From Saprospiraceae bacterium (GTDB lineage: Bacteria; Bacteroidota; Bacteroidia; Chitinophagales; Saprospiraceae), in contig JAIXOO010000465.1 in assembly GCA_027486765.1 (NCBI GenBank), positions 1 to 64,000 of the forward strand: DNA of 64,000 nucleotides, read 5' to 3'. Numbering within the stretch: the stretch's first letter is position 1; the number at the start of each line of letters is the position of its first letter. The translations under genes and the position numbers were made by a program. Of this stretch, positions 1 through 64,000 are shown one piece after another. The notes under the pieces are model-generated. The model saw only the letters and a program-made list of their open reading frames with translations, had not been told where the DNA came from and ran no database searches.

Positions 1-627
1 ACCTCCCGCCTGGGCATTCATTTTCGTTTTGGTACCATCAGCATCCGGGAAAAGGCGCGCCGGGCACTGGAACTGAACGAAACGTTCCTCAATGAGTTGA
101 TCTGGCGTGATTTTTACGCACAAATCCTCACTAATTTCCCCCACGTGGCCAAGGGTTCTTTCCGCCCCGAATACGACCGCATCGAATGGCGCAACGATGA
201 AAAGGAGTTTGAAAAATGGTGTTCAGGCAAAACGGGTTACCCCATTGTCGATGCTGGTATGCGTGAACTCAACAGCACGGGCTTTATGCACAACCGGGTG
301 CGGATGATCACGGCGAGTTTTTTGACCAAACATTTGTTGATTGACTGGCGTTGGGGTGAGGCCTATTTTGCTAAAAAACTGCTAGACTTCGATTTGGCGA
401 GCAACAATGGGGGCTGGCAATGGGCTGCTGGCAGTGGTACGGATGCAGCGCCGTATTTTCGGGTGTTTAGCCCGGCTGCGCAGCAGGAAAAATTTGATCC
501 GGAGTACAAATATGTGCGGAAGTGGGTGCCGGAATATGGGACGGCAGCTTATCCGAAGCCGATGGTCGACCACAAATTTGCACGGGAGCGTTGTTTGGAG
601 GTGTACAAAATTGCGCTAAAAAAATGA
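1..627 (+). CDS. phr: Deoxyribodipyrimidine photolyase/cryptochrome, 3' part
   Basis: The frame is open from base 1, so the 5' end lies outside the window; 208 codons of the C-terminal FAD-binding domain remain. Visible family motifs are TSRLGIHFRFG near the first base, NELIWRDFYAQ, VDAGMREL, the W-rich helix with WRWGEAYF, and the strongly conserved ASNNGGWQWAAGSGTDAAPYFR followed in pieces by RVFSP, KFDPEY and PMVDHKFARER. Enzymes of this family use blue light and reduced FAD to split cyclobutane pyrimidine dimers in DNA. The motifs fit the class I CPD photolyase/cryptochrome branch; photolyase and cryptochrome cannot be separated without the N-terminal antenna domain. A TTG at 97 is an internal codon, not the start. 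Confidence 0.93.
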   Translation, partial: TSRLGIHFRFGTISIREKARRALELNETFLNELIWRDFYAQILTNFPHVAKGSFRPEYDRIEWRNDEKEFEKWCSGKTGYPIVDAGMRELNSTGFMHNRVRMITASFLTKHLLIDWRWGEAYFAKKLLDFDLASNNGGWQWAAGSGTDAAPYFRVFSPAAQQEKFDPEYKYVRKWVPEYGTAAYPKPMVDHKFARERCLEVYKIALKK

Positions 628-669
628 GCAAGAGTACGACCGATGAGTACAGAAGGCATCGTATAATTT

Positions 670-785
670 CTAAGGTGGTTCTTAGGTGTCTATGGTTTCT
701 TAGGTGGTGAAGAAAGAAAGATACATGCAAAAGGGACAATCTTTCACCACCTAAGAAACCAAAGGCACCTAAGAATTCACCTAAG
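670..785. repeat. Nested imperfect palindrome between photolyase and susD
   Basis: A perfect 18-bp inverted repeat (694-711 with 743-760) is flanked by an 8-bp pair (CTTAGGTG 681-688 with CACCTAAG 766-773) and a weaker third pair (670-680 with 774-785). The word CTTAGGTG or a near copy thus recurs three times in each arm. The element has no U-run and lies just before a separate true terminator, so it does not look like a simple terminator. It fills most of the 628-868 gap, where no gene is seen. Confidence 0.75.
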
Positions 786-797
786 CGAAACAAAAAA

Positions 798-834
798 ACG
801 CCAACCAGGATTACTCCCGATTGGCGTCTTTTTT
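798..834. terminator. Rho-independent terminator of susCD
   Basis: The stem ACGCCAA (798-804) pairs with TTGGCGT (821-827). On the minus strand the stem is followed by a T-run, 35 bases after the susD stop. On the plus strand it is followed by TCTTTTTT, so it may also stop readthrough from the photolyase side. Confidence 0.8.
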
Positions 835-868
835 AGCACGCTAGTGCCCTTTCAGCAAAAACTTCAGC

Positions 869-2608
869 TTAGTAGCCAGGGTTCTGCTTCAGGATATCAG
901 CACCGATGACGTCGATCTGATCTTGTGGAATTGGCAGCAATTCATGCTTGCCAGCAGTGAAGGTAGAACCACCCAAAGTACCAGCCAAAAACTTGGACTC
1001 ATAAGTCAGGTAAGCATTGATGGCAGTTGCCGCGGTTCCCCAACGTACTAGGTCATAGAAGCGGTGGCCTTCGCCAGACAATTCGATTTTGCGTTCGAAC
1101 TGAACAGCAGTGCGGGCAACAGCTTTGTCTGTCCAAGCAGTGTTGTACAAGCCTATCACGTAGTTGGCAGCGTTAGAGCCGTTGGCACGTTTTACAAAGC
1201 CAGCAGGGTTCGCTGCACGAGCACGGATCAGGTTGACATATTCCCGCGCTTTTTCCAGGCTACCAATTTCAACTTCGCACTCAGCAGCCATCAGCAGTAC
1301 ATCTGCAAAACGGATGATGGTGAAGTTTTGAGCAGTATAACCAGGAGTCCAGGAGGTGTTGTCCTGCAAGGAACCAACATCAGACTTGTAGTAAGTATAC
1401 TTCTTTGGAGAGTAAGGACCACCGTTAGGCTGGTTGCGAATCCACGCCACACCGGGGTGATCTTGCCAATCCAGGAATGGAATACCACGACGGCCAACTG
1501 ACCAGTCGAGACGTGGATCCAAGGTACCTGCATCTGGTGTAAAGGCATCGCCTGAACCAACACCCATGTCCGTTTTAACCTGGTTTGCACCAGTGTTGTA
1601 GCTACCATCCAACAGTGGAAGACCATTGGCGTCTACGCGGAAAGAGTTCACCAATTCAAAGCTAGGCTGGAAGAATCCACAGCAGTTACCAGGACCGTTA
1701 GGACCAGTGTTGTATGGATAGTTCAAGTCAAATTCAGCGTTGGCGTTGTTTACACTACCGGTGTTGGCAGCAGCCTGCCAAGCCCATACGGATTCAGCAT
1801 TGTTGTCGTTAGAACCTTTGTACAAGTCACCATATTTGGCTTCCAGTGCATACTTCTTGCCATTGCTGGTTACACCATTGGCGATACAAGCGTCGAACTG
1901 TGCTTTGGCTTCAGCATACTTCTTCTGATACAGGTAAGTTTTGCCGAGGTAAGCAGCAGCAGCCCACTTGTTTACACGACCAACCTGGCCCTGAGTTGCA
2001 GGCAGGTTGTCCAGTGCATATTTGAAGTCTGCTTCAATTTTAGGCCACAGATCCTGGTTATTTGGCACTTTTTCGATGCCACCACCATAATCTACACTTT
2101 CGTCAACATAAGGTGTGTTGTTGAAGTTGCGCTTCAATTGGAAGTAGTAGTGCGCACGCAAGAAACGAGCCTGTGCACTTACACTGGTCTTGGTTGCTTC
2201 AGTTACATCTGGCTGAGCATCAGCAATGAGGCGCAACACGAGGTTGGCGCGCGCAATGCCTTCATAGAGACCAACAAAGTTGTCGCGGATAACCCCTTGC
2301 GTTGATTGGTACTCAAAACGCTGGATCGGGTTGATGTCAGAAAAGTCACCGGGGTCGGTACCTTTGTTGGCATCACCACCACGAACACTACCCCAAACCC
2401 AGTTGATGGGGTGAACCATCCGACGGCCACGACCACTCACTTGGGAGTACACAGAAATCAGGGCAGCTTCGATACCCTTAGAAGTAGTCAATTGGGCGTT
2501 GGCCAACTGACCGGTTGGAGCAACCTCCAAAAAGCTATCCTTACAGGCAAAGCCAATCAGAGCCAGCAGGGCCAAGGCAAAACCAGTAATGAGCAATCTA
2601 TTTTTCAT
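869..2608 (-). CDS. RagB/SusD family nutrient-uptake outer membrane lipoprotein
   Basis: A 579-residue SusD-type lipoprotein. The first 21 residues form a lipoprotein signal peptide, with the acylated Cys at residue 22 (IGFAC), followed by the usual N-terminal region of the family. TPR-like helices fill the first half (for example AAAYLGKTYLYQKKYAEA), and the C-terminal RagB_SusD part carries FERKIELSGEGHRFYDLVRWG, the hallmark near the end of these proteins. SusD proteins sit on the cell surface and form a lid over the SusC transporter that captures oligosaccharides or peptides. The gene follows susC by 45 bases on the same strand and ends in a clear terminator, so the two form an operon. 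No glycoside hydrolase, peptidase or dedicated regulator is adjacent, so the substrate cannot be inferred. Confidence 0.95.
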   Translation of the reverse strand: MKNRLLITGFALALLALIGFACKDSFLEVAPTGQLANAQLTTSKGIEAALISVYSQVSGRGRRMVHPINWVWGSVRGGDANKGTDPGDFSDINPIQRFEYQSTQGVIRDNFVGLYEGIARANLVLRLIADAQPDVTEATKTSVSAQARFLRAHYYFQLKRNFNNTPYVDESVDYGGGIEKVPNNQDLWPKIEADFKYALDNLPATQGQVGRVNKWAAAAYLGKTYLYQKKYAEAKAQFDACIANGVTSNGKKYALEAKYGDLYKGSNDNNAESVWAWQAAANTGSVNNANAEFDLNYPYNTGPNGPGNCCGFFQPSFELVNSFRVDANGLPLLDGSYNTGANQVKTDMGVGSGDAFTPDAGTLDPRLDWSVGRRGIPFLDWQDHPGVAWIRNQPNGGPYSPKKYTYYKSDVGSLQDNTSWTPGYTAQNFTIIRFADVLLMAAECEVEIGSLEKAREYVNLIRARAANPAGFVKRANGSNAANYVIGLYNTAWTDKAVARTAVQFERKIELSGEGHRFYDLVRWGTAATAINAYLTYESKFLAGTLGGSTFTAGKHELLPIPQDQIDVIGADILKQNPGY

Positions 2609-2653
2609 GTTAGATCATTTATTTAGCTTAACAACTTAAGCAGTTAAGTGTTT

Positions 2654-5600
2654 TTAGAAACCAACGTTTACACCAAAGTTAAAGCTCTTGGTAATTGGGT
2701 AGTTACCTACGTCGATACCGAATTGAGTATCGGCGTTGCCACCTACGGATGGATCCAAACCTTCGTATTTGGTGATGGTCAACAGGTTATTGGCAGATGC
2801 AAACACCCGCAGGCGGGTGATTTTCAACTTAGCCAGCATAGCAGAAGGCAGTGTGTAACCCAATCCCAGGTTCTGCAAGCGTACATAAGCACCATCTTCA
2901 ACATAGAAAGAGTTGGCCTGGGTGTTGGTACTGAAGTTCGATGCAGTTTCGAAAATTGGAATGGTTGCACCGCGGTTGGTTGGAGACCAAGAGTCTTTCA
3001 CACGTTCTGCAATGGCTGCTCCCTGGAAAGAAGGGAAGAAGTCGGTAAACCACTTCGAAGCATTGAAAATCTTGTTGCCGAATACCCCGTTGGCGTAAGC
3101 AGTGAAGTCGATATTTTTGTAAGTCAACGTCAAGCCGATACCACCCGAAAACTTAGGAACTGGGCTACCCAGGTAAGTACGGTCGTTTACATCGATTTTG
3201 TTGTCGCCATTCAAGTCAGCATAACGGAAACGGCCAATGCCTTTACCATCCTGAGCAGGTGAAGAGGCAACTTCTTCAGCAGTTTGGAACAAACCAGTCA
3301 CTTCGTAACCAAAGAAAGCAGAAATAGACTGACCCAACTGGTTGCGGATTGGCGTAAGACCACGGTAACCTGGGTTAACAGTAGTCAGGTAAGTCAAACC
3401 TGGTGCCAATGAAGAAATTTCGTTCTTCAAAATACCTGCAGTCACGTTCAGTTCGTACTTCAAGTCGCCTACCAGATTGCCACGAGTAATCACCTGGATG
3501 TCTACGCCAGCATTCAACATCTCAGCAATGTTAACAGCAGGAGGAGCGGCGTCAACACCGTTGGTGGCAGCAATAGGCACCTGCAGCAACAAGTCACGGG
3601 TCTTCTTATTCCAAATGTCCAAAATCACGTCCAACTTGCCATTGAAGAAGGTACCATCAAAACCGATGTTCTGTGTAACTGAAGTTTCCCACTTGGCATC
3701 AGGGTTACCGATACGAGTCCGGTAGAAACCAGCAACCGCGCTGGAGTTGGTACCGTTGATGTCGTAAGAAGACGCACCGATGCTACCGCCAAACAAGTTG
3801 AATTGGTTGTTGGGGTTAACGTTGTTGGAGTTACCCATGATCCCGTAACCGCCACGGATTTTCAAATCGTCGATCCACTTCAGGTTTTCCATGAACTTTT
3901 CGGAAGAGATCCGCCAAGCAGCAGAGAAGGCTGGGAATACCCCATAACGGCTGTTTTCGCCAAAACGGGAAGAACCGTCACGACGTACCAGACCAGTCAG
4001 GATGTACTTGTCGTTGAAATTGTAAGCCACCCGACCGAAGTAAGAAGCAAAGTTCACCCCTTTGCCGTAGTTACTTCCTGGAGGGTTAGGCGTTGTGTTA
4101 GGCAGCGTAATGAAGTCTGGGTCATTGGAGAATGGGTTCAGACCACTAGCGCCGATGCTCCGGAAACGACCATCATTCAGGGCTTCCTGACCTACCAAGA
4201 TGTCAATACCATGTACACCAAACTTCTTCTTATAGTTGGCAGTATTCGTAACTACCCAACCAAAGTTAAAACCACTACCTTCGTTGTAAGTAAAGGCAGA
4301 GTTGTTCTCTGAGTTCTCGTATTGGATACCAAAGTAGCCAACGTTGTAGTTGCTTCCGTAGTTACCGCCTAAGCTCGTGCGCAACACCAAACCAGGAATC
4401 AGGTCGTACTCGGCATAAATGTTACCAAAGAAGCTGGTGTTGAAGCCACGGTTGTCGCGGCCACGATCGCGGTTGGCAACTGGGTTACGAGGGTTGTTGA
4501 AACCTTTGGATGCAGTACCCGCATAACCACCAAACTCATCATACACAGGAATGATAGATGGCATACGGAAGGCTTGCAATACGTCGTTTTCGTCGTCACC
4601 AACACCCAAACCACCGTTATCGCCAGTTTGACCCAATACCTGACGGTAAGTAAATTGCAGGTTTTCACCGATGCGCAATTTGTTGGTCAGGTTGAACTCA
4701 GAGTTGGCACGGAAAGCGTGGCGTTTGAATTCGTTGTAAAGCAGGATACCCGATTGATTCTGGGTGCTCAATCCGAAATAGAAACGACTGTTGTCACCAC
4801 CACCAGAGAAACCCAAAGAGTGGCGAGTGATCGGTGCAGTACGCGTAATCGCATCGTACCAGTCGGTACCTGCTTTGTTCGCTTTGGTAACCTGATAAAT
4901 ACCACCACGAGTTGGGTCAACATTGTACTTGGCTTTTTCAGCTTCCAGGTTCACGCTACCAACTACCCCAGCATTGCTACCAACACTAAGGTAATCAGGA
5001 ATAACTGGTGCGCTGCCACCCAAACCAATGGTACCAAACTGAGGGTGCGCAAACTTGATACCAGAGTTGGTATAACCTTGGGCAGTCCATTTAGCAAAAT
5101 CGGTAGGGTTCATCATTTCCAGGCCCGTGCCTGGATCGGTGAAACCATACAGGCCATCATAAGTTACACTCAATTTGCGTGCGCTTTTTGAGCCTTTTTT
5201 AGTGGTGTAAACGATTACCCCACTCGCTGCACGAGCACCATAGATTGAAGCCGCCGCAGCGTCTTTCAATACGGTAGTAGACTCGATGTCGCCAGGATTG
5301 AGGAAGTCGGTAGAACCAACCGGAACCCCATCCACGATGTACAATGGCTCGTTGCCACCGAAGGAACCGAAGCCCCGTACGCGGATTTGGCTGGTTGTAC
5401 CAGGCTGACCGTTGGTTACTACGGTTACCCCGGATACACGACCAGCCAATTGCTGCTCTACGTTACCAGAAGGAACCAGTACCAGATCTTTGGCCTTTAC
5501 GGTTGATACCGCACCGGTTGCTTCCCGACGGCTGTCCACGGTATAACCCGTTACAACCAATTCTTTCAGCGTAGATACGTCTTCTTCTAATGTGATGTTG

Positions 5601-5887
5601 TAAGCGCTTTGGGCGTCCAATGCCACCTCAAGGGTGCGGTAACCCACATAGCTGATCACCAGAGCGCCTCCGGTGCTAGGTACTTCCATGGAGAAAGTAC
5701 CATCTAATTCGGTAACTACACCGGATGCAGTACCTTTTAGTAGAACGTTAACTCCAGGTAGGCTTTCGCGATTGGCGTCAGTGATTTTCCCACTGATCGT
5801 CCGTTGTCCGATTGCTGCGACGGCCGGCAAGCACAGCAGCAAGAATACGGCGAGCCTCTGAAGTAGAGCTGAATAGCTGTTTTTCAT
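2654..5887 (-). CDS. SusC/RagA family TonB-linked outer membrane protein
   Basis: A 1,077-residue TonB-dependent transporter. A signal peptide ends near residue 27. A carboxypeptidase-regulatory-like domain follows (residues about 30-105, with GKITDANRESLPGVNV and VISYVGYRT), then the TonB box (ELVVTGY). The plug domain (residues about 120-235) holds RVRGFGSFGGNEPLYIVDGVP and the SusC signature DAAAASIYGARAASGVI, and a 22-strand beta-barrel fills the rest. It imports the ligand captured by the following SusD protein, using energy from ExbBD-TonB. No extra N-terminal STN domain is seen, so there is no direct sign of trans-envelope sigma/anti-sigma signalling. It is the first gene of the pair. 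Confidence 0.96.
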   Translation of the reverse strand: MKNSYSALLQRLAVFLLLCLPAVAAIGQRTISGKITDANRESLPGVNVLLKGTASGVVTELDGTFSMEVPSTGGALVISYVGYRTLEVALDAQSAYNITLEEDVSTLKELVVTGYTVDSRREATGAVSTVKAKDLVLVPSGNVEQQLAGRVSGVTVVTNGQPGTTSQIRVRGFGSFGGNEPLYIVDGVPVGSTDFLNPGDIESTTVLKDAAAASIYGARAASGVIVYTTKKGSKSARKLSVTYDGLYGFTDPGTGLEMMNPTDFAKWTAQGYTNSGIKFAHPQFGTIGLGGSAPVIPDYLSVGSNAGVVGSVNLEAEKAKYNVDPTRGGIYQVTKANKAGTDWYDAITRTAPITRHSLGFSGGGDNSRFYFGLSTQNQSGILLYNEFKRHAFRANSEFNLTNKLRIGENLQFTYRQVLGQTGDNGGLGVGDDENDVLQAFRMPSIIPVYDEFGGYAGTASKGFNNPRNPVANRDRGRDNRGFNTSFFGNIYAEYDLIPGLVLRTSLGGNYGSNYNVGYFGIQYENSENNSAFTYNEGSGFNFGWVVTNTANYKKKFGVHGIDILVGQEALNDGRFRSIGASGLNPFSNDPDFITLPNTTPNPPGSNYGKGVNFASYFGRVAYNFNDKYILTGLVRRDGSSRFGENSRYGVFPAFSAAWRISSEKFMENLKWIDDLKIRGGYGIMGNSNNVNPNNQFNLFGGSIGASSYDINGTNSSAVAGFYRTRIGNPDAKWETSVTQNIGFDGTFFNGKLDVILDIWNKKTRDLLLQVPIAATNGVDAAPPAVNIAEMLNAGVDIQVITRGNLVGDLKYELNVTAGILKNEISSLAPGLTYLTTVNPGYRGLTPIRNQLGQSISAFFGYEVTGLFQTAEEVASSPAQDGKGIGRFRYADLNGDNKIDVNDRTYLGSPVPKFSGGIGLTLTYKNIDFTAYANGVFGNKIFNASKWFTDFFPSFQGAAIAERVKDSWSPTNRGATIPIFETASNFSTNTQANSFYVEDGAYVRLQNLGLGYTLPSAMLAKLKITRLRVFASANNLLTITKYEGLDPSVGGNADTQFGIDVGNYPITKSFNFGVNVGF

Positions 5888-6251
5888 GAACTAGCAGAAT
5901 TTAAGATTGGTTAAATAAGAATGTAATTCAAACCCGATTACCACAGTGTTACTAAGCGTTTTTTAGGAATAATCCATCAAAAATAGTATTTTGGTATAAA
6001 ATTTGGCGATTTGTTGAAAATATTTATTTTTAGTGCAACGAAAAGCCATTTTTCCAAAAACTTGATGGAATCCCCAAAGCCTTACCAGCTCAACGTTTTA
6101 GTGCAATCCATCGCGGCTTGGAAATCGGAAAAAATGTAAAAAAAAGTCTTTTCAGAATAATCGAGATTTTTTTAGAGTGGACTCAGAATAAAGTAAAAGG
6201 CATTTATCTTGCGGCGGTAAAAATGGGTAATTCCCAATAAACTAACGGGCG
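5888..6251. other. Divergent intergenic region, susC to VCBS protein
   Basis: 364 bases of AT-rich DNA between two divergently transcribed genes. It must hold promoters for both. One clear susC box is listed separately. For the plus-strand gene only a weak match is seen (TATCTTGC at about 6205, seven or fewer of eight consensus positions). No gene, RNA motif or repeat is recognised here. Confidence 0.6.
5978..5985 (-). promoter_or_regulatory. Putative -7 box of susC promoter
   Basis: On the minus strand the bases read TATTTTTG, an exact match to the Bacteroidota TANNTTTG -7 element. It lies about 90 bases before the susC start codon. No good TTTG -33 element is seen at the usual spacing, so the call is tentative. 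Confidence 0.4.
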
Positions 6252-9200
6252 ATGAGATTTTCTTCCATACTTCTTATTCTTTCTTTTTTAATCTGGGGTT
6301 GCCAAAACAACAAATCAACCCTTTTTGAACAATTGTCACCTCAAAAAACCGGGGTGACTTTCAACAACACCATCTCCGACAACGATTCCTTCAACATCCT
6401 TACTTACGAGTACATCTATAATGGTGGTGGCGTTGCCATCGCAGATTTTAACCAGGATGGTTTACAGGATTTGTTTTTTTCGGGCAACCAGGTTGAAAAC
6501 AAACTATATTTGAACAAAGGAGACTGGAAGTTTGAAGACGTTACTGCCCAAGCGGGGGTAGGAGGGAAGGAGCGTTGGAAATCCGGCGTAGCCATCACCG
6601 ACCTCAATTACGATGGCCGCATGGATATTTACGTGGCCTGTATGACCTACTCCCCAGGACCTCGCCGGGCCAATTTATTTTACGTCAATCAGGGCAATGA
6701 CAAAAAGGGTCGCCCTACGTTTAAAGAAATGGCCGCAGAATATGGCATTGCTGATACTGCTTACACGACCGCCTGTGCTTTTTTGGACTATGACAACGAT
6801 GGCGATCAGGATCTCTACCTTGCCGTCAATCACCAGCGCAAAAAAGGAAGTAATAATTTGTCGGCCAATTCATTCCATTCCAGAAACCCGGATTCCATTT
6901 CCTTTAACCACGACAAACTGTACCGCAACGATTGGGATGCGACGCGTAAACATGCGGTTTTTACAGACGTATCCCTGGCCGCAGGCATCAAAGGTGAAGG
7001 TTATGGCTTGGCCATCAACATTACTGACTTGAACCGCGATGGTTGGAAAGACATCTATGTGAGCAATGATTACCTCACCAACGATCACCTCTACATCAAC
7101 AATCAGGACGGCACCTTCACAGATCGATTGGGCGAATACCTTAAACATACCTCTTACTCCGCCATGGGCAATGAGGTGGTTGACCTCAACAACGATGGTT
7201 TGGTCGATATTCTCGCCGTCGATATGATGCCGGAGGACAACTATCGGCGCAAAACCATGTTGCCAGCCAACAACTACAACACCTTCCAGAATTTTGAAGA
7301 GTTCAAATACGTGCACCAATATGTGCGCAATACCCTACAACTCAACCGGGGAAATGCTCCGGGCACCAACACGCCGGTTTTTAGCGAGATTTCCATGTTT
7401 GCCGGAATCAGTTCAACGGATTGGAGCTGGACTCCTCTTTCCGCAGATTTTGATCAGGATGGCTACCGCGATTTGATCGTTACCAATGGCTTCCCGAAAG
7501 ATGTAACCGACCTGGATTTTGGCGACTACAACTCCAATGCCAATACCTATGCCTCGCCAGGTTTTTTGAACGACAATATCCCCTCCGTAAAACTCAAAAA
7601 CTACGCCTTCCGCAACCGGGGGGATTTGACTTTTGAAAACATGGGTGAAAAATGGGGGATTACCGAAACCTCCTTTTCCAATGGTGCTGCCTATGGTGAT
7701 TTGGACAATGATGGGGATTTGGATTATGTGGTGAACAATATTAATGATCCGGCGTCGATTTTTCGGAATAATGCCGTTGTTGGGGCATCCCTTGCGGGGG
7801 CCCCGGGCGGGGGAAAGGGCGACCGCGAGGGTCGCCCCTACGGGTGGTTGGGCGTCCGATTACACGGTGATTCTCTGAACCCCATGGGCCTGGGTACCTG
7901 GATTGAAATCCAATACGGCGACAAACAAAAACAGGTTTGGGAACACAGCATTTACCGAGGCTACCTGTCTTCCATGCAGGCTTTGGCGCATTTTGGACTG
8001 GGCAAAAATGAAGTGGTGGACAAGGTGATCATTACCTGGCCCAATCAAAAAGGACAAGTACTGACCCAAGTCAAAGCCAATCAAGTACTGGACATCAAGT
8101 ACCAGGATGCCAAACTCAGTCAGGCACCACCACCGCCACCGCCCATTCAACCCTGGTTCAACAACGTTACGGCTGCGACTGGGGTCAACTACATGCACAC
8201 CGAAACGGATTTTATTGATTTTAACCTGCAACCCCTTTTGCCGCACAAGCTATCCCAATACGGCCCCGGTCTGGCCGTAGCCGACGTCAATGGAGATCAA
8301 CTCGATGATTTCTATGTATCGGCTGGGCACTTCCGCAAAGGGCGCTTCTTTGTTCAAAAAACAGATGGCACCTTTCAGGAGCGCGATTTACTGGAAGGGC
8401 CGGATGGACGTGACAAACGGGGTGAAGACCTGGGAGTCTTGTTTTTTGACGCAGATGGGGACGGCGATGAAGATTTGTACTCCGTGCGGGGTGGGGTGGA
8501 GTACCCTGCAGATGAACCTTCCTATCAGGATATTTTATACCTTAATAATGGTGGCCAATTTAGTCCTGCAAAAGGTGCCTTGCCTGCTTTCCTCAAAAGT
8601 GGCTCCTGTGTGAGAGCTGCCGATTATGATCGGGACGGCGATTTGGACCTTTTCATTGGCGGGCGCACCCGTCATAAAGAATACCCCAAACCCGTAAGCA
8701 GCTACTTGCTGCGCAACGAAAGTAAAGTGGGCAAGCCTAAATTTGTACTCGCAAACAACCAAGTGGCCCCCCAATTGAATGATTTAGGCCTGGTTTGTGA
8801 TGCACTGTGGACGGATTATGATCAGGATGGTTGGGTGGATTTGCTGCTGGCTGGGGAATGGATGCCGTTGACCTTGTTTAAAAACAATCAGGGCAAATTG
8901 AGCAATGCGACCAAGGGCAGCGGCCTGGAAAATTTCCCGGGTTGGTGGAATAGTTTGGTCGGTGCTGATTTTGATGCGGATGGCGACATCGATTACCTGG
9001 CTGGTAATCTAGGGTTGAATACCTTGTTCAAAGCTTCTCCCAAACAGCCGCTGGGAGTGTATGCTGCCGACTTCGATGGCAACCAAGGGTATGATGTAAT
9101 TCCTTCCGTTTTTTTTCCCAATCAAAAAGGAGCCCTGGAAGAATTCCCCTACCACAACCGATTGGACATGGACAAGCAGTTGATCCTCAGCAAGCGGAGT

Positions 9201-9863
9201 TACCTGATGCACGCCGAGTTTGCTCAAATCAACATGACCGAATATTTGAGCAACTTTCCGACCATCAAACCCCTGCATCTGACTGCTACCCACCTGCAAA
9301 GTAGTTTCATTCGCAATCTGGGTAAGGGGAAATTTGTAGTAGAGGCACTGCCCGATGCAGCTCAGTTGGCCCCGATTTATGGGATGATGACCGGAGATTG
9401 GAATGCCGATGGCCACCTGGACGCACTTTGTGTGGGCAACGACTATGGCATGGAAGTAACCACCGGACATTGTGATGCCTTGTCTGGATTGTTGTTATTG
9501 GGAAACAGCAAAGGCGGCTTTACCAATTGTTCCTTGCAACAATCTGGTTTTTATGTGCCTGGAGATGCCAAAAGTTTGGTGCAATTGGGTAATGCCAAAG
9601 GTGAATTGTACCTGGTTGCTGGGCAAAACCGTGGCCCATTACAAGTGTTTACTTCTTTTGCATCAGGTACAAAATTGTTGAACTACACCCAGAACGATGC
9701 GCAGGCTGAGGTAAAACTCAATGACGGAAAAGTTTTATTTTATGAACTGTATCATGGTGCCGGGTTTTTATCTCAATCTGCCCGGAAAATTGCCATCCCT
9801 AAAATCGCAAAGGAAATAACCTATACTGATTTTAGGGGTAAAAAGCGGGTAGTCAAATTTTAA
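6252..9863 (+). CDS. FG-GAP/VCBS repeat lipoprotein with ASPIC/UnbV domain
   Basis: A 1,203-residue secreted lipoprotein. The signal peptide ends at a lipobox, with Cys at residue 17. Two arrays of FG-GAP/VCBS repeats follow, at residues about 55-505 and 645-1150. Each repeat carries a calcium-binding-like D-x-D-x-D-G loop, as in ADFNQDGLQDLFFSGN, DYDNDGDQDLYLAV and DYDRDGDLDLFIGG. Such repeats fold as beta-propellers. Between the arrays lies an ASPIC/UnbV domain (residues about 532-616, HFGLGKNEVVDKVIITWP). The family is abundant in marine and sludge Bacteroidota and often lies near SusCD pairs, but its function is unproven; extracellular binding is likely. Residues about 508-532 are unusually Gly-rich and come from an inserted palindromic repeat. 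A similar but haem-motif-bearing gene follows after 23 bases, probably in one operon. Confidence 0.9.
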   Translation: MRFSSILLILSFLIWGCQNNKSTLFEQLSPQKTGVTFNNTISDNDSFNILTYEYIYNGGGVAIADFNQDGLQDLFFSGNQVENKLYLNKGDWKFEDVTAQAGVGGKERWKSGVAITDLNYDGRMDIYVACMTYSPGPRRANLFYVNQGNDKKGRPTFKEMAAEYGIADTAYTTACAFLDYDNDGDQDLYLAVNHQRKKGSNNLSANSFHSRNPDSISFNHDKLYRNDWDATRKHAVFTDVSLAAGIKGEGYGLAINITDLNRDGWKDIYVSNDYLTNDHLYINNQDGTFTDRLGEYLKHTSYSAMGNEVVDLNNDGLVDILAVDMMPEDNYRRKTMLPANNYNTFQNFEEFKYVHQYVRNTLQLNRGNAPGTNTPVFSEISMFAGISSTDWSWTPLSADFDQDGYRDLIVTNGFPKDVTDLDFGDYNSNANTYASPGFLNDNIPSVKLKNYAFRNRGDLTFENMGEKWGITETSFSNGAAYGDLDNDGDLDYVVNNINDPASIFRNNAVVGASLAGAPGGGKGDREGRPYGWLGVRLHGDSLNPMGLGTWIEIQYGDKQKQVWEHSIYRGYLSSMQALAHFGLGKNEVVDKVIITWPNQKGQVLTQVKANQVLDIKYQDAKLSQAPPPPPPIQPWFNNVTAATGVNYMHTETDFIDFNLQPLLPHKLSQYGPGLAVADVNGDQLDDFYVSAGHFRKGRFFVQKTDGTFQERDLLEGPDGRDKRGEDLGVLFFDADGDGDEDLYSVRGGVEYPADEPSYQDILYLNNGGQFSPAKGALPAFLKSGSCVRAADYDRDGDLDLFIGGRTRHKEYPKPVSSYLLRNESKVGKPKFVLANNQVAPQLNDLGLVCDALWTDYDQDGWVDLLLAGEWMPLTLFKNNQGKLSNATKGSGLENFPGWWNSLVGADFDADGDIDYLAGNLGLNTLFKASPKQPLGVYAADFDGNQGYDVIPSVFFPNQKGALEEFPYHNRLDMDKQLILSKRSYLMHAEFAQINMTEYLSNFPTIKPLHLTATHLQSSFIRNLGKGKFVVEALPDAAQLAPIYGMMTGDWNADGHLDALCVGNDYGMEVTTGHCDALSGLLLLGNSKGGFTNCSLQQSGFYVPGDAKSLVQLGNAKGELYLVAGQNRGPLQVFTSFASGTKLLNYTQNDAQAEVKLNDGKVLFYELYHGAGFLSQSARKIAIPKIAKEITYTDFRGKKRVVKF
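7776..7848 (+). repeat. Palindromic repeat inserted in frame in a coding sequence
   Basis: Within the VCBS gene, a GC-rich stretch contains a perfect 8-bp stem GGGCGACC (7817-7824) and GGTCGCCC (7830-7837), next to G/C runs at 7795-7813. It is translated as a low-complexity peptide containing GKGDREGRPYGW, placed just before the ASPIC/UnbV domain. Its base composition differs sharply from the surrounding gene. The reading frame continues through it without a stop. The exact element ends are uncertain. Confidence 0.65.
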
Positions 9864-9886
9864 TTCAACAGTTAAATCTAAAAGCG

Positions 9887-11416
9887 TTGACTAAGCTCAA
9901 TACCTTTTCAATTGTAGTATTTGTTGGTTGTCTTTTGTTGGTTTGGACTAATACGGCCTGTGATCAAAAAGAACAGGACCAAAAACTGGCAGAACTGTAC
10001 TGTGGTGCTTGTCATATTTTCCCCAAACCGAATTTGCTGGACAAAAAAGGCTGGGAAAAAGGTGTTTTGCCACAAATGGCGATTCGAATGGGGATAGCTG
10101 ATCCAGATTTCAATGAGTTGAACCCAGAAGAATACCAAACCATTCTTGAAAAAGGCGGCTTACCGCTAAAGCCGATGATCAGTAAAAAAGATTGGGGTAA
10201 GATAGTGGCTTATTACCTCAAAAATGCTCCTGAAAACATACCCGCTCAGCAGGGCGCTTTGCCGATCTCCGTCGATACACAACTGTTTAAGCCGCAGATC
10301 GTATGGCAATCTCCGGGGGAAAGACCCAATTTTTCCTTGTTAAAATACTTGCCCGAGCAAAAAACATTGGTTGCTGGGCAACGGGAAGGGAAAGTGTATT
10401 TGTTTAAAGGTGCCAAGCAGGCGCTTCAGGATTCTTTGTTCACACCATCCGCTGCCAGCGATGTCCACATCGCTCAAAATGGCCAACTCCAATTGTTGCT
10501 GATGGGGAAAATGGATCCCAATGATGCTTACTCTGGGGCTTTACTCGAAATTGGGAGAAAAGCAGGGCGTTGGGAAGTGATGCGAAGTATCGTGAATTCA
10601 CTGAATCGCCCTGTACAGTTTGCTCCGTTTGATCAAAGTAAGACTGGCGAAGAAGCCTTTGCCATCAGTGAATTTGGGCATTATACCGGAGGGTTGAGTT
10701 GGCACGAAAGAACAGCAGATGGGAAAAGTAAAGTCTACCAACTTTTTAATGGACCAGGTGCTCGGGTTGCCCATGTGGTTGATTTAGACCAGGATGGCAA
10801 ACAGGATATTGTGGCACTGCTCAGCCAGGGGGATGAAAAGATCATTTGGTTTAAAAACCTGGGTAAAGGAGTATTCGATCCACGGCTACTTGCCCGTTTT
10901 TCGCCCATTTATGGATCCAGTTATTTGGACATCAAAGACATCAATCAGGATGGAAAACTAGACCTCATCCATTCAGCGGGAGACAATTATGATTACAGTT
11001 ATGCCTTGAAAGGATACCACGGCATTCGCATTTTGCTGAACCAGGGGAACCAATACTTTGTAGAAAAGAAATTTTTGCCGCTTCACGGAGTAGGTAAAGT
11101 CCTGGTAGAGGACTTTGATCAGGATGGCAAACCTGATTTGGCCTGCACCGCTTATTTTCCCAACTTTGCACAAAAGCCTTTAGGTGGTTTTGTGGTATTC
11201 AAAAATTTGGGAAACTTGAATTTTAGTGCCCATACTTTCCCAATGGCTGATGCGGCCAATTGGTTGCTGATGGACAAAGGGGATGTGGACCAAGATGGTG
11301 ATTGTGACATTGTACTGGGGGCTTGCAGCATCAATAATACGGTGCCCAAACCACTGCGCCAAACCTGGAATCAACAGGGGATTGGCGTTTTACTCTTCAG
11401 AAACCAGCTCAAGTAA
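9887..11416 (+). CDS. VCBS/FG-GAP lipoprotein with cytochrome c-type haem motif
   Basis: A 509-residue secreted protein. The start used is the TTG at 9887, because it gives a complete lipoprotein signal peptide with the lipobox Cys at residue 25; no better ATG is present. Just after the lipobox, residues 39-43 read CGACH, a CxxCH c-type haem attachment motif, in the context LAELYCGACHIFPKPNLLDK. Only the region up to about residue 110 resembles a small cytochrome c domain. Residues about 250-500 hold FG-GAP repeats with D-x-D-x-D-G loops (DLDQDGKQDIVALLS, DINQDGKLDLIHSAG, DVDQDGDCDIVLG). It follows the larger VCBS gene by 23 bases and is probably cotranscribed. It may be a surface electron-transfer or quinoprotein-like partner; that is inference. 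Confidence 0.85.
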   Translation: MTKLNTFSIVVFVGCLLLVWTNTACDQKEQDQKLAELYCGACHIFPKPNLLDKKGWEKGVLPQMAIRMGIADPDFNELNPEEYQTILEKGGLPLKPMISKKDWGKIVAYYLKNAPENIPAQQGALPISVDTQLFKPQIVWQSPGERPNFSLLKYLPEQKTLVAGQREGKVYLFKGAKQALQDSLFTPSAASDVHIAQNGQLQLLLMGKMDPNDAYSGALLEIGRKAGRWEVMRSIVNSLNRPVQFAPFDQSKTGEEAFAISEFGHYTGGLSWHERTADGKSKVYQLFNGPGARVAHVVDLDQDGKQDIVALLSQGDEKIIWFKNLGKGVFDPRLLARFSPIYGSSYLDIKDINQDGKLDLIHSAGDNYDYSYALKGYHGIRILLNQGNQYFVEKKFLPLHGVGKVLVEDFDQDGKPDLACTAYFPNFAQKPLGGFVVFKNLGNLNFSAHTFPMADAANWLLMDKGDVDQDGDCDIVLGACSINNTVPKPLRQTWNQQGIGVLLFRNQLK

Positions 11417-11459
11417 CCAAAATCGCACAGCTTTTCCTGTTTTTTCCCAACACGTTCCT

Positions 11460-11467
11460 TATCTTTG
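11460..11467 (+). promoter_or_regulatory. Putative -7 box of transketolase promoter
   Basis: TATCTTTG is an exact TANNTTTG match, 56 bases before the transketolase start. The upstream -33 region offers only a T-run (about 11439-11445) rather than TTTG. The position after the stop of the preceding gene (11416) suggests that transketolase has its own promoter. Confidence 0.5.
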
Positions 11468-11523
11468 GCCCATTCTTTTTGATAAACAAACAATTAACAC
11501 ACAAACTGCTATCAATTTAAGTT

Positions 11524-13551
11524 ATGGCAAATAACCTTTCTCTGCGGGCTGCCGACAACATTCGTATCCTGTCGGCGGCAATGGTAGAAAAAGCACAATC
11601 TGGTCACCCTGGTGGCCCCATGGGTGGTGCTGATTTTACCCATGTGCTTTATTCCGAGTTTTTGGAATACGATCCAAGCGACATGCATTGGCCACTACGC
11701 GACCGCTTTTTCCTCGACCCAGGCCACATGTCGGCCATGTTGTATGGGCAACAAGCCTTGTTGGGCAACTATACCATGGAAGAAATTAGCAATTTTCGCC
11801 AATGGGGTAGTCCGACACCTGGGCACCCAGAAGTAGACGTTGAGCGGGGTATTGAAAATACTTCCGGTCCACTCGGTTTAGGCCACACTTTTGGCATTGG
11901 CGCAGCTATTGCCGAGCGCTTTTTGGCTCAACGTTTTGGCGAAGAGGTTGCACACAAAACTTACATATACATCTCCGACGGCGGGGTGCAGGAAGAAATT
12001 TCGCAAGGCGCTGGCCGGATTGCGGGCTTTTTGGGCCTGGGCAATATTGTGATGTTTTACGATGCCAACGACATTCAGCTTTCTACGGAAGTTGATGCGG
12101 TAACCAATGAAGACACCGCTAAAAAATACGAAGCCTGGCATTGGCATGTACAAACCGTAGTTGGCAACGACCACGACGCGATTCGCGCTGCCATCAAGGC
12201 TGCCCTTGCCGAAACGGATCGCCCTTCTTTGATCATCGGCAAAACCATTATGGGCAAAGGGGTGAAAAAAGAAGATGGCTCGGCTTTTGAAGGCGAAGTA
12301 GAATTGCACGGTAAACCGCTGGGGCAATCCAAAGCTTCTTATGCCAAAACCATTGAAGGTTTGGGCGGCGACACTAGCAATCCTTTCCAGATTTTTCCCG
12401 ATGTGGCAGAATACTATGCTGGTATTTTGGAGCAAAAACGTAAGGCTGCAGCAGCGCGCAAAGCCAAATTTGCGAGCTGGGAGCAGGCCAACCCCGCCCA
12501 GGCTGCCAAGCTTTCTATGTGGTTGAATGGCAAACTGCCTGAAATCAACTGGGGTGAAATTGCCCAAAAGGAAAACGATGCTACCCGTAACGCTTCCGGC
12601 AATGTACTCGCTTACCTGGCCGGAAAAGTAGAAAACCTCATTGTGGCTTCAGCCGACTTGAGCAATTCGGACAAAACGGATAGCTTTTTGAAAAAAACCA
12701 CCGCATTTACCAAAGGTGATTTCTCGGGTTCCTTCCTGCAAGCGGGGGTGGCCGAGTTGACCATGGCTGCCTTGTCGATTGGTATGTCACTGCACGGTGG
12801 AGTCATTCCAGCATGTGCTACTTTCTTCGCCTTTTCCGATTACATGAAGCCTGCCATAAGGGTAGCAGCTTTGATGGAAAAACAGGTGATTTTTGTATGG
12901 ACTCACGATGCTTTCCGGGTAGGGGAGGATGGTCCTACGCACCAGCCAATCGAGCAGGAAGCGCAGTTGCGTTTGTTGGAGCAGTTGAAAAACCACTCTG
13001 GCAAAAATGGCGTTTTGGCGCTGCGCCCAGCGGATAGCCACGAGACTACCATTTGTTGGAAACTGGCATTGGAAAATCAGGACTCTCCCTCAGGATTGAT
13101 CCTGTCTCGTCAAAACATCAATGATTTGCCCGCGGCATCGAGCCGTTTTGCGGAAGCTAGCCAGGCTGAACGGGGTGCTTACATCGTACAGAATTGTGCG
13201 GGTACTCCAGATGTGATTTTGGTCGCCAATGGTTCCGAAGTAGCAACCTTGGTTGATGCGGCTAAAAAACTGAGTGAAGAGAAAGGATTGAACGTACGCA
13301 TTGTATCTGCACCTTCCGAAGGTTTGTTCCGCACCCAATCGGTAGATTATCAGGAAACGGTATTGCCATCAAATATACCTACTTTTGGGCTTACCGCAGG
13401 TTTGCCAGTTACCATGCGTGGCCTGGTCGGAACCCGTGGCAAGGTTTGGGGTTTGAGCCATTTTGGGTATTCAGCACCGTTCAAGGTGTTGGATGAAAAA
13501 TTTGGTTTTACGCCGGACAATGTATTCCAACAGGTAGTTGAAATGTTGTAA
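11524..13551 (+). CDS. tkt: Transketolase
   Basis: A full-length, 675-residue transketolase. It moves two-carbon ketol units between sugar phosphates in the non-oxidative pentose phosphate pathway, with thiamine diphosphate and a divalent metal. Visible family features are SGHPGGPMGGAD (residues 26-37), RDRFFLDPGHMSAMLY, GPLGLGH (115-121) and the metal/ThDP motif at 151-153, followed by the Asn of DANDIQLS. The pyrimidine domain near residue 400-480 holds HDAFRVGEDGPTHQPIEQ. The usual GDG of the ThDP motif reads SDG here; the rest of the motif is intact, so this may be a lineage trait. The gene stands alone between its own putative promoter and a strong terminator. Confidence 0.96.
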   Translation: MANNLSLRAADNIRILSAAMVEKAQSGHPGGPMGGADFTHVLYSEFLEYDPSDMHWPLRDRFFLDPGHMSAMLYGQQALLGNYTMEEISNFRQWGSPTPGHPEVDVERGIENTSGPLGLGHTFGIGAAIAERFLAQRFGEEVAHKTYIYISDGGVQEEISQGAGRIAGFLGLGNIVMFYDANDIQLSTEVDAVTNEDTAKKYEAWHWHVQTVVGNDHDAIRAAIKAALAETDRPSLIIGKTIMGKGVKKEDGSAFEGEVELHGKPLGQSKASYAKTIEGLGGDTSNPFQIFPDVAEYYAGILEQKRKAAAARKAKFASWEQANPAQAAKLSMWLNGKLPEINWGEIAQKENDATRNASGNVLAYLAGKVENLIVASADLSNSDKTDSFLKKTTAFTKGDFSGSFLQAGVAELTMAALSIGMSLHGGVIPACATFFAFSDYMKPAIRVAALMEKQVIFVWTHDAFRVGEDGPTHQPIEQEAQLRLLEQLKNHSGKNGVLALRPADSHETTICWKLALENQDSPSGLILSRQNINDLPAASSRFAEASQAERGAYIVQNCAGTPDVILVANGSEVATLVDAAKKLSEEKGLNVRIVSAPSEGLFRTQSVDYQETVLPSNIPTFGLTAGLPVTMRGLVGTRGKVWGLSHFGYSAPFKVLDEKFGFTPDNVFQQVVEML

Positions 13552-13572
13552 TTACCACTTGCTAGAATACAA

Positions 13573-13612
13573 AAGAGGCTTCTCCACGATTGTGCGGAGA
13601 AGCCTCTTCTTA
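13573..13612. terminator. Bidirectional terminator between convergent genes
   Basis: A perfect 13-bp stem (AAGAGGCTTCTCC at 13573-13585 with GGAGAAGCCTCTT at 13596-13608) has A-rich and T-rich flanks. It lies between the transketolase stop and the end of the minus-strand TPR gene, so it can serve both. Confidence 0.9.
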
Positions 13613-13629
13613 TTTAAGAAAGCCTTTAT

Positions 13630-15252
13630 TTAGTCTCTGTCCTTGCCCCCAGCGGCAATTGCGTCTTTGATGTTCTTGATGGTGGTTTGGATGTCTGCAT
13701 TAGCAGGATCCAAAGCCAACATTTTTTCGAAGTAAGTCAATGCCTTGGGTAAATCAGGCGTTTCGATGTGGTTGACATAATACTCGCCCAAGTAAGCGTA
13801 AGCAGTGATCATGTTGGTTTTGGTACGCTGCTCTGCTTTTTCTATGGTTGGTTCGCTTAATTCAAGGAATTTTTCATAGAATGGCTTAGCCATTGACTTT
13901 TTAGAAGCAGTATCCAAAGCTACATTGATCCGAGCCCGAGTATACCAACCTACTGCATAGGTTGGGTTCAACTCATTGACCTTGCGGTAAGCAGAATCAG
14001 CCAAGGAGTAGTTTTTGAGTTGCATTTGAGCATTACCAATGAAGAAGAAATCTTGGTTGGTGGGCTTGACCTTCTGTATTTTCATGGTGTAGGCATCAAT
14101 TGCATTTTTCCAACTTTTGCCATCGTAATACATTTTGCCGATCATGTCGTAAACCTCATTGCGGGTACTGTCCATTTCTACTACTTTCATGTAGTTCTTG
14201 GCAGCAACATCTCTCTCTCCTAGTTTTGCCGCAGCTTTGGCATAGTACTCATAGTCAGAAGGATACTTCTTACGATTGACTTCTTTTTCAAAGAACATTT
14301 TTGAAGCATCAAAAGACTCCTGGAAGCTTCCTTTTTCGTAATGTGCCCAAGCCAGATAGCGGTACATTTCACCACGCGCAGGGTCTTGCTGCAACACCGT
14401 TTTTGCCTCAACAATGGCCCGTTCGTAGTCTTTGGCCAACGTTGTCAAGAAACGCACCAAACGAGCACGCGCGTCGATATCTGTACCCACCAGTTCTACG
14501 TACTTGGACAACAGGGGAGTACCTTTTGAGTACAACTTGTTGTTGAAGTAGATCTCGTAAAGGTCTTTGTAGGCAGGAGAGTAGTTAGGGAATTTTGCAA
14601 TAATCTCTTCCAGGTTCTTCTGCGCTACGTCCGGAATCCCACTTTTCAAGTAGGTGCGGGCGATCTTCATCAGGATTTCAGGATTCTGCTTGTCCTTTTC
14701 TGATGCAAAGGTATAGTTGGTTTGCGCTTCGCCGATTTTATCAGCAGCAACCTGTGCATCGCCCAACAACATGAAATAGCGTGGATTTTTGGTATCGTTG
14801 TCACGAGCCGAAGTAAAATTTTCCAACGCTTTATCGATGTTTGGTTTCTGACTCGTCAGATAGGCGCTACCGATCAGCGCGTAAGCTTCAGCAGGTTTTT
14901 TCTTCACATAGCGCAAGGCACGGCCAAATGACTTCTCAGCATCTTGGCCCAAACCTTTGTCGAGTGCGATTTTACCAACTCCTACGTGAGGTGCTGGAGC
15001 ATCTGGTGCCAAAGCTAAACCTTTGTTGTACCAGAAAGCAGCGGAATCCTGTGCTTCGTCGAAGTAGAAGGTTTCCCCTAAATAGTAGTAGCCATCGCCA
15101 TTAGTAGGCTCTTTTTGGATCAATTCCCTGGCCATTTTGCGGGCACCGGAGATGTTTTCATCAGACATCATCTTTTGGATTTCCGCTACGGTTTGCGCAA
15201 ATGCTCCTTGCGAAACCAAAATGAATACAGACCACAACACAAGTTTCTTCAT
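13630..15252 (-). CDS. Periplasmic TPR-repeat protein
   Basis: A 540-residue protein from the ATG at 15252. An upstream in-frame ATG at 15279 would add nine residues before the signal peptide and is not preferred. The signal peptide (MKKLVLWSVFILVSQGAFA) ends before QTVAEIQ. The mature part is almost wholly TPR repeats, for example GDGYYYLGETFYFDEAQDSA, PAYKDLYEIYFNNKLYSKG and QDFFFIGNAQMQLKNYSLAD. TPR arrays bind partner proteins. It is the last gene of the exbB-exbD-exbD-tonB cluster and follows the phosphate-binding-like gene by 34 bases, so a role in the same envelope process is likely. The exact function is unknown. Confidence 0.88.
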   Translation of the reverse strand: MKKLVLWSVFILVSQGAFAQTVAEIQKMMSDENISGARKMARELIQKEPTNGDGYYYLGETFYFDEAQDSAAFWYNKGLALAPDAPAPHVGVGKIALDKGLGQDAEKSFGRALRYVKKKPAEAYALIGSAYLTSQKPNIDKALENFTSARDNDTKNPRYFMLLGDAQVAADKIGEAQTNYTFASEKDKQNPEILMKIARTYLKSGIPDVAQKNLEEIIAKFPNYSPAYKDLYEIYFNNKLYSKGTPLLSKYVELVGTDIDARARLVRFLTTLAKDYERAIVEAKTVLQQDPARGEMYRYLAWAHYEKGSFQESFDASKMFFEKEVNRKKYPSDYEYYAKAAAKLGERDVAAKNYMKVVEMDSTRNEVYDMIGKMYYDGKSWKNAIDAYTMKIQKVKPTNQDFFFIGNAQMQLKNYSLADSAYRKVNELNPTYAVGWYTRARINVALDTASKKSMAKPFYEKFLELSEPTIEKAEQRTKTNMITAYAYLGEYYVNHIETPDLPKALTYFEKMLALDPANADIQTTIKNIKDAIAAGGKDRD

Positions 15253-15286
15253 TGCCGATGAATTTTGAATGGTTAGCACTTACTGT

Positions 15287-16234
15287 CTATTTTTCAAGTT
15301 TGAAAGGTTTCGAAGTCATTTCGATGTTGTATTCCAGTTTGTAATAAGGAGGAATACCTGCCTTTTGAATGATGCGCTGGCCGATGTCACTCGCAATGAA
15401 TGACGCAAAACCAGTACCTAACCCTGATCGACCTTCCCGCGTGATGATGAAAATGTCCCGTCTAAAGGGATACAATTTGTCAATCATGTTCGCAGCATAA
15501 GGTTTGTAGGGCTTCGTGGCATTTTTTCCTTCACAAACGGATACCGCCATCAACTTCGCCTCCGACCGTAGTTTTTTGCCCAATGGATCATCATAATCGC
15601 TGATCCAACTGTAGCCAATGATTCCCAATGCTCCGGGATGTTGGGCTACATATGCTACTACGGAAGGATTGTCTTTAAGGGCATAGGCGTTAACGGGGAG
15701 TTTTTTGAGTTTGATCATATCCATGACGAATTGAACCGTACTAGAATTTTGATTGTCAAACACCAAAGTTATTTTCCCGCTCTTATTATTTGGACTCAAT
15801 TGATCCCAGGATGTAACATCCCCTTTCAGGACTTTAAGAATACTTTCACACGTTAGTGCCGTATCGGGGTTATTTAGGTGTACCATAAAGGCTACCGCGT
15901 CGGTAGCAATTTGGGTGGTAATAGGAGTTGAATTGATTTTTTTCAAATAAGCAATCTCTTCAGGGCTTAGTGGACGTGCACTGATCACGGTGCGCGCAGT
16001 GTCTTTGAGGAATTCGTTCATGGCCTGGATTCCAGGCAGGTATTTTATGTCGACAGAAGCACGGCTGTAAGTATGTTCAAACATGTCTTCTTCGGCGATA
16101 ACCAGGGGAAAAACCGTTTCGTCAGCGAGGATGCGGATTTTTCCAAAAGTAGCACCATCTTCTGGTGTCTTTTCCTTGTTGCTACATCCCAGGGAAACGA
16201 ATAAAGCAAGGATAACAATGACGAACCAACGCAT
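15287..16234 (-). CDS. PstS-like phosphate-binding periplasmic lipoprotein
   Basis: A substrate-binding protein of the PstS/PBP-like type, 315 residues from the ATG at 16234. That start gives a compact lipoprotein signal peptide with Cys at residue 17 (FVSLGC). The ATG at 16258 is an acceptable alternative. The longest reading frame, from 16366, would overlap the upstream gene and is unlikely. Family traits are ILADETVFPLVIAEEDMF, a region with ISARPLSPEE, IATDAVAFMVHLNNP, KGDVTSWDQL and LVFDNQNSSTVQFVMD, which belong to the phosphate-binding site region. No pstC, pstA or pstB permease gene is adjacent. It sits inside a TonB operon, so it may act in energy-transducing envelope work rather than in classical phosphate import. 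Confidence 0.82.
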   Translation of the reverse strand: MRWFVIVILALFVSLGCSNKEKTPEDGATFGKIRILADETVFPLVIAEEDMFEHTYSRASVDIKYLPGIQAMNEFLKDTARTVISARPLSPEEIAYLKKINSTPITTQIATDAVAFMVHLNNPDTALTCESILKVLKGDVTSWDQLSPNNKSGKITLVFDNQNSSTVQFVMDMIKLKKLPVNAYALKDNPSVVAYVAQHPGALGIIGYSWISDYDDPLGKKLRSEAKLMAVSVCEGKNATKPYKPYAANMIDKLYPFRRDIFIITREGRSGLGTGFASFIASDIGQRIIQKAGIPPYYKLEYNIEMTSKPFKLEK

Positions 16235-16277
16235 AGGTAGTGATTTCACGATGACCATGATGTTAAAGGCTGAAAAA

Positions 16278-16478
16278 TCATTCATCATCTTTTTCCTCAA
16301 GTTGTTTGGATGCAAAAAATTGCCTTGCAATGCGAAAAATGCCATACGCCAGAAAGAGCACACCAAGCAGGGTGTTCACAGCAAAAGGACTAATAGGTTT
16401 TATTTTGAGGACAAACAAGCCGGCGAGAATATAGGCTAGTCCAAACAACGATAAAAAGGCAATACGAAGGAGATTCAT
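16278..16478 (-). CDS. Small two-helix membrane protein
   Basis: A 66-residue protein with two hydrophobic segments (residues about 5-25 and 32-52) and a charged C-terminal tail (SKQLEEKDDE). The family is not named, but the gene lies between tonB and the PstS-like gene on the same strand and does not overlap them with the chosen starts. The orderly hydropathy and operon position make it a likely real gene. Its function is unknown; a small accessory of the TonB complex is a guess. Confidence 0.7.
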   Translation of the reverse strand: MNLLRIAFLSLFGLAYILAGLFVLKIKPISPFAVNTLLGVLFLAYGIFRIARQFFASKQLEEKDDE

Positions 16479-16490
16479 TTTAGTCGAAGG

Positions 16491-16572
16491 GTTGAAAAGT
16501 TGAAGGGTTGAAAAGTTAGAGTTGAAGAGCTGTTTAACTCTTCAACTCTTCAACCTTTAACTTTTCAACTCC
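16491..16572. repeat. Imperfect palindrome between tonB and small membrane gene
   Basis: Words related to GTTGAAAAGTT and GAGTTGAAGAG in the left half recur as reverse complements in the right half. The central 11-bp pair is 16519-16529 with 16538-16548, and an outer pair involves GTTGAAAAGTTA near 16508 with TAACTTTTCAAC at 16558-16569. It fills nearly the whole 99-base gap after the tonB stop. There is no T-run, so a simple terminator is unlikely. Confidence 0.7.
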
Positions 16573-16577
16573 TTGAG

Positions 16578-17441
16578 TTACTCGAGTTTGAAGCGGATTG
16601 GCAAGTTAAACTGAACCCGAACTGGTTGTCCGCGTTGTTTACCTGGTTGCCACTTAGGCATGCCTCGCACTACGCGCAAAGCTTCTTCGTCGCAACCAGC
16701 ACCAATACCTTTGACCACGTTCGCACCGGCGATAGAACCATCACGTTCTACCACGAACTGCACAACGACCATCCCTTCTACACCGTTTTCCTTCGCAATG
16801 GTTGGATATTCGATGTTTTGGGCAAGGTAACGGAGCAATGCCGCTTGACCGTCAGGGAAAGAAGGCATCTGTTCAACCACCTTAAAAACCTCTTGAGTAA
16901 CCTTTGGTTTTTCTTCCTCCTGTACTACGGCAGGAGGTGGTGCTTCTTCGATGGGCTCATCACCAAGTCCAGCAACAACACCATCGTCGCTACCTTCTTG
17001 TGTTTTGGTGCTGATCTCAACTTCTTTCATTTCTTCCTGCGTAGGTGGCGGAACTTCTTCTACCACTTCTTCATCCTTTTTTACCACCGGAATGGTAAAA
17101 GCGATGGTTGGGCGAGCAGGTGGCGGCTCCACCGGTGGCGGTGGGGGTGGCGGTTCCTGCTTGGGATCGACAGATGGCGGCTCCGAAAGCGTTACCTCAA
17201 CGTTCAACGTCTCGTCTTGGGCTACTTTGTCGCGAATGAACGATACAATACTCGGAAGTGCAGCGGCAAAAGCCAGCAAGAGTATGGCTAGGATCGTACC
17301 GCGAGTCATACGTTTATAGTATGCTTTGCGCAGTTGATAGGCACCATATTCTTTGTTCCGATACTGAAAAATCAGATCATCCAAATCCGCCTTCATGAAG
17401 TCTCCGACAAACCCGGTTTTGGATGCATCGTTCGTATTCAT
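16578..17441 (-). CDS. tonB: Energy transducer TonB
   Basis: A 287-residue TonB protein. It has a cytoplasmic N-terminal part (with FQYRNKEYGAYQLRKAYYKR), one membrane helix at residues about 49-69, and a Pro- and Glu-rich periplasmic spacer with a run of prolines (EPPPPPPPVEPPPA). The C-terminal TonB domain (residues about 205-287) has YPTIAKENGVEGMVVVQFVV, then GCDEEALRVVRGMPKWQPGK and the typical end. The N-terminal YGAYxLRKxY segment is common in Bacteroidota TonB. It couples ExbB/ExbD proton flow to outer membrane transporters such as the SusC nearby. It lies 19 bases after exbD in one operon. Confidence 0.95.
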   Translation of the reverse strand: MNTNDASKTGFVGDFMKADLDDLIFQYRNKEYGAYQLRKAYYKRMTRGTILAILLLAFAAALPSIVSFIRDKVAQDETLNVEVTLSEPPSVDPKQEPPPPPPPVEPPPARPTIAFTIPVVKKDEEVVEEVPPPTQEEMKEVEISTKTQEGSDDGVVAGLGDEPIEEAPPPAVVQEEEKPKVTQEVFKVVEQMPSFPDGQAALLRYLAQNIEYPTIAKENGVEGMVVVQFVVERDGSIAGANVVKGIGAGCDEEALRVVRGMPKWQPGKQRGQPVRVQFNLPIRFKLE

Positions 17442-17460
17442 GAGGAATTATTTTAAATAG

Positions 17461-18048
17461 TTATTTAAGCTTCAGGGCATTGAATCCCTTAGTTGGGCGC
17501 AAACGGTTGCCAGAACCTACCGCAATCAATGAATCAATTGAATTGAAATCATCAATGATTGCGTAACGTTTAACTCCCGTGATTGCCATCTCATCCAGTA
17601 CATCTACCATGTTCCGGTATTTGGATTCTGGTAGTGGTTTGATCATGACAAACAGTTCGTCCTTGTCTCCCCATTGGTCTTGTACTGCCTTTTGACGATC
17701 CTTGATCATCGAGCGCAGTCCAGTACGAGAGAATGTGACACTGTCGACATTTACCCCGGTAGCGTCATCGGCACCTACATAGCAGTACACCATGTCACGT
17801 TTGCCGAGAACGATTGCGTAAGTTTTAGATTGCTTGATGGGTGCTTCTTCTATCTCTTGATTGTCTTCTTTTGCTGGTTTGTTTACTTCCATTGCCTTAG
17901 GCTTGCTGAAAGTAGTAGCCAACATAAAAAACGTAATCAGAAGGAACCCCAAGTCAACCATCGCAGTCAAATCCACACGGGTTGACTGCTTTTTGGATCG
18001 CGTTTTTCCGCCTTTCCCCCCTTTATCAGGGATGTTCATTTCTGCCAT
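17461..18048 (-). CDS. exbD: ExbD/TolR family biopolymer transport protein (second)
   Basis: A 195-residue ExbD-type protein with one membrane helix near residues 26-45. It carries the family's proton-path Asp in TAMVDLGFLLITFFMLATTF. The N-terminus is rich in Lys and Gly (PDKGGKGGKTRSKKQ), and the periplasmic part is about 145 residues. It lies 42 bases after the first exbD. Two different exbD genes in tandem are usual in Bacteroidota TonB operons, where the two may form a hetero-dimer within the ExbB ring. Confidence 0.93.
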   Translation of the reverse strand: MAEMNIPDKGGKGGKTRSKKQSTRVDLTAMVDLGFLLITFFMLATTFSKPKAMEVNKPAKEDNQEIEEAPIKQSKTYAIVLGKRDMVYCYVGADDATGVNVDSVTFSRTGLRSMIKDRQKAVQDQWGDKDELFVMIKPLPESKYRNMVDVLDEMAITGVKRYAIIDDFNSIDSLIAVGSGNRLRPTKGFNALKLK

Positions 18049-18090
18049 GGCTGTAGCGCTTTTATGGACTTAAAATAGGGTTACCTTCGA

Positions 18091-18753
18091 TTATTCCTTT
18101 GCAGTGCTGGCTTCACCAGAACCACGTGCAGAGGTAATCAAGTTGAATTTGTTGACTTTCTTCTGCTGAAGCTGAGCGATGACTTCATTCACAGCCTCAT
18201 AGTCAGCTTCCTTGTCTGCCTTAATGGCAATCTTCATGATGTCACTAGGTGGACGACCCTCAGAAACGCGAATTTCTTCATTGGATTGGCGAATCAACTG
18301 CACCAAATCCATAAATTCACTTTGTTTGGGTGGCACCACTTCCAGCGAGATACCCGCTTGTTTTGCGCGGGAACGATCATCATTGGACATTGAAAGCAAC
18401 TTTGGCAACTGCGCCATCGGTACGCCAAAAGCGTCGAGCAAACGGAACGCATTGGTCTGTGCTGGTGTCAAGTTTAGGGAATAACGCTCCTTAAGCTTGT
18501 CCAATAAGCGCAACCGCGTGTTTTGGTCGTCAACCCCCATGAATACCTGTCCATCTTTATTGACTTGGATGAGCAGGATATTTCTTTCCGGCAATTTCGT
18601 TTGGGCAGTTGATGCCGGGATGCTGATTTCAGCAACCTCATTGGGACGGAACTTCGTAGTCAAAATGAAGAACGTCAACAAGAGGAATGCTACGTCGCAC
18701 ATCGCCGTCATGTCAATTGCCGTACTTTTCCGAGCAACTTTGATTTTGGCCAT
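18091..18753 (-). CDS. exbD: ExbD/TolR family biopolymer transport protein (first)
   Basis: A 220-residue ExbD-type protein with a single N-terminal membrane helix and the conserved Asp in TAMCDVAFLLLTFFILTTKF. It has the family motif MKIAIKADKEADYEAVNEVI near residue 180, a common ExbD ending segment. It has a longer periplasmic part than the second ExbD. It lies after the ExbB-like gene and before the second exbD. Confidence 0.93.
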   Translation of the reverse strand: MAKIKVARKSTAIDMTAMCDVAFLLLTFFILTTKFRPNEVAEISIPASTAQTKLPERNILLIQVNKDGQVFMGVDDQNTRLRLLDKLKERYSLNLTPAQTNAFRLLDAFGVPMAQLPKLLSMSNDDRSRAKQAGISLEVVPPKQSEFMDLVQLIRQSNEEIRVSEGRPPSDIMKIAIKADKEADYEAVNEVIAQLQQKKVNKFNLITSARGSGEASTAKE

Positions 18754-18840
18754 AATACTTCTTTTTAAAAGAGCTCTACCTACCTAGATGCAGGCTTTCT
18801 GCAAAGTGGTGTGTGGCAGTGCATTTTTTTTTAAAAAAAA

Positions 18841-19680
18841 TTACTTGTGCTTAGCAGCAAAAGTTTGAGCAATGCTGAAGCCGGCCTCATCGATCGCGTA
18901 GGTCATACTGTCGATACGAGTAGTAAAGAAGTTGTAGAAAATAATCGCAAAGGCTGAAGTACCGATACCCAAGGCAGTGTTGATCAAGGCTTCAGAGATA
19001 CCTGAAGACAGTGCAACTGCGTCAGGAGCACCTGCAGTCGCCAAAGCGGAGAAGGCCTTGATCATACCGATAACCGTACCCAACAGACCCAACAGCGTTG
19101 CGATCGAAGAGATGGTTGCCAGGATTACCAGGTTTCTTTCCAACATCGGCAATTCCAAAGAAGTAGCTTCTTCAATTTCTTTGGAGATGGCCAGAACTTT
19201 TTGGTCGCGATCCAACGCTTCTGATGTAGTCGCCATTTCTTGGTATTTCTCCAAACCAGCTTTAACTACATTGGCTACAGAACCTCTCTGCTTGTCGCAT
19301 TCAGCGATTGCACTTGAAACATTGTCACCAGAAAGGAAAGACTGTACCTTCCGTACAAAAGTAGGAATAGAGCCTTTGCCACTAGCAGCAGTGATGGTCA
19401 GGATGCGCTCAATGAACACAGCAATTACCAGCAAAAAGTTGGCCATCAGAACAGGTACCAGTGTTCCACCTTTGTACATCATACCAAGGTAGTTTCCTGG
19501 TTTTGGGTGACCTGCTGGGTTTCCATTCTCGAAGTTGTCAGGGTTACCCAACACAAATTGAAACAACAAGTAGGCCACAACCAACAAGATCGGGATAAGC
19601 AGATAAGCGAAAATGCGGCTGAATTGTCCAGACTCAGCTTTCTTAGCTGTATTAACAGCTGTTTTTGTCGATTTACTCAT
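18841..19680 (-). CDS. exbB: MotA/TolQ/ExbB proton channel protein
   Basis: A 279-residue ExbB-type channel subunit. An additional N-terminal membrane helix (residues about 24-44) precedes the three core helices (about 75-95, 165-190 and 215-240), as in many Bacteroidota ExbB proteins. The MotA_ExbB signature is seen in LATISSIATLLGLLGTVIGM and ALINTALGIGTSAFAIIFYN. It is the first gene of the operon exbB-exbD-exbD-tonB-small protein-pstS-like-TPR. The start at 19680 follows an AT-rich leader. Confidence 0.94.
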   Translation of the reverse strand: MSKSTKTAVNTAKKAESGQFSRIFAYLLIPILLVVAYLLFQFVLGNPDNFENGNPAGHPKPGNYLGMMYKGGTLVPVLMANFLLVIAVFIERILTITAASGKGSIPTFVRKVQSFLSGDNVSSAIAECDKQRGSVANVVKAGLEKYQEMATTSEALDRDQKVLAISKEIEEATSLELPMLERNLVILATISSIATLLGLLGTVIGMIKAFSALATAGAPDAVALSSGISEALINTALGIGTSAFAIIFYNFFTTRIDSMTYAIDEAGFSIAQTFAAKHK

Positions 19681-20035
19681 GGCTAATCAGGATTTTAGAA
19701 AAAAATTATGTTTTAGTTAACAAATGTTTTACCAATAGGAAACGTGGGAAGGAAGTGTTCGCAGCCGTGAAGATAAACAAAAGATAATTCTTTGCAAGTA
19801 TAAAATTTGCCGGAAAATATGGCTTTGCACAGCTTATGACAATAATAAAGAGGTGACAACGCAAACAAAAACACAACAAGTGGTATAATTTGATGGGTAA
19901 TGTTTTGATAGTGTTGAAAATACAATAAGAAAGGGGCAAAATGATCGCATTTTGCCCCTTTTTCAGTAGAATTTATTATTTGTAAAAAATACAAGATTTT
20001 TTATTTGGCTAGCGATCTTGCCTCTTTTGAGGCTG
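19681..20035. other. Intergenic region, nuoN to exbB
   Basis: 355 AT-rich bases between two genes on the minus strand. It holds the nuo operon terminator (19931-19963) and must hold the exbB promoter. A loose match (TATCTTTTG, one base too long for TANNTTTG) is seen near 19786-19794 on the minus strand. No gene is supported: the short reading frames here have no family features. Confidence 0.55.
19931..19963 (-). terminator. Terminator of the nuo operon
   Basis: A 13-bp perfect stem (AAGGGGCAAAATG at 19931-19943 with CATTTTGCCCCTT at 19948-19960) has a four-base loop. On the minus strand it is followed by TTTCTTATT. It lies about 75 bases past the nuoN stop. Confidence 0.82.
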
Positions 20036-21415
20036 CTACCAGCCGTTTAGTACCACATTGGGAAAAATGCCCAGCACCAACAGCACCAAGGTACAGATCA
20101 CCAAAACGGTTGAATAACCCAGTACGTATGGCACCGTAACCGGCCCCTCTTCAGCGTTTTGGAAGGCAGTACGCATGACCCTGAAGTAGTAAAAAATACC
20201 TATCGCCGAATTTAATGCCGCCAATACCACCAACCAGGCATAACCATTGTGCAGCGCTTCTACAAAAACGGCATATTTGCCAATAAATCCGGCCAGGGGC
20301 GGAATACCCGCGAGTGAAAGCATCGCCAGCACCAGACAAAAAGTAAGCAGGGGCTTACTCTGGTACAAACCTTTGAGTCCGTCAATTGATCCACTGCCTA
20401 AACTTTCTTTAACGGTCAGGTACACTGCGATGGTAATGACGTTGGCAATGGAATAAACCAACATGTAATACAGTACAGTAGAGGAGGAGTTGACCCCTAA
20501 TCCCACCAGTGCCAGCATCACATAACCTGCATTGGCGATACTCGAGAAAGCCAACAAACGTTTCAAGTTATTTTGGTTCAGAGCCATTAAGTTGCCTATC
20601 GTTATGGTTAAGGCAGACAATACGGCAAGCAAAGGAGTGAAACTGTCTCCAATGGGTGCAATAGCCTGGGTCAAAAAGCGCAAAAAACCTCCAAATGCAG
20701 CGGTTTTTGCTACTGTCGACATAAACACCATGATCACAGCTGGTGAACCCTGATAAACGTCGGGTGCCCAAAAGTGAAAAGGTGCCGCCGAAATTTTGAA
20801 AATAAAGGCAATCATGATCAGCATAACCCCCAATTTCACCAAAACAGGAGTTTCTGGTGTGCTGCTTAGGTAAGCACTGATGGCACCAAAATCAAAACTG
20901 CCGCTCATCCCGTAGATTAGCACCATGCCCAAGAGCAGGAAAACGGTGATGAAAGACCCCATCAGAAAGTACTTCAAACCCGCTTCGTTGGAAAGCAAGT
21001 TGTTCCGTTCGCTGGTCGCTAATATATATAATGGTATAGAGAGGATTTCCAAACCAACAAAAAACATCACCAGATTGTAACTGCCAACCATAATCATGCC
21101 CCCAACGACCGAAAACAGGAACAAGGCATAAATGTCGCCCAGGTGTTCGTGGTTGTCGCGGTAATACCGACGGCTCAGGATTAGAATGACCAAAGTTATG
21201 CCCATTAACACGGCTGAAAAATTGACGGCAAAGCTGTCAAATTTCAACATGCCAGAATAAACCGGAGCATCGTGCAGGTTCTGAGGTAAAAAATTGGACA
21301 CAAAGGCGGCCAGGGTAGCCACTAAAACAGCAGGCAGCGCCAGCTTTTTTAGTTTATATGCCCCAATAAACATGGACAAGATGCCCGCAAGTGAAAGTAT
21401 AATGATCGGATACAT
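20036..21415 (-). CDS. nuoN: NADH-quinone oxidoreductase subunit N
   Basis: A 459-residue polytopic membrane protein of the antiporter-like NuoL/M/N family, one of three proton-pumping subunits of complex I. Visible marks are the conserved Glu in LVMFFVGLEILSIPLYIL (helix 5), AAPFHFWAPDVYQGSP, and the Lys-bearing helix NNLKRLLAFSSIANAGYVML. It is the last gene of the 14-gene operon, 24 bases after nuoM, and precedes a strong terminator. Confidence 0.96.
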   Translation of the reverse strand: MYPIIILSLAGILSMFIGAYKLKKLALPAVLVATLAAFVSNFLPQNLHDAPVYSGMLKFDSFAVNFSAVLMGITLVILILSRRYYRDNHEHLGDIYALFLFSVVGGMIMVGSYNLVMFFVGLEILSIPLYILATSERNNLLSNEAGLKYFLMGSFITVFLLLGMVLIYGMSGSFDFGAISAYLSSTPETPVLVKLGVMLIMIAFIFKISAAPFHFWAPDVYQGSPAVIMVFMSTVAKTAAFGGFLRFLTQAIAPIGDSFTPLLAVLSALTITIGNLMALNQNNLKRLLAFSSIANAGYVMLALVGLGVNSSSTVLYYMLVYSIANVITIAVYLTVKESLGSGSIDGLKGLYQSKPLLTFCLVLAMLSLAGIPPLAGFIGKYAVFVEALHNGYAWLVVLAALNSAIGIFYYFRVMRTAFQNAEEGPVTVPYVLGYSTVLVICTLVLLVLGIFPNVVLNGW

Positions 21416-21439
21416 ACTTTATGATTAATGGGTCGTTGG

Positions 21440-22876
21440 TCAAAGGGATTGCAACAATTGTTCAATCGAGGGTTGTGCAATGCGAGTGATGAGGTCGGGG
21501 AACAAGCCCATCAGTACGATCGCGATGACAATGGGTACCAATACGGCTTTGTCCCAAATATCCAGATCAGGAAAAGCACTGACTTTGGTTTCACCCAACA
21601 TCACGCCCTGATAAGATTTGAACATGTATACTGCACCCAGGATAACCCCCGAACCAGCCACCAAACTCCAGACCCAATTCTGTTTGAACAAGGAAGAAAG
21701 CAGCATAAATTCACCAGGGAAGCCATTGGTCAGTGGCAAAGCTACACTGCCGAGCAACACTACAAAATAAGTGGTTGCAAACCAGGGTGCAATGTTTCGA
21801 ATTCCTCCTAACTGTGCAATCTCATTGGTTTGGGTACGCTCCATCAGGATGGCACAAATATAGAACAAACCGATTGCGTTCACACCGTGGGCAAACATCT
21901 GCAACATGGAGCCCGTCAAACCTTCGGTGCTTGCCGTCAAAATCCCCGCAGCAATCAAACCGACGTGAGCAATGGATGAATAGGCGAACAAACGTTTGAG
22001 GTCTTTTTGTTGAATGGCGATAACGCTGGCGTAGGCAATACCAATGACCATCAACCAAATCATCCAGGGGCCGTGTTCTTGTAAAGCATTGGGTGCAACA
22101 GGCAATACCCAGCGGATCATACTGTACAAACCCATTTTGAGCATGATGCCCGAAAGCAACATTGTACCCGCTGTTGGAGCTTGTGTATAGGTATCTGGCT
22201 GCCAGGTATGGAACGGGAAAACCGGTATTTTGATAGCGTAAGCGAGCATAAATGAAAGCAGCACAAAAGTTTCTGCTTCAGGACTCAGGCTTACTTTATA
22301 AACATTACTGATGTCGAAGGAAGCTGGGCTCCATTGTTGGCTTAGGAAAATAATGGCCACCAGCATCAACAAACTACCTACCAGGGTGTAGATGAAAAAC
22401 TTCATGGCTGTTTTGCGGTGTTGGCCTGAGCCCCACAACAAAACCAGGAAGTAAGCTGGAATGAGTGCCAATTCCCAGAAAATATAGTACAAGAACAAAT
22501 CCTGGGCAACAAAAACCCCGGTCATCGCTCCTTGCATGATCAGCATCAGACCGTAAAACAGTCCTCGATTGGCAATGTCATGTTTGACGGTAGAGAGGAA
22601 AATCAGTGGTGACAACAGGTTGGTCAACAAAAGCATCACCATACTAATGCCGTCGGCACCTACGTGGTAACCAATCCCCAGCATGGGCAACCATTCGCTT
22701 TGGGCTTCAAATTGAACTCCTCCAGTTGGTACAAAACTCGAAGCCATGTAAACGCTCAGGGCCGCAGCAACCAGGGAAAGCAATAGTGCTTGCCAGCGGG
22801 TGCTGTTGGTTCCCGGAATTAAGGTGAGGAGAAAACCTCCCAGAATGGGTATAAAGAGTAAAAGTGTAGTCAGCAT
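21440..22876 (-). CDS. nuoM: NADH-quinone oxidoreductase subunit M
   Basis: A 478-residue antiporter-like subunit of complex I with about 14 membrane helices. The key proton-path Glu lies in YIFWELALIPAYFLVLLWG. HTWQPDTYTQAPTAGTMLLSG and KDLKRLFAYSSIAHVGLIAAG are classical NuoM segments. The gene lies 11 bases after nuoL and 24 before nuoN. Confidence 0.96.
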   Translation of the reverse strand: MLTTLLLFIPILGGFLLTLIPGTNSTRWQALLLSLVAAALSVYMASSFVPTGGVQFEAQSEWLPMLGIGYHVGADGISMVMLLLTNLLSPLIFLSTVKHDIANRGLFYGLMLIMQGAMTGVFVAQDLFLYYIFWELALIPAYFLVLLWGSGQHRKTAMKFFIYTLVGSLLMLVAIIFLSQQWSPASFDISNVYKVSLSPEAETFVLLSFMLAYAIKIPVFPFHTWQPDTYTQAPTAGTMLLSGIMLKMGLYSMIRWVLPVAPNALQEHGPWMIWLMVIGIAYASVIAIQQKDLKRLFAYSSIAHVGLIAAGILTASTEGLTGSMLQMFAHGVNAIGLFYICAILMERTQTNEIAQLGGIRNIAPWFATTYFVVLLGSVALPLTNGFPGEFMLLSSLFKQNWVWSLVAGSGVILGAVYMFKSYQGVMLGETKVSAFPDLDIWDKAVLVPIVIAIVLMGLFPDLITRIAQPSIEQLLQSL

Positions 22877-22887
22877 GAGCGTTTTCG

Positions 22888-24807
22888 TTAAAACAGGATT
22901 TGTAATGCCAACAAGAGTATAATGCCCAGGGCAAAGACGAAGAGGTACAAACCTACCGCGCCTTGTTGGATGTTTTTTAATAAGGCACCTGTATTCGTGA
23001 TGGATTGACCTACTCCATTGATGATCCCGTCGAGAATTTTAGGGTCTACAACGCGGCCAAACCACTCTGACAAAAATTGAATAGGTTTTATAAACAGGGC
23101 CTGGTACAATTCGTCCACAAAATATTTGTGGCTGAGTACCCGACCAAAACCTTGTTCAGCTTCATCTTCGACTGGGACGGTATTTTTACCCACATAAATG
23201 GAATAGGCGAGGGCAATTACCGCTACCACGAGGGCAACTACAATCCCCATCAACACCCATTCGGTACTCGCAGAAATGGCATGATGGTGTTCGTGACCTT
23301 CCTCCATACCCAACACTCCAGCCAGCGTGTGTTGCAACCAGTCGCCACCACCCATCAGGGCGGGCCAGTTGAGGAAACCACCGATCACCGAAAGCACAGC
23401 TAGTACGCCCAATGGAGCCGTCATCGAAATCGGTGACTCATGAGCATGGTGCAACGTATCGTGCTCCACCCGACTCTGGCCAAAAAAGACCAAAAAGAAC
23501 ATGCGGAACATATAAAATACCGTCAGCAAGGAGGCAATTACACCTGCTGCAAACAGCAATGGACTTTTTTCGTAAGCGGCTAGCAGGATTTGATCTTTGG
23601 AAACAAAACCAGCGAAAGGTGGAATACCTGCAATGGCCAGGGTACCAACCAAAAATACGATAAAGGTAATGGGCAGCACCTTGCGCAAGGCCCCCATTTT
23701 GCGGATGTCTTGCTCGCCACCCAGGCCGTGGATCACACTACCCGCACCCAGGAACAACAAGGCTTTGAAAAAAGCATGTGTCACCAGGTGGAAAAAAGCA
23801 GCAACGTAAGCGCCCAATCCAAGTGCAAAAAACATCAAACCCAATTGAGATACGGTGGAGTAGGCGAGGACCTTCTTGATGTCGTTTTGTTTCAAACCAA
23901 TCGTAGCTGCAAAAATCGAGGTAGCCAAGCCCACCACCGTCAGCACTTGCATGCTAATGGGGCTCAGGTCAAACAACACGTGGCTGCGGATGGTGAGGTA
24001 AATACCCGCAGTAACCATCGTAGCCGCGTGGATCAGGGCCGATACCGGAGTAGGACCAGCCATCGCGTCGGGCAACCAGGTGTACAGTGGAATTTGAGCA
24101 CTTTTACCCGCTGCGCCCACTATGAATAGCAGGGTGATGGTCGTTAGTGTACTCACAGGTACCTGGCTCAAGGTTTCGGCATTAAAAACACCGTCGTAGT
24201 TCAAGGTGCCGAAATTGACCAGAATCAGGAACAAACCCAGCAAAAAGCCGAGGTCGCCGATCCGGTTCATCACGAAGGCTTTTTTGGCTGCTTCGTTGTA
24301 TTCATCTACTTTGAACCAGAAGCCAATCAACAGGTAAGAGCAGAGCCCCACACCCTCCCAACCTGCAAAAAGCAGGAGGTAGTTGTTGCTCATTACCAAA
24401 ATGAGCATAAAAAACACGAACAAGTTGAGGTAGGCAAAAAAGTAATTGTGCCGCTCATCATCGTGCATGTAACCAGTAGAATAAATATGAATCAATGATC
24501 CCACCCCGCTGATCACCAACATCATGATCAAGGAAAGAGGATCGACTAAAAAGCCAAAATCAACGGACCAGGTACCACTCGATACCCAAGTGAACAAGTT
24601 TTGTTCCAAAGCGCCATTGCTAAAAACTGCTCCCATCAATCCCAGGGATAGAACAAAGGAAGCCAAAACACTTGCGCAACCGATCATTCCAGCCACTCCT
24701 TTGGGGAGCTGTTTTGCTCCTAAACCCAAGACGAAAAAGCCGAGGAGCGGAAGTACGGGAATGAGCCAAATTAGGTTTTCCATAAAAAAAGTTGAGGAGT
24801 TAAGCAC
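22888..24807 (-). CDS. nuoL: NADH-quinone oxidoreductase subunit L
   Basis: A 639-residue subunit, the largest antiporter-like component, including the long lateral helix and final transmembrane helix at the C-terminus. Conserved parts are LLFAGWEGVGLCSYLLIGFW (proton-path Glu), NRIGDLGFLLG, TWLPDAMAGPTPVSALIHAAT, and NDIKKVLAYSTVSQLGLMFF. It has a His-rich loop (GHEHHHAISAS) near residue 500, as seen in some homologues. The gap from nuoK to nuoL (58 bases) is filled by a palindrome. Confidence 0.96.
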   Translation of the reverse strand: MLNSSTFFMENLIWLIPVLPLLGFFVLGLGAKQLPKGVAGMIGCASVLASFVLSLGLMGAVFSNGALEQNLFTWVSSGTWSVDFGFLVDPLSLIMMLVISGVGSLIHIYSTGYMHDDERHNYFFAYLNLFVFFMLILVMSNNYLLLFAGWEGVGLCSYLLIGFWFKVDEYNEAAKKAFVMNRIGDLGFLLGLFLILVNFGTLNYDGVFNAETLSQVPVSTLTTITLLFIVGAAGKSAQIPLYTWLPDAMAGPTPVSALIHAATMVTAGIYLTIRSHVLFDLSPISMQVLTVVGLATSIFAATIGLKQNDIKKVLAYSTVSQLGLMFFALGLGAYVAAFFHLVTHAFFKALLFLGAGSVIHGLGGEQDIRKMGALRKVLPITFIVFLVGTLAIAGIPPFAGFVSKDQILLAAYEKSPLLFAAGVIASLLTVFYMFRMFFLVFFGQSRVEHDTLHHAHESPISMTAPLGVLAVLSVIGGFLNWPALMGGGDWLQHTLAGVLGMEEGHEHHHAISASTEWVLMGIVVALVVAVIALAYSIYVGKNTVPVEDEAEQGFGRVLSHKYFVDELYQALFIKPIQFLSEWFGRVVDPKILDGIINGVGQSITNTGALLKNIQQGAVGLYLFVFALGIILLLALQILF

Positions 24808-24862
24808 TTGAACACCCGGTCACTGAGCGAAGCCGAAGTGCCGGGTGTGCAAGCGCTCAACT
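24790..24862. repeat. Palindrome in the nuoK-nuoL gap
   Basis: A long imperfect hairpin. The core arms are ACACCCGG.CACT (24812-24824) and AGTG.CGGGTGT (24837-24848) with one mismatch, around a loop of GAGCGAAGCCGA. Outer short pairs are CTTG/CAAG and GTTGAG/CTCAAC. The central part resembles the CACTGAGCGAAGCCGAAGTG-type dispersed repeats known from many bacterial genomes; that resemblance is from memory and not checked. It reaches into the first codons of nuoL. Confidence 0.7.
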
Positions 24863-24865
24863 TAT

Positions 24866-25189
24866 TTACCATTTTAACTGCTTCAAAGCATTGATGTCTA
24901 CCGATTTTACATTGCGGTAAATCATCATCAAGATCGCCAGGCCGAGTGCAACTTCCGCTGCGGCAACGACCATTACAAAAAACACAAACACTTGCCCACT
25001 GGGATCGCCCCGGTGAGCCGAGAAGGCCACTGCCAACAAATTGACTGCATTGAGCATCAATTCAATGGACATGAACACCACAATCATGTTGCGGCGACGC
25101 AACACCCCCACCATCCCAATGCAAAAAAGAATCAGGCTCAGGATTATAAACTGTTCGAGTGGAACAGTATCGAATATACTTTTTTCCAT
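24866..25189 (-). CDS. nuoK: NADH-quinone oxidoreductase subunit K
   Basis: A 107-residue, three-helix membrane subunit. It keeps the two conserved membrane Glu residues, in FMSIELMLNAVNLLAVAF and VVAAAEVALGLAI. These carry protons between the quinone site and the antiporter subunits. It follows nuoJ by two bases. Confidence 0.96.
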   Translation of the reverse strand: MEKSIFDTVPLEQFIILSLILFCIGMVGVLRRRNMIVVFMSIELMLNAVNLLAVAFSAHRGDPSGQVFVFFVMVVAAAEVALGLAILMMIYRNVKSVDINALKQLKW

Positions 25190-25191
25190 AA

Positions 25192-25686
25192 CTATTCTTC
25201 TTTTTTGGTCAGTACAATTACCCCAACCATTGTAGCGATGAGTAGCACCGAGGTCAGTTCAAAGGGTAACAAATATTCGTTGAAGAGCATTTTGCCCAGT
25301 ACTTTGACCGTACCATTTTCAGTAGAATTGACGCCTCTGGCCGGGAGGGTAGTCAGATAAGTGCCATAACCCAGAATGCCGGCCATGCCTACTCCAACCA
25401 AAACCGCTATCCATTTGATGTTGACATTGCTGCGAATGATCGTATTCACGGAATTCAAATTGAGCATCATCACCACAAAAAGGAAAAGTACCATGATGGC
25501 CCCAGCATACACAATGATGTGCACGACCGCTACAAATTCAGCCTTGAGCTGTAGGTAAAGACCCGCCATGGCAAAAAAAGTAACCACCAATGCCAATACA
25601 CTGTACATGGCATTGCGGAAAAAGATAGTAGCCAATGCACCAACGATTGCGATGAGGGCGAGTCCGTAAAAAATAGCCTGATCCAT
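25192..25686 (-). CDS. nuoJ: NADH-quinone oxidoreductase subunit J
   Basis: A 164-residue membrane subunit with five helices. Family features are the Tyr/Gly-rich third helix (VVHIIVYAGAIMVLFLFVVM) that contains the pi-bulge region, followed by MLNLNS. It follows nuoI by five bases. Confidence 0.95.
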   Translation of the reverse strand: MDQAIFYGLALIAIVGALATIFFRNAMYSVLALVVTFFAMAGLYLQLKAEFVAVVHIIVYAGAIMVLFLFVVMMLNLNSVNTIIRSNVNIKWIAVLVGVGMAGILGYGTYLTTLPARGVNSTENGTVKVLGKMLFNEYLLPFELTSVLLIATMVGVIVLTKKEE

Positions 25687-25691
25687 GTGCT

Positions 25692-26222
25692 TTATTTGTC
25701 CTTTTTGCGTTTGCTAATGTCGATGCGGCCTTCCAGGGCAACCTTTTCTACCAGGTCTTCTTTGTGGAAGATAAAATCGGAGCGCTCGTAATTCGAAGTC
25801 ACAATCCGATCGGTAAGGTAAATGGCATCTTTAGGGCAAGCTTCTTCGCACAAACCACAAAAGATACAGCGCAGCATATTGATGTCGTATTCCACCGCGT
25901 ATTTTTCTTCGCGGTAGAGGTGTTCTTCTCCTTTTTGGCGCTCACCAGCCACAATGGTGATGGCTTCGGCTGGGCAAGCTACTGCACAAAGTCCGCAGGC
26001 GGTGCAGTTTTCGCGCCCTTCAGCATCCCGTTTGAGTACGTGTTGGCCCCGGAAAACGTCGCTGTGTTCGCGGACTTGTTCGGGATATTGAACCGTAGCA
26101 CCTTTTTTCAACATGTGCGAAAACGTTACCCGTAAGCCACCAACGATGGCTGGCAGGTACATGCGTTCGCTGAAGGTCATTTCCTTGTTCGAAACTTGTT
26201 TGGAGCGATTGGTCAATTGCAT
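25692..26222 (-). CDS. nuoI: NADH-quinone oxidoreductase subunit I
   Basis: A 176-residue hydrophilic subunit with two [4Fe-4S] clusters, N6a and N6b. The first motif is C73-x2-C76-x2-C79-x3-C83 and the second C119-x2-C122-x2-C125-x3-C129. These clusters pass electrons from the peripheral arm to cluster N2 in NuoB. It lies 15 bases after nuoH. Confidence 0.96.
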   Translation of the reverse strand: MQLTNRSKQVSNKEMTFSERMYLPAIVGGLRVTFSHMLKKGATVQYPEQVREHSDVFRGQHVLKRDAEGRENCTACGLCAVACPAEAITIVAGERQKGEEHLYREEKYAVEYDINMLRCIFCGLCEEACPKDAIYLTDRIVTSNYERSDFIFHKEDLVEKVALEGRIDISKRKKDK

Positions 26223-26237
26223 GTTTACCCGTTTTGC

Positions 26238-27257
26238 TTAGATGAAACTAAAAATAGCGCCATAAACGACCACCAAAATGATGGCCAGGGGCATCAGTAC
26301 CTGCCAACCCAAATGCATGAGTTGATCGTAGCGAAAACGTGGAATCGTCCAACGAATCCACATGAAAAAGAAAATGAAGAAAATGATTTTGGCAAAAAGC
26401 ACCGCCACACCGATCAGCACGGCCACACCTGCGGGCAACAAACTCATGCCCGGGAAGTGGTAACCGCCAAAAAACAGGGTTGAAATCACTGCGGAGGACG
26501 CAAACATGTTGACGTATTCTGAAAACAGGAAGAAACCCAATTTCATACTGGTGTATTCAGTGTGATAACCACCAACCAATTCTGTTTCACATTCTGGAAG
26601 GTCAAAGGGCGTCCGATTGGTTTCCGCAAAAGCACAGATCAGGAAGATCAAAAAACCAAGAGGATATTTAAAGATATTCCAAACTTCATGTTGAGATTCA
26701 ACAATGGCGCTCATTTGTAAAGATTCACTGCCCAGGATAATCGGAATGATGGACAAACCCATCGCCAATTCATAACTGATCATTTGGGAGGAAGCCCGTA
26801 CAGCACCCAACAAGGAATACTTATTATTCGAAGACCAACCACCGATCAGAATTCCGTAGACACCCAGGGAAAGTACGCCAAAAATGTAAAGGATCCCCAC
26901 ATTGATGTCCGCAATTTGAAGTGCATATTTTTGGCCCCCGATTTCGAAAAACTTGGGACTCCATGGAATCACCGCGCTGGTCATCAAGGCCGTTAGCATC
27001 GCAATACTAGGGCCGAGGATAAACAAAATGCGGTTGGAACCCGTTGGGCGGTGTTCTTCCTTAAAGATCATTTTGACCCCATCGGCAATGGGCTGCAACA
27101 AGCCCAGTGGACCCGCCCGGTTTGGACCAATCCGGTCTTGCATGAATGCCGCAACTTTGCGCTCAAAATAAGTGCTGTAAGCAGCAATGCCCAGGGTGAT
27201 CACAAATAGGATCGCGGCTAGAGCTAGCTTGAAAGTAATTACGGATGCTAGTATCAT
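26238..27257 (-). CDS. nuoH: NADH-quinone oxidoreductase subunit H
   Basis: A 339-residue membrane subunit that forms the quinone chamber with NuoB and NuoD. Characteristic parts are YFERKVAAFMQDRIGPNRAG, GWSSNNKYSLLGAVRASSQM, FAETNRTPFDLPECETELVG and WIRWTIPRFRYDQLMHLGW. Its start overlaps the nuoG end by four bases (ATGA), which suggests coupled translation. Confidence 0.97.
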   Translation of the reverse strand: MILASVITFKLALAAILFVITLGIAAYSTYFERKVAAFMQDRIGPNRAGPLGLLQPIADGVKMIFKEEHRPTGSNRILFILGPSIAMLTALMTSAVIPWSPKFFEIGGQKYALQIADINVGILYIFGVLSLGVYGILIGGWSSNNKYSLLGAVRASSQMISYELAMGLSIIPIILGSESLQMSAIVESQHEVWNIFKYPLGFLIFLICAFAETNRTPFDLPECETELVGGYHTEYTSMKLGFFLFSEYVNMFASSAVISTLFFGGYHFPGMSLLPAGVAVLIGVAVLFAKIIFFIFFFMWIRWTIPRFRYDQLMHLGWQVLMPLAIILVVVYGAIFSFI

Positions 27258-28204
27258 TGCGCTGCTTCAATTTGAGGATGAACAACATCCAATTCGTAAG
27301 GCAAATGATTTTGGGCAATGACCGAATGGGTATCAATTCGGCGTGGGCCTTCAATCACCCAATCTGATTTTTGCTTGGTTTCAAAGCGGCAGGTATTGCA
27401 GATGAACTCATCGACTTCGCCATAATTGTCTTTTCTCCCAGTAACCCTCAAAACTTCTTCACCCTGGAACCACAAGGTCACTTTACCACTGCACTTGTCA
27501 CAATTGCGATGTGCATTCATCGGTTTGGTGAACCATACCCGGCTTTTGAAGCGGAAGGTTTTATCGGTCAATGCCCCCACTGGACAAACGTCAATGACGT
27601 TGCCAGAGAAGTCGTTGTCAATCACGTTTTGGATGTATGTGCTGATTTCGGCAGCATCTCCACGGTTGATGATCCCATGGCGACGTTCATTGGTCAATTG
27701 ATCAGCAACGTATACACAGCGGTAGCACAAGATGCAACGGGTCATGTGCAACTGAATATAGGGGCCAATGTCAATTTTATCGAAAGTTCGGCGGCCAAAA
27801 TCATACCGGGTAGTAGCTGCACCATGCTCATAGGAGAGGTCCTGCAAGTGGCACTCGCCCGCCTGGTCACAAACCGGACAATCCAAAGGGTGGTTGATTA
27901 ACAATAGTTCTACAACGCCCTTACGTGCCTCGATGACTTCGGGAGAAGTGACGTTTTCTACCACCATCCCATCTGCAATTTGGGTGCAGCAGGAGGCGAC
28001 CAGTTTGGGCATCCCCCGTGGGTTTTGTTCCGAGGATTTGGTCACTTTTACCAAACAGACCCGGCACTTGCCCCCACTGCCTTTCAGCTTGGAATAGTAG
28101 CACATGGCCGGTGGCACGTTTTCTCCAATCATCCTGGCTGCATTCAGGATGGTGGTACCGGGTGCTACGTCGATGGTAATGTTGTCGATGGTTACCTTTG
28201 GCAT
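27254..28204 (-). CDS. nuoG: Short NuoG: 2Fe-2S/4Fe-4S subunit of complex I
   Basis: A 316-residue NuoG, far shorter than the roughly 800-900 residues of Escherichia coli or Thermus NuoG. It keeps the N-terminal [2Fe-2S] domain (Cys 35, 47, 50 and 72 or 73), the His/Cys-ligated cluster (His 105, Cys 109, 112, 118) and the next [4Fe-4S] set (Cys 157, 160, 163, 207). It ends soon after a further Cys group (235, 238, 269, 272), so the molybdopterin-oxidoreductase-like domain is missing. Short NuoG proteins are, to my knowledge, usual in Bacteroidota; the reading frame ends cleanly and nuoH begins at once, so this is not a frameshift. The last Cys group has CxxC...CxxC spacing rather than CxxCxxxC. 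Confidence 0.93.
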   Translation of the reverse strand: MPKVTIDNITIDVAPGTTILNAARMIGENVPPAMCYYSKLKGSGGKCRVCLVKVTKSSEQNPRGMPKLVASCCTQIADGMVVENVTSPEVIEARKGVVELLLINHPLDCPVCDQAGECHLQDLSYEHGAATTRYDFGRRTFDKIDIGPYIQLHMTRCILCYRCVYVADQLTNERRHGIINRGDAAEISTYIQNVIDNDFSGNVIDVCPVGALTDKTFRFKSRVWFTKPMNAHRNCDKCSGKVTLWFQGEEVLRVTGRKDNYGEVDEFICNTCRFETKQKSDWVIEGPRRIDTHSVIAQNHLPYELDVVHPQIEAAQ

Positions 28205-28225
28205 CGTTTTTCGTCGTATCTCCTA

Positions 28226-28316
28226 CCCACGGCTAAAGCCATGGGCTAGGTTTGTTATGTTGCCTCCCACGGATAAATCCGTGGGTTGGCGGAAATCCCA
28301 CGACTAAAGTCATGGG
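28226..28316 (-). repeat. Three related REP-like hairpins in the nuoF-nuoG gap
   Basis: Three 20-base hairpins at 28226-28245, 28266-28285 and 28297-28316 share the plan CCCAYG-NN-TAAA-NN-CRTGGG. On the plus strand the first reads CCCACGGCTAAAGCCATGGG. The stem bases beside the loop change together (GC/GC, GA/TC, AC/GT), keeping pairing. At one position, hairpins 1 and 3 have C-A on the plus strand, which is a U-G wobble on the transcribed minus strand. They fill the 119-base gap between nuoF and nuoG. Such short hairpins resemble REP sequences mobilised by REP-associated tyrosine transposases; no such transposase is in the window. Confidence 0.82.
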
Positions 28317-28323
28317 GTGTTTT

Positions 28324-29682
28324 TTATACGGTTACCTGTTCAATCGGTTCAGCGGAGCGACCCATGCCGTAATTGCGGCGGGTGGCTTCTTGGGGCTGGA
28401 GGACGTGCCACTCGAACTCGTCACGGAAGTGACGAATGGCAGCAGCTACAGGCCAAGCCGCAGCATCTCCAAATGGACAGATGGTGTTGCCTTCAATTTT
28501 GCGTTGTACATCCCACAGCAGGTCGATGTCTTCCATGCGACCGTGACCGTGTTCCAGGCGGTGTAAGATTTTTTCCATCCAACCGGTACCTTCCCGACAA
28601 GGGCTACACTGGCCGCAAGATTCGTGGTGGTAAAAGCGAGAGAAATTCCAGGTATTGCGCACCACACATTGGTCTTCATCAAATACGATGAAGCCACCTG
28701 AGCCCAGCATACTGCCAGTGGCGAAACCACCATCGGCCAGCGACTCGTAGCTCATCAGGCGTGGCTCACCTTTGGCAGTTGTTGTGATCAGGCGTTGGGG
28801 CAGAATGGGAACTGAAGATCCGCCAGGCACCAGGGCCTTGAGTTGTTTTCCTCCTTTGATGCCCCCACAATATTCGTCGGAATAGATGAATTCCTCAACT
28901 GGAACGCCCAATTCGATTTCGTATACGCCAGGCTTGTTGATGTTGCCGCAGGCAGAAATCAACTTGGTGCCCGTACTGGCTCCGATGCCAATTTTGGCGT
29001 AAGCCTCGCCTCCTTCATTGATGATGAAAGGGACTTTGCAGATGGTTTCAACGTTGTTGACGATAGTAGGGCAGCCCCACAAACCTTCTACGGCCGGGAA
29101 TGGGGGTTTGATGCGGGGATTGCCCCGCTTGCCTTCCAACGATTCAATCAGAGCAGTTTCTTCACCGCAGATATAAGCCCCACCACCGGGGTGGACGTGT
29201 AAGTCTAGTGAATAGCTGCTGCCGAGTACATTCTCACCAAGGTAACCTTTGGCGTATGCCTCATCAATGGCCTGCTGCAGGATGTGCATAATGTACATGT
29301 ACTCACCACGAATGTAGATGTAGGCCGTACGTACGCCCAAGGCAAAGCTGGAAACAATCATGCCCTCAACCAGCAGGTGAGGGATTTTTTCCATCAAAAG
29401 TCTATCCTTGAAGGTACCGGGTTCTGATTCATCGGCATTGCAGAGCAGGTAACGAGGTTTGTCGCTGCCTTTAAAAATGAAACTCCACTTCATGCCCGTT
29501 GGAAAACCAGCGCCACCACGGCCACGCAAACCAGATTTTTTCACTTCTTCGGTGACTTCATCGGGTTGCATTTTTTTCAATGCTTTTTCCACCGAACGGT
29601 AGCCACCGTTTTTGATGTATCCTTCAATCCCAGTGATCTCAGGTTTATTGATGTGCTCGGTCAATATTTTCAACCTACTCAT
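28324..29682 (-). CDS. nuoF: NADH-quinone oxidoreductase subunit F
   Basis: A 452-residue subunit that binds NADH and FMN and one [4Fe-4S] cluster. Visible motifs are GLRGRGGAGFPTGMKWSF (nucleotide site), CNADESEPGTFKDR (FMN site), PPFPAVEGLWGCPTIVNNVE, and the cluster motif SCGQCSPCREG near residue 355 with a fourth Cys in NTICPFGDAA near residue 400. Its start overlaps the nuoE stop by four bases. Confidence 0.97.
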   Translation of the reverse strand: MSRLKILTEHINKPEITGIEGYIKNGGYRSVEKALKKMQPDEVTEEVKKSGLRGRGGAGFPTGMKWSFIFKGSDKPRYLLCNADESEPGTFKDRLLMEKIPHLLVEGMIVSSFALGVRTAYIYIRGEYMYIMHILQQAIDEAYAKGYLGENVLGSSYSLDLHVHPGGGAYICGEETALIESLEGKRGNPRIKPPFPAVEGLWGCPTIVNNVETICKVPFIINEGGEAYAKIGIGASTGTKLISACGNINKPGVYEIELGVPVEEFIYSDEYCGGIKGGKQLKALVPGGSSVPILPQRLITTTAKGEPRLMSYESLADGGFATGSMLGSGGFIVFDEDQCVVRNTWNFSRFYHHESCGQCSPCREGTGWMEKILHRLEHGHGRMEDIDLLWDVQRKIEGNTICPFGDAAAWPVAAAIRHFRDEFEWHVLQPQEATRRNYGMGRSAEPIEQVTV

Positions 29683-30188
29683 AGCTGTGTGGCGTTTTGT
29701 CTGAAGGCCTCCAATAGTTGATCAATTTTCTCCTCGGTCAAAAACTCGTGGTATTTTTCACCCACTTGCATCATTGGCGCGTAACCGCAAGCCCCAAGAC
29801 ATTCCACCGTTTTGATGGTGAACATACCATCTGGAGTAGTTTCTCCATCCTGAATGTTCAACTTTTGCTCCAGGTACTTGACAATGTTGTCGGAACCAAC
29901 CAGCATACAAGGCCCGGTACGGCATACTTCCAACACATTTTTACCAACGGGATGCACGTGAAACATGGTGTAAAAAGTAGCTACTTCGTACACCTCAATG
30001 TGCTGAATATCGAGCAACCCAGCCACATAGTCCATTACTTCTACGCTGATCCAACCGAAGTCTTTTTGAGCCAGGTGCAGAATGGGCAAAATGGCCGATT
30101 TCTGCTTTCCCTCTGGGTAGCGCTTAATCAGCGTTTGAACCTGGGCCAGACGTTCTGGTGAAAAAGTTATGTTTTTTGTCTCGATCAT
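29679..30188 (-). CDS. nuoE: NADH-quinone oxidoreductase subunit E
   Basis: A 169-residue thioredoxin-like subunit with one [2Fe-2S] cluster. The ligands are Cys 89 and 94 (CRTGPC) and Cys 130 and 134 (CLGAC). The N-terminal helical part has QKSAILPILHLAQKDFGWIS, usual for the family. It is translationally coupled to nuoF by a four-base overlap. The 86-base gap to nuoD holds a palindrome. Confidence 0.96.
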   Translation of the reverse strand: MIETKNITFSPERLAQVQTLIKRYPEGKQKSAILPILHLAQKDFGWISVEVMDYVAGLLDIQHIEVYEVATFYTMFHVHPVGKNVLEVCRTGPCMLVGSDNIVKYLEQKLNIQDGETTPDGMFTIKTVECLGACGYAPMMQVGEKYHEFLTEEKIDQLLEAFRQNATQL

Positions 30189-30217
30189 TGATCAACTTTT
30201 AACATCACTACTGAAAA

Positions 30218-30274
30218 AGGCTTTCGTCGTACGGGTACCCCTCGCGGGTACCCCGGCACCCGCGAGGAGTGCCG
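30218..30274. repeat. GC-rich palindrome in the nuoD-nuoE gap
   Basis: The arms CTCGCGGGT (30241-30249) and ACCCGCGAG (30258-30266) form a perfect 9-bp stem within a GC-rich patch that also repeats GGGTACCCC. It ends directly at the nuoD stop. Its composition is like the palindrome inserted in the VCBS gene at 7817-7837. Confidence 0.7.
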
Positions 30275-31489
30275 CTACGCATCTAGTTCGCCCGCAATCA
30301 CGTTCATGCTACTCATCGTCAGAATGGCATCTGAGAGCATCGAACCCTTGATCATTTCGGGGAAAGCCTGGTAATAAATAAAGCAAGGGCGTCTGAAATG
30401 CAGGCGATAGGGCTGGCGACCACCATCACTGATGAGGTAGAATCCTAATTCGCCATTGCCACCTTCTACTGCGTGGTATACTTCACCTTTAGGGACATCA
30501 ACCTCACCCATCACAATTTTGAAGTGCCAAATCAGAGCCTCCATTTTGGTGTAGACGTCCTGCTTGGGAGGCAGGTAAAACTCGGGTACATGGGCGAAAT
30601 AATCTCCTTTGGGCATTTGTTGCAACTTGGCGTAGGCTTGCTCAAGGATGCTCAAACTTTGCCAAATTTCTTCATTTCGCACACAGAAGCGATCGTAAAC
30701 GTCCCCGGATTGGCCAATGGGAATGATGAAGTCAAAATCTTGGTAGGAAGAATATGGATTCATCACCCTTACATCGTAATCCAAACCAGCAGCGCGCAGG
30801 TTGGGCCCGGTGAAACCATAATCGAGAGCGTCTTCCACACTAATGCCACCAACGCCAATGGTCCTGTCCATGAAGATGCGGTTGCGAGACAACAAACCTT
30901 CAAATTCTTTCCACACCTTGGGGAATTCATCCAAAAACTTGCGGATGCGGCGCATCACATTGTCATCAAAGTCGCGTTCAAAACCGCCGATGCGGCCTAT
31001 GTTGGTGGTCAGGCGTGATCCACAAATGGCTTCATAAATTTCGTAGACATGCTCCCGTTGCTGGAATACGTAGACGAAACCGGTTAAGGCTCCAGTATCT
31101 ACCCCAACCACACTATTACAAATCAAGTGATCTGTGATGCGGGCCAATTCCATGATGATCACCCGCATGTAGTCCACCCGTTTGGGGGGTTGTACATCCA
31201 GGAGTTTTTCTACAGTCAACTGCCAGCCAATGTTGTTGATGGGGGAGGAGCAATAATTGAGCCGGTCGGTGATGGGGGTGATTTGGTAGAAAGGCCGGTG
31301 CTCCGCCAGTTTCTCGAAAGCGCGGTGAATGTAGCCAATGGTGGCCTCACCGGATACGATGTATTCGCCATCCATTTGCAGCACGTTTTGGAAAATACCA
31401 TGCGTGGCTGGGTGGGTAGGACCTAGGTTGAGCGTGTTGTACTGCTTTTCCTCTTGGAGTCCGGGTGGAGTGGTTTGTAATGTATCCAT
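30275..31489 (-). CDS. nuoD: NADH-quinone oxidoreductase subunit D
   Basis: A 404-residue, 49-kDa-type subunit that lines the quinone site. It shows LGPTHPATHGIFQNVLQMDG, IGYIHRAFEKLAEHRPFYQI (with the Tyr/His quinone-site region), DRLNYCSSPINNIGWQLTVE, GALTGFVYVFQQRE, and RLHFRRPCFIYYQAFPEMIK near the end. It ends close to the expected family length. The ATG shares one base with the nuoC stop (TGATG). Confidence 0.97.
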   Translation of the reverse strand: MDTLQTTPPGLQEEKQYNTLNLGPTHPATHGIFQNVLQMDGEYIVSGEATIGYIHRAFEKLAEHRPFYQITPITDRLNYCSSPINNIGWQLTVEKLLDVQPPKRVDYMRVIIMELARITDHLICNSVVGVDTGALTGFVYVFQQREHVYEIYEAICGSRLTTNIGRIGGFERDFDDNVMRRIRKFLDEFPKVWKEFEGLLSRNRIFMDRTIGVGGISVEDALDYGFTGPNLRAAGLDYDVRVMNPYSSYQDFDFIIPIGQSGDVYDRFCVRNEEIWQSLSILEQAYAKLQQMPKGDYFAHVPEFYLPPKQDVYTKMEALIWHFKIVMGEVDVPKGEVYHAVEGGNGELGFYLISDGGRQPYRLHFRRPCFIYYQAFPEMIKGSMLSDAILTMSSMNVIAGELDA

Positions 31490-32001
31490 CAGCGGCCAAA
31501 ATATTTGTCGTCTTTGTCGGTGCGGGTTCCATCTTCGAGTGGATACTGCTTCAACAAAGGATGATAGTCCATATCGTCAACATTCAGGATGCGGCGCAAA
31601 TCAGGGTGTCCGATGAACCGAATGCCAAAAAAATCAAAAGTTTCTCTTTCCATCCAGTTGGCAGCTTTGAACACTGTTGTGGCAGTAGGTACCACTGGAT
31701 CATTGGCTGGAAAAAAGGTGCGCAAGCGCAAACGAACATTGTGCACTAGGCTATGCAAGTGGTAAATAACGCCTAATTCCTGTCCGCTTTGTTCAGGAAA
31801 ATGGACACCACAAAGGTCAGTCATGAAAATGAACTGGAACGCAGCATCTTCCTTCAGCCATTTGATGATGTCGATCACGTCTTCACGAGGCACGTTCAAC
31901 GAGAGCAGACCAAATGGTTCATCATGGCTAAGAATTTTACCCGGGAATTGGGCAGAAAGTCTTTCCACAATTGATTCGTGGGTAATATCGGTAGCAGTCA
32001 T
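31489..32001 (-). CDS. nuoC: NADH-quinone oxidoreductase subunit C
   Basis: A 170-residue, 30-kDa-type subunit. Family features are FIFMTDLCGVHFPEQ, LGVIYHLHSLVHNVRLRLRT and the strongly conserved WMERETFDFFGIRFIGHPDL followed by RRILNVDDMDYHPLLKQYPL. NuoC and NuoD are separate genes, unlike the fused form in E. coli. It overlaps nuoD by one base and lies 12 bases after nuoB. Confidence 0.96.
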   Translation of the reverse strand: MTATDITHESIVERLSAQFPGKILSHDEPFGLLSLNVPREDVIDIIKWLKEDAAFQFIFMTDLCGVHFPEQSGQELGVIYHLHSLVHNVRLRLRTFFPANDPVVPTATTVFKAANWMERETFDFFGIRFIGHPDLRRILNVDDMDYHPLLKQYPLEDGTRTDKDDKYFGR

Positions 32002-32013
32002 AATGGACTTCGA

Positions 32014-32553
32014 TTATTCAATGCCGTAAGAATTCAACAATTGTTGGTATTCATCACTATTGCGGCGGCGCAAAGATTCGTTTTTAATCAACTCCTGGAT
32101 CTTCATCACCCCATCAATGATGGCTTCTGGGGTAGGAGGGCAACCTGGTACATACACATCTACCGGAATCACCTTATCGATGCCCTGCAGAACACTGTAT
32201 GTATCAAAAATTCCCCCTGAAGATGCACAGGCACCCACAGACAATACCCAGCGAGGCTCAGCCATTTGCAGATAAACCTGCTTGAGTACTGGCCCCATCT
32301 TTTTGGCAATGGTACCCATCACCATGAGCAGGTCGGCCTGGCGGGGTGAAAAGCTAAGGCGTTCGGAACCAAAACGGGCCAAATCATAGTGTGCACCCAT
32401 GGTTGCCATGAACTCGATGCCGCAGCAGGAAGTAGCAAAGGGAAGGGGCCAAATGGAGTTGGCACGGGCCAAACCAATGGCTTTATCAAATGAGGTGGCA
32501 AAAAAACCTTGTCCAGTGTGACCTTCGGGACCTTCAACCAGTTTAACAGCCAT
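32014..32553 (-). CDS. nuoB: NADH-quinone oxidoreductase subunit B
   Basis: A 179-residue subunit holding the terminal cluster N2. The ATG at 32553 is chosen because it gives the normal N-terminus (MAVKLVEG); the frame extends 29 codons further upstream into a palindrome without family similarity. Cluster ligands are the tandem Cys 43-44 (TSCCGIEF), Cys 109 (GACASSGG) and Cys 138 (PGCPPTPE). Confidence 0.96.
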
Positions 32554-32560
32554 TATTGTT

Positions 32561-32604
32561 GAGTTATGAGTGATGAGCTGTGAGTGATGAATCACGCACA
32601 ACTC
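32561..32604. repeat. Imperfect palindrome in the nuoA-nuoB gap
   Basis: GAGTTATGAGTGAT (32561-32574) is an imperfect inverted copy of ATCACGCACAACTC (32591-32604); two five-base blocks match perfectly. The middle repeats GAGTGATGA. It fills the 65-base gap between nuoA and nuoB. Confidence 0.55.
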
Positions 32605-32618
32605 TACTTGTTTTTGAA

Positions 32619-32993
32619 TTACATCTGCCCTTTTTCCCAATTAAGGGCTCCTTTTTTCAAAACATAAAGGTAGCCTAGGAACAGGGGAGCAATGAAGAGC
32701 AGCATCTTCAAATAACCCGTTCCACCCAATTCCTTAAAATTGACTGCCCAAGGATAAAAGAAGATCACCTCCACGTCAAACAACACGAAGAGGATGGCAG
32801 TAAGGAAATATTTGATGGAAAAAGGCAAACGAGCGTTACCTACCGATTCAATTCCACACTCAAATGCTTCTGCTTTTTGAGCGGTGTAGCGTTTGGGACC
32901 CAGCATGTGGGTGGCCACCATCGTAGTGACAACGAAACCTCCCGCTACCAGCAGTTGAATCAAAATTGCGATGTAATCAAATTGAATCTCCAT
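32619..32993 (-). CDS. nuoA: NADH-quinone oxidoreductase subunit A
   Basis: A 124-residue membrane subunit with three helices, the first gene of the operon. The family signature is [20 protein letters not shown], which contains the loop Cys near the quinone site, followed by [20 protein letters not shown] with its conserved acidic residues. A very close promoter box is described separately. Confidence 0.96.
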
Positions 32994-32997
32994 AGTT

Positions 32998-33030
32998 CAA
33001 ATGTATTTGGGCGATTACCATTGGAACAAC
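32998..33030 (-). promoter_or_regulatory. Putative nuo operon promoter
   Basis: On the minus strand, GTTG (33027-33030) is followed after 21 bases by TACATTTG (32998-33005), a match to the Bacteroidota TTG-N17-23-TANNTTTG promoter. Only four bases separate the -7 box from the nuoA ATG, so transcription would start at or beside the start codon. A second -7 match at 33110-33117 could give a leader of about 115 bases instead. Confidence 0.45.
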
Positions 33031-33331
33031 TGGCACGAACAACCCATGAATTTATTCGTGGGAAAGTGCAACTTGTTCAGTCAAAATTGTGTCAATGGGA
33101 ATTCGAAGGCAAAAGTATCAAAGCATTTTCAAATAATAAACAGTATTGCAAAGTAAAGGTTTGGAATGAATTTATTTGTACGAAGTCTAAATAAAAAATC
33201 TAAAACACTGATTATTAGTTTTTTATGTTTTCAATTGATACTGAAAATACAGTTTGATTTGGAAAAAAAATCAAAAGCGGAATATAATGTGGAGGATTGG
33301 GGAAGTGTTAGAATAAGGTTTCCTGTTTTAA

Positions 33332-33370
33332 TAAAAAAAAACGCCGCTTAAAAGGAACTTTAAGCGGCGT
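33332..33370 (-). terminator. Terminator of the surface-protein operon
   Basis: A perfect 12-bp stem (ACGCCGCTTAAA at 33341-33352 with TTTAAGCGGCGT at 33359-33370) is followed on the minus strand by nine T residues. It lies 35 bases after the stop of the last gene of the operon. Confidence 0.92.
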
Positions 33371-33404
33371 TAGAGTAGGAGAGAGCCCCTACAGCAAAAG
33401 ATAG

Positions 33405-35279
33405 TTATTTTTTCTTCAGAAACTTCTGATCAACTACTCCCCATTGAGTTAAGTAATTTGGATCTCTCCGCATTTCCTTAATGGTAGGGATTGGGTCATT
33501 CAAAAAAGCATCCAGTTTTGGGCTATTGTCGAAATTACGGCCTTGCTTGGCCAATTCAGCCTTGGTTTGTTGCATGATTTGTTTGATGGCATCCGCGTTG
33601 TTGTCGAGGAATTGGTCAAACTCTTCATCAGTCATGAGCTTCATTGCTGGAGCAGTAGTACTATTGAACGCAGGTGCAGCAGCCGTAGCTGCGCTGATTT
33701 CTGTACTGCTGCGCAAGGGGGCTTTGCCTTCCAGATAAGCAAGGATGTTGTCTACCTTATTGGAGATTTCTTCAACTTTTGGCGCCAGGTCATTTGAGTT
33801 TAGGCCAACTCCAATGTTAACGTAGTTGAGAGGTGCGTCTTTGGCGGCTTGCCAAGCTACACCTACCACTTTGCTGTAGTCAGAAATCATCATTTTAGCT
33901 GGGTTCACTGCAATACCGATACCATCGTTGTTGCCGGAAGGAATGATGTAATCACCTACATCAACTTTGCCTGCAACTTTCACGGGGACCTGGCCCATAA
34001 ACGCCACTTTTTCGAAGAAGGGCTGCTGGTCAGGTTGAGGTGCATTACCCAAAACGATGGGGCGCCGTGAGACCACCATGAAGTGCGAACCATTGCTGGT
34101 ATTGAGCGAAACTTTTCCACCATTCACGGCTACAATGTCTCCAAAGTGCAGGTCTTTTTCATCCTTGGCGCGCTCCAGCCATTCGGCATAGTCACCTGAT
34201 CCTGATTCATAAGTAACTCCAATATTGGCTCGAATTCTGGACTCCCAGGTTGACCATTCGACTGCCAAAGCCGCGGCCTCAACGCCGATGACTACGGCAT
34301 TGGCCGTTAGTGCTACTCCCGCAGCAGTAAAGCCAGGGGTAGCGAAGGCCAAGATAAGGGTTGCTGCAGCTGCTATCGCTGCTGCATACAGACCAGCTGC
34401 TTCCGCAATGGTTGCAACCAAGGTAGCCGCAAGAGAAACCGCTGTTAAGGTAAAGAGTGCAACTTGCGTTTGGTATTCTGGACTGGCTTCCAGTTCAGGA
34501 ATGGTTTGTCCTTCTACCCGGCCCCAGATGTCTTCATCATCAGCAAAAGTCAAAAAGTTGTTGTCCCCATCTCTGGAACCATTCACTTGAATGTAAATGC
34601 CCTGATCGCTGCCTTCAACAGTCAAGGGATAACTCGCTTTGTCACTATCCACACCACTAACGCCACTGATGATCTGCATTTGCCCCTCTTTGGTTAGTTT
34701 AACCCGAGTGACATTGTTGGTTTTAAAAACCAAATCCTGGTTGTCCCGAGTACCCAAAAAGTGGGTTGCAGGCCGGGTTGCAGTGTTTCCACCAGTGTGC
34801 CAATAAATGGACTGGTTTTTTTCGGTTGGCAATTCAATGGCAGTAGATTCATTCACGAGTTGGGATGCTGTAGCTGCGTGAAAAGCATAAGGTACTGTAC
34901 GCATTTCAGCACTACCCATCAAAGCGAATTCACGGCCGCCGGCAGCATCTAAAGCCACCTGTAGCCAAATCTGCTCCGTAGCCCAAGGAATCTCAGTCAA
35001 TGCACCTACCGACTCTTTTCCCTCTCCAATAACCAAGCTAAACAAACCCAGTTCATCGGTCGTTACCTGATGGATTTCGGAATAGTGAGATTTGATGCCA
35101 CCATTATCGGAACTGAAAGAAATTTTGAGCGCAATGGGTTGTTTGGCCAACAATTTGCCAAAGGCATCGCGCGCAACTGCCTGATAATTCATACCCGGGA
35201 TGGCACTGCTGGTTTGCCCCGATATAGCATGGATCAACAAGACATTCAATATGCTTAGAATCAATAAAATCTTTTTCAT
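33405..35279 (-). CDS. Secreted protein with phage-tail-like C-terminal domain (paralogue A)
   Basis: A 624-residue protein with a signal peptide (about residues 1-21). The N-terminal domain, with GMNYQAVARDAFGKLLAKQP and VTTDELGLFSLVIGEG, is widespread in secreted Bacteroidota proteins of unknown role. A hydrophobic, Ala-rich helical stretch follows (residues about 270-346). The next part (GVTYESGSGDYAEWLERAKD, then HFGDIVAVNGGKVSL and RRPIVLGN) resembles the Peptidase_G2/intramolecular-chaperone type domain at the end of phage tail and fibre proteins; this is my recognition, not a search. A charged tail contains DEEFDQFLDNN and RRDPNYLTQWGVVDQK. There is no T9SS sorting domain. A close paralogue lies 50 bases upstream; this copy has a longer Ala-rich region. 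Function unknown. Confidence 0.85.
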   Translation of the reverse strand: MKKILLILSILNVLLIHAISGQTSSAIPGMNYQAVARDAFGKLLAKQPIALKISFSSDNGGIKSHYSEIHQVTTDELGLFSLVIGEGKESVGALTEIPWATEQIWLQVALDAAGGREFALMGSAEMRTVPYAFHAATASQLVNESTAIELPTEKNQSIYWHTGGNTATRPATHFLGTRDNQDLVFKTNNVTRVKLTKEGQMQIISGVSGVDSDKASYPLTVEGSDQGIYIQVNGSRDGDNNFLTFADDEDIWGRVEGQTIPELEASPEYQTQVALFTLTAVSLAATLVATIAEAAGLYAAAIAAAATLILAFATPGFTAAGVALTANAVVIGVEAAALAVEWSTWESRIRANIGVTYESGSGDYAEWLERAKDEKDLHFGDIVAVNGGKVSLNTSNGSHFMVVSRRPIVLGNAPQPDQQPFFEKVAFMGQVPVKVAGKVDVGDYIIPSGNNDGIGIAVNPAKMMISDYSKVVGVAWQAAKDAPLNYVNIGVGLNSNDLAPKVEEISNKVDNILAYLEGKAPLRSSTEISAATAAAPAFNSTTAPAMKLMTDEEFDQFLDNNADAIKQIMQQTKAELAKQGRNFDNSPKLDAFLNDPIPTIKEMRRDPNYLTQWGVVDQKFLKKK

Positions 35280-35329
35280 ACCCTTACAATTTAATCAATA
35301 GGAAAACTAGATTGACTCCCGTTGCTGAC

Positions 35330-37147
35330 CTATTTTTTAGATTTGATTTTTTGATCCACTAAGGCCCACTGGGTAAGGTAAGCCGGATCACGACGCACTT
35401 CTTTGATGAAGGGAAGTGGGTTGTCCAACATCTCCGCCATTTTAGGATTTGCACTCAGGTCATAACCTTGCTTGATCAAATTCTTCTTTGCCTCGGCATA
35501 CATTTCAGTGAAGAAACCGGCATTTTTATCAATCATTTGGTCGAATTCTTCATCGGTGTACATTTTAGCCAAAGTTGTCTCTGGCTTGGCAATTGGTGCG
35601 TTAGCCAATAAAGTTCCATCGGCATTGAGTGGAGCTTTACCTTCCAAGTAAGCCATGATTTGCTCTACTTTTTGGTTCAACTCATCTACTTTGCGGGTAA
35701 GGTCGTTGCTGTTGATGCCTACTGCCACGTTTACATAGTTCAACGGAGCTTCTTTGGCTGCTTCCCAGGCAACACCAACAATGCGGGAATAATCGCCCAA
35801 CTTCATGTCATTAGGGTGAATGGCAATACCCAAACCATCATTGTTGCCAGAAGGCAAAATGTAATCACCAACTGCAACTGCACCCGCTACTTTTACAGGT
35901 ACTTGCCCCATAAACGCTACTTTTTCGAAACTTGCAGCTTTTTCTGGTTGAGGTGAATTGCCCAACACAATTGGGCGGGTAGATACCACCATAAAGTGAT
36001 CTACCGACTTGGTGTTCAGGGAGATCAAGCCACCTTTTACCCCTACAATTTCACCGTATTGCATGTCGCGCTCACCTTTTTTACGCTCCAGCCATTCTGC
36101 ATAGTCACCGGATCCTGATTCGTACGTAACCCCAATATTGGCCCGTATTCTTGACTCCCAAGTGGCCCATTCGGTAGCCAAAGCAGCAGCTTCAACCCCT
36201 AGTGCAACACCGTTGGCGACTGCCCCAACGGCAGCAGCAGCACCTACACCTGAAGCAGCCAAACCAATCGCTTCAGCGGTAAAGGCTACCACTTGCGCGG
36301 CCAAAGAAACAGCTTGCAGGGTAAATAAAGCTACCTGGGTTTGGTATTCTGGGCTGGCTTCTAACTCGGCAATGGTCTGGCCTTCAATGCGACCCCAGAT
36401 ATCTTCATCATCAGCGAAAGTAACGAAGTTATTGTCGCCACTTCTTGAGCCGTTGACTTTGATGTAAATCCCTTGATCGCTGCCTTCGACAGTGATGGGG
36501 TAGCTGGCTTTGTCACTATCAGGGCCAGTTACTCCGCTGTAAACCTGCATCTGACCTTCTTTGGTCAAAATTGCCCGAGTGGTATTATTGGTTTTTAATA
36601 CCAAATTCTGGTTGTCCCGGGTACCTACAAAATGGGTAGCAGGACGGGTATTGGTGTTACCCCCTGTAGTCCAATAAATGGATTGGTTCTTTTCAGTTGG
36701 CAAATCAATGGCGCTAGCCTCATCAACGATCTGTGAAGCAGTGGCGGCATGGAAAGCATAAGGAACAGAAAGCAACTTCGCAGAACTTACCAGGGCGAAA
36801 TTTTTTCCACCTTTGGTGTCCAGTGCGATATTGAGCCACACCTGATCTTTGGCCCAAGGCACATCGGCTAATTTGCCGACGGCTTCTTTCCCTTCACCGA
36901 TGACGACTTTGAACAAACCTGTTTGGTCGGTTTGCACCTGGTGGGTTTCCGTATAATATTCAGCCTGGTCGCCATTTTTCGACACCAGCGAAATCTTCAA
37001 TGAAATGGGAAGATTGGCAATGACCTGCCCGGAGGCATCTCTGGCCACAGCCTGGTAGTTCATGCCTTGAGCAGAAGTACTCTGTGCTGATAGAGTGAGT
37101 CCACCAATCAGGCTGACAGCAATCAAAAAGAGTAATAATTTTTTCAT
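35330..37147 (-). CDS. Secreted protein with phage-tail-like C-terminal domain (paralogue B)
   Basis: A 605-residue tandem paralogue of the next gene, with the same order: signal peptide (residues 1-21), GMNYQAVARDASGQVIANLP domain, middle segment with NQSIYWTTGGNTNTRPATHF, Ala/Val-rich helices (about 269-332), then GVTYESGSGDYAEWLERKKG and the common C-terminal tail. Large blocks are identical between the copies, for example EGSDQGIYIKVNGSRSGDNN against IQVNGSRDGDNN and ITVEASPEYQ-like segments, whereas the Ala-rich part differs in length by about 14 residues. It follows the small T9SS substrate by 62 bases. Shared strand and short gaps suggest an operon with the giant protein. Function unknown. 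Confidence 0.85.
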   Translation of the reverse strand: MKKLLLFLIAVSLIGGLTLSAQSTSAQGMNYQAVARDASGQVIANLPISLKISLVSKNGDQAEYYTETHQVQTDQTGLFKVVIGEGKEAVGKLADVPWAKDQVWLNIALDTKGGKNFALVSSAKLLSVPYAFHAATASQIVDEASAIDLPTEKNQSIYWTTGGNTNTRPATHFVGTRDNQNLVLKTNNTTRAILTKEGQMQVYSGVTGPDSDKASYPITVEGSDQGIYIKVNGSRSGDNNFVTFADDEDIWGRIEGQTIAELEASPEYQTQVALFTLQAVSLAAQVVAFTAEAIGLAASGVGAAAAVGAVANGVALGVEAAALATEWATWESRIRANIGVTYESGSGDYAEWLERKKGERDMQYGEIVGVKGGLISLNTKSVDHFMVVSTRPIVLGNSPQPEKAASFEKVAFMGQVPVKVAGAVAVGDYILPSGNNDGLGIAIHPNDMKLGDYSRIVGVAWEAAKEAPLNYVNVAVGINSNDLTRKVDELNQKVEQIMAYLEGKAPLNADGTLLANAPIAKPETTLAKMYTDEEFDQMIDKNAGFFTEMYAEAKKNLIKQGYDLSANPKMAEMLDNPLPFIKEVRRDPAYLTQWALVDQKIKSKK

Positions 37148-37209
37148 GCCAATAGGATTAAAAGTTAGAAAGGGCCAAGCCCGATAGTGTCAAATTATGT
37201 GGAGTCTTC

Positions 37210-37704
37210 TTAGTGGGTTTTAACCACTTTGAAGGCTTCAATTGGTTTCCCGTTTTGATGAGATACTTTCAGAAAGTAAGTTCCTGATGGTAAATTACTG
37301 AGGTTAAGCTCGGTATTGCCTGGCGTTAGGTTGGTGCGCTGGACGAGTACCCGACCCTGAACATCCACCAGTTGTGCAAAAAGTGCTTTTTGACTGGCAT
37401 CGCTGACCAAAACGTTCAACGTAGACTGAACGGGATTGGGCGCAATGCTCACCCTTGGCGAACTGTATTCAGGCAACAGGGTAACCTCCAAAATAGGTTG
37501 GTGAAAACCCTCGGTAGTGAATCCTCCTGGGGTATTCCAACGGGAAACCGCGGTTTCGCCCAAAGTCCAGTCCAAACTAATGGTGCTTGTTTGCATTTTT
37601 CCACCAGCGGTACTGATTACCTCTGGCGATAATGATTGAGCCTTACCCAGGATGGTGGTACAAACCACAACTCCAACCAGAATTAATTGAATGTAGTTCT
37701 TCAT
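37210..37704 (-). CDS. Small T9SS substrate with C-terminal sorting domain
   Basis: A 164-residue secreted protein. A signal peptide ends near residue 23, a short middle part contains SLDWTLGETAVSRWNTPGGF and TTEGFHQPI, and residues about 85-164 form a type A T9SS C-terminal domain (VSIAPNPVQSTLNVLVSD, VDVQGRVLV, LNLSNLPSGTYFLKVSHQNG, ending KVVKTH). The TLGE...T.GFHQP motif before the sorting domain is common in short Saprospiria and Cytophagia proteins. T9SS would export it and anchor or release it at the cell surface. It lies between the giant gene and the paralogue pair. Confidence 0.85.
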   Translation of the reverse strand: MKNYIQLILVGVVVCTTILGKAQSLSPEVISTAGGKMQTSTISLDWTLGETAVSRWNTPGGFTTEGFHQPILEVTLLPEYSSPRVSIAPNPVQSTLNVLVSDASQKALFAQLVDVQGRVLVQRTNLTPGNTELNLSNLPSGTYFLKVSHQNGKPIEAFKVVKTH

Positions 37705-37733
37705 GATCTAAAAGGTTGGTGGAGCGCTACTTT

Positions 37734-37786
37734 ACAACCTTGCCGCTATCGTGCTGAAAGTTCAGCCCAAAAGCGGCAAGGATTGT
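37734..37786 (-). terminator. Nested hairpin after the giant gene
   Basis: CTTGCCGCT (37739-37747) pairs with AGCGGCAAG (37772-37780), and inside it GCTGAA (37753-37758) pairs with TTCAGC (37761-37766). There is no clear T-run on the minus strand, so it may be an inefficient terminator, an mRNA-stabilising structure or another dispersed palindrome between two genes of one operon. Confidence 0.45.
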
Positions 37787-37803
37787 AAGGTGCATCCGTG
37801 TGA

Positions 37804-40800
37804 TTAACGGTTCAACAGAATCATCTTCTTGGTATCGGTGAAGTCAGCGGTCTCGAGCGTGTAGTACAACACGCCGCTGGCTCTCAAATCAGCTTGCTTC
37901 AGAATGACCTTGTTTTCACCTTTGACATAATTGCTCTCCGTGCGGTAAACCAAACTTCCTTTGGTATCGCGGATGGTCAAAGTGCCTTTGGCGGCCTTCG
38001 GTAGATAGAACCCGATGAGGGTTTCATCCTGGAAGGGGTTAGGCGTATTCTGGCGCAGTACAGCAAGATCTTGAGTGACATCTGCCCCAAAGCTGAGCTT
38101 GACACCGATGGACTCATTTTGCTTATCGTAGGCTTCGGCAGGAGTAAGGCGACTGCTGATGTTCAGCACTTCGCTCAATTTTACCCCAGTTTTGGCTTTC
38201 AATTTCAAGGTAAACAATACCTCGTTTCCAGCGGCACTGAGGCCGCTGCTGAGGTTCCAGCTAGTGGTAATTGCTCCCTTGTCTTTGAAGACTCCAAAGT
38301 TATCGGCCTTGGCTACTCCGTATTCAATGCCTTCCAACTCGACTGCATTCAGGTCGTAATTCAAAGTGAACTGGTAACCCTGGATGTTTTGCAAGTCTTT
38401 GGCACGGATGGCAATGTTGTATTGACCGTTGGCCTTCATGGCTACTTCTTCCGCGTTCAACAGCATCGTGCGGTCGCTACGGATTTCGGTAGCAGCTAGT
38501 CCGGTGGTGGTTGCTGCATTGCCATTGACATCGCCCATTTTGACTGCGATGAAGTCGGCTTTGACATTACCAACCAGGTCATTGACGTTGACTACCTCTG
38601 GATACTCAGCCGTGAATGGGTTTTGAGCATCTGGGAACTTGTAGGTCGCGTCAATAAATTTCCAGCTTGGTACATTGTTGAACTTGGTATCGATGTTCAG
38701 AATCAACTTGCGGATCTGAATCATGTCCAGGGTACTGATCGACTTGGAGTTGTTGACGTCAGCAGCGATCATGCGGTATGCGCCTTCCAGCGGCTTCACC
38801 CCAAGGATGTGCTTTTGAATCAAAACAAGGTCGAAGGTAGATACCCCGTTGAGGTGATCTTTATCCAATTGAGCACTTACACTGAAGTCGCTTCCTTTCA
38901 CCAGCGAATTGAAGGTGAAGGTACCTACCGCAGGCGTATTGTACTTCATGGTTGCAGCACCACTCAGGTCGACTTGTACACCCAAGACTGGTTCAGCTTC
39001 GTCAGTAGTGATCAAACCTGAGATGCTACCCAGGTCTACATTGCCCGAACCTCCGCAAACTTTGCGGTTGTCCTGTACTTCTATAAATGTTACACAGAAG
39101 TCGTGGTTGCCAGCATTATCCCAGGCATGCAATTCGACCAGGATGTTTTTGCCAGCGTCAGCACAGTTGAGTGGCAAGCTAGTCTGAGCCTCCACCACTG
39201 GGCTACCCACCCGGTTGATAGAGTACTTGGTGACCAGTTTTGCACCTGCTGCATTGGTTTCAGTACCCTGACCGTTACAATCGTAGATTTTGGAAGCTAC
39301 GAAATCACTAGCCCAAACGGTCATCATCCCTGCACCAGCGCCGTCAGGCATCAGCTCAGTACTCAAACCATTGATACAAATTGGAGCCGGAGCCTTGCAG
39401 TCTTCGACGGTGAAAGGAATCCGAGTGGCATCACTCAGGTTACCACACTCGTCGCGTACCACTACAATCAGGTCATGTTTGCCTTGAGGCAAGTTGCTGA
39501 CGTTGATCTCGAATTGGCCATTGCCCAATGCTTTGGTACTCCAACGTGGAGTAGCGTAGAGAATCATGCTGCCCGCATCCCGAGTTTGGAACGGAGCAAT
39601 CATCAGGTATTGGGTTTCAAGGGTCACTTCGTTGCTGCAGTCGTCTTTACCCGTGACCACCATCTTGATGTTGGCCAGGCAATCCGCACCTTCGCGGATG
39701 CAGAACTTGGCTGGATCAGCAGTTACCACTGGTTTCACTTCGTCGTATACTTTGATGATCTGAGTATACATGAAGGAGTGGTAGAACTCACCCACCGGCA
39801 AACCATAAGGATTGTCGCGGAAAGCATCTTCACAGAATGGTGGAACAAAAGATTCATCGTTTCCAGAGAGCACTTTGCCATCAGCGAGGGTGCTGGGGAC
39901 TTCATCCACAGTCTCGTTCAAGGACAGGTAGAACTCTTCACGCTGGTCTTTGTTTTTGTCGCGCACCAGTACATAGATCGGTGTTTTGCCGTATCCATTG
40001 TAGGCGCGATCGACCACATAAACGCTGCCTTCCTGCATTGGGTCACCACAACGGTCGTCGTAAGCACACCAGTCGATGACGGTGTAGGTACGGAAGATTT
40101 TGTAGCACTCTGTATCAGAAGCATCGTAGCGCTTATCGCTAACGTTGACCGCGAGGATGTCACAACCCAACTCTTTAACGAAGGCGGTATCGATCACTGG
40201 TACTTTACAGTCGCGTTGATCTACGTCTTTAGGGAAGCAGATGTTGTATTCGCGAACGGGCAGTACCCGGATGATTTGTTTGCAAGTCGTGGTGATTGGT
40301 CCATGAGCCGTTTGTTTGGTCAATACCCAAATCCGCTCAATGGTACCTGCACCACACTTCAGGCGTTTCACCGTGCTGTATACAGTATCTGCTTGGATAC
40401 AAACTGCACCACTATTGATGATTACATCACCAAATACTTTGGCAGAAAGCACCTTGTCGTCAATGATTCCGATGTTCTTATCGTTGCAGTAGATGCTAAC
40501 TTCCCAAGGAGCAAGACACTGAATTGGCGTTTTGTCGTCTACCTGGATGTTGTTCCAGCAATAGTTGAGGTTGCCAAATTTGTCCATGCCCCACAATTCT
40601 ACCATCAATGCACTACCATCACAGCAGAAGAATGGAACGGTATCCATCAATGGCGTCATGATCATGCCAGATCCATTGCCGGCTGCTGGTGGATTCTTCG
40701 TGAAGTATTCACCAATGCTAAAGTACTCTTCGATTGATGCAACCCCGTTGCTGTTGAGGTCAATGAAATCGTAATCGTCGGCTTTGCCATTTTTATTCAG

Positions 40801-43800
40801 GTCAACCAGCCCTTTCGAAGGATCATAAGGATCAAGCTTGCCGTTCTTATTGGCGTCGACCACCCGTGGGAATTTCAACATGGTCGCTACGCAGGCATCG
40901 CTTACCGGACGGCGTACTTTTACCCACTTCATTTTACAGTTGTCCCAGCTGCCTTCGTCCAGGTCTTTGGCTGCAACAAAGCCGTTGCCCTGGTTGTCGA
41001 GGGTAATGTTCAACTTATCGTCGCACTTCATTACTGGTGAAATCTTGTCTACTATGCGAACAGGAATCCAGACCAGACTGTCCTGGTAACAGGCATCGTA
41101 AACCCGAACTTCTACAAACCAGTCACCCAAAGTTGGAACTCCAGATACGGTGTAACCTTTCGCACAGTCACCAGTCACTTTTACTCCTGGATCAGTTTTG
41201 AGCACGAATACACCAGTGGGGCGCTCATCCAAGTCAAGGATGGCTACACGCTCAACTACGCGGATTTCGTAGCACCAGTCGCTTTGCTCAATTACATTGA
41301 AGCTGGAGCGATTGAATACAAATCCACCAGTACAATCCATCGGGCCAGTAGAGTACTCCAGTACGTCATCTGGATCGTAAGTAGCAGTAGCTGTTTTTGG
41401 ATTGGCTTGAGGGGCACCAGTATAGGCACCTATTTTGCCATCTTTATCAACATCTAATGCAGTGATGATTGGTCTTTCACTGTCACCTACAATGATGGTT
41501 TGTTGCCAGGTATAGCGGCCACCACTCCAGGTACTTTCAGCATAGCAATCATTGCCGGTTGCTGGCTGGATCAAGTAGTTTGGATAAGCTGTTCCAGTTC
41601 CATAACACCAGTCGAAGATTGACCAGGTACGAATGATCTTCTTACCACACAGGCCTTGACCGGTAGAGAAGGAAACTTCATCAGTATAGTTGAATGCGAA
41701 ACCACAGTAGTCTTTTCCAGTGATGAAAACCTTCTTACCCGCACCATTGATGAAGTAAGGTACACTTTCGGCGATGTTGTATTTCTTACCCGCCAAATCA
41801 GCAGGTAGAATCAAATTGTCTCCTTTCGCCTTGTCGTTCGGTACTTCGATTTTGCACAAAGGCAACTGGATGACCGGACGGTAGATGTTGATCAACTGGC
41901 TGCAATTTGCCTTGTTGCCCATCAGGTCTATGAAAGAGAATGTACGGCGAATCTGCGCGTAGAGGTATCCCTGAGCAGCAGATGCGTTGCAATCGGCAAA
42001 GTATTCAATTTCGTCCTTAACGTTTTCCAGTCTTGGATCACCACAAGCATCGGTAGCCGTTGCATGACCTGTATAGTAAGCATAAAGGCTGTCATTCCAA
42101 GACTTGGATACGTTGTAGATGCTATCTACATCTGAACATACAAAAGTATACGTTCCAACGATCTTGTTCTTGGAGTTCAACTTGCGTGCAGTATTCGGTG
42201 GACAAGTAACTACTGGTGGAATCTTGTCTACAAAGATGATTGGTCCCCAGATCACATTACAATGGTTGGCAACACTTCTCACTTTGTAGATCAAGGTACG
42301 ATCGCGGTACTTCTTCACGTCAAATGGAACACGGTCTACCGAAGCCCAGAGCGTTTCTTCCGTCCACTTGTCCTGAATGATTACCCGGTAGTAACTACCC
42401 ATTGGGTACTTGTCAAAACCACATGCTGCGATGAAATTGGGCACCAGTAAATCTGCATTTACTACAGCTTCACAATTGGCATCCAAAGCAATTTCGAATT
42501 CTTTGTAACCACTGTTCCACTTCGTCTTGATCCAGCAGGAGTCGTTCATGATGGCCTTATCGTCTTCGTCTTCGTACTTATCACGACCAGTTACGTTTGG
42601 TGAAACGTAAGGCAGTTGATAATCACCTTTCAGACCACGATCAGCAACCATACCCTCAAACAGGATACCATCACCACCGTCAGGATAAGTCAAACCAGCC
42701 ATTGGCATTGGATCGTCGTACTCGTCAGTAGAGTCAAATACTACGATTGACTTGCCAAAGCGTGGGTGGAAGAAGCGGAAGTCAGTCAGTGGGCGCTTGT
42801 TGCCATTTGATTTGTCGAAACCAATTGCACGTGCAGTAACGGAAGCAGACAACATCCATGGATAAGCTCCATCCTTGGTTGGGTCAATTTCGAACTCAAT
42901 TTGTACGCATAAGATTGAATCACCACGCAGCAAGAAGTTCGCATTCTCAGAAGTTGGCAGCAACAACTTGGTATCGGTAGTACCATTGTAGTTGGGGTTC
43001 ACCTTCAGCAAGTCCTTCGCTTTGGCGTTGACCGCAGTTTTGAAGTTAACCAGAGAAGATTTTCTGATCTTCTGATGTGGCAAATTGGTTACAAATGCAC
43101 TATCAACAATGGTCACAATTGGCTTGGAAGCCGTGAACAATGCAGGGCCATAAGCATCGAGCAGGTTGAAGAACATCTGGAAGCTATCGAGTGGCACTTC
43201 TTGTGGGTTTTTCACACAAAGGTGAGTAATCACATTGAAGTTGCCGCAAATCTGGCTGGTTGGGAAGTTCACCCCAACGATGTCCATACTTGCTTCTACG
43301 TTTGGCTCGTCTACCCAACCAATGTCTACCGACTTGTCCCACTGGTTGTCAGGGAAGAATGCCGGAGTAAATGGATTGGCATTGTCGTCAGCATCCCGTT
43401 TGCCGTTTTCAATGGCATCATTGGCCCGCAATTCGGCACCAGAGCCACCTTCACGTGCATCATTGATTGGATTTGGTGCGGCGAACAGCGGACGATCATT
43501 GACACATACTTCAGGTTGGCGGCTGTTGCCATCGGTGATTTTTACAAAAGCACCAGGGCCACGGCTTGTACCACCTACTCCTGAGGTGCGGCCATCGCTA
43601 TCTTGACCATCACTTACTCCTGGATTGTCCTGAAGGGTAACTACGCGGTGTTTCGGCCAAGCGTTTACGAAGGAAGCACTGTCGGTTGCAAAGTATTTCA
43701 TCGGCAACACGTAGTAGATACCCGGGATCAAACCGCGGAAGGAATACAATCCGCTATCGGCTGCTGGAGAAATACCCGTTTTTACCAGTGCACCTGGAGT

Positions 43801-46800
43801 GTATGCTCCTACTGCAGAAGGCGCAATTGAGCGGTTGTACAAGATGTCGGTAACCGAGCCCAAAGAACTAAGGCTGGTTTGGTAACCTACGGTGTCGAAT
43901 GCACCAGTGGTTCCATTAACCCCACCCCAGATCAATACGAGGTGCAGGGAGTCAACCACGTCTTCGCGGGTATCCTGATCACCAAATACATCGTGGTCGA
44001 ACCAAGCCAGGTTGCCAATTTTGGCAACAGGAATGGCGTAATCTTCCACTTCCCCTTGTGGGTATGGGTATCTTCCAGTATTCCCAGCGACATCTGTCCA
44101 GTTGGCAGGTGGCGCCAGGATTGGATTGGATGGCAGGTTATTTTCAAATGACTTGACATAAGGTGACACAGTCATATGGAAAATATTGTTGTCGTCACCC
44201 AAACCATGAGGGAATGCAGTAGGGAATTGTGTTGCATAATTGGTCCAACCCAAGCGGAAACGCATGAATACCGTACCTGAATCAAACACCGCAGTGGTGG
44301 GCACCCGGAAGGCCAGAATGGTACTGTCCACTCCATTGGCACCCGTTGCAGGTAAAGTTGCGGTACGGGTATCGGTAATGTCCGCGACGTTGTTGGTCGT
44401 CATTGGCGCATTCGCCGAAGTAGATTGGTGCGTGAATTCTACTTTTTCCGCAGGGATGTCCATTACACCGTTGCCGTTCCAGTCGATGAAGGCATCGAGG
44501 TAAGCAGTGCGGTTGACATAAGCACCTGCCGAAGTATCCTGCGAAGTATAGTTGACTTTGATGTAAGCGTATTCACCTGGGAGCAGCGGAGAAAGCAGGC
44601 GAACACCTGTTTCATCGTCCGCAGTTGCACCTTTTTTGAAGGCACCCTGGTCGTCGTCATCACCGCCAGCTTTGCTACCAGCGTCAGCATCTGGTTTGCC
44701 ATTTAATTCACCGTCAACTCCTCTTCCAAGGTATAGACGGGGTTGGATAGCATGGCGTGGACCAAACTTGCCGCTGAACAGTGCGTTCATAGAGTCACGC
44801 AAAGTCAAATACTTGGAGCCAGGCAAAGTAGCTGTAACTGGTAGATCCCCATAATCAAATCCAGTGTAACCAAAGTCACGGGTTTCATCGTATTGGTTGT
44901 CCGGGAAGTTGTTCAGGGCATCAGCAGAAGGTGGGAGGTTGTTTCCTGCGACCAATCCACCAACGTCGTTGCGTGGTGCATTTTCATCCAGACACAACAT
45001 CATCGGATTTGTGATGGTGAAGGTGTCGGTGGTAATGCGGTTGTCGATCAGCAGGTCGTCACCATTGCTATTGTCATCAATACAAGCATCGTCAGATGGG
45101 TCAGGATTGTTGAACGTAGCGGTCATTCCTGCTGGGTCAGATACGATGATTTGGTAAACCGGATTCGGAATACCAGAAGGATCAACGTTGCCAATCAAGC
45201 CACAGAAGTAGTAGCGGCCATTGGCGTCAGTTGTATCGTGATAAGTATATTCGTAAAGGTCGCCAGAATTCAGGATGCCATCCAAACCTGCGAATTGCAG
45301 CTTGATTGGAACATTGGCAATACCTGGTTCGAGTACATCCTGGAAGCCATCGTAATCACGGTCTTCAAATACGGTGTTGCCCACTTTGGACAGCGAAATG
45401 AAGTAATCTTCCACTTCACCGTAAGGAATGATGCCACCAGGAACCTGGCTTGTTCCTGCTCCAGCTTGAGGATCAGGGAAATTGAGGTTTGGCGCCAAAA
45501 TTCCATTTGGTCCGAGGCGTGGATCAAAGCTGATGCGGAAACGAGAAAGGATATTTCCATTGTTGTAAGCCACATTCGCAGGAACCTTGAAGCTCAGACG
45601 TACAGAGTCACCTGCAAATTTCAAGAAACTCATCTCCAATTTTACCGCCTGAGTATTGGCTTCCAATACAATTGGGTTACCATTCAGGTGGGTAAAGATG
45701 ATGTGCTCGTTGGCATCAATGACACCAGCACCATTATCGAAGTTGCCGTCACCGTTCCAGTCAAACCAGGCGTGCAGGTATGCATCTGGGCCATCCAGGT
45801 TGATCTTGGCGTGGTACTTAACGGTAATTTGAGCCTCATAACCAGCGACCATTGGGGTCACAAAACGGATACCATCTTCGTCATCACCGCAGGTATTTGC
45901 TGCGTCATGGAATGGCCAACGGCGACCTTGTGAAGGATCGTAGGGGAAGTTGGGATAGTTGCTGAAGTCGGCGATTGGGTCATCACCACCTGCATCAGGA
46001 GCTGGTTTGAATTCAGCACCTGCATCTTGATCAGGTTGGCCCAACCATTCAACGTCCTGGCAATTACCCAAACGCAGGTCTGGTGTAACGATGTGTTTAG
46101 GACCTTCAGGTTTCGTACCGTTTTCGGAAGTAATGAAGTTGGTTATGGAAGGATTATTACCGGATTCGGCCAAATCACCCAAGTCCAAACCTGTATAACC
46201 AAAGTCGATGCGTTGTTCTACCCGATCATCCGGGAACACACCCACTGCATTTGGATCGAGCAGTTGAGGGTTGCCTTGGTCGAGGATACCTTCTTCGTCG
46301 GTACCAATCTGGTCAATCTTGAGCTTGAACATCTGGCTCTTCGACTGTCTGCGATCCCCACTGACATAATCCCACGGATTTTTAAGTGGTTTGCCGTCGC
46401 TATCGAGGTCTTCTTCGGTTACATTTTTAATGTGGTCAAAGCGAGAAGGCGTTAGGCCAAACGTATCGATGGAGATGATTTGGTACACACCTTCAATCAA
46501 GCCCGTGAAGCAGTAAAGCCCTTTAGCATCTGTATAAACTTGGAGTACTGAATCCTGAATGCGGTCAATACCACCATCAATGAGTTGTGTATTTGGGTTT
46601 TGAGCAGTGTTTTGGGTAACGGAATCACAACGACCAGTTACAGGATCTACACCACCAAAACGCAATACAACGCGGACATTTTGGATGCCAAGGTTGATTT
46701 CTTCAGCATCTTGTAAGCCGTTGTTGTTGCGGTCTTCCCAAACCAGGTTGCCCAGTTTGAAGATTGGCAGGAAGTAATCTTCTACTTCACCATCAGCAGC

Positions 46801-49800
46801 CGAGCCATTGGGGCTTGGTGCAGCGTTGAAAGGAGAATCCGTAGTGAAACGGAAGCGGAAATAAACTTTACCACCGGCGAAAGTAGCATTAGCAGGTACG
46901 TCGAAATTGACAATTTGACCGGTTACAGTAGTTGTGGGGCCAACTTTTACACTATCAACGTATTCCAAGATGCCATCGCTATTCCAATCTGCCCAAATGT
47001 GCAGATGTGCAGTGTCAGGGGTATTGTTGGTTCCACTGAATGACAATTGAGCAGTGCTTCCAGGTACCAATGGCCCCAGGAAGATGATGCCGTCTTCGTC
47101 ATCAGGAATTTGGTTGCTGTCGTCACCAGTAGCGCGTTCGGTGGGCTGTCCATCCGCTTCAGTATCGATCACTTTACCAATGAATACTAGTGGAGTTACC
47201 GGAACTCCGTGACGAGGACCATTGTATACCCGGCGGGTTTGGTAATCGTTGTTGCCTGTACCAGCTGTAGCGTCAGGTAAGTCACCGTATTCTGCAGCGC
47301 GCAACTCAACCATGAAGTCTTCCACTTCACCATCGGGTGCTTGGCCGAAGGCATTCAGGATGTTTCCTGAGGTCAGACGAATGCGGACACCGATCGAATC
47401 AGATAGCGGGATATTTGGAATCCGAATACCTAAGTTAACATTACCGATGTAACCAGCTGCAACGGTGCGCTGGTAGGTTTCGGTTACTCCACTGAACAAA
47501 CCATCACCATTCCAGTCAATAAAGGCCCATAGGGTGGCAGTTTTGTTGCTAAAGTTATTGGTAACGGGTATGCGCAATACTGTACTATCTGAAGAAATGA
47601 GCGGGTAGGGGAGGAGTGTGGTTGGATTGAGGAAGTTGCTTGCACTCAGGTCCTCGTCATCTACTCCATTGCTGTCATCACCAGTTGCGGGCTGATTAGG
47701 CATCCCTTCAGTTTCTGCATCAGGAGCAGTTGCGCCGATGTACAATGACGTTACTGGAGTTGTTCCAGCATTGTTGTCATGGTCAATGGCGTAAATTTTG
47801 TGGCTTGGGCCAGGCTGGCCACCTTCAGCGTCGGTGATGTAGCGAGGCTCTTCCAAGTCACCCCAGTCATAACCCACAATGGTCACCCAGGAATCTTCTA
47901 CTTCACCTAGGATATCCGTTGTGATTCCTTGGGCAGGCCCGGTAGACAATTGGACAGCTACACTCTCATTACTCAAACGGAAACGAGCCGCCACTCTTTC
48001 GGGAAGTGGGTTTGGATCAACAGGCACGATAAAGATGACATCGTAGTAACCACTGAAACCAGGAGCAATCGTAATTGGGCCCGACTTTTGGTTAGGAGAA
48101 GCATCTTCAAAAGAACCATCGTTGTTCCAGTCTACAAAGCCCATCAAGTAGGCGTTTGCAGCGGTTTTATTCGTAACAAATACTTTGAAACGAGCTGGTT
48201 TGCCTCTCACTACTGAGTCAGGCTGAATCACACCGTCTTCGTCATCGATGCCGTTGATGTCGTCACCAAAAGCATTCGCTTGAGGTTGACCATCGGCTTC
48301 AGCATCGATGGTATTGCCAATTTTTAGTCTTTCGTCAATGCGATGACGTGGACCACGAGAACCATTGATGTTAAAGACGGTTTCGTAGTTGCCAGTGCCA
48401 GTGCCCGCAGCAGGGTCGGCAAGGTCGGCATAGTCAAAGCCAGCAATACCTTGCAACATGTAATCTTCCACTTCACCATCTGGAGCAGGACCATAAGCAT
48501 CGAATACAGCTCCGGAAGTCATCCGCACCCGTACACCAACACCACCAGAAGCAAAAATTGGAATTTGCAAAGTAAAGGATACAGTATGTGTTACTGTTGC
48601 TCCAACTTTTGCAGGAACAGTTGTGCTGTAACGCTCGGTATCATTCTCAAAAACACCATTGTTGTTCCAGTCAGCAAATACGATGACGTTTGCTGGTACA
48701 GGTAAGTTGTTGGTTACTGGGAAGCTCAGGGTGATGCTATTGCCAGCAATCAAAGAGTCTGCAGTAGCTGCATTCGTAAACCAGGTGCGGTTGACGTTTT
48801 CATCGTTTACATCACTATTGTTATCGCCATCGGCAAACAAAGATGGCTTACCATCACCTTCTGCATCAGGAGGTGTAGTACCGATGAACATAGGAGGTTG
48901 GCGATTGGTAACCAGCGGATCTGGGTCAATGTCCAATGAATCCATACCGTGGCTTGGGCCTACCAAACCACCTTGCAAATCAGTCGCAAATTTTGGCTCT
49001 GGTAAGTCGCCAAAGTCGCGCATGGTATAGGTAATACAAAGGGTGTGCTCGGAAGATGGAGCAAAAACAATACCATGGAACTGATAAACCGGAAGGTCAA
49101 AGTCAGATCCTGATAGTGTCAAACCCAAACGAATTCTTCCATCTTGAGCCAAACGGTTTTGAGCGTCAATTACACCTTGAGGACCAAGGTTGGTAAGCGG
49201 TCCACTAACGTCTGCTCCAATTGTAAAGTCATTGTATTTGGAGTCGAGCAGGTCTTCAAAGATATTAGGGTCGTAACCCAGATAGTTGTAGTAATACTTC
49301 TCGTTGACTTGGGTGATGTCAAATTGAATGTCACCCGTTGCACTTGTATTCACTACATCTACTTCACAAACTTGTTGGAAACCTCCCGTTAGCGAAACTG
49401 GGCGGTATTCAATTTTTTCAATGGTGGCATTTTTAGGTACATAATTCGAAATGTCGAATTCAATGTACCCGTTCATTTCTACACGCTCATTATTAGCTGG
49501 TGGACTCACCTTGGTTTGGCGTATCCGCCCTACCGCAATGCCTCCAGCTGTATCATCAATTAAATCATCGCTCGCACACTCATCTTCATAGGCGGTCTGG
49601 AAATAACCACCTTTCACCCCGGGAATCTCACAAACAATGGTTTTGAGTCCAAGGGTAGACACAACATCAGGAGGAGGAGGGCCCAAAAGTGGGCAAGAAC
49701 CAATGATGTTGGATGGGCAACCCGAGGCGGCGGTCACCGTAATATTGGTATAGTTTCCTACACTTAAAGCTGGGATGGTATAAGGGAATTGAGCAAAAGT

Positions 49801-52731
49801 CAAGCCAGGTATGGTTTGCACCACATTTGCTGGATCCGTATACGTTAATGTATAGGTTGCACTACCTGGGTTATTGCTCATCCCAATGGTGATCGACCCA
49901 TCGCTTGAACCCGCCGTAGTGGGCTCTACTTTGGAGTGGGTGATCTGTGCCGCCACATTAACCGTATAGGGCACTGCCAAAATTGGCCCAAAACACAGCG
50001 TGACCACATCCCGCTTGCGCACATAGAGTGTACCACTTGCTATCGGCGCTACTGCCGGAGAATAGGTACTACCAGTGGAAGAGGATGGATTAGCTGGGAT
50101 GGTTCCCGCCATATTGGTATACCAGCGGTACTGCTCGACATTTACGCCCGCATTGTTGAGCAGGGTAGAAGTCAGATTGACCACAATATTCGTCCCCTGG
50201 CAAACAGGTGCTAAGGGATTCGGATTGGCCACCACTGCGGTTGGTGGAGGAGGGTCGTTGAGCGTAATCATAGCCACATTGGAGCTACACCCTGGAGTGG
50301 GTGGCCCTACCAAGCTGATCACATTAACGCTATAGGTGGCAGCAGTGAGTACGCTGATTAGAATTTGGCCATTGGCATTGGTCGTGACAGTATCCCCCGA
50401 CTTAGGCAAACCAACGGCCCCACCGCTGTGGATAAGCCGATACCTGGTCATTGGAACCAGACCAGACACGGTAACGGTTCCATTTTGACCCGCACACGTA
50501 GTTGGGTCTGTTTTGGTCAATGAAATGGTTGGTGGAATATCCGCGATGCGAACCTGATTACTGGTCAGCATACAGGTATTTTCCGTCACTTTGACCTGAA
50601 AGCGGCACCAGGAATCCGCTGCGGTAGCCGCAGCGATATTTAAGGTTTGGTCGGCGTCCAGTCCTCCGGTGAGACCGAATATAGTCGAACCAACTCCACC
50701 CGGGGTGGCCAAAAAGACATTGGTGGTAGTAGCGGTTGAAGCTTCAGCCACGATACCATAAATACTGGGAGTTTTCAAACCCACCGAAATGGTTGTGAAA
50801 TCATCACCCCCAAGGTTGGTCACGGCTAGTCCTTTGGCAGTGGCCAAATAAATAAAGTTATTGGCAACTGCTATGCCGCGGATAGGATCATCCGGCAAGT
50901 TGCTATTGGAATCGTTGAAAAAGACCCAGCTTAAACCACCATTGGTTGAGATGCCGATGCCATTGTCTGTGCCGGCATAAATAATACCGTTTTGGACAAA
51001 AATGGCGGTGATGTTGTTGCTGGGTAAACCGTTGGCAACCTGGAAGGGGAGACCGAAACTTCCCCCATTGTCGTTGGAGACATAAACCCCCATATTGGTA
51101 GCAACATATACATTGGTGCCTTCTACAAAAACATCAGAGACTGCAACACCTGGCAGTACTGTGGTGAAACCACTTCCGTTGATACTTTGAGACAGTCCAC
51201 CTGAAGTGGCTACATATATATAGTTGTTGCCACCATTGCTGGTAGCTGCCGAAGCTCGAACCGACAATACAGGAATCCCATTACCTGTATCAAACAAGGT
51301 TGGGAAGCTGGTACCATTATTATTAGAAACATATAAGCCTTGGTTGGTAGAGGCATATACATTAGAGCCGCTGACAAAAACATCATTGATGATTTCCGCA
51401 GGAAGTTTGACCTCAGTATAGGTAGCACCATCGTTGCGGGAGATCACCAAGCCTTGGGCAGTTCCTACATAGACATTCGGTCCATTCTTAGCAATCGAAA
51501 AAGAAACGGGTGTGCCAAAGCCAGCAGTGGTATTGGTGAAGGCTGGCGAACAAACTTTTTGCCATTCGTAAGTGTCAAATCCTCCGGTTGGGGTATTAAA
51601 AACTACTGCAGAGCCCAAACATACGTAGGAGTTAGTTGGGTCAACCAATGCCGGGCGGATACCAGGAATGACATAAGGGCCATACTCACATCCCGGGAGC
51701 GGCCCATTGCTGGCAAAAATGCGAATTTTGTAACCAGATCCTCCTGGAATAGTGTAGGGGATGACTGCCTGAATACTGCCAGTTTTGGCTATACCTACCA
51801 ATCTTCCGATGGTGGTGGGTGAAGCAAAACTTCCCGCACTGTTGCTCAATTGAATGGTATAAACGTTCGGCGCGTTGATGCTCTCCGCAGCGTTAAATTC
51901 ATAGGTCAAGTTGAGCAACTCTCCTTGACAGTAGATAGAATTGGTTGGCTTCATCGTCATCAGCTTACCGCTGCGTACTTCAAAATCAACTGACTCTGCG
52001 CTAAAAATATCTGCTGGATTTGTAGACCTGATCCGCAACTTATAAGTGCCGGTAGCCAAATCAGGGATGTTTCCACTGATTGTATTGCTATTGACGGCAC
52101 TTACTGAAGCAAAAGTATTCCAAGGTGTTGAATTATCGCTAGGTCTAATCTGAAGCTGAAACTCATTGCCTGCAATAAATGAACAATTGGTGTTAAACGG
52201 CACCGAAATCGGGTCACCTACACAATAAGGCCCAAGTGGATTGGGGTAGTTGGCGGTGATGGTACGCGTCAAAACGGTAAAGGCCGCCGTATTGTCATTC
52301 CCTCCGGGATTATTCGGATTAACCCTTAGCCTATAGAGGGCACTTCCAGCAGTATTGACTGGAATAGTCCCGGTAATAAAACCGGGGCTAGCTGCTCCAC
52401 CAGCTGCAATGGAACCAATGTTGGTGCCAGGAAAGTTTCCTGCTGCATCACTCAATTGTAAGTTGACAGAGGTACTTGTCGTCCAGCCTACGAAATTAAA
52501 ATTAACCCTAACCGAAGCCCCTGGGCAAAAAGGCGCAGGTGTACTCGCATCAATGGCTGCAGCGCTCGCACCTTGTCCTTGTAGCGAAACCGCTAAAGGG
52601 AAGATGGCGAACATGACCATTAATGCTTTGAAAGGGAAATTAGAAAGTCGCTGCATCATTTGCCAGGTGTGGGCAAATGGCTGAAACAAGACCTCCGAAG
52701 CAGGGTTGCTAAAGAGTAAGGGTCTTTTCAT
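37804..52731 (-). CDS. Giant T9SS-exported multidomain surface protein
   Basis: About 4,975 residues from the ATG at 52731; a start 36 bases upstream is possible. The signal segment is near residues 30-55. A beta-propeller-like stretch lies at about 400-680 (repeats such as VYASTNQGLYVSNNNGTSF). Six GEVED units follow (GEVEDY-type motifs near 1422, 1612, 1804, 1984, 2440, 2895), each opened by DYGDLP-like text. SdrD-B-like segments start near 1990, 2449 and 2904 (KLGNLVWEDRNNNGLQD). Several HYR/Ig-like parts (VDKIPPVVTCPP) occur between 3400 and 4600. A dockerin-like pair lies at about 4630-4690, a cohesin-like domain at about 4764-4880 and a T9SS sorting domain at the end. Many Asp-rich loops suggest calcium binding. 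Likely role: adhesion or sheath/matrix building; inferred. Confidence 0.93.
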   Translation of the reverse strand: MKRPLLFSNPASEVLFQPFAHTWQMMQRLSNFPFKALMVMFAIFPLAVSLQGQGASAAAIDASTPAPFCPGASVRVNFNFVGWTTSTSVNLQLSDAAGNFPGTNIGSIAAGGAASPGFITGTIPVNTAGSALYRLRVNPNNPGGNDNTAAFTVLTRTITANYPNPLGPYCVGDPISVPFNTNCSFIAGNEFQLQIRPSDNSTPWNTFASVSAVNSNTISGNIPDLATGTYKLRIRSTNPADIFSAESVDFEVRSGKLMTMKPTNSIYCQGELLNLTYEFNAAESINAPNVYTIQLSNSAGSFASPTTIGRLVGIAKTGSIQAVIPYTIPGGSGYKIRIFASNGPLPGCEYGPYVIPGIRPALVDPTNSYVCLGSAVVFNTPTGGFDTYEWQKVCSPAFTNTTAGFGTPVSFSIAKNGPNVYVGTAQGLVISRNDGATYTEVKLPAEIINDVFVSGSNVYASTNQGLYVSNNNGTSFPTLFDTGNGIPVLSVRASAATSNGGNNYIYVATSGGLSQSINGSGFTTVLPGVAVSDVFVEGTNVYVATNMGVYVSNDNGGSFGLPFQVANGLPSNNITAIFVQNGIIYAGTDNGIGISTNGGLSWVFFNDSNSNLPDDPIRGIAVANNFIYLATAKGLAVTNLGGDDFTTISVGLKTPSIYGIVAEASTATTTNVFLATPGGVGSTIFGLTGGLDADQTLNIAAATAADSWCRFQVKVTENTCMLTSNQVRIADIPPTISLTKTDPTTCAGQNGTVTVSGLVPMTRYRLIHSGGAVGLPKSGDTVTTNANGQILISVLTAATYSVNVISLVGPPTPGCSSNVAMITLNDPPPPTAVVANPNPLAPVCQGTNIVVNLTSTLLNNAGVNVEQYRWYTNMAGTIPANPSSSTGSTYSPAVAPIASGTLYVRKRDVVTLCFGPILAVPYTVNVAAQITHSKVEPTTAGSSDGSITIGMSNNPGSATYTLTYTDPANVVQTIPGLTFAQFPYTIPALSVGNYTNITVTAASGCPSNIIGSCPLLGPPPPDVVSTLGLKTIVCEIPGVKGGYFQTAYEDECASDDLIDDTAGGIAVGRIRQTKVSPPANNERVEMNGYIEFDISNYVPKNATIEKIEYRPVSLTGGFQQVCEVDVVNTSATGDIQFDITQVNEKYYYNYLGYDPNIFEDLLDSKYNDFTIGADVSGPLTNLGPQGVIDAQNRLAQDGRIRLGLTLSGSDFDLPVYQFHGIVFAPSSEHTLCITYTMRDFGDLPEPKFATDLQGGLVGPSHGMDSLDIDPDPLVTNRQPPMFIGTTPPDAEGDGKPSLFADGDNNSDVNDENVNRTWFTNAATADSLIAGNSITLSFPVTNNLPVPANVIVFADWNNNGVFENDTERYSTTVPAKVGATVTHTVSFTLQIPIFASGGVGVRVRMTSGAVFDAYGPAPDGEVEDYMLQGIAGFDYADLADPAAGTGTGNYETVFNINGSRGPRHRIDERLKIGNTIDAEADGQPQANAFGDDINGIDDEDGVIQPDSVVRGKPARFKVFVTNKTAANAYLMGFVDWNNDGSFEDASPNQKSGPITIAPGFSGYYDVIFIVPVDPNPLPERVAARFRLSNESVAVQLSTGPAQGITTDILGEVEDSWVTIVGYDWGDLEEPRYITDAEGGQPGPSHKIYAIDHDNNAGTTPVTSLYIGATAPDAETEGMPNQPATGDDSNGVDDEDLSASNFLNPTTLLPYPLISSDSTVLRIPVTNNFSNKTATLWAFIDWNGDGLFSGVTETYQRTVAAGYIGNVNLGIRIPNIPLSDSIGVRIRLTSGNILNAFGQAPDGEVEDFMVELRAAEYGDLPDATAGTGNNDYQTRRVYNGPRHGVPVTPLVFIGKVIDTEADGQPTERATGDDSNQIPDDEDGIIFLGPLVPGSTAQLSFSGTNNTPDTAHLHIWADWNSDGILEYVDSVKVGPTTTVTGQIVNFDVPANATFAGGKVYFRFRFTTDSPFNAAPSPNGSAADGEVEDYFLPIFKLGNLVWEDRNNNGLQDAEEINLGIQNVRVVLRFGGVDPVTGRCDSVTQNTAQNPNTQLIDGGIDRIQDSVLQVYTDAKGLYCFTGLIEGVYQIISIDTFGLTPSRFDHIKNVTEEDLDSDGKPLKNPWDYVSGDRRQSKSQMFKLKIDQIGTDEEGILDQGNPQLLDPNAVGVFPDDRVEQRIDFGYTGLDLGDLAESGNNPSITNFITSENGTKPEGPKHIVTPDLRLGNCQDVEWLGQPDQDAGAEFKPAPDAGGDDPIADFSNYPNFPYDPSQGRRWPFHDAANTCGDDEDGIRFVTPMVAGYEAQITVKYHAKINLDGPDAYLHAWFDWNGDGNFDNGAGVIDANEHIIFTHLNGNPIVLEANTQAVKLEMSFLKFAGDSVRLSFKVPANVAYNNGNILSRFRISFDPRLGPNGILAPNLNFPDPQAGAGTSQVPGGIIPYGEVEDYFISLSKVGNTVFEDRDYDGFQDVLEPGIANVPIKLQFAGLDGILNSGDLYEYTYHDTTDANGRYYFCGLIGNVDPSGIPNPVYQIIVSDPAGMTATFNNPDPSDDACIDDNSNGDDLLIDNRITTDTFTITNPMMLCLDENAPRNDVGGLVAGNNLPPSADALNNFPDNQYDETRDFGYTGFDYGDLPVTATLPGSKYLTLRDSMNALFSGKFGPRHAIQPRLYLGRGVDGELNGKPDADAGSKAGGDDDDQGAFKKGATADDETGVRLLSPLLPGEYAYIKVNYTSQDTSAGAYVNRTAYLDAFIDWNGNGVMDIPAEKVEFTHQSTSANAPMTTNNVADITDTRTATLPATGANGVDSTILAFRVPTTAVFDSGTVFMRFRLGWTNYATQFPTAFPHGLGDDNNIFHMTVSPYVKSFENNLPSNPILAPPANWTDVAGNTGRYPYPQGEVEDYAIPVAKIGNLAWFDHDVFGDQDTREDVVDSLHLVLIWGGVNGTTGAFDTVGYQTSLSSLGSVTDILYNRSIAPSAVGAYTPGALVKTGISPAADSGLYSFRGLIPGIYYVLPMKYFATDSASFVNAWPKHRVVTLQDNPGVSDGQDSDGRTSGVGGTSRGPGAFVKITDGNSRQPEVCVNDRPLFAAPNPINDAREGGSGAELRANDAIENGKRDADDNANPFTPAFFPDNQWDKSVDIGWVDEPNVEASMDIVGVNFPTSQICGNFNVITHLCVKNPQEVPLDSFQMFFNLLDAYGPALFTASKPIVTIVDSAFVTNLPHQKIRKSSLVNFKTAVNAKAKDLLKVNPNYNGTTDTKLLLPTSENANFLLRGDSILCVQIEFEIDPTKDGAYPWMLSASVTARAIGFDKSNGNKRPLTDFRFFHPRFGKSIVVFDSTDEYDDPMPMAGLTYPDGGDGILFEGMVADRGLKGDYQLPYVSPNVTGRDKYEDEDDKAIMNDSCWIKTKWNSGYKEFEIALDANCEAVVNADLLVPNFIAACGFDKYPMGSYYRVIIQDKWTEETLWASVDRVPFDVKKYRDRTLIYKVRSVANHCNVIWGPIIFVDKIPPVVTCPPNTARKLNSKNKIVGTYTFVCSDVDSIYNVSKSWNDSLYAYYTGHATATDACGDPRLENVKDEIEYFADCNASAAQGYLYAQIRRTFSFIDLMGNKANCSQLINIYRPVIQLPLCKIEVPNDKAKGDNLILPADLAGKKYNIAESVPYFINGAGKKVFITGKDYCGFAFNYTDEVSFSTGQGLCGKKIIRTWSIFDWCYGTGTAYPNYLIQPATGNDCYAESTWSGGRYTWQQTIIVGDSERPIITALDVDKDGKIGAYTGAPQANPKTATATYDPDDVLEYSTGPMDCTGGFVFNRSSFNVIEQSDWCYEIRVVERVAILDLDERPTGVFVLKTDPGVKVTGDCAKGYTVSGVPTLGDWFVEVRVYDACYQDSLVWIPVRIVDKISPVMKCDDKLNITLDNQGNGFVAAKDLDEGSWDNCKMKWVKVRRPVSDACVATMLKFPRVVDANKNGKLDPYDPSKGLVDLNKNGKADDYDFIDLNSNGVASIEEYFSIGEYFTKNPPAAGNGSGMIMTPLMDTVPFFCCDGSALMVELWGMDKFGNLNYCWNNIQVDDKTPIQCLAPWEVSIYCNDKNIGIIDDKVLSAKVFGDVIINSGAVCIQADTVYSTVKRLKCGAGTIERIWVLTKQTAHGPITTTCKQIIRVLPVREYNICFPKDVDQRDCKVPVIDTAFVKELGCDILAVNVSDKRYDASDTECYKIFRTYTVIDWCAYDDRCGDPMQEGSVYVVDRAYNGYGKTPIYVLVRDKNKDQREEFYLSLNETVDEVPSTLADGKVLSGNDESFVPPFCEDAFRDNPYGLPVGEFYHSFMYTQIIKVYDEVKPVVTADPAKFCIREGADCLANIKMVVTGKDDCSNEVTLETQYLMIAPFQTRDAGSMILYATPRWSTKALGNGQFEINVSNLPQGKHDLIVVVRDECGNLSDATRIPFTVEDCKAPAPICINGLSTELMPDGAGAGMMTVWASDFVASKIYDCNGQGTETNAAGAKLVTKYSINRVGSPVVEAQTSLPLNCADAGKNILVELHAWDNAGNHDFCVTFIEVQDNRKVCGGSGNVDLGSISGLITTDEAEPVLGVQVDLSGAATMKYNTPAVGTFTFNSLVKGSDFSVSAQLDKDHLNGVSTFDLVLIQKHILGVKPLEGAYRMIAADVNNSKSISTLDMIQIRKLILNIDTKFNNVPSWKFIDATYKFPDAQNPFTAEYPEVVNVNDLVGNVKADFIAVKMGDVNGNAATTTGLAATEIRSDRTMLLNAEEVAMKANGQYNIAIRAKDLQNIQGYQFTLNYDLNAVELEGIEYGVAKADNFGVFKDKGAITTSWNLSSGLSAAGNEVLFTLKLKAKTGVKLSEVLNISSRLTPAEAYDKQNESIGVKLSFGADVTQDLAVLRQNTPNPFQDETLIGFYLPKAAKGTLTIRDTKGSLVYRTESNYVKGENKVILKQADLRASGVLYYTLETADFTDTKKMILLNR

Positions 52732-53089
52732 GAGATACCGATTTATAAAAAATAGCGTTATTATCAAATAGTTGATACCAAAGCGATTACAGCTTTAGTA
52801 GCGAGATTCAGAATGTGATGTGGAATGACTGCAAGAAAAATATTTACTGGTCGTCTCTGAACAGCAATCATTTCCCAAAAGAGTAGTACAAAGGTAGTCA
52901 AAAGAAATTCCTTGCGAAGATAAGTCAAACCTGCATATGTAGTACAGATGGGAGCTGCTTTTTTTTAACTCATTGTGAACATTGTGTTTGCTTTTTTTCG
53001 TTTTTATTTTGTTAGGTTGCTTGCGCTTGTTGATTTATTATGCGGGAAAAATATAATATAATATTCACTTAACCTTATTTATAGGGCTT
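52732..53089. other. Intergenic region upstream of the giant gene
   Basis: 358 AT-rich bases between the response-regulator gene and the giant gene, both on the minus strand. It holds the putative giant-gene promoter and a run of AT-rich sequence near 53041-53070. No clear terminator for the two-component operon and no gene is seen. Confidence 0.55.
52889..52896 (-). promoter_or_regulatory. Putative -7 box of the giant gene promoter
   Basis: On the minus strand the bases read TACCTTTG, an exact TANNTTTG element followed by TA. A near -33 match (TTCG) lies 18 bases upstream. The leader to the ATG at 52731 would be about 150 bases. Confidence 0.45.
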
Positions 53090-53785
53090 CTAATCTACTA
53101 TAAATTGATAACCTACACCTTTCAGTGTAATGATCTGCACCCGCTCATCCTCGCGCAAATAGTCGCGCAAGCGGGTGATGTACACATCGAGGTTCCTGGA
53201 ATTAAAAAAAGAATCATCGCCCCAAATCTGTTGCATGATCACTTTGCGTTCTACCGTAAAATTGCGATGGTCGGCCAGGATTTTGAGCAGCTCTGCTTCG
53301 CGGTGGGAGAGCTTGCGAACCTGTGCCTTAAAGCGCAGCTCATACTTGCGCAAATCAAAGTCGTATTTTCCCAAGTGTATAACTCCGTTTTGCTCGCCGA
53401 CAGTTTCTCCGGGATGTTGCCCACTCAAGTTGAGCAAATTGTGGATGCGGGCAATGAGTTCTTCCATGCTGAAGGGTTTGCGGATGTAGTCATTCCCTCC
53501 CGAGTTGAAGCCCTTGAGTACGTCTTCCGTTTGTGTTTTGGCAGTCAGGAAAACAATGGGTAGGCCAGGGAAGCGCTGGCGGATGTCTGCGCCCAATTCG
53601 TACCCATTCCGATTGGGCAACATCACGTCAAGCAGGCAAATATCGGGTAGGAAGGTATCAAAAACAGCCATCACCTCGGCGCCGTCATCGATCATCACCA
53701 CTTCGAATCCTCGACTTTCGAGGCTTTCCTGGACAATTTTGCCCAAAAACAGCTCATCTTCTACGTACAGTACTTTTGTAGCCAC
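53090..53785 (-). CDS. OmpR/PhoB-type response regulator
   Basis: A 231-residue regulator. The receiver domain (1-120) has the acidic pair Glu 9-Asp 10, the phospho-acceptor Asp 53 (LLDVMLP), Thr 81 and Lys 103 (RKPFS). The winged-helix DNA-binding domain (about 130-231) has LSHREAELLKILADHRNFTV, the recognition helix region NSRNLDVYITRLRDYL and the ending IITLKGVGYQFIVD. It is the second gene of a two-gene operon, seven bases after the histidine kinase. Its targets are unknown; the giant surface-protein gene is the next gene on the same strand. Confidence 0.96.
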   Translation of the reverse strand: MATKVLYVEDELFLGKIVQESLESRGFEVVMIDDGAEVMAVFDTFLPDICLLDVMLPNRNGYELGADIRQRFPGLPIVFLTAKTQTEDVLKGFNSGGNDYIRKPFSMEELIARIHNLLNLSGQHPGETVGEQNGVIHLGKYDFDLRKYELRFKAQVRKLSHREAELLKILADHRNFTVERKVIMQQIWGDDSFFNSRNLDVYITRLRDYLREDERVQIITLKGVGYQFIVD

Positions 53786-53791
53786 TACACC

Positions 53792-55315
53792 TTATTTATT
53801 ATGCCTTGGCAAAAATACCGTAAAACGGGTTCCATTGTCTACTTCACTATCCAAAATGATTTGTCCACCGTGCTGTTGAATTACCCCGGCCACATAACTC
53901 AGGCCTAGGCCATACCCTTTAACGTTGTGCCGATCGCCATTGGGTACCCGAAAAAACTGGTCAAAAACCTTGCCCTGGTATTCCTTGGGGATCCCAATGC
54001 CCTGGTCTTTGACACTCAGCGTGAGGGTGCCATTGTGCTCAGCCAGGGCAATGTCGATCTTGGGCTCGTCTTTGCTGTATTTTAAGGCATTGTCCAAAAG
54101 GTTGTACACCACATTGGTTAGGTGAATCGGATCGGCGTCGATCTGAAAATCCTGGCCTTCGGTGGTAAAGTTTACTTTGGCTCGATTTTTTTCAAATTGC
54201 AAACTAAGCGACTCCAGGATTTTTTGAATGGCATTTTTCAAATTAAAAGGCTCGCGTTGGATTTGTAAGGTTTGACTCTCAAACATCGACATTTTTAACA
54301 CCCGATCCACCAGCATCGCTAATCTTTGCATCTCATGTTGGGAGATATCAATGTATTCCCGGGTGCGTTGTGGATTGTTCAAGGCGTTAAAATCCTTCAG
54401 CGCTTCCAGTGCCACACTTACGGTCGCAATCGGTGTTTTTAACTCGTGGGTGATGTTGCTGATGAAATCATTTTTCAACTTGGTCAACTGTTGTTGCTGG
54501 CGCAAACTGCGGAAGATGATCCAAAAGGTCAGTCCAGTAAACAGCAACAGGAACAGACCAAAGATCATTTGAGGGGTCATGCGTTTGAGCAAAAACCAGC
54601 GGTAGTCTTCCACGGCCAGTCGGTAAAACTGAAATGGGGGAATACTGGCTGGCGCATAGTGTACAATTCCTTCCTTGGAAAGTTCATCGGGCAAAGAGTC
54701 AAGCTTGGTTACCGAAAAGGCCAGGGGCAAATCGTTTTTTTCCAACTGGCTTTTGTATCGTTTGATCAATTGGTCTCTGGGGATCGTATCGTCGGATAGC
54801 TCAAACATGGCATTGGCGCCTTTGGGAATTTTACTCAGCGCCAAACCGATTCCCCTCCGTAGACCAAAGGAGCGGCGAATGCGCTCATCCTTAGGACGGC
54901 GTTGTTGCAAGTAAAAATTAATGGGTCTTTTTTCAGGAAAGGTGTCACGGTGGACGAAAGTCACACTGTCCATCCGCACGACGACCATGGTAGAGGGCTT
55001 GGATGGGGGAGGGGTCTTGTCTTCAAACTGAAAATTGGGTGGGATGACTTGCCGGACGGAGCGACTGGGGTCTTCTTCCATGAACACAATTTTGCGCTGG
55101 ATGAGCGAGTCCTGCAAATCGCGTACCGTTTGGATAAAAACATTCTCCGATTGGTGGCGCAAAATGTTCTCCTGCTCCTGGTACACCTTTTTAAGCCAGT
55201 AGATCTGAAAAACGGCCAGCAGCAGCAAACTACCCGTCATTAAAACCCGATATAATGTATTGTGCCGATACAAATCAGTAGATTTTGAAGAATGGTAGGG
55301 ATTTTTTTCTATCAT
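53792..55315 (-). CDS. Membrane sensor histidine kinase
   Basis: A 507-residue sensor kinase. Membrane helices lie at about 23-41 and 248-270 and enclose a periplasmic sensor part of about 200 residues without a recognised domain. The dimerisation/phospho-acceptor helix has the catalytic His near residue 290 (FISNITHELKTPIATVS). The ATPase domain shows VVYNLLDNALKYS (N box), VKDQGIGIPKEYQGKVFDQF (G1/F boxes) and GYGLGLSYVAGVIQQHGG (G2). It phosphorylates the regulator encoded next. A TANNTTTG box lies just before the ATG. HK-before-RR order and the long periplasmic part are common in Bacteroidota. Confidence 0.95.
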   Translation of the reverse strand: MIEKNPYHSSKSTDLYRHNTLYRVLMTGSLLLLAVFQIYWLKKVYQEQENILRHQSENVFIQTVRDLQDSLIQRKIVFMEEDPSRSVRQVIPPNFQFEDKTPPPSKPSTMVVVRMDSVTFVHRDTFPEKRPINFYLQQRRPKDERIRRSFGLRRGIGLALSKIPKGANAMFELSDDTIPRDQLIKRYKSQLEKNDLPLAFSVTKLDSLPDELSKEGIVHYAPASIPPFQFYRLAVEDYRWFLLKRMTPQMIFGLFLLLFTGLTFWIIFRSLRQQQQLTKLKNDFISNITHELKTPIATVSVALEALKDFNALNNPQRTREYIDISQHEMQRLAMLVDRVLKMSMFESQTLQIQREPFNLKNAIQKILESLSLQFEKNRAKVNFTTEGQDFQIDADPIHLTNVVYNLLDNALKYSKDEPKIDIALAEHNGTLTLSVKDQGIGIPKEYQGKVFDQFFRVPNGDRHNVKGYGLGLSYVAGVIQQHGGQIILDSEVDNGTRFTVFLPRHNK

Positions 55316-55322
55316 TCCGCGA

Positions 55323-55330
55323 CAAAGTTA
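55323..55330 (-). promoter_or_regulatory. Putative -7 box of the histidine kinase promoter
   Basis: The minus strand reads TAACTTTG, an exact TANNTTTG element, seven bases before the kinase ATG. A leader of only a few bases is implied. No clear -33 element is seen. Confidence 0.4.
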
Positions 55331-55395
55331 CGTCAAAGAAAAAGGCTGCGCACCTGCCTTTAACCATTATTAACCTTAAATCAAGGAACGTTAAC

Positions 55396-55426
55396 TTGGG
55401 GACTGGCCGATTCCAGCTTAGCTTTG
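55396..55426 (+). promoter_or_regulatory. Putative promoter of the GLPGLI gene
   Basis: TTG (55396-55398) is followed after 20 bases by TAGCTTTG (55419-55426), an excellent match to the Bacteroidota TTG-N17-23-TANNTTTG consensus. The start codon follows 22 bases after the -7 box. Confidence 0.62.
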
Positions 55427-55448
55427 TAGGACAAAAAAGGAATTACCC

Positions 55449-56234
55449 ATGAGGAATTTATTGCTGTTATTTTTTGGGCTGTTGTCCCTGGCTGTTTCAG
55501 CCCAAAACAACGAAGGCACCGTGCTGTACAAACAAACGGTGTACATGCGTCGCGAAATGCAGGCCAATGCACCTGCCGGAGTTGACCCCAACATGGCTCG
55601 GAACATTCCCGAATCCGTGACCAATGAGTTCAACCTCAATTTCACGGCCAATGTGTCCTTGTACAAAGAAATTGCTTCCAATGATGACGCAGCTGCAGGT
55701 GCTGAAGGTGGCGGAATGCGTTTTATGATGCGTCGCTTCAATCCCCCCATTTACAAAGACCTCGCCAACAACCGCCAGGTAGAAGAAATGGATTTATTTG
55801 GCAAGCCGTTTTTGATCGATGACGTCATCCAAACCCGCGCCTGGAAAGTAACTGGTCAACAGAAGAAAATTCTGGACTATCCTTGTATCTCGGCAACCTT
55901 TACCGATAGCTTGATGGGTCGCGCCAGGGTTGTCACTGCCTGGTTTGCTCCAACCATCCCAGTAGCTCTTGGGCCACAGGGTTATGGTGGTTTGCCTGGA
56001 ATGATTTTAGAGGTAAGTTTCGATGGTGGTCGTAGTGTGATCACTGCTTCAGAAGTCAAGTTGCAAAAGCCAGCAGAAGGCAGCATCAAGGCGCCAGAGA
56101 AAGGCAAAAAAGTAAGCCGTGCGGAATACAACAAAATCCGCGACGAAAAAATGAAGGAAATGCGTGAATCGGGCATGATGCAGGGACGTCCAGGTGGTGG
56201 CGCTCCGGGTACGCAGATCATCATTCGGAACTAG
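55449..56234 (+). CDS. GLPGLI family protein
   Basis: A 261-residue secreted protein with a signal peptide (about 1-18, ending SAQ). The family motif is seen as GPQGYGGLPGMILEVSFDGG (residues about 177-196). GLPGLI proteins are periplasmic or outer-membrane-associated, specific to Bacteroidota, and of unproven function; they often lie beside TonB-dependent transporters. Here the neighbours are a divergent two-component operon and a convergent lptD, so a link with envelope stress is possible but not shown. The Gly/Met-rich C-terminal tail (GMMQGRPGGGAPG) is unusual. Confidence 0.9.
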   Translation: MRNLLLLFFGLLSLAVSAQNNEGTVLYKQTVYMRREMQANAPAGVDPNMARNIPESVTNEFNLNFTANVSLYKEIASNDDAAAGAEGGGMRFMMRRFNPPIYKDLANNRQVEEMDLFGKPFLIDDVIQTRAWKVTGQQKKILDYPCISATFTDSLMGRARVVTAWFAPTIPVALGPQGYGGLPGMILEVSFDGGRSVITASEVKLQKPAEGSIKAPEKGKKVSRAEYNKIRDEKMKEMRESGMMQGRPGGGAPGTQIIIRN

Positions 56235-56240
56235 CAAGCC

Positions 56241-56296
56241 ATTTCGGAATGGGGATTTCGGGTTTCGGTGGTCCTCCGAAATCCCCATTCCGAAAT
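56241..56296. repeat. 21-bp perfect palindrome between convergent genes
   Basis: Arms 56241-56261 and 56276-56296 are perfect inverted copies built of ATTTCGGAATGGGGATTTCG. On the lptD side the next bases repeat CCGAAAT again, so the element runs up to the lptD stop codon (56305). Words of the type GATTTCGG are shared with the elements at 61857-61938 and 62376-62404. It may also act as a two-way terminator, but lacks T-runs. Confidence 0.85.
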
Positions 56297-56304
56297 CCGA
56301 AATC

Positions 56305-59040
56305 CTAAAATCCCGACCGATTGTCGAAATTGTTCTTCTGATAAGGTATTTTGATGAAATCCAGGGTGCCTGGTTTCACTTGAATGTTGAGCACATAAGT
56401 ACCCCGCTGGGGCTGCCAGGCAAAAGAGAGTTGCCAGCAATGGAGGTCGCGGGTAAAGCCAATCGCCGGGTAAGTCAATCCTTTGTTGACGAAGTCATAG
56501 CCAATATTGCCTACTGACACGCCCCAATTTTTGGTCAGTTCCACATTCCCTTGCGCGTTGATCGAGTTGGTACCCATCCTGAAAGTAGTTTCATTGCCAC
56601 GCGCCTCCCAGGAAAAATCCAGGTTGTGCGAAATGCTGAAGTTTTCAAACAAGCTCAAAAAATCCGGTTCTTGCTCGTCTCTTTTCTTCGGTTGATTGTT
56701 GCGTAGATCGGTGACCAATTCTTCTTTTTTACCCTGAAACATTTCGCGGATTTTTTGAACCGTCAAATCGGTCACAAAGGAAAAACGTGCCGTTTCCATC
56801 CGGGGAATGATTCGGCCCTGCTGCCACACCGTGCGGTTGTAGCGTAAACCCCGTGAATTCTCCAGATAGGGGTCCAAACTCATAAAAAAGCCCATCGTGG
56901 TCATGCCTTTGAAAAAACGAGCCGTGGTGCTCATGCTCAGTTGGCTCCATTTCAAAGAATCTGCGGCATAGTTGTAACTTCCACCGATGACCAGGTTGTC
57001 GATGAGTTTGATTTTTTTCTCCATCGAATCCTTCTTCGAATAAGCCTTGGCCTGAAATATGTTGTTGAGGCTATATCCAATGGCCATCTGCCTTCCGCTG
57101 GCAGTAGGGGTACCGTATACGGCGATGTTGTCGAAGCGGGAGTAAATCTGTTTGATCAGTGGAAAACGGGAATCCAGTTGTACGCTGTCGAAATAATTCA
57201 GTTCGGGATTCAGGTAATTTGGCGAATAGTTGAACGATAGGTTGGGCCGCATTTCCCAGCGCACCGCCCGCAGAGGAGTCAACTTACCCGTTTTGAGGGT
57301 AAAAAAGATTCGGGTATTCAAACTCACCCCTGCTGAAAATTGGTTGAATCGAGAGAAGCCCGAAAGTGTATCGGTTTTGACGCTGCCAAAAGTAGTATCG
57401 TAACGAATCAAGGATTTTGCGGGGTCAAAAGGGTCGTCGAGCGTATCTGCCTTGATGATGTTCCGGGAGTCGAAGGATTTGGAGATGGATTTCAACTGCC
57501 AAATTTCGTTGTAAGTCACGTTGGGGTTGACGTTGATGTATTTCAACAATTTGAAAGAAGTGTTGACGTCGATGTTGTGCCGCGCCCCGGCTACGGCGTC
57601 TTGCCACATTTTTTGGGTGAAAATCGAAGTATCGTTGGTCACAAAACTGTTGCGGGCCTCACCGGCATAGCGCAAAGCGATGCTTTCGTACCATTTATCT
57701 TGGGTCACTTTTTTCTTAAAAGGATAAAGGGTCTGGGTCTGGAATTGTACGTTAGGGAAGTTGATGGTCACCTTGCGGGTGTTCAGGTTTTGGCTGTGGT
57801 TGAAAGAGGCACTAAGGCTGTAGGGTTTACCAGGCCAGCTTTTGGAAAAATTCAGGTTGGAATACAACTGTGACTGCAACACATTGTAAGCGTCGTTGAA
57901 CACGCGCTGGTTGTTGCGGTTTCCCTGGATGTTGATGTTGCCGCCAATTTTGGCGTTGGGGTGAGCTGCCGCTTCCTGGCTGAGATTGAATTGGATGCCA
58001 AAACTTTTGGTGCGGCCAAATTTCCCGGTTTTTAAATCCTCTTGCACCTGGGAATCAAAACGCAGGTTCAAACCCGAAGCAAACTGGTAGCGCTTGCGGT
58101 AATCTGCCTGCAGGGCCAGACCATAAGTGCCTTTAAAGTATATGTTGCTCCGCAAAGCCAAGTTCAGGTGATCACCTACGGGGAAATACCAGCCAATGTC
58201 GCGCAAACCAAAGCCCCAGGATTCTGAATATTCATAATCTTTAGGAAACAACAAACCCGTACTGCGTCCTTTTTTCAGCGGGAAAAAACCAAAGGGCAAC
58301 CAAATCGGCGTGGGCACGCCCATGATTTCAATCTGCGAAGGCCCTACAATGGCCAGTTTATCCGGGATGATTTTTTGCTTGGTACTCCGTACCCCAAAGT
58401 GCGGGTGATCAGCCTCACAGGTGGTAAAGAGCAGTTTTTGCCCAAAAAGGGTGTTTTCAGGTTTTGAAGTGTCTTTTTTTTCTCCCTGGATGAACTTCAT
58501 CCGCGAGCCATGTACAAAAAGATCGGTTTGTTTGGTGCGCACATCATAGACCATCCCCTTGCGGGTTTTGAAGTTGTAACGCATTCGTTTGGCCGTAAAA
58601 GTTTGATCACCATCCTGAAATTCGGGTACCCCAGTCAATTGCCCCGTCACGGTATCCTCTCGTACTTCGGCGGTAACCAGGTTGTTGGCCCAATCCAGCT
58701 CAATAAATGCGGCTTTTAGGTTGATCTCTGCATATTTTATCGAAGCCTGACCGTATAAATAGATTTTTTTCGCAATATTGTCCAATACCATGGAATCCAC
58801 AGCGTTGTATTCCACCGGAGCATCCAGGGAGTCGTTGGAAAAACGGATGGTACGGGGTGCGCTGAACTGAAATGAGTCAGGGAAAATAACCGGAAGGGTA
58901 TCGGCAATGGCTAGGCTATCGGGCAGTTTTGGATAGGGATCTTGGGCCAATAAAGGGGTGAATCCCAAGCAAAATAATAAAATTGCCCAGCTACTTGTTG
59001 CATTCCAAAAATGAATTCGGTTATTTTGCATTTTGTTCAT
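56305..59040 (-). CDS. lptD: LPS-assembly outer membrane protein LptD
   Basis: A 911-residue protein from the ATG at 59040; a TTG 12 bases upstream or an ATG at 59031 are alternatives. The signal peptide ends at about residue 34 (LLAQ). Residues about 60-210 form an OstA/LptA-like beta-jellyroll (AVDSMVLDNIAKKIYLYGQA, FTAKRMRYNFKTRKGMVYDV). The rest is a large beta-barrel with IEIMGVPTPIWLPFGFFPLK and GRSTGLLFPKDYEYSESWGF, the typical LptD transition segments. LptD puts lipopolysaccharide into the outer leaflet of the outer membrane. It is divergent from the amidase gene, with 66 bases between their starts. Its stop abuts a palindromic element. Confidence 0.9.
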   Translation of the reverse strand: MNKMQNNRIHFWNATSSWAILLFCLGFTPLLAQDPYPKLPDSLAIADTLPVIFPDSFQFSAPRTIRFSNDSLDAPVEYNAVDSMVLDNIAKKIYLYGQASIKYAEINLKAAFIELDWANNLVTAEVREDTVTGQLTGVPEFQDGDQTFTAKRMRYNFKTRKGMVYDVRTKQTDLFVHGSRMKFIQGEKKDTSKPENTLFGQKLLFTTCEADHPHFGVRSTKQKIIPDKLAIVGPSQIEIMGVPTPIWLPFGFFPLKKGRSTGLLFPKDYEYSESWGFGLRDIGWYFPVGDHLNLALRSNIYFKGTYGLALQADYRKRYQFASGLNLRFDSQVQEDLKTGKFGRTKSFGIQFNLSQEAAAHPNAKIGGNINIQGNRNNQRVFNDAYNVLQSQLYSNLNFSKSWPGKPYSLSASFNHSQNLNTRKVTINFPNVQFQTQTLYPFKKKVTQDKWYESIALRYAGEARNSFVTNDTSIFTQKMWQDAVAGARHNIDVNTSFKLLKYINVNPNVTYNEIWQLKSISKSFDSRNIIKADTLDDPFDPAKSLIRYDTTFGSVKTDTLSGFSRFNQFSAGVSLNTRIFFTLKTGKLTPLRAVRWEMRPNLSFNYSPNYLNPELNYFDSVQLDSRFPLIKQIYSRFDNIAVYGTPTASGRQMAIGYSLNNIFQAKAYSKKDSMEKKIKLIDNLVIGGSYNYAADSLKWSQLSMSTTARFFKGMTTMGFFMSLDPYLENSRGLRYNRTVWQQGRIIPRMETARFSFVTDLTVQKIREMFQGKKEELVTDLRNNQPKKRDEQEPDFLSLFENFSISHNLDFSWEARGNETTFRMGTNSINAQGNVELTKNWGVSVGNIGYDFVNKGLTYPAIGFTRDLHCWQLSFAWQPQRGTYVLNIQVKPGTLDFIKIPYQKNNFDNRSGF

Positions 59041-59106
59041 AATCAAACCCAAATCAATTTTACATCCGCTGAACTAAACACCACTTTTAATTTAGACCCA
59101 CGAACT

Positions 59107-60654
59107 ATGACAAAATCAATGTTTACTTTCCAAACGAAGCTCATCCTCATCTCGTCCGCCGCCATCTTAGGCTTTAACATTTCTTTAGCAGCCTTTGGCT
59201 TCGGGCCGGGCAAAGTTATACAAAGCCACCGAATCCCTACGGATAAGCGGATAAATTATTCGTCGTCAGATTCCTTATTGCAAAAGTCCAATGCTTCATA
59301 CCAGCTCAAAACAGTAGTGATTGATGCTGGCCACGGTGGCCACGATCCCGGTTGCCACGGTGCCAGTGCCCATGAAAAACACGTCACCCTGGCCATCGCC
59401 AAAAAACTGGCTGAACAATTGCAGCAACGTTTTCCAGGGCTTAAGGTCGTGTTGACGCGCGACAAGGACGTCTTCATCCCCTTGTATGAGCGGGCCGACA
59501 TCGCCAATAAAAACAACGCCGACTTGTTCATTTCCATTCATTGCAATGCCATGCCCGGCAACAACGGTGGAACTTACGGCACAGAAACCTACGTCATGGG
59601 TTTGCACACCGCTCAATACAATCTGGAGGTGGCGAAACGCGAAAACGCTGCCATCCTCCTGGAAGATAATTACCAAAAAAATTACGACTACGACCCCAAT
59701 TCTCCTGAGGGGCACATCATGATCAGCATGTTTCAAAATGCGTATTTGAAACAAAGTTTACAATTTGCAGAGCTGGTCGAAAACAAATTGAACTTGCAGG
59801 CCAAACGCAAATCGCGGGGTGTAAAGCAGGCGGGTTTTGTGGTGTTGAAAGCAACGGCCATGCCCAGTGTACTGGTGGAAGTTGGTTTTTTGACCAACCC
59901 TGCGGAAGAGCAATTTTTGAATGGGCAATATGGCCAGGATCAAGTGGCTGGTGCGATGCTGGAGGCCTTCACTTTGTACAAAAACCACGCCGAATCACCA
60001 GATTTTAATACAGAAAGCCAGTATGAAAACAGTGGGCAAAAAGAGGCTGTAGCTACTACCAATCCTGCGACTCCCATCGCCTATTCTTACGGCGCTTCCA
60101 ATCAAAAAACTAGCAATAATACCGCCGCCCAAAACGAAAACAAAAACCCGGAATTGGCCAAATCCAAAGAAATCCCCGCGCCAGAACGGGCCAATGATCC
60201 GGGAGGAAATAGCCACAATGCAGCCACCAACAACCCAGGTAATGCTTCCTCGCTCAGTCGTTATGGCCCCGTACCGCCAGGGCCAAACGTCAATCGGAAT
60301 CCAAGCATCAACAACCCAACGGTAAACAATACCTCGGGAACAAATGCAAAAATTCCTCCTCATCCGCTCGACAACAGTACGGCTCAAGTGAGCTTTAAAA
60401 TCCAGTTGGCCGCCGGACCGGTAGCCCCGAACCAAGCAGAATCCAAGTGGAAAACTTTCCCCTTTCCCATCGAAGTGGCTCAGGAAGACAATTTGTACAA
60501 GATTCGTACCCAAGCTTATACCGACTATCAACAAGCCAATCAGGTACGTAGCCGCTGTAAGGAATTGGGCTTCAATGATGCATTTATTGTGGCAATGAAG
60601 GATGGGAAACGCATCTCGTTGCCGGAGGCTAAAAAGGTGTTGGGTATTCCTTGA
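59107..60654 (+). CDS. N-acetylmuramoyl-L-alanine amidase with SPOR-like tail
   Basis: A 515-residue amidase from the ATG at 59107; this gives a proper signal segment (about 10-33), while the longer frame from 59011 does not. The Amidase_3 domain (about 68-290) has zinc ligands His 76 (DAGHGG), Glu 90 and His 145 (SIHCNA) and the catalytic Glu 258 (VEVGFLTNP). It cuts the bond between MurNAc and L-Ala in peptidoglycan. A low-complexity linker rich in Asn, Pro and Ser (about 295-425) leads to a SPOR-like C-terminal domain (about 430-515, FKIQLAAGPVAPNQAESKWK and YTDYQQANQVRSRCKELGFN). SPOR domains bind denuded glycan at division sites, so a role in daughter-cell separation is likely. A long palindrome follows. 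Confidence 0.93.
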   Translation: MTKSMFTFQTKLILISSAAILGFNISLAAFGFGPGKVIQSHRIPTDKRINYSSSDSLLQKSNASYQLKTVVIDAGHGGHDPGCHGASAHEKHVTLAIAKKLAEQLQQRFPGLKVVLTRDKDVFIPLYERADIANKNNADLFISIHCNAMPGNNGGTYGTETYVMGLHTAQYNLEVAKRENAAILLEDNYQKNYDYDPNSPEGHIMISMFQNAYLKQSLQFAELVENKLNLQAKRKSRGVKQAGFVVLKATAMPSVLVEVGFLTNPAEEQFLNGQYGQDQVAGAMLEAFTLYKNHAESPDFNTESQYENSGQKEAVATTNPATPIAYSYGASNQKTSNNTAAQNENKNPELAKSKEIPAPERANDPGGNSHNAATNNPGNASSLSRYGPVPPGPNVNRNPSINNPTVNNTSGTNAKIPPHPLDNSTAQVSFKIQLAAGPVAPNQAESKWKTFPFPIEVAQEDNLYKIRTQAYTDYQQANQVRSRCKELGFNDAFIVAMKDGKRISLPEAKKVLGIP

Positions 60655-60660
60655 AAATAG

Positions 60661-60786
60661 TTGAGGGAGGTTGAGAAGGTTGAGAAGGTTTAGGCTGCCG
60701 CAGCAATTTTGACAATGTCCTTGTCCAAGTCCCTGCGGCAGCCTAAACCTCACTAAACCTTCCTCAACTTTCCTCAACCTTTTCAA
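60661..60786. repeat. Large nested palindrome between amidase and mlaD-like gene
   Basis: A 17-bp perfect core stem (60687-60703 with 60733-60749, containing GGCTGCCGCAG) is extended by outer arms made of tandem copies of GGTTGAGAA on the left and TTCCTCAAC on the right. The whole fills the space between the amidase stop and the next gene's promoter. It has no U-run next to the stem. Confidence 0.85.
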
Positions 60787-60796
60787 CTCTTTTATT

Positions 60797-60804
60797 TAGC
60801 TTTG
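60797..60804 (+). promoter_or_regulatory. Putative -7 box of the mlaD-like gene promoter
   Basis: TAGCTTTG matches TANNTTTG exactly, 22 bases before the ATG at 60827, the same spacing as at the GLPGLI gene. The expected -33 position lies in the right arm of the palindrome, where only C/T-rich sequence is seen. Confidence 0.45.
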
Positions 60805-60826
60805 CGCCTCCAAAATTTTGCATTTC

Positions 60827-61855
60827 ATGTCAAACGAAATTAAAATCGCCCTTCTGGCTGTTGTTGCTATTGCACTTTCCATTTGGGGAATCAAGTTCAT
60901 CAAAGGAAAGAACCTCCTCACTCGCTCCAACCTCTACTACGTGGAGTACGAGGATGCACTCAGTATCCAAACCTCATCATCGGTGGTGATCCAAGGGGTG
61001 AACGTTGGCTATGTCGCCGATGTCAAACTGCAGAAAGGTTCGGAAAAAGTCCTGGTTACCCTGGATTTGAACAAAGACCTGGAAGTGCCAAAAGGTACCC
61101 GTGCAGAGATTTTTGCCAATGGTTTTATGGGCACGAAAAGTGTTCGCCTGCAATTCCCTCCCGTTGAAGAACGCCAGGGCATGCTCGAACCCGGCGCTTA
61201 TCTGATCCCTGGTTCAGTGGGCTTCCTGGGGGCCAATATTCCGCAGGACGAACTCAAACAATACGTACAAATCATCCAAGATGGCATCAAAGGTGCCCTG
61301 GATTCGCTCAATGAGGGCCTGACCAATGGGGATCCGAATAGCCCGATCAATCGCAGCTTGAAAAACCTTGAATTGACCCTGGCCAACTTACAATCGGCTA
61401 CTTCCTCGGCAGATCGCCTCTTGTCCTCTTCTTCCGGTGAAATCAAAGGTACCCTCAAAAGCCTGAACGAGCTGAGCGCCAGCCTCGCCAGCAGCAAAGC
61501 CAAAATTGGCAGCATCATCAACAATGCGGATAAATTCAGCGGTCAGCTGAATGAAATGGACTTGAAGAAGACCATCGCAGAAGTGGATCAGACCCTGGCC
61601 GGACTCAAAGTCACCTTAAATAAAGCAAATCAAACCTTTGGTTCAGTTGAAGGGATGATGAATGACGTTAAAGCAGGAAAAGGCTCGCTTGGCAAGTTGC
61701 TCAGCAATGATAGCTTGTACAATAGCTTTGATCGCCTGAGTACCCGTGCGGATTCTTTGACAACAGACATTAAAAATCGCCCTTATCGTTACATTCCGCT
61801 GAAAGGTAGAAAGCGGGTGTTGAAGTATGATAAACTCGACGCTAAGAAGCAATAA
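60827..61855 (+). CDS. MlaD/MCE family lipid-transport protein
   Basis: A 342-residue protein from the ATG at 60827; the TTG nine bases upstream is not needed. One N-terminal membrane helix (about 5-23) precedes an MCE/MlaD domain (about 35-115, with DALSIQTSSSVVIQGVNVGY, VTLDLNKDLEVPKGTRAEIF and FMGTKSVRLQFP). A long helical, coiled-coil-like tail follows (about 150-310, rich in SLNELSASLASSKAKI and similar). MCE proteins form hexameric rings or tubes that carry phospholipids between the membranes. No MlaE or MlaF permease or ATPase is adjacent in the window. The stop is followed directly by a 30-bp perfect palindrome. Confidence 0.9.
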   Translation: MSNEIKIALLAVVAIALSIWGIKFIKGKNLLTRSNLYYVEYEDALSIQTSSSVVIQGVNVGYVADVKLQKGSEKVLVTLDLNKDLEVPKGTRAEIFANGFMGTKSVRLQFPPVEERQGMLEPGAYLIPGSVGFLGANIPQDELKQYVQIIQDGIKGALDSLNEGLTNGDPNSPINRSLKNLELTLANLQSATSSADRLLSSSSGEIKGTLKSLNELSASLASSKAKIGSIINNADKFSGQLNEMDLKKTIAEVDQTLAGLKVTLNKANQTFGSVEGMMNDVKAGKGSLGKLLSNDSLYNSFDRLSTRADSLTTDIKNRPYRYIPLKGRKRVLKYDKLDAKKQ

Positions 61856-61856
61856 G

Positions 61857-61938
61857 ATTTCGGATTTCGTGATTTCGGATTTCGGTGGACTTTCAGGCTT
61901 GGAATTCTACCGAAATCCGAAATCACGAAATCCGAAAT
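61857..61938. repeat. 30-bp perfect inverted repeat after the mlaD-like gene
   Basis: Arms 61857-61886 and 61909-61938 are perfect 30-base inverted copies separated by 22 bases. Each arm itself holds GATTTCGGATTTCG-type words twice. The left arm starts one base after the TAA stop of the mlaD-like gene. The right arm is repeated, identical over 29 bases, at 62376-62404, beyond the four-helix-bundle gene. Confidence 0.95.
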
Positions 61939-61942
61939 GGAT

Positions 61943-62347
61943 TCATTTTTTAGGGTGGTTACGTTTTGTTGATACAATCGTACTTACAACAATTGCCATT
62001 AATTCATCAGCTTCTTTCCACAATGGCGCTACTTTCGTTCGGTATTCATTGGAAAGTCCAACCGTAAATTCTAACCAAAATTGAGTTTCATCCAACTCCT
62101 CCTCTACGGTACCCATTTTTGAAATAAAATCAGCCTTTGATTTCGCCCGACATGCAGCGCGGTAATTCGCAGCAACAGAAGGCCCGCTACGGACAATTTG
62201 GTTCCTTACTGTTCTAAAACCAAGTGAATCGGGTAAACTCTCCGCAAAATGCACGATTGAAATAGCAAATTTTTTCAACCTCTCCTGAAGCTCTTTTTTA
62301 TCCACAATAAAAAAATATGATTCTGAAATACGATTGTCAGCTATCAT
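61943..62347 (-). CDS. Four-helix-bundle protein (S23/23S rRNA IVS family)
   Basis: A small all-helical protein of 134 residues from the ATG at 62347; a GTG at 62305 would give the more usual 120-residue form, and the longest frame starts inside the right-hand repeat at 62392. Family marks are ERLKKFAISIVHFAESLPDS, VRNQIVRSGPSVAANYRAAC, KADFISKMGTVEEELDETQF and WLEFTVGLS. Relatives are encoded inside intervening sequences of 23S rRNA genes, and Avd of diversity-generating retroelements shares the fold; they are basic and bind nucleic acid. No 23S gene and no reverse transcriptase is in the window. The gene is bracketed by identical 29-base repeats (61910-61938, 62376-62404) plus an inverted arm at 61857. 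Confidence 0.88.
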   Translation of the reverse strand: MIADNRISESYFFIVDKKELQERLKKFAISIVHFAESLPDSLGFRTVRNQIVRSGPSVAANYRAACRAKSKADFISKMGTVEEELDETQFWLEFTVGLSNEYRTKVAPLWKEADELMAIVVSTIVSTKRNHPKK

Positions 62348-62375
62348 AAACCCCAGACGCAAAGCACCCACAAAT

Positions 62376-62404
62376 CCGAAATCCGAAATCACGAAATCCG
62401 AAAT
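62376..62404. repeat. Distal 29-base copy of the flanking repeat
   Basis: Identical over 29 bases to 61910-61938 and in the same orientation; both are perfect reverse complements of 61857-61885. It ends two bases before the TAG stop of the PorP/SprF gene (62406-62408, minus strand), so that stop is followed at once by GATTTCGGATTTCG. Confidence 0.95.
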
Positions 62405-62405
62405 C

Positions 62406-63455
62406 CTACAGTTTTGGACAGATCAACCGCGACCGACTCCGATCCGGCCGAATATACGTCAGCGACATCTCAAACGCTCCTCTCGAATAATTCGAAGCCT
62501 TCAGCCCCGAAGAAGTAATATCATAGCTGAAACCCAGGTTCCATTTTTCCATTTCAAAAATAGCGGCCACAATCACCGCATCCACGCCAACGCCCCGATC
62601 AGCGCGGTTGTTGACGTGCGTCCACAAGCCCGTGCGCAGGGCCAGTTCCTTCCATTCGCGGTTGGTGTACCGAATGTTGGCACCTAGCGTGGTACTCATC
62701 ATTGGGCCCTGGTTCATGAACAAAAAGGCGGGCATGATGCTCAACTGTTTGGTCAGTGGCAATTCACCACCGCCGTGAATGCTGTAGCGTCGGAAAACCC
62801 GCACCTGATCGTCGCCCGTAAAGGAAGCAGAGGGCTCATTTAAGTGGTGCATGGCGCCACCGAGGTACAAGCTTTTGTTGTCGTCCCAAACGGCGTACCA
62901 CAACACTCCGGCATTAAAATCGAAGTAAGGATTGCTGCTCAGGCCATCAAATGCCTCATTGGTGGGGGCGTTGGGATCGAAAAAATACCCATTGGCGTCG
63001 TATTGCGCCGAAAAGGACAAATCCGCCCAGTTGAGGGATTGTTGGGCAAAACCCAACTGTGCACCTGCCACGATGTACTGCTCATTGGCGGCATAACGCC
63101 CTCCATTGACCTGCTTGAGGTAAGCTCCACCGACGTTGAATTGGGTCAGGTGAAAATTGGCCAGGCCCGCCTGATCACGCATGGCGGAGCCACTGATGGC
63201 AAAATAATCCTTATTCGCCGCGCGGAACCGTTGGTCCCAACTGGCCGACATGGTTCTGAACGGTTTGTTGCCCAAAAGGCTGTAATACAAGTCGCGGTAA
63301 TTCACCGCCAGGCGGGCGGAACCGCTGGTTACACCGGCCATCGCGGGATTCACATGCAGAGGGGAGGCATAAAATTGGGCGAAGCGGGGGTCTTGCGCCT
63401 GTATTTTTGCCCAAAAGGACAAAAACAGGATCGAAAATAGTACGTATTGCTTCAT
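62406..63455 (-). CDS. PorP/SprF family type IX secretion membrane protein
   Basis: A 349-residue outer membrane beta-barrel protein. The signal peptide ends near residue 20 (KIQAQ). The family start QDPRFAQFYASPLHVNPAMA is plain, followed by ARLAVNYRDLYYSLLGNKPF and repeated barrel strands (LSIMPAFLFMNQGPMMSTTL, LGANIRYTNREWKELALRTG), ending SYDITSSGLKASNYSRGAFE and MSLTYI. PorP/SprF proteins take part in T9SS; many Bacteroidota have several, often next to a T9SS-exported adhesin. Here it stands without porK-N, and the neighbour across a divergent gap is a PorV/PorQ-like gene. Confidence 0.93.
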   Translation of the reverse strand: MKQYVLFSILFLSFWAKIQAQDPRFAQFYASPLHVNPAMAGVTSGSARLAVNYRDLYYSLLGNKPFRTMSASWDQRFRAANKDYFAISGSAMRDQAGLANFHLTQFNVGGAYLKQVNGGRYAANEQYIVAGAQLGFAQQSLNWADLSFSAQYDANGYFFDPNAPTNEAFDGLSSNPYFDFNAGVLWYAVWDDNKSLYLGGAMHHLNEPSASFTGDDQVRVFRRYSIHGGGELPLTKQLSIMPAFLFMNQGPMMSTTLGANIRYTNREWKELALRTGLWTHVNNRADRGVGVDAVIVAAIFEMEKWNLGFSYDITSSGLKASNYSRGAFEMSLTYIRPDRSRSRLICPKL

Positions 63456-63585
63456 GTTTTGGAATTATTCAAGGCAAAATAAGCCTCTTTTGACTTTCTT
63501 TTCGCCAAGATACGGAGTTTAACATTTATAAATGTTTTCAAAAATACAAAAAGGTCGGGAAGTGGGTGTGCTAAAATAATTTCCT

Positions 63586-63593
63586 TAGTTTTA
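63586..63593 (+). promoter_or_regulatory. Possible -7 box of the last gene
   Basis: TAGTTTTA matches TANNTTTG at seven of eight positions and lies about 20 bases before the start codon of the last gene, the spacing seen at two other genes here. Confidence 0.3.
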
Positions 63594-63614
63594 CCACCTG
63601 CCAACTACATGTTC

Positions 63615-64000
63615 ATGAATCGTTCCAGCATCATCCTATTCTTTATTCTAAGCATCTGTTTTTGCTGCCTTCAGGCCCAAAATGCCTTGCTGGCCCCCGT
63701 TTCGCCACGCAGCAATGCATTGGGCAAAACCAGTCTGAATTTTACCGATTTACACAGCCTTTTTGGCAACCAGGCCGGCCTGGCCAATCTGGAAACCTTC
63801 GGTGTGATGGGCATGGTAGAACAACGTTATTTATTGGCTGACCTGAATCAAGCGGCTTTTGGAGCGGCGTTGCCCACTTTTTCTGGGGTTTTTGGCTTGA
63901 TTTTGCGCAATTTTGGCACGGGGGATTACCGCGAAACGGGCGCTGGCCTGGCTTATGCCCGCAAATTGTCGGATCGCCTGCGCATTGGAGGGCAATTGCA
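63615..64000 (+). CDS. PorV/PorQ-like outer membrane protein, 5' part
   Basis: An open frame from the ATG at 63615 (an ATG at 63609 is also possible) to the end of the window, 128 codons. It starts with a signal peptide (MNRSSIILFFILSICFCCLQ, cut after AQ). The mature start NALLAPVSPRSNALGKTSLN, DLHSLFGNQAGLANLETFGV and TGAGLAYARKLSDRLRIGGQ resembles the PorV/PorQ-related outer membrane proteins of Bacteroidota, in which an early loop reads NQAGL. The 3' end is missing, so exact family membership cannot be set. It is divergent from the PorP/SprF gene. Confidence 0.75.
   Translation, partial: MNRSSIILFFILSICFCCLQAQNALLAPVSPRSNALGKTSLNFTDLHSLFGNQAGLANLETFGVMGMVEQRYLLADLNQAAFGAALPTFSGVFGLILRNFGTGDYRETGAGLAYARKLSDRLRIGGQL

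Follow-up and report, generated by a model that had tools for sequence, protein, structure and literature searches.

Proteins of the S23/IVP family (PF05635/TIGR02436) are encoded in the intervening sequences (IVS) of 23S rRNA in Leptospira, Coxiella and Brucella, where the open reading frame (ORF) lies inside a terminal stem. The terminal stem of the Coxiella IVS is 28 bp long, and mobility has been proposed for these sequences (PMC4990558). The locus reported here lies in a stretch of DNA from a Saprospiraceae bacterium that is 64,000 nucleotides long and is called the window below. It resembles an IVS in that a gene for a four-helix-bundle (4HB) protein of the same family is enclosed by outer arms that pair perfectly over 29 bp. 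Unlike an IVS, the unit is not located in a 23S rRNA helix; its flanking genes are, as the original prediction had it, an mlaD-like gene and porP, with profile matches to MlaD (PF02470) and PorP/SprF (PF11751). A further difference is that 4HB units carry tandem heptads specific to each locus and are accompanied by dispersed gene-less hairpins of the same words.

Other described elements share other parts of this arrangement. In the REPIN-RAYT system, inverted doublets are dispersed over intergenic regions, the gene is flanked by the same repeat, and one repeat type belongs to each gene (PMC3116915). Dispersed inverted doublets forming hairpins, together with the same repeat beside a master gene, are common to that system and to the units described here, whereas the protein enclosed here is a 4HB protein and not a tyrosine (Y1) transposase, and the words are mostly unrelated between loci. 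The tags of the GTAG and CGTC repeat super-families (PMC3733652) are absent from the window arm on either strand. An Avd-like four-helix-bundle fold (Z about 14) is shared with diversity-generating retroelements (DGRs), and no reverse transcriptase is found among the four genes neighbouring the unit (LptD, amidase, MlaD and PorP). In contrast to an insertion sequence (IS) or MITE, no transposase lies between the window arms, although gene-less copies could still be MITE-like.

Furthermore, the window arms and the flanks of 4HB genes have intergenic tandem repeats of 7 nt, like the heptameric simple repeats of the STRR type; heptameric repeats of cyanobacteria, called STRRs, have long been known. 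Other heptameric repeats are TAACTGA of Beggiatoaceae and Bacteroidetes and GGGAATC of Xanthomonas (PMC4692102, PMC4679880), and heptamers of Calothrix and Nostoc are mentioned as well (PMC4692102). The over-representation of heptamers was found in 2007 and, according to these reports, has had no detailed literature since (PMC4692102, PMC4679880); polymerase slippage has been suggested for such repeats (PMC4692102). In the available text of the two reports the repeats are linked to no gene family (PMC4692102, PMC4679880), whereas here inverted arrays bracket 4HB genes. The BrickBuilt MITE of Porphyromonas gingivalis, also from the Bacteroidota, likewise combines intergenic tandem repeats with inverted ends; it differs by a 23-nt unit of one fixed sequence, and its account, as far as available, mentions no inside gene (PMC4596501). 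None of the matches listed in a search of open-access titles and abstracts, with subscription papers and preprints outside its scope, joins 4HB genes with heptad arrays. We call this kind of element new, because the unit lacks one defining feature each of IVS, REPIN-RAYT, DGR and IS, and we call its logic REPIN-like.

The window unit and its protein

The window's own genome (7.72 Mb) is referred to as G000; G001, G002, G003 and G004 belong to the same genus, and G003 is the sister species. The features of the unit, and of a second hairpin nearby, are as follows.

61857 to 61885, plus strand: arm A of the outer pair, on the 3' side of the 4HB gene; array of the heptads ATTTCGG/ATTTCGT-G/ATTTCGG/ATTTCGG
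61886 to 61909, no strand: 24-nt spacer between the arms of the short hairpin, for the most part paired as well (39-nt arms, 92% complementary, 4-nt loop)
61910 to 61938, minus strand: inner arm A', perfect reverse complement of A; the A + A' hairpin resembles gene-less ones elsewhere
61943 to 62347, minus strand: 4HB gene, encoding 134 aa when started at the ATG of 62347; TIGR02436 and PF05635 profile matches
62376 to 62404, minus strand: arm A' of the outer pair, on the 5' side of the 4HB gene, with the same sequence as 61910-61938; brackets the gene together with A
61856 to 62406, no strand: whole unit, without homology in G003 at the same site (blastn, window 60000-64000 against G003 L116)
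60657 to 60787, no strand: second hairpin, gene-less, located between the amidase gene and mlaD; its inverted repeats have the word GTTGAGAAG/GTTGAGG; same element class

Each 29-bp arm is made of four heptads and one additional base, and, in agreement with the prediction, 61857-61885 is reverse-complementary without a mismatch to 61910-61938 as well as to 62376-62404. The 22-base loop given for the short hairpin needs correction: the near arms are 24 bases apart, and the stem runs on into these bases. Two alternative structures had been proposed, the short hairpin and a long stem around the gene, and both have folding energies far beyond those of shuffled sequences. The near hairpin as DNA reaches -38.6 kcal/mol (z -12.3; equalled by 0 of 200 shuffles), and the minus-strand RNA of 61850-62410 reaches -175.9 kcal/mol (z -5.4; 0 of 100 shuffles), with the outer arms paired around the 4HB gene in its minimum-energy structure. 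The motif ATTTCGNNATTTCG, with at most one mismatch, has five matches in the window against 0.40 expected, and the three exact ones are all in the arms. The 4HB gene and mlaD are convergent, with the short hairpin between them. When a target-site duplication was looked for, the unit was found to be edged by repeats, and at this site relatives retain hairpins, some of the same word and some of a different one.

The second hairpin (GTTGAG word) contains an inner GCTGCCGCAG stem, and a similar outer-plus-inner build is seen in hairpins of G002 (GTTGAGG...GGCTACCGC). At the equivalent place in G003, about 33 bases are left between the aligned blocks, and they include a remnant that looks like half an arm.

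The assignment of the enclosed gene to the four-helix-bundle family is borne out by matches of its protein to TIGR02436 (68.3 bits, E 5.9e-19; cut-off 24) and PF05635 (44.1 bits, E 2.6e-11; cut-off 33.8). Called mechanically, the ORF reaches back to a GTG at 62392, which falls within the arm, and the ATG at 62347 is the likely start. An AlphaFold2 model of the protein (pLDDT 90.8, pTM 0.82) matches the PDB structures 2rld (Z 17.9) and 2gsc (Z 15.9), the latter being XCC0516 of Xanthomonas campestris, and also Avd of DGRs (8ub8, 8ub7 and 4dwl; Z 13.7-14.4). Taken alone, the match of the model to Avd is modest, because the same structure table lists other helical bundles with Z 12.5 and, for one de novo protein, with Z 14.1; it is supported by the published statement that PF05635 resembles Avd (PMC10053308). 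The Xanthomonas S23 protein has been described as a homopentamer (PMC4990558). No enzyme or catalytic domain was recognised in the window protein by profile search, which returned 4HB family matches only, and known defence-system models gave no match for the two 4HB proteins tested. TIGR02436 has no match in 14 control genomes, and phage records searched for 4HB relatives yielded two weak matches. The dN/dS ratios of 4HB genes, 0.04-0.11 in the eight of ten pairs with usable dS (the pairs being not all independent), show purifying selection on the predicted protein.

Inverted heptad arrays around genes of the family

G000 has three TIGR02436 genes. Each of them is bracketed by inverted heptad arrays, and the words are ATTTCGG (window), AAAAGTG (L001) and AAAAATG (L002). 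The family is present in 53 of 60 genomes (the own genome and 59 relatives), with 218 matches in total. From these, 93 loci were read: 33 with fetched loci, the own three included, and 60 picked from the listed matches by rank and distance from contig ends. Six of the 93 were dropped for short or N-bearing flanks, leaving 87 usable loci, and six of the 93 have an internal stop in the frame used. The 250-bp left flank of each gene was scored against the reverse complement of the right flank, and a score of at least 20 was counted as inverted flanks. The original prediction had proposed to look for the repeats beside other copies of the family, and inverted flanks are indeed present in 49 of the 87 loci, with 38 below the threshold. 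Swapped flanks reached it in 124 of 7482 pairs (1.7%), and in 11 of 198 when swapped within one genome. Among control genes, it was reached by 1 of 280 ORFs (at least 100 aa, from 400 kb of G002), by 0 of 21 mlaD genes (nine of 30 loci dropped) and by 1 of 28 Uma2 genes, another small multicopy family (best-scoring 30 of a longer list, two dropped). Phylum-wide, 26 of 75 named 4HB loci (best 80 of 576, five of the 80 dropped) have a score of at least 20, against 55 of 5550 swapped pairs; early stops at the match were seen in L345, which was kept, and in L347, which was dropped. By group, these are 22 of 65 Bacteroidota loci and 4 of 10 others among the best 80 of the 576, the four being metagenome-assembled records labelled Clostridia, Betaproteobacteria, Acidobacteria and Pirellula.

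That small multicopy genes generally sit in such hairpins was considered as well; this is ruled out for Uma2 and for random ORFs, but not for GxxExxY genes (TIGR04256; L215 matches PF13366, PDDEXK_3). Inverted arrays surround 10 of 27 usable GxxExxY loci, for example L215, L216 and L231 (best-scoring 30 of a longer list, L209-L238; three dropped), and their words have another look than the 4HB words, for example CACGACGACACGACG and GGCGCAGAGACGCAAAG. This suggests hairpin classes that each have their own genes.

The flanks of the 4HB genes show a period of seven. Base matches are in clear excess at lags 7 and 14 on both sides of the genes, in the 93-locus and the 80-locus sets alike, and this excess is absent from the flanks of 308 control ORFs. 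Heptad arrays are present on at least one side in 100 of 173 4HB loci and on both sides in 56, while shuffled flanks reached the array threshold in 1 of 346 cases. In 40 of the 56 two-sided loci, one of whose word pairs is an N run (L061), the left and right words agree in at least six of seven positions, against 3.2% of swapped pairs. The median array is about 34 nt long, and G exceeds C in the 5' arm of 43 of 49 loci.

Each word is largely private to its gene. Over the 92 loci with a word, there is no significant overall correlation between protein and word similarity (rho 0.048, p 0.066), and recognition of the word by the protein is unsupported overall from this correlation. Words are shared (at least six of seven positions) by 6 of 6 pairs above 85% protein identity, by 7 of 11 at 70-85% and by 9.8% of 92 pairs at 55-70%; at lower identity, sharing falls to 4.0% of 777 pairs at 45-55% and to 1.3-1.7% below 45%. 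The word tracks the protein only above about 55-70% identity, which fits units that are inherited or moved whole, and co-inheritance alone explains it. TTAATGG is common to two genera with 67-71% identical 4HB proteins.

The arrangement is also found on cyanobacterial plasmids. Of 28 plasmid records with a relative, 12 were read, all of them cyanobacterial. Inverted flanks (score at least 20) are present in 7 of the 12 4HB genes, against 11 of 132 swapped pairs and 0 of 79 other coding sequences (CDS); the swapped rate is higher on plasmids because some words recur. A heptad array on at least one side is found in 11 of 12, against 3 of 79 other CDS on two of these plasmids, and example words are AGTAGGG, ACAGGTG and AACAGGG. 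On a plasmid of Anabaena sp. 90, the avd gene of a DGR has a heptad array on one side only and lacks inverted flanks (score 11), unlike the stand-alone 4HB gene of the same plasmid (score 28). Three of the 12 plasmid 4HB genes (L430, L433 and L437) are located in CRISPR-Cas loci, in the order cas6-4HB-cas4 twice and cas10-4HB-cmr3 once.

Dispersed hairpins and movement of the units

With at most three mismatches, the 29-mer arm occurs at 21 places on 13 contigs of G000, against 0 for a reversed control pattern, and this dispersal rules out the arm as a unique 29-mer. Each of the 12 other contigs has ATTTCGG units with inverted CCGAAAT units at most about 150 bp away, which leaves no room for an intervening gene. 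Among the congeners, the arm occurs 15 times in G003, 7 times in G001 and 0 times in G002 and G004, and none of the 4HB genes found in G003 (seven) and G001 (two) has ATTTCGG. The prediction had named, as an argument against itself, a common dispersed word unrelated to the gene family. This applies in part: the word is dispersed, but related 4HB genes are bracketed by dispersed words too, each by its own.

Gene-less hairpins partly match the resident genes. In 400 kb sampled at even steps from the complete chromosome of G002 (8,371,686 bases), without overlap with its 4HB loci, 34 of 75 hairpins match arms of its own eight 4HB genes, seven of which have at least one match; random outgroup sets of eight genes gave a mean of 4.8 and a maximum of 12 matches in 1000 draws. 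The draft genomes show less contrast in this comparison. In G004, 2 of 16 hairpins match its own 4HB genes, and 5 of 1000 random sets are as good. The samples of G000 and G003 come partly from contigs known to hold repeats, which biases word counts, and a few draft hairpins may be N runs; read in this light, 9 of 83 sampled hairpins match the three genes of G000 (60 of 1000 random sets as good) and 7 of 61 match the genes of G003 (117 of 1000). Counting 4HB-like hairpins only, these are 9 of 41 in G000, where most match words of other congeners, and 7 of 20 in G003. G027 gave an uninformative replicate, with 13 hairpins called, seven of them N runs, and one that matched its own gene (197 of 1000 random sets as good).

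Two words, TTAATGG and GGTTCGGG, were counted in eight genomes; both were chosen from 4HB genes of the genomes rich in them, and their hits overlap within arrays. TTAATGG has 418 overlapping hits in G004, which has three genes with the word, 9 in G011, whose gene L067 has the same word, 1 in G007 (reversed control 12) and 0 in the five other genomes. GGTTCGGG has 721 overlapping hits in G002 (gene L070), 1 in G000 and 0 in six others. The first 100 listed TTAATGG hits in G004 belong to some 16 arrays, of which two are located at 4HB genes.

There are also words that lack a gene. The GTTGAG word is common in G000, and no matching gene is among the 4HB genes found. Words were expected beforehand on 4HB genes not yet read: ATGACGA was found (L367), ATTTCGG in G001 and G003 was not, and GTTGAAA is on L056, with arms outside the first scan, and absent on L369. 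Strict coupling of one gene to one word was rejected, as orphan words in the drafts of G000 and G003 argue against it. Heptad arrays stand at the ends of G000 contigs C1, C81, C278, C316, C368 and C460, where array lengths are unreliable. The arrays seem to break draft assemblies, and 4HB genes of G000 and G003 are possibly missing through such breaks.

The site of the window unit was compared between species. The flanks are 93-95% identical to the mlaD-porP site of G003, with homology ending at 61855 and restarting at 62407 (blastn). A site lacking the unit, as asked for by the original prediction, is present in G003, which is without 61856-62406 at this very place. The idea of an IVS-like unit of a mobile kind between protein genes is supported as well, since other units of the family occupy differing sites in near relatives or are found more than once per genome. 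The comparison is compatible with gain of the unit in G000 as well as with its loss in G003. In G002, a Uma2 gene (69.8 bits) lies beside mlaD at this site. The mlaD-porP intergenic region of G003 (L116) contains two other long hairpins, one of them with a GGACACAAAG-type word like some GxxExxY flanks.

Judged from aligned loci, 4HB units move between genome sites. L001 of G000 and L095 of G003 are 90.7% identical over 492 bp, which comprise the gene and the arms only, with no flank match beyond the arms at E 1e-20. L051, L071 and L072, at three sites of G004, are 86-96% identical over about 550 bp, from arm to arm. Site A, that of L001, is beside a gene read as chorismate-synthase-like. It has a gene-less AAAAATG hairpin in G003, and in G002 a stretch that contains no gene but a short remnant similar to CGCTATT. 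In G001 (L187, 2980-4304), a 1.3-kb insert encoding a 390-aa ORF lies at this site between an AAAAGTG and a CACTTAT array; in G004, its flanks match two different contigs. Site B, that of L095, is occupied by a hairpin without a gene in three genomes; its word is AAAAGTG in G000 and G002 but ATGACGA in G001. Two sister species thus carry one unit at different sites, each of which is a gene-less hairpin in the other species. At a third site, read as the glnA side, a 4HB gene is common to G000, G003 and G002. The 5' array is AAAAATG in G000 and G003 and AAAAGTG (about 22 copies) in G002, while the 3' arm is AAAAATG in all three. That both arms always change their word together is ruled out by this G002 locus, which differs in the 5' arm only. 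The loops of the gene-less hairpins at L190 (site A of G003) and L198 (site B of G000) share AGGTACACC(A/T)GT, which suggests that hairpins may be copied together with their loops.

A proposed master gene with satellite hairpins, and other explanations

We consider it slightly more probable than not that the window unit is one copy of a widespread and very small mobile element, in which the gene-bearing hairpin is the master, the gene-less hairpins are its satellites, and the 4HB protein acts on hairpins of its own word. The element would consist of an Avd/S23-like 4HB gene that occupies the loop of a hairpin, with arms built from tandem copies of a heptad word private to the element lineage. 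The protein, a pentameric ring by homology, would bind its own family's heptad array in the form of single-stranded DNA or of RNA, possibly with one heptad per ring subunit, because the median array of 34 nt is close to 5 x 7. It may help to copy or swap hairpins into new intergenic sites by way of host replication or recombination enzymes. By analogy, such a scheme would work like REPIN-RAYT, with a protein that has no recognised catalytic domain. Speaking for this reading are the association of 4HB genes with inverted heptad arrays, the agreement of left and right words at most two-sided loci, the changed locations, the selection on the protein and the matching hairpins of G002. Speaking against it are the words without a matching gene, the 38 loci below the threshold, the missing overall correlation of word and protein, the single changed arm at the third site and the one-sided array of the Anabaena avd gene.

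The main rival holds that the hairpins are spread by slippage, template switching, RecA-type exchange of arrays or an unlinked transposase, and that 4HB genes are loop cassettes kept for some other reason. Sites A and B agree with it, keeping their hairpin arms while the loop content differs, as exchange between hairpins of the same word would give; so do the words that are often orphan in G000 and G003, and the 390-aa ORF at site A of G001, which is another gene between arrays. This explanation leaves aside why bracketing is specific to 4HB genes (49/87, 26/75 and 7/12) in comparison with Uma2 genes and random ORFs, and why TTAATGG and GGTTCGGG arrays are nearly restricted to genomes with a matching gene, and we regard it as unlikely.

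A smaller chance still is given to insertion of the 4HB gene into the loops of pre-existing hairpins, with the arms taken from the target as for IVS in 23S rRNA helices. Relatives do have gene-less hairpins at the same sites, IVS have been described as taking the place of small loops in helices (PMC4990558), and IS1272 has been reported to target inverted repeats (PMC5678879). However, copies at different sites have the same word (the three sites of G004, G000 versus G003, and TTAATGG in two genera), so that the target would need to have that word each time. It is least probable, in our opinion, that the hairpins serve the neighbouring genes as mRNA terminators or as RNase III sites, with the 4HB protein as an RNA-binding regulator and movement as incidental. 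The very stable short hairpin between the convergent mlaD and 4HB genes, the minus-strand RNA able to form a stem enclosing the gene, and a fold shared with Avd, part of a ribonucleoprotein (title of 8ub7), would suit such a role; but at the three intergenic sites compared, close relatives have no hairpin, a hairpin of another word or other sequence, and with this variability no conserved regulatory role is visible.

The reading of a master gene with satellites can be extended, with a confidence that stays a little short of even. The units would then be a new class of mobile element without a transposase, nuclease or reverse transcriptase of its own, in which an Avd-like ring reads the private 7-nt word wrapped round it, forms a self-recognising pair with it and spreads gene-less satellite hairpins. 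Such elements would commonly give rise to the heptamer repeats that are over-represented in Bacteroidota, in cyanobacteria and perhaps in Xanthomonas, and GxxExxY PD-(D/E)XK proteins would be a parallel second master gene with a word class of its own. This would offer a cause for a feature of bacterial genomes that has been little studied, their excess of heptamer repeats, and a testable function for a protein family whose structure is solved but whose function is not known (2rld, 2gsc), the same family as the ORFs of 23S rRNA IVS. If the protein reads the word, these would be very small self-spreading elements of about 500 bp with one protein of about 120 aa, and the subunits of a ring would be paired with a 7-nt register. 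XCC0516, the protein of 2gsc, and the GGGAATC-rich genome presumably belong to the same X. campestris strain. In X. campestris pv. campestris ATCC 33913, 186 GGGAATC repeats have been reported (PMC4692102).

A second type of 4HB site is seen in the four congeners (L365, L366, L368 and L369), where the gene is beside tRNA-Val and accompanied by GTGTGG/CACACC repeats. This gene is located between tRNA-Val and tRNA-Pro in G002, G003 and G004, and it runs into a longer frame in G001.
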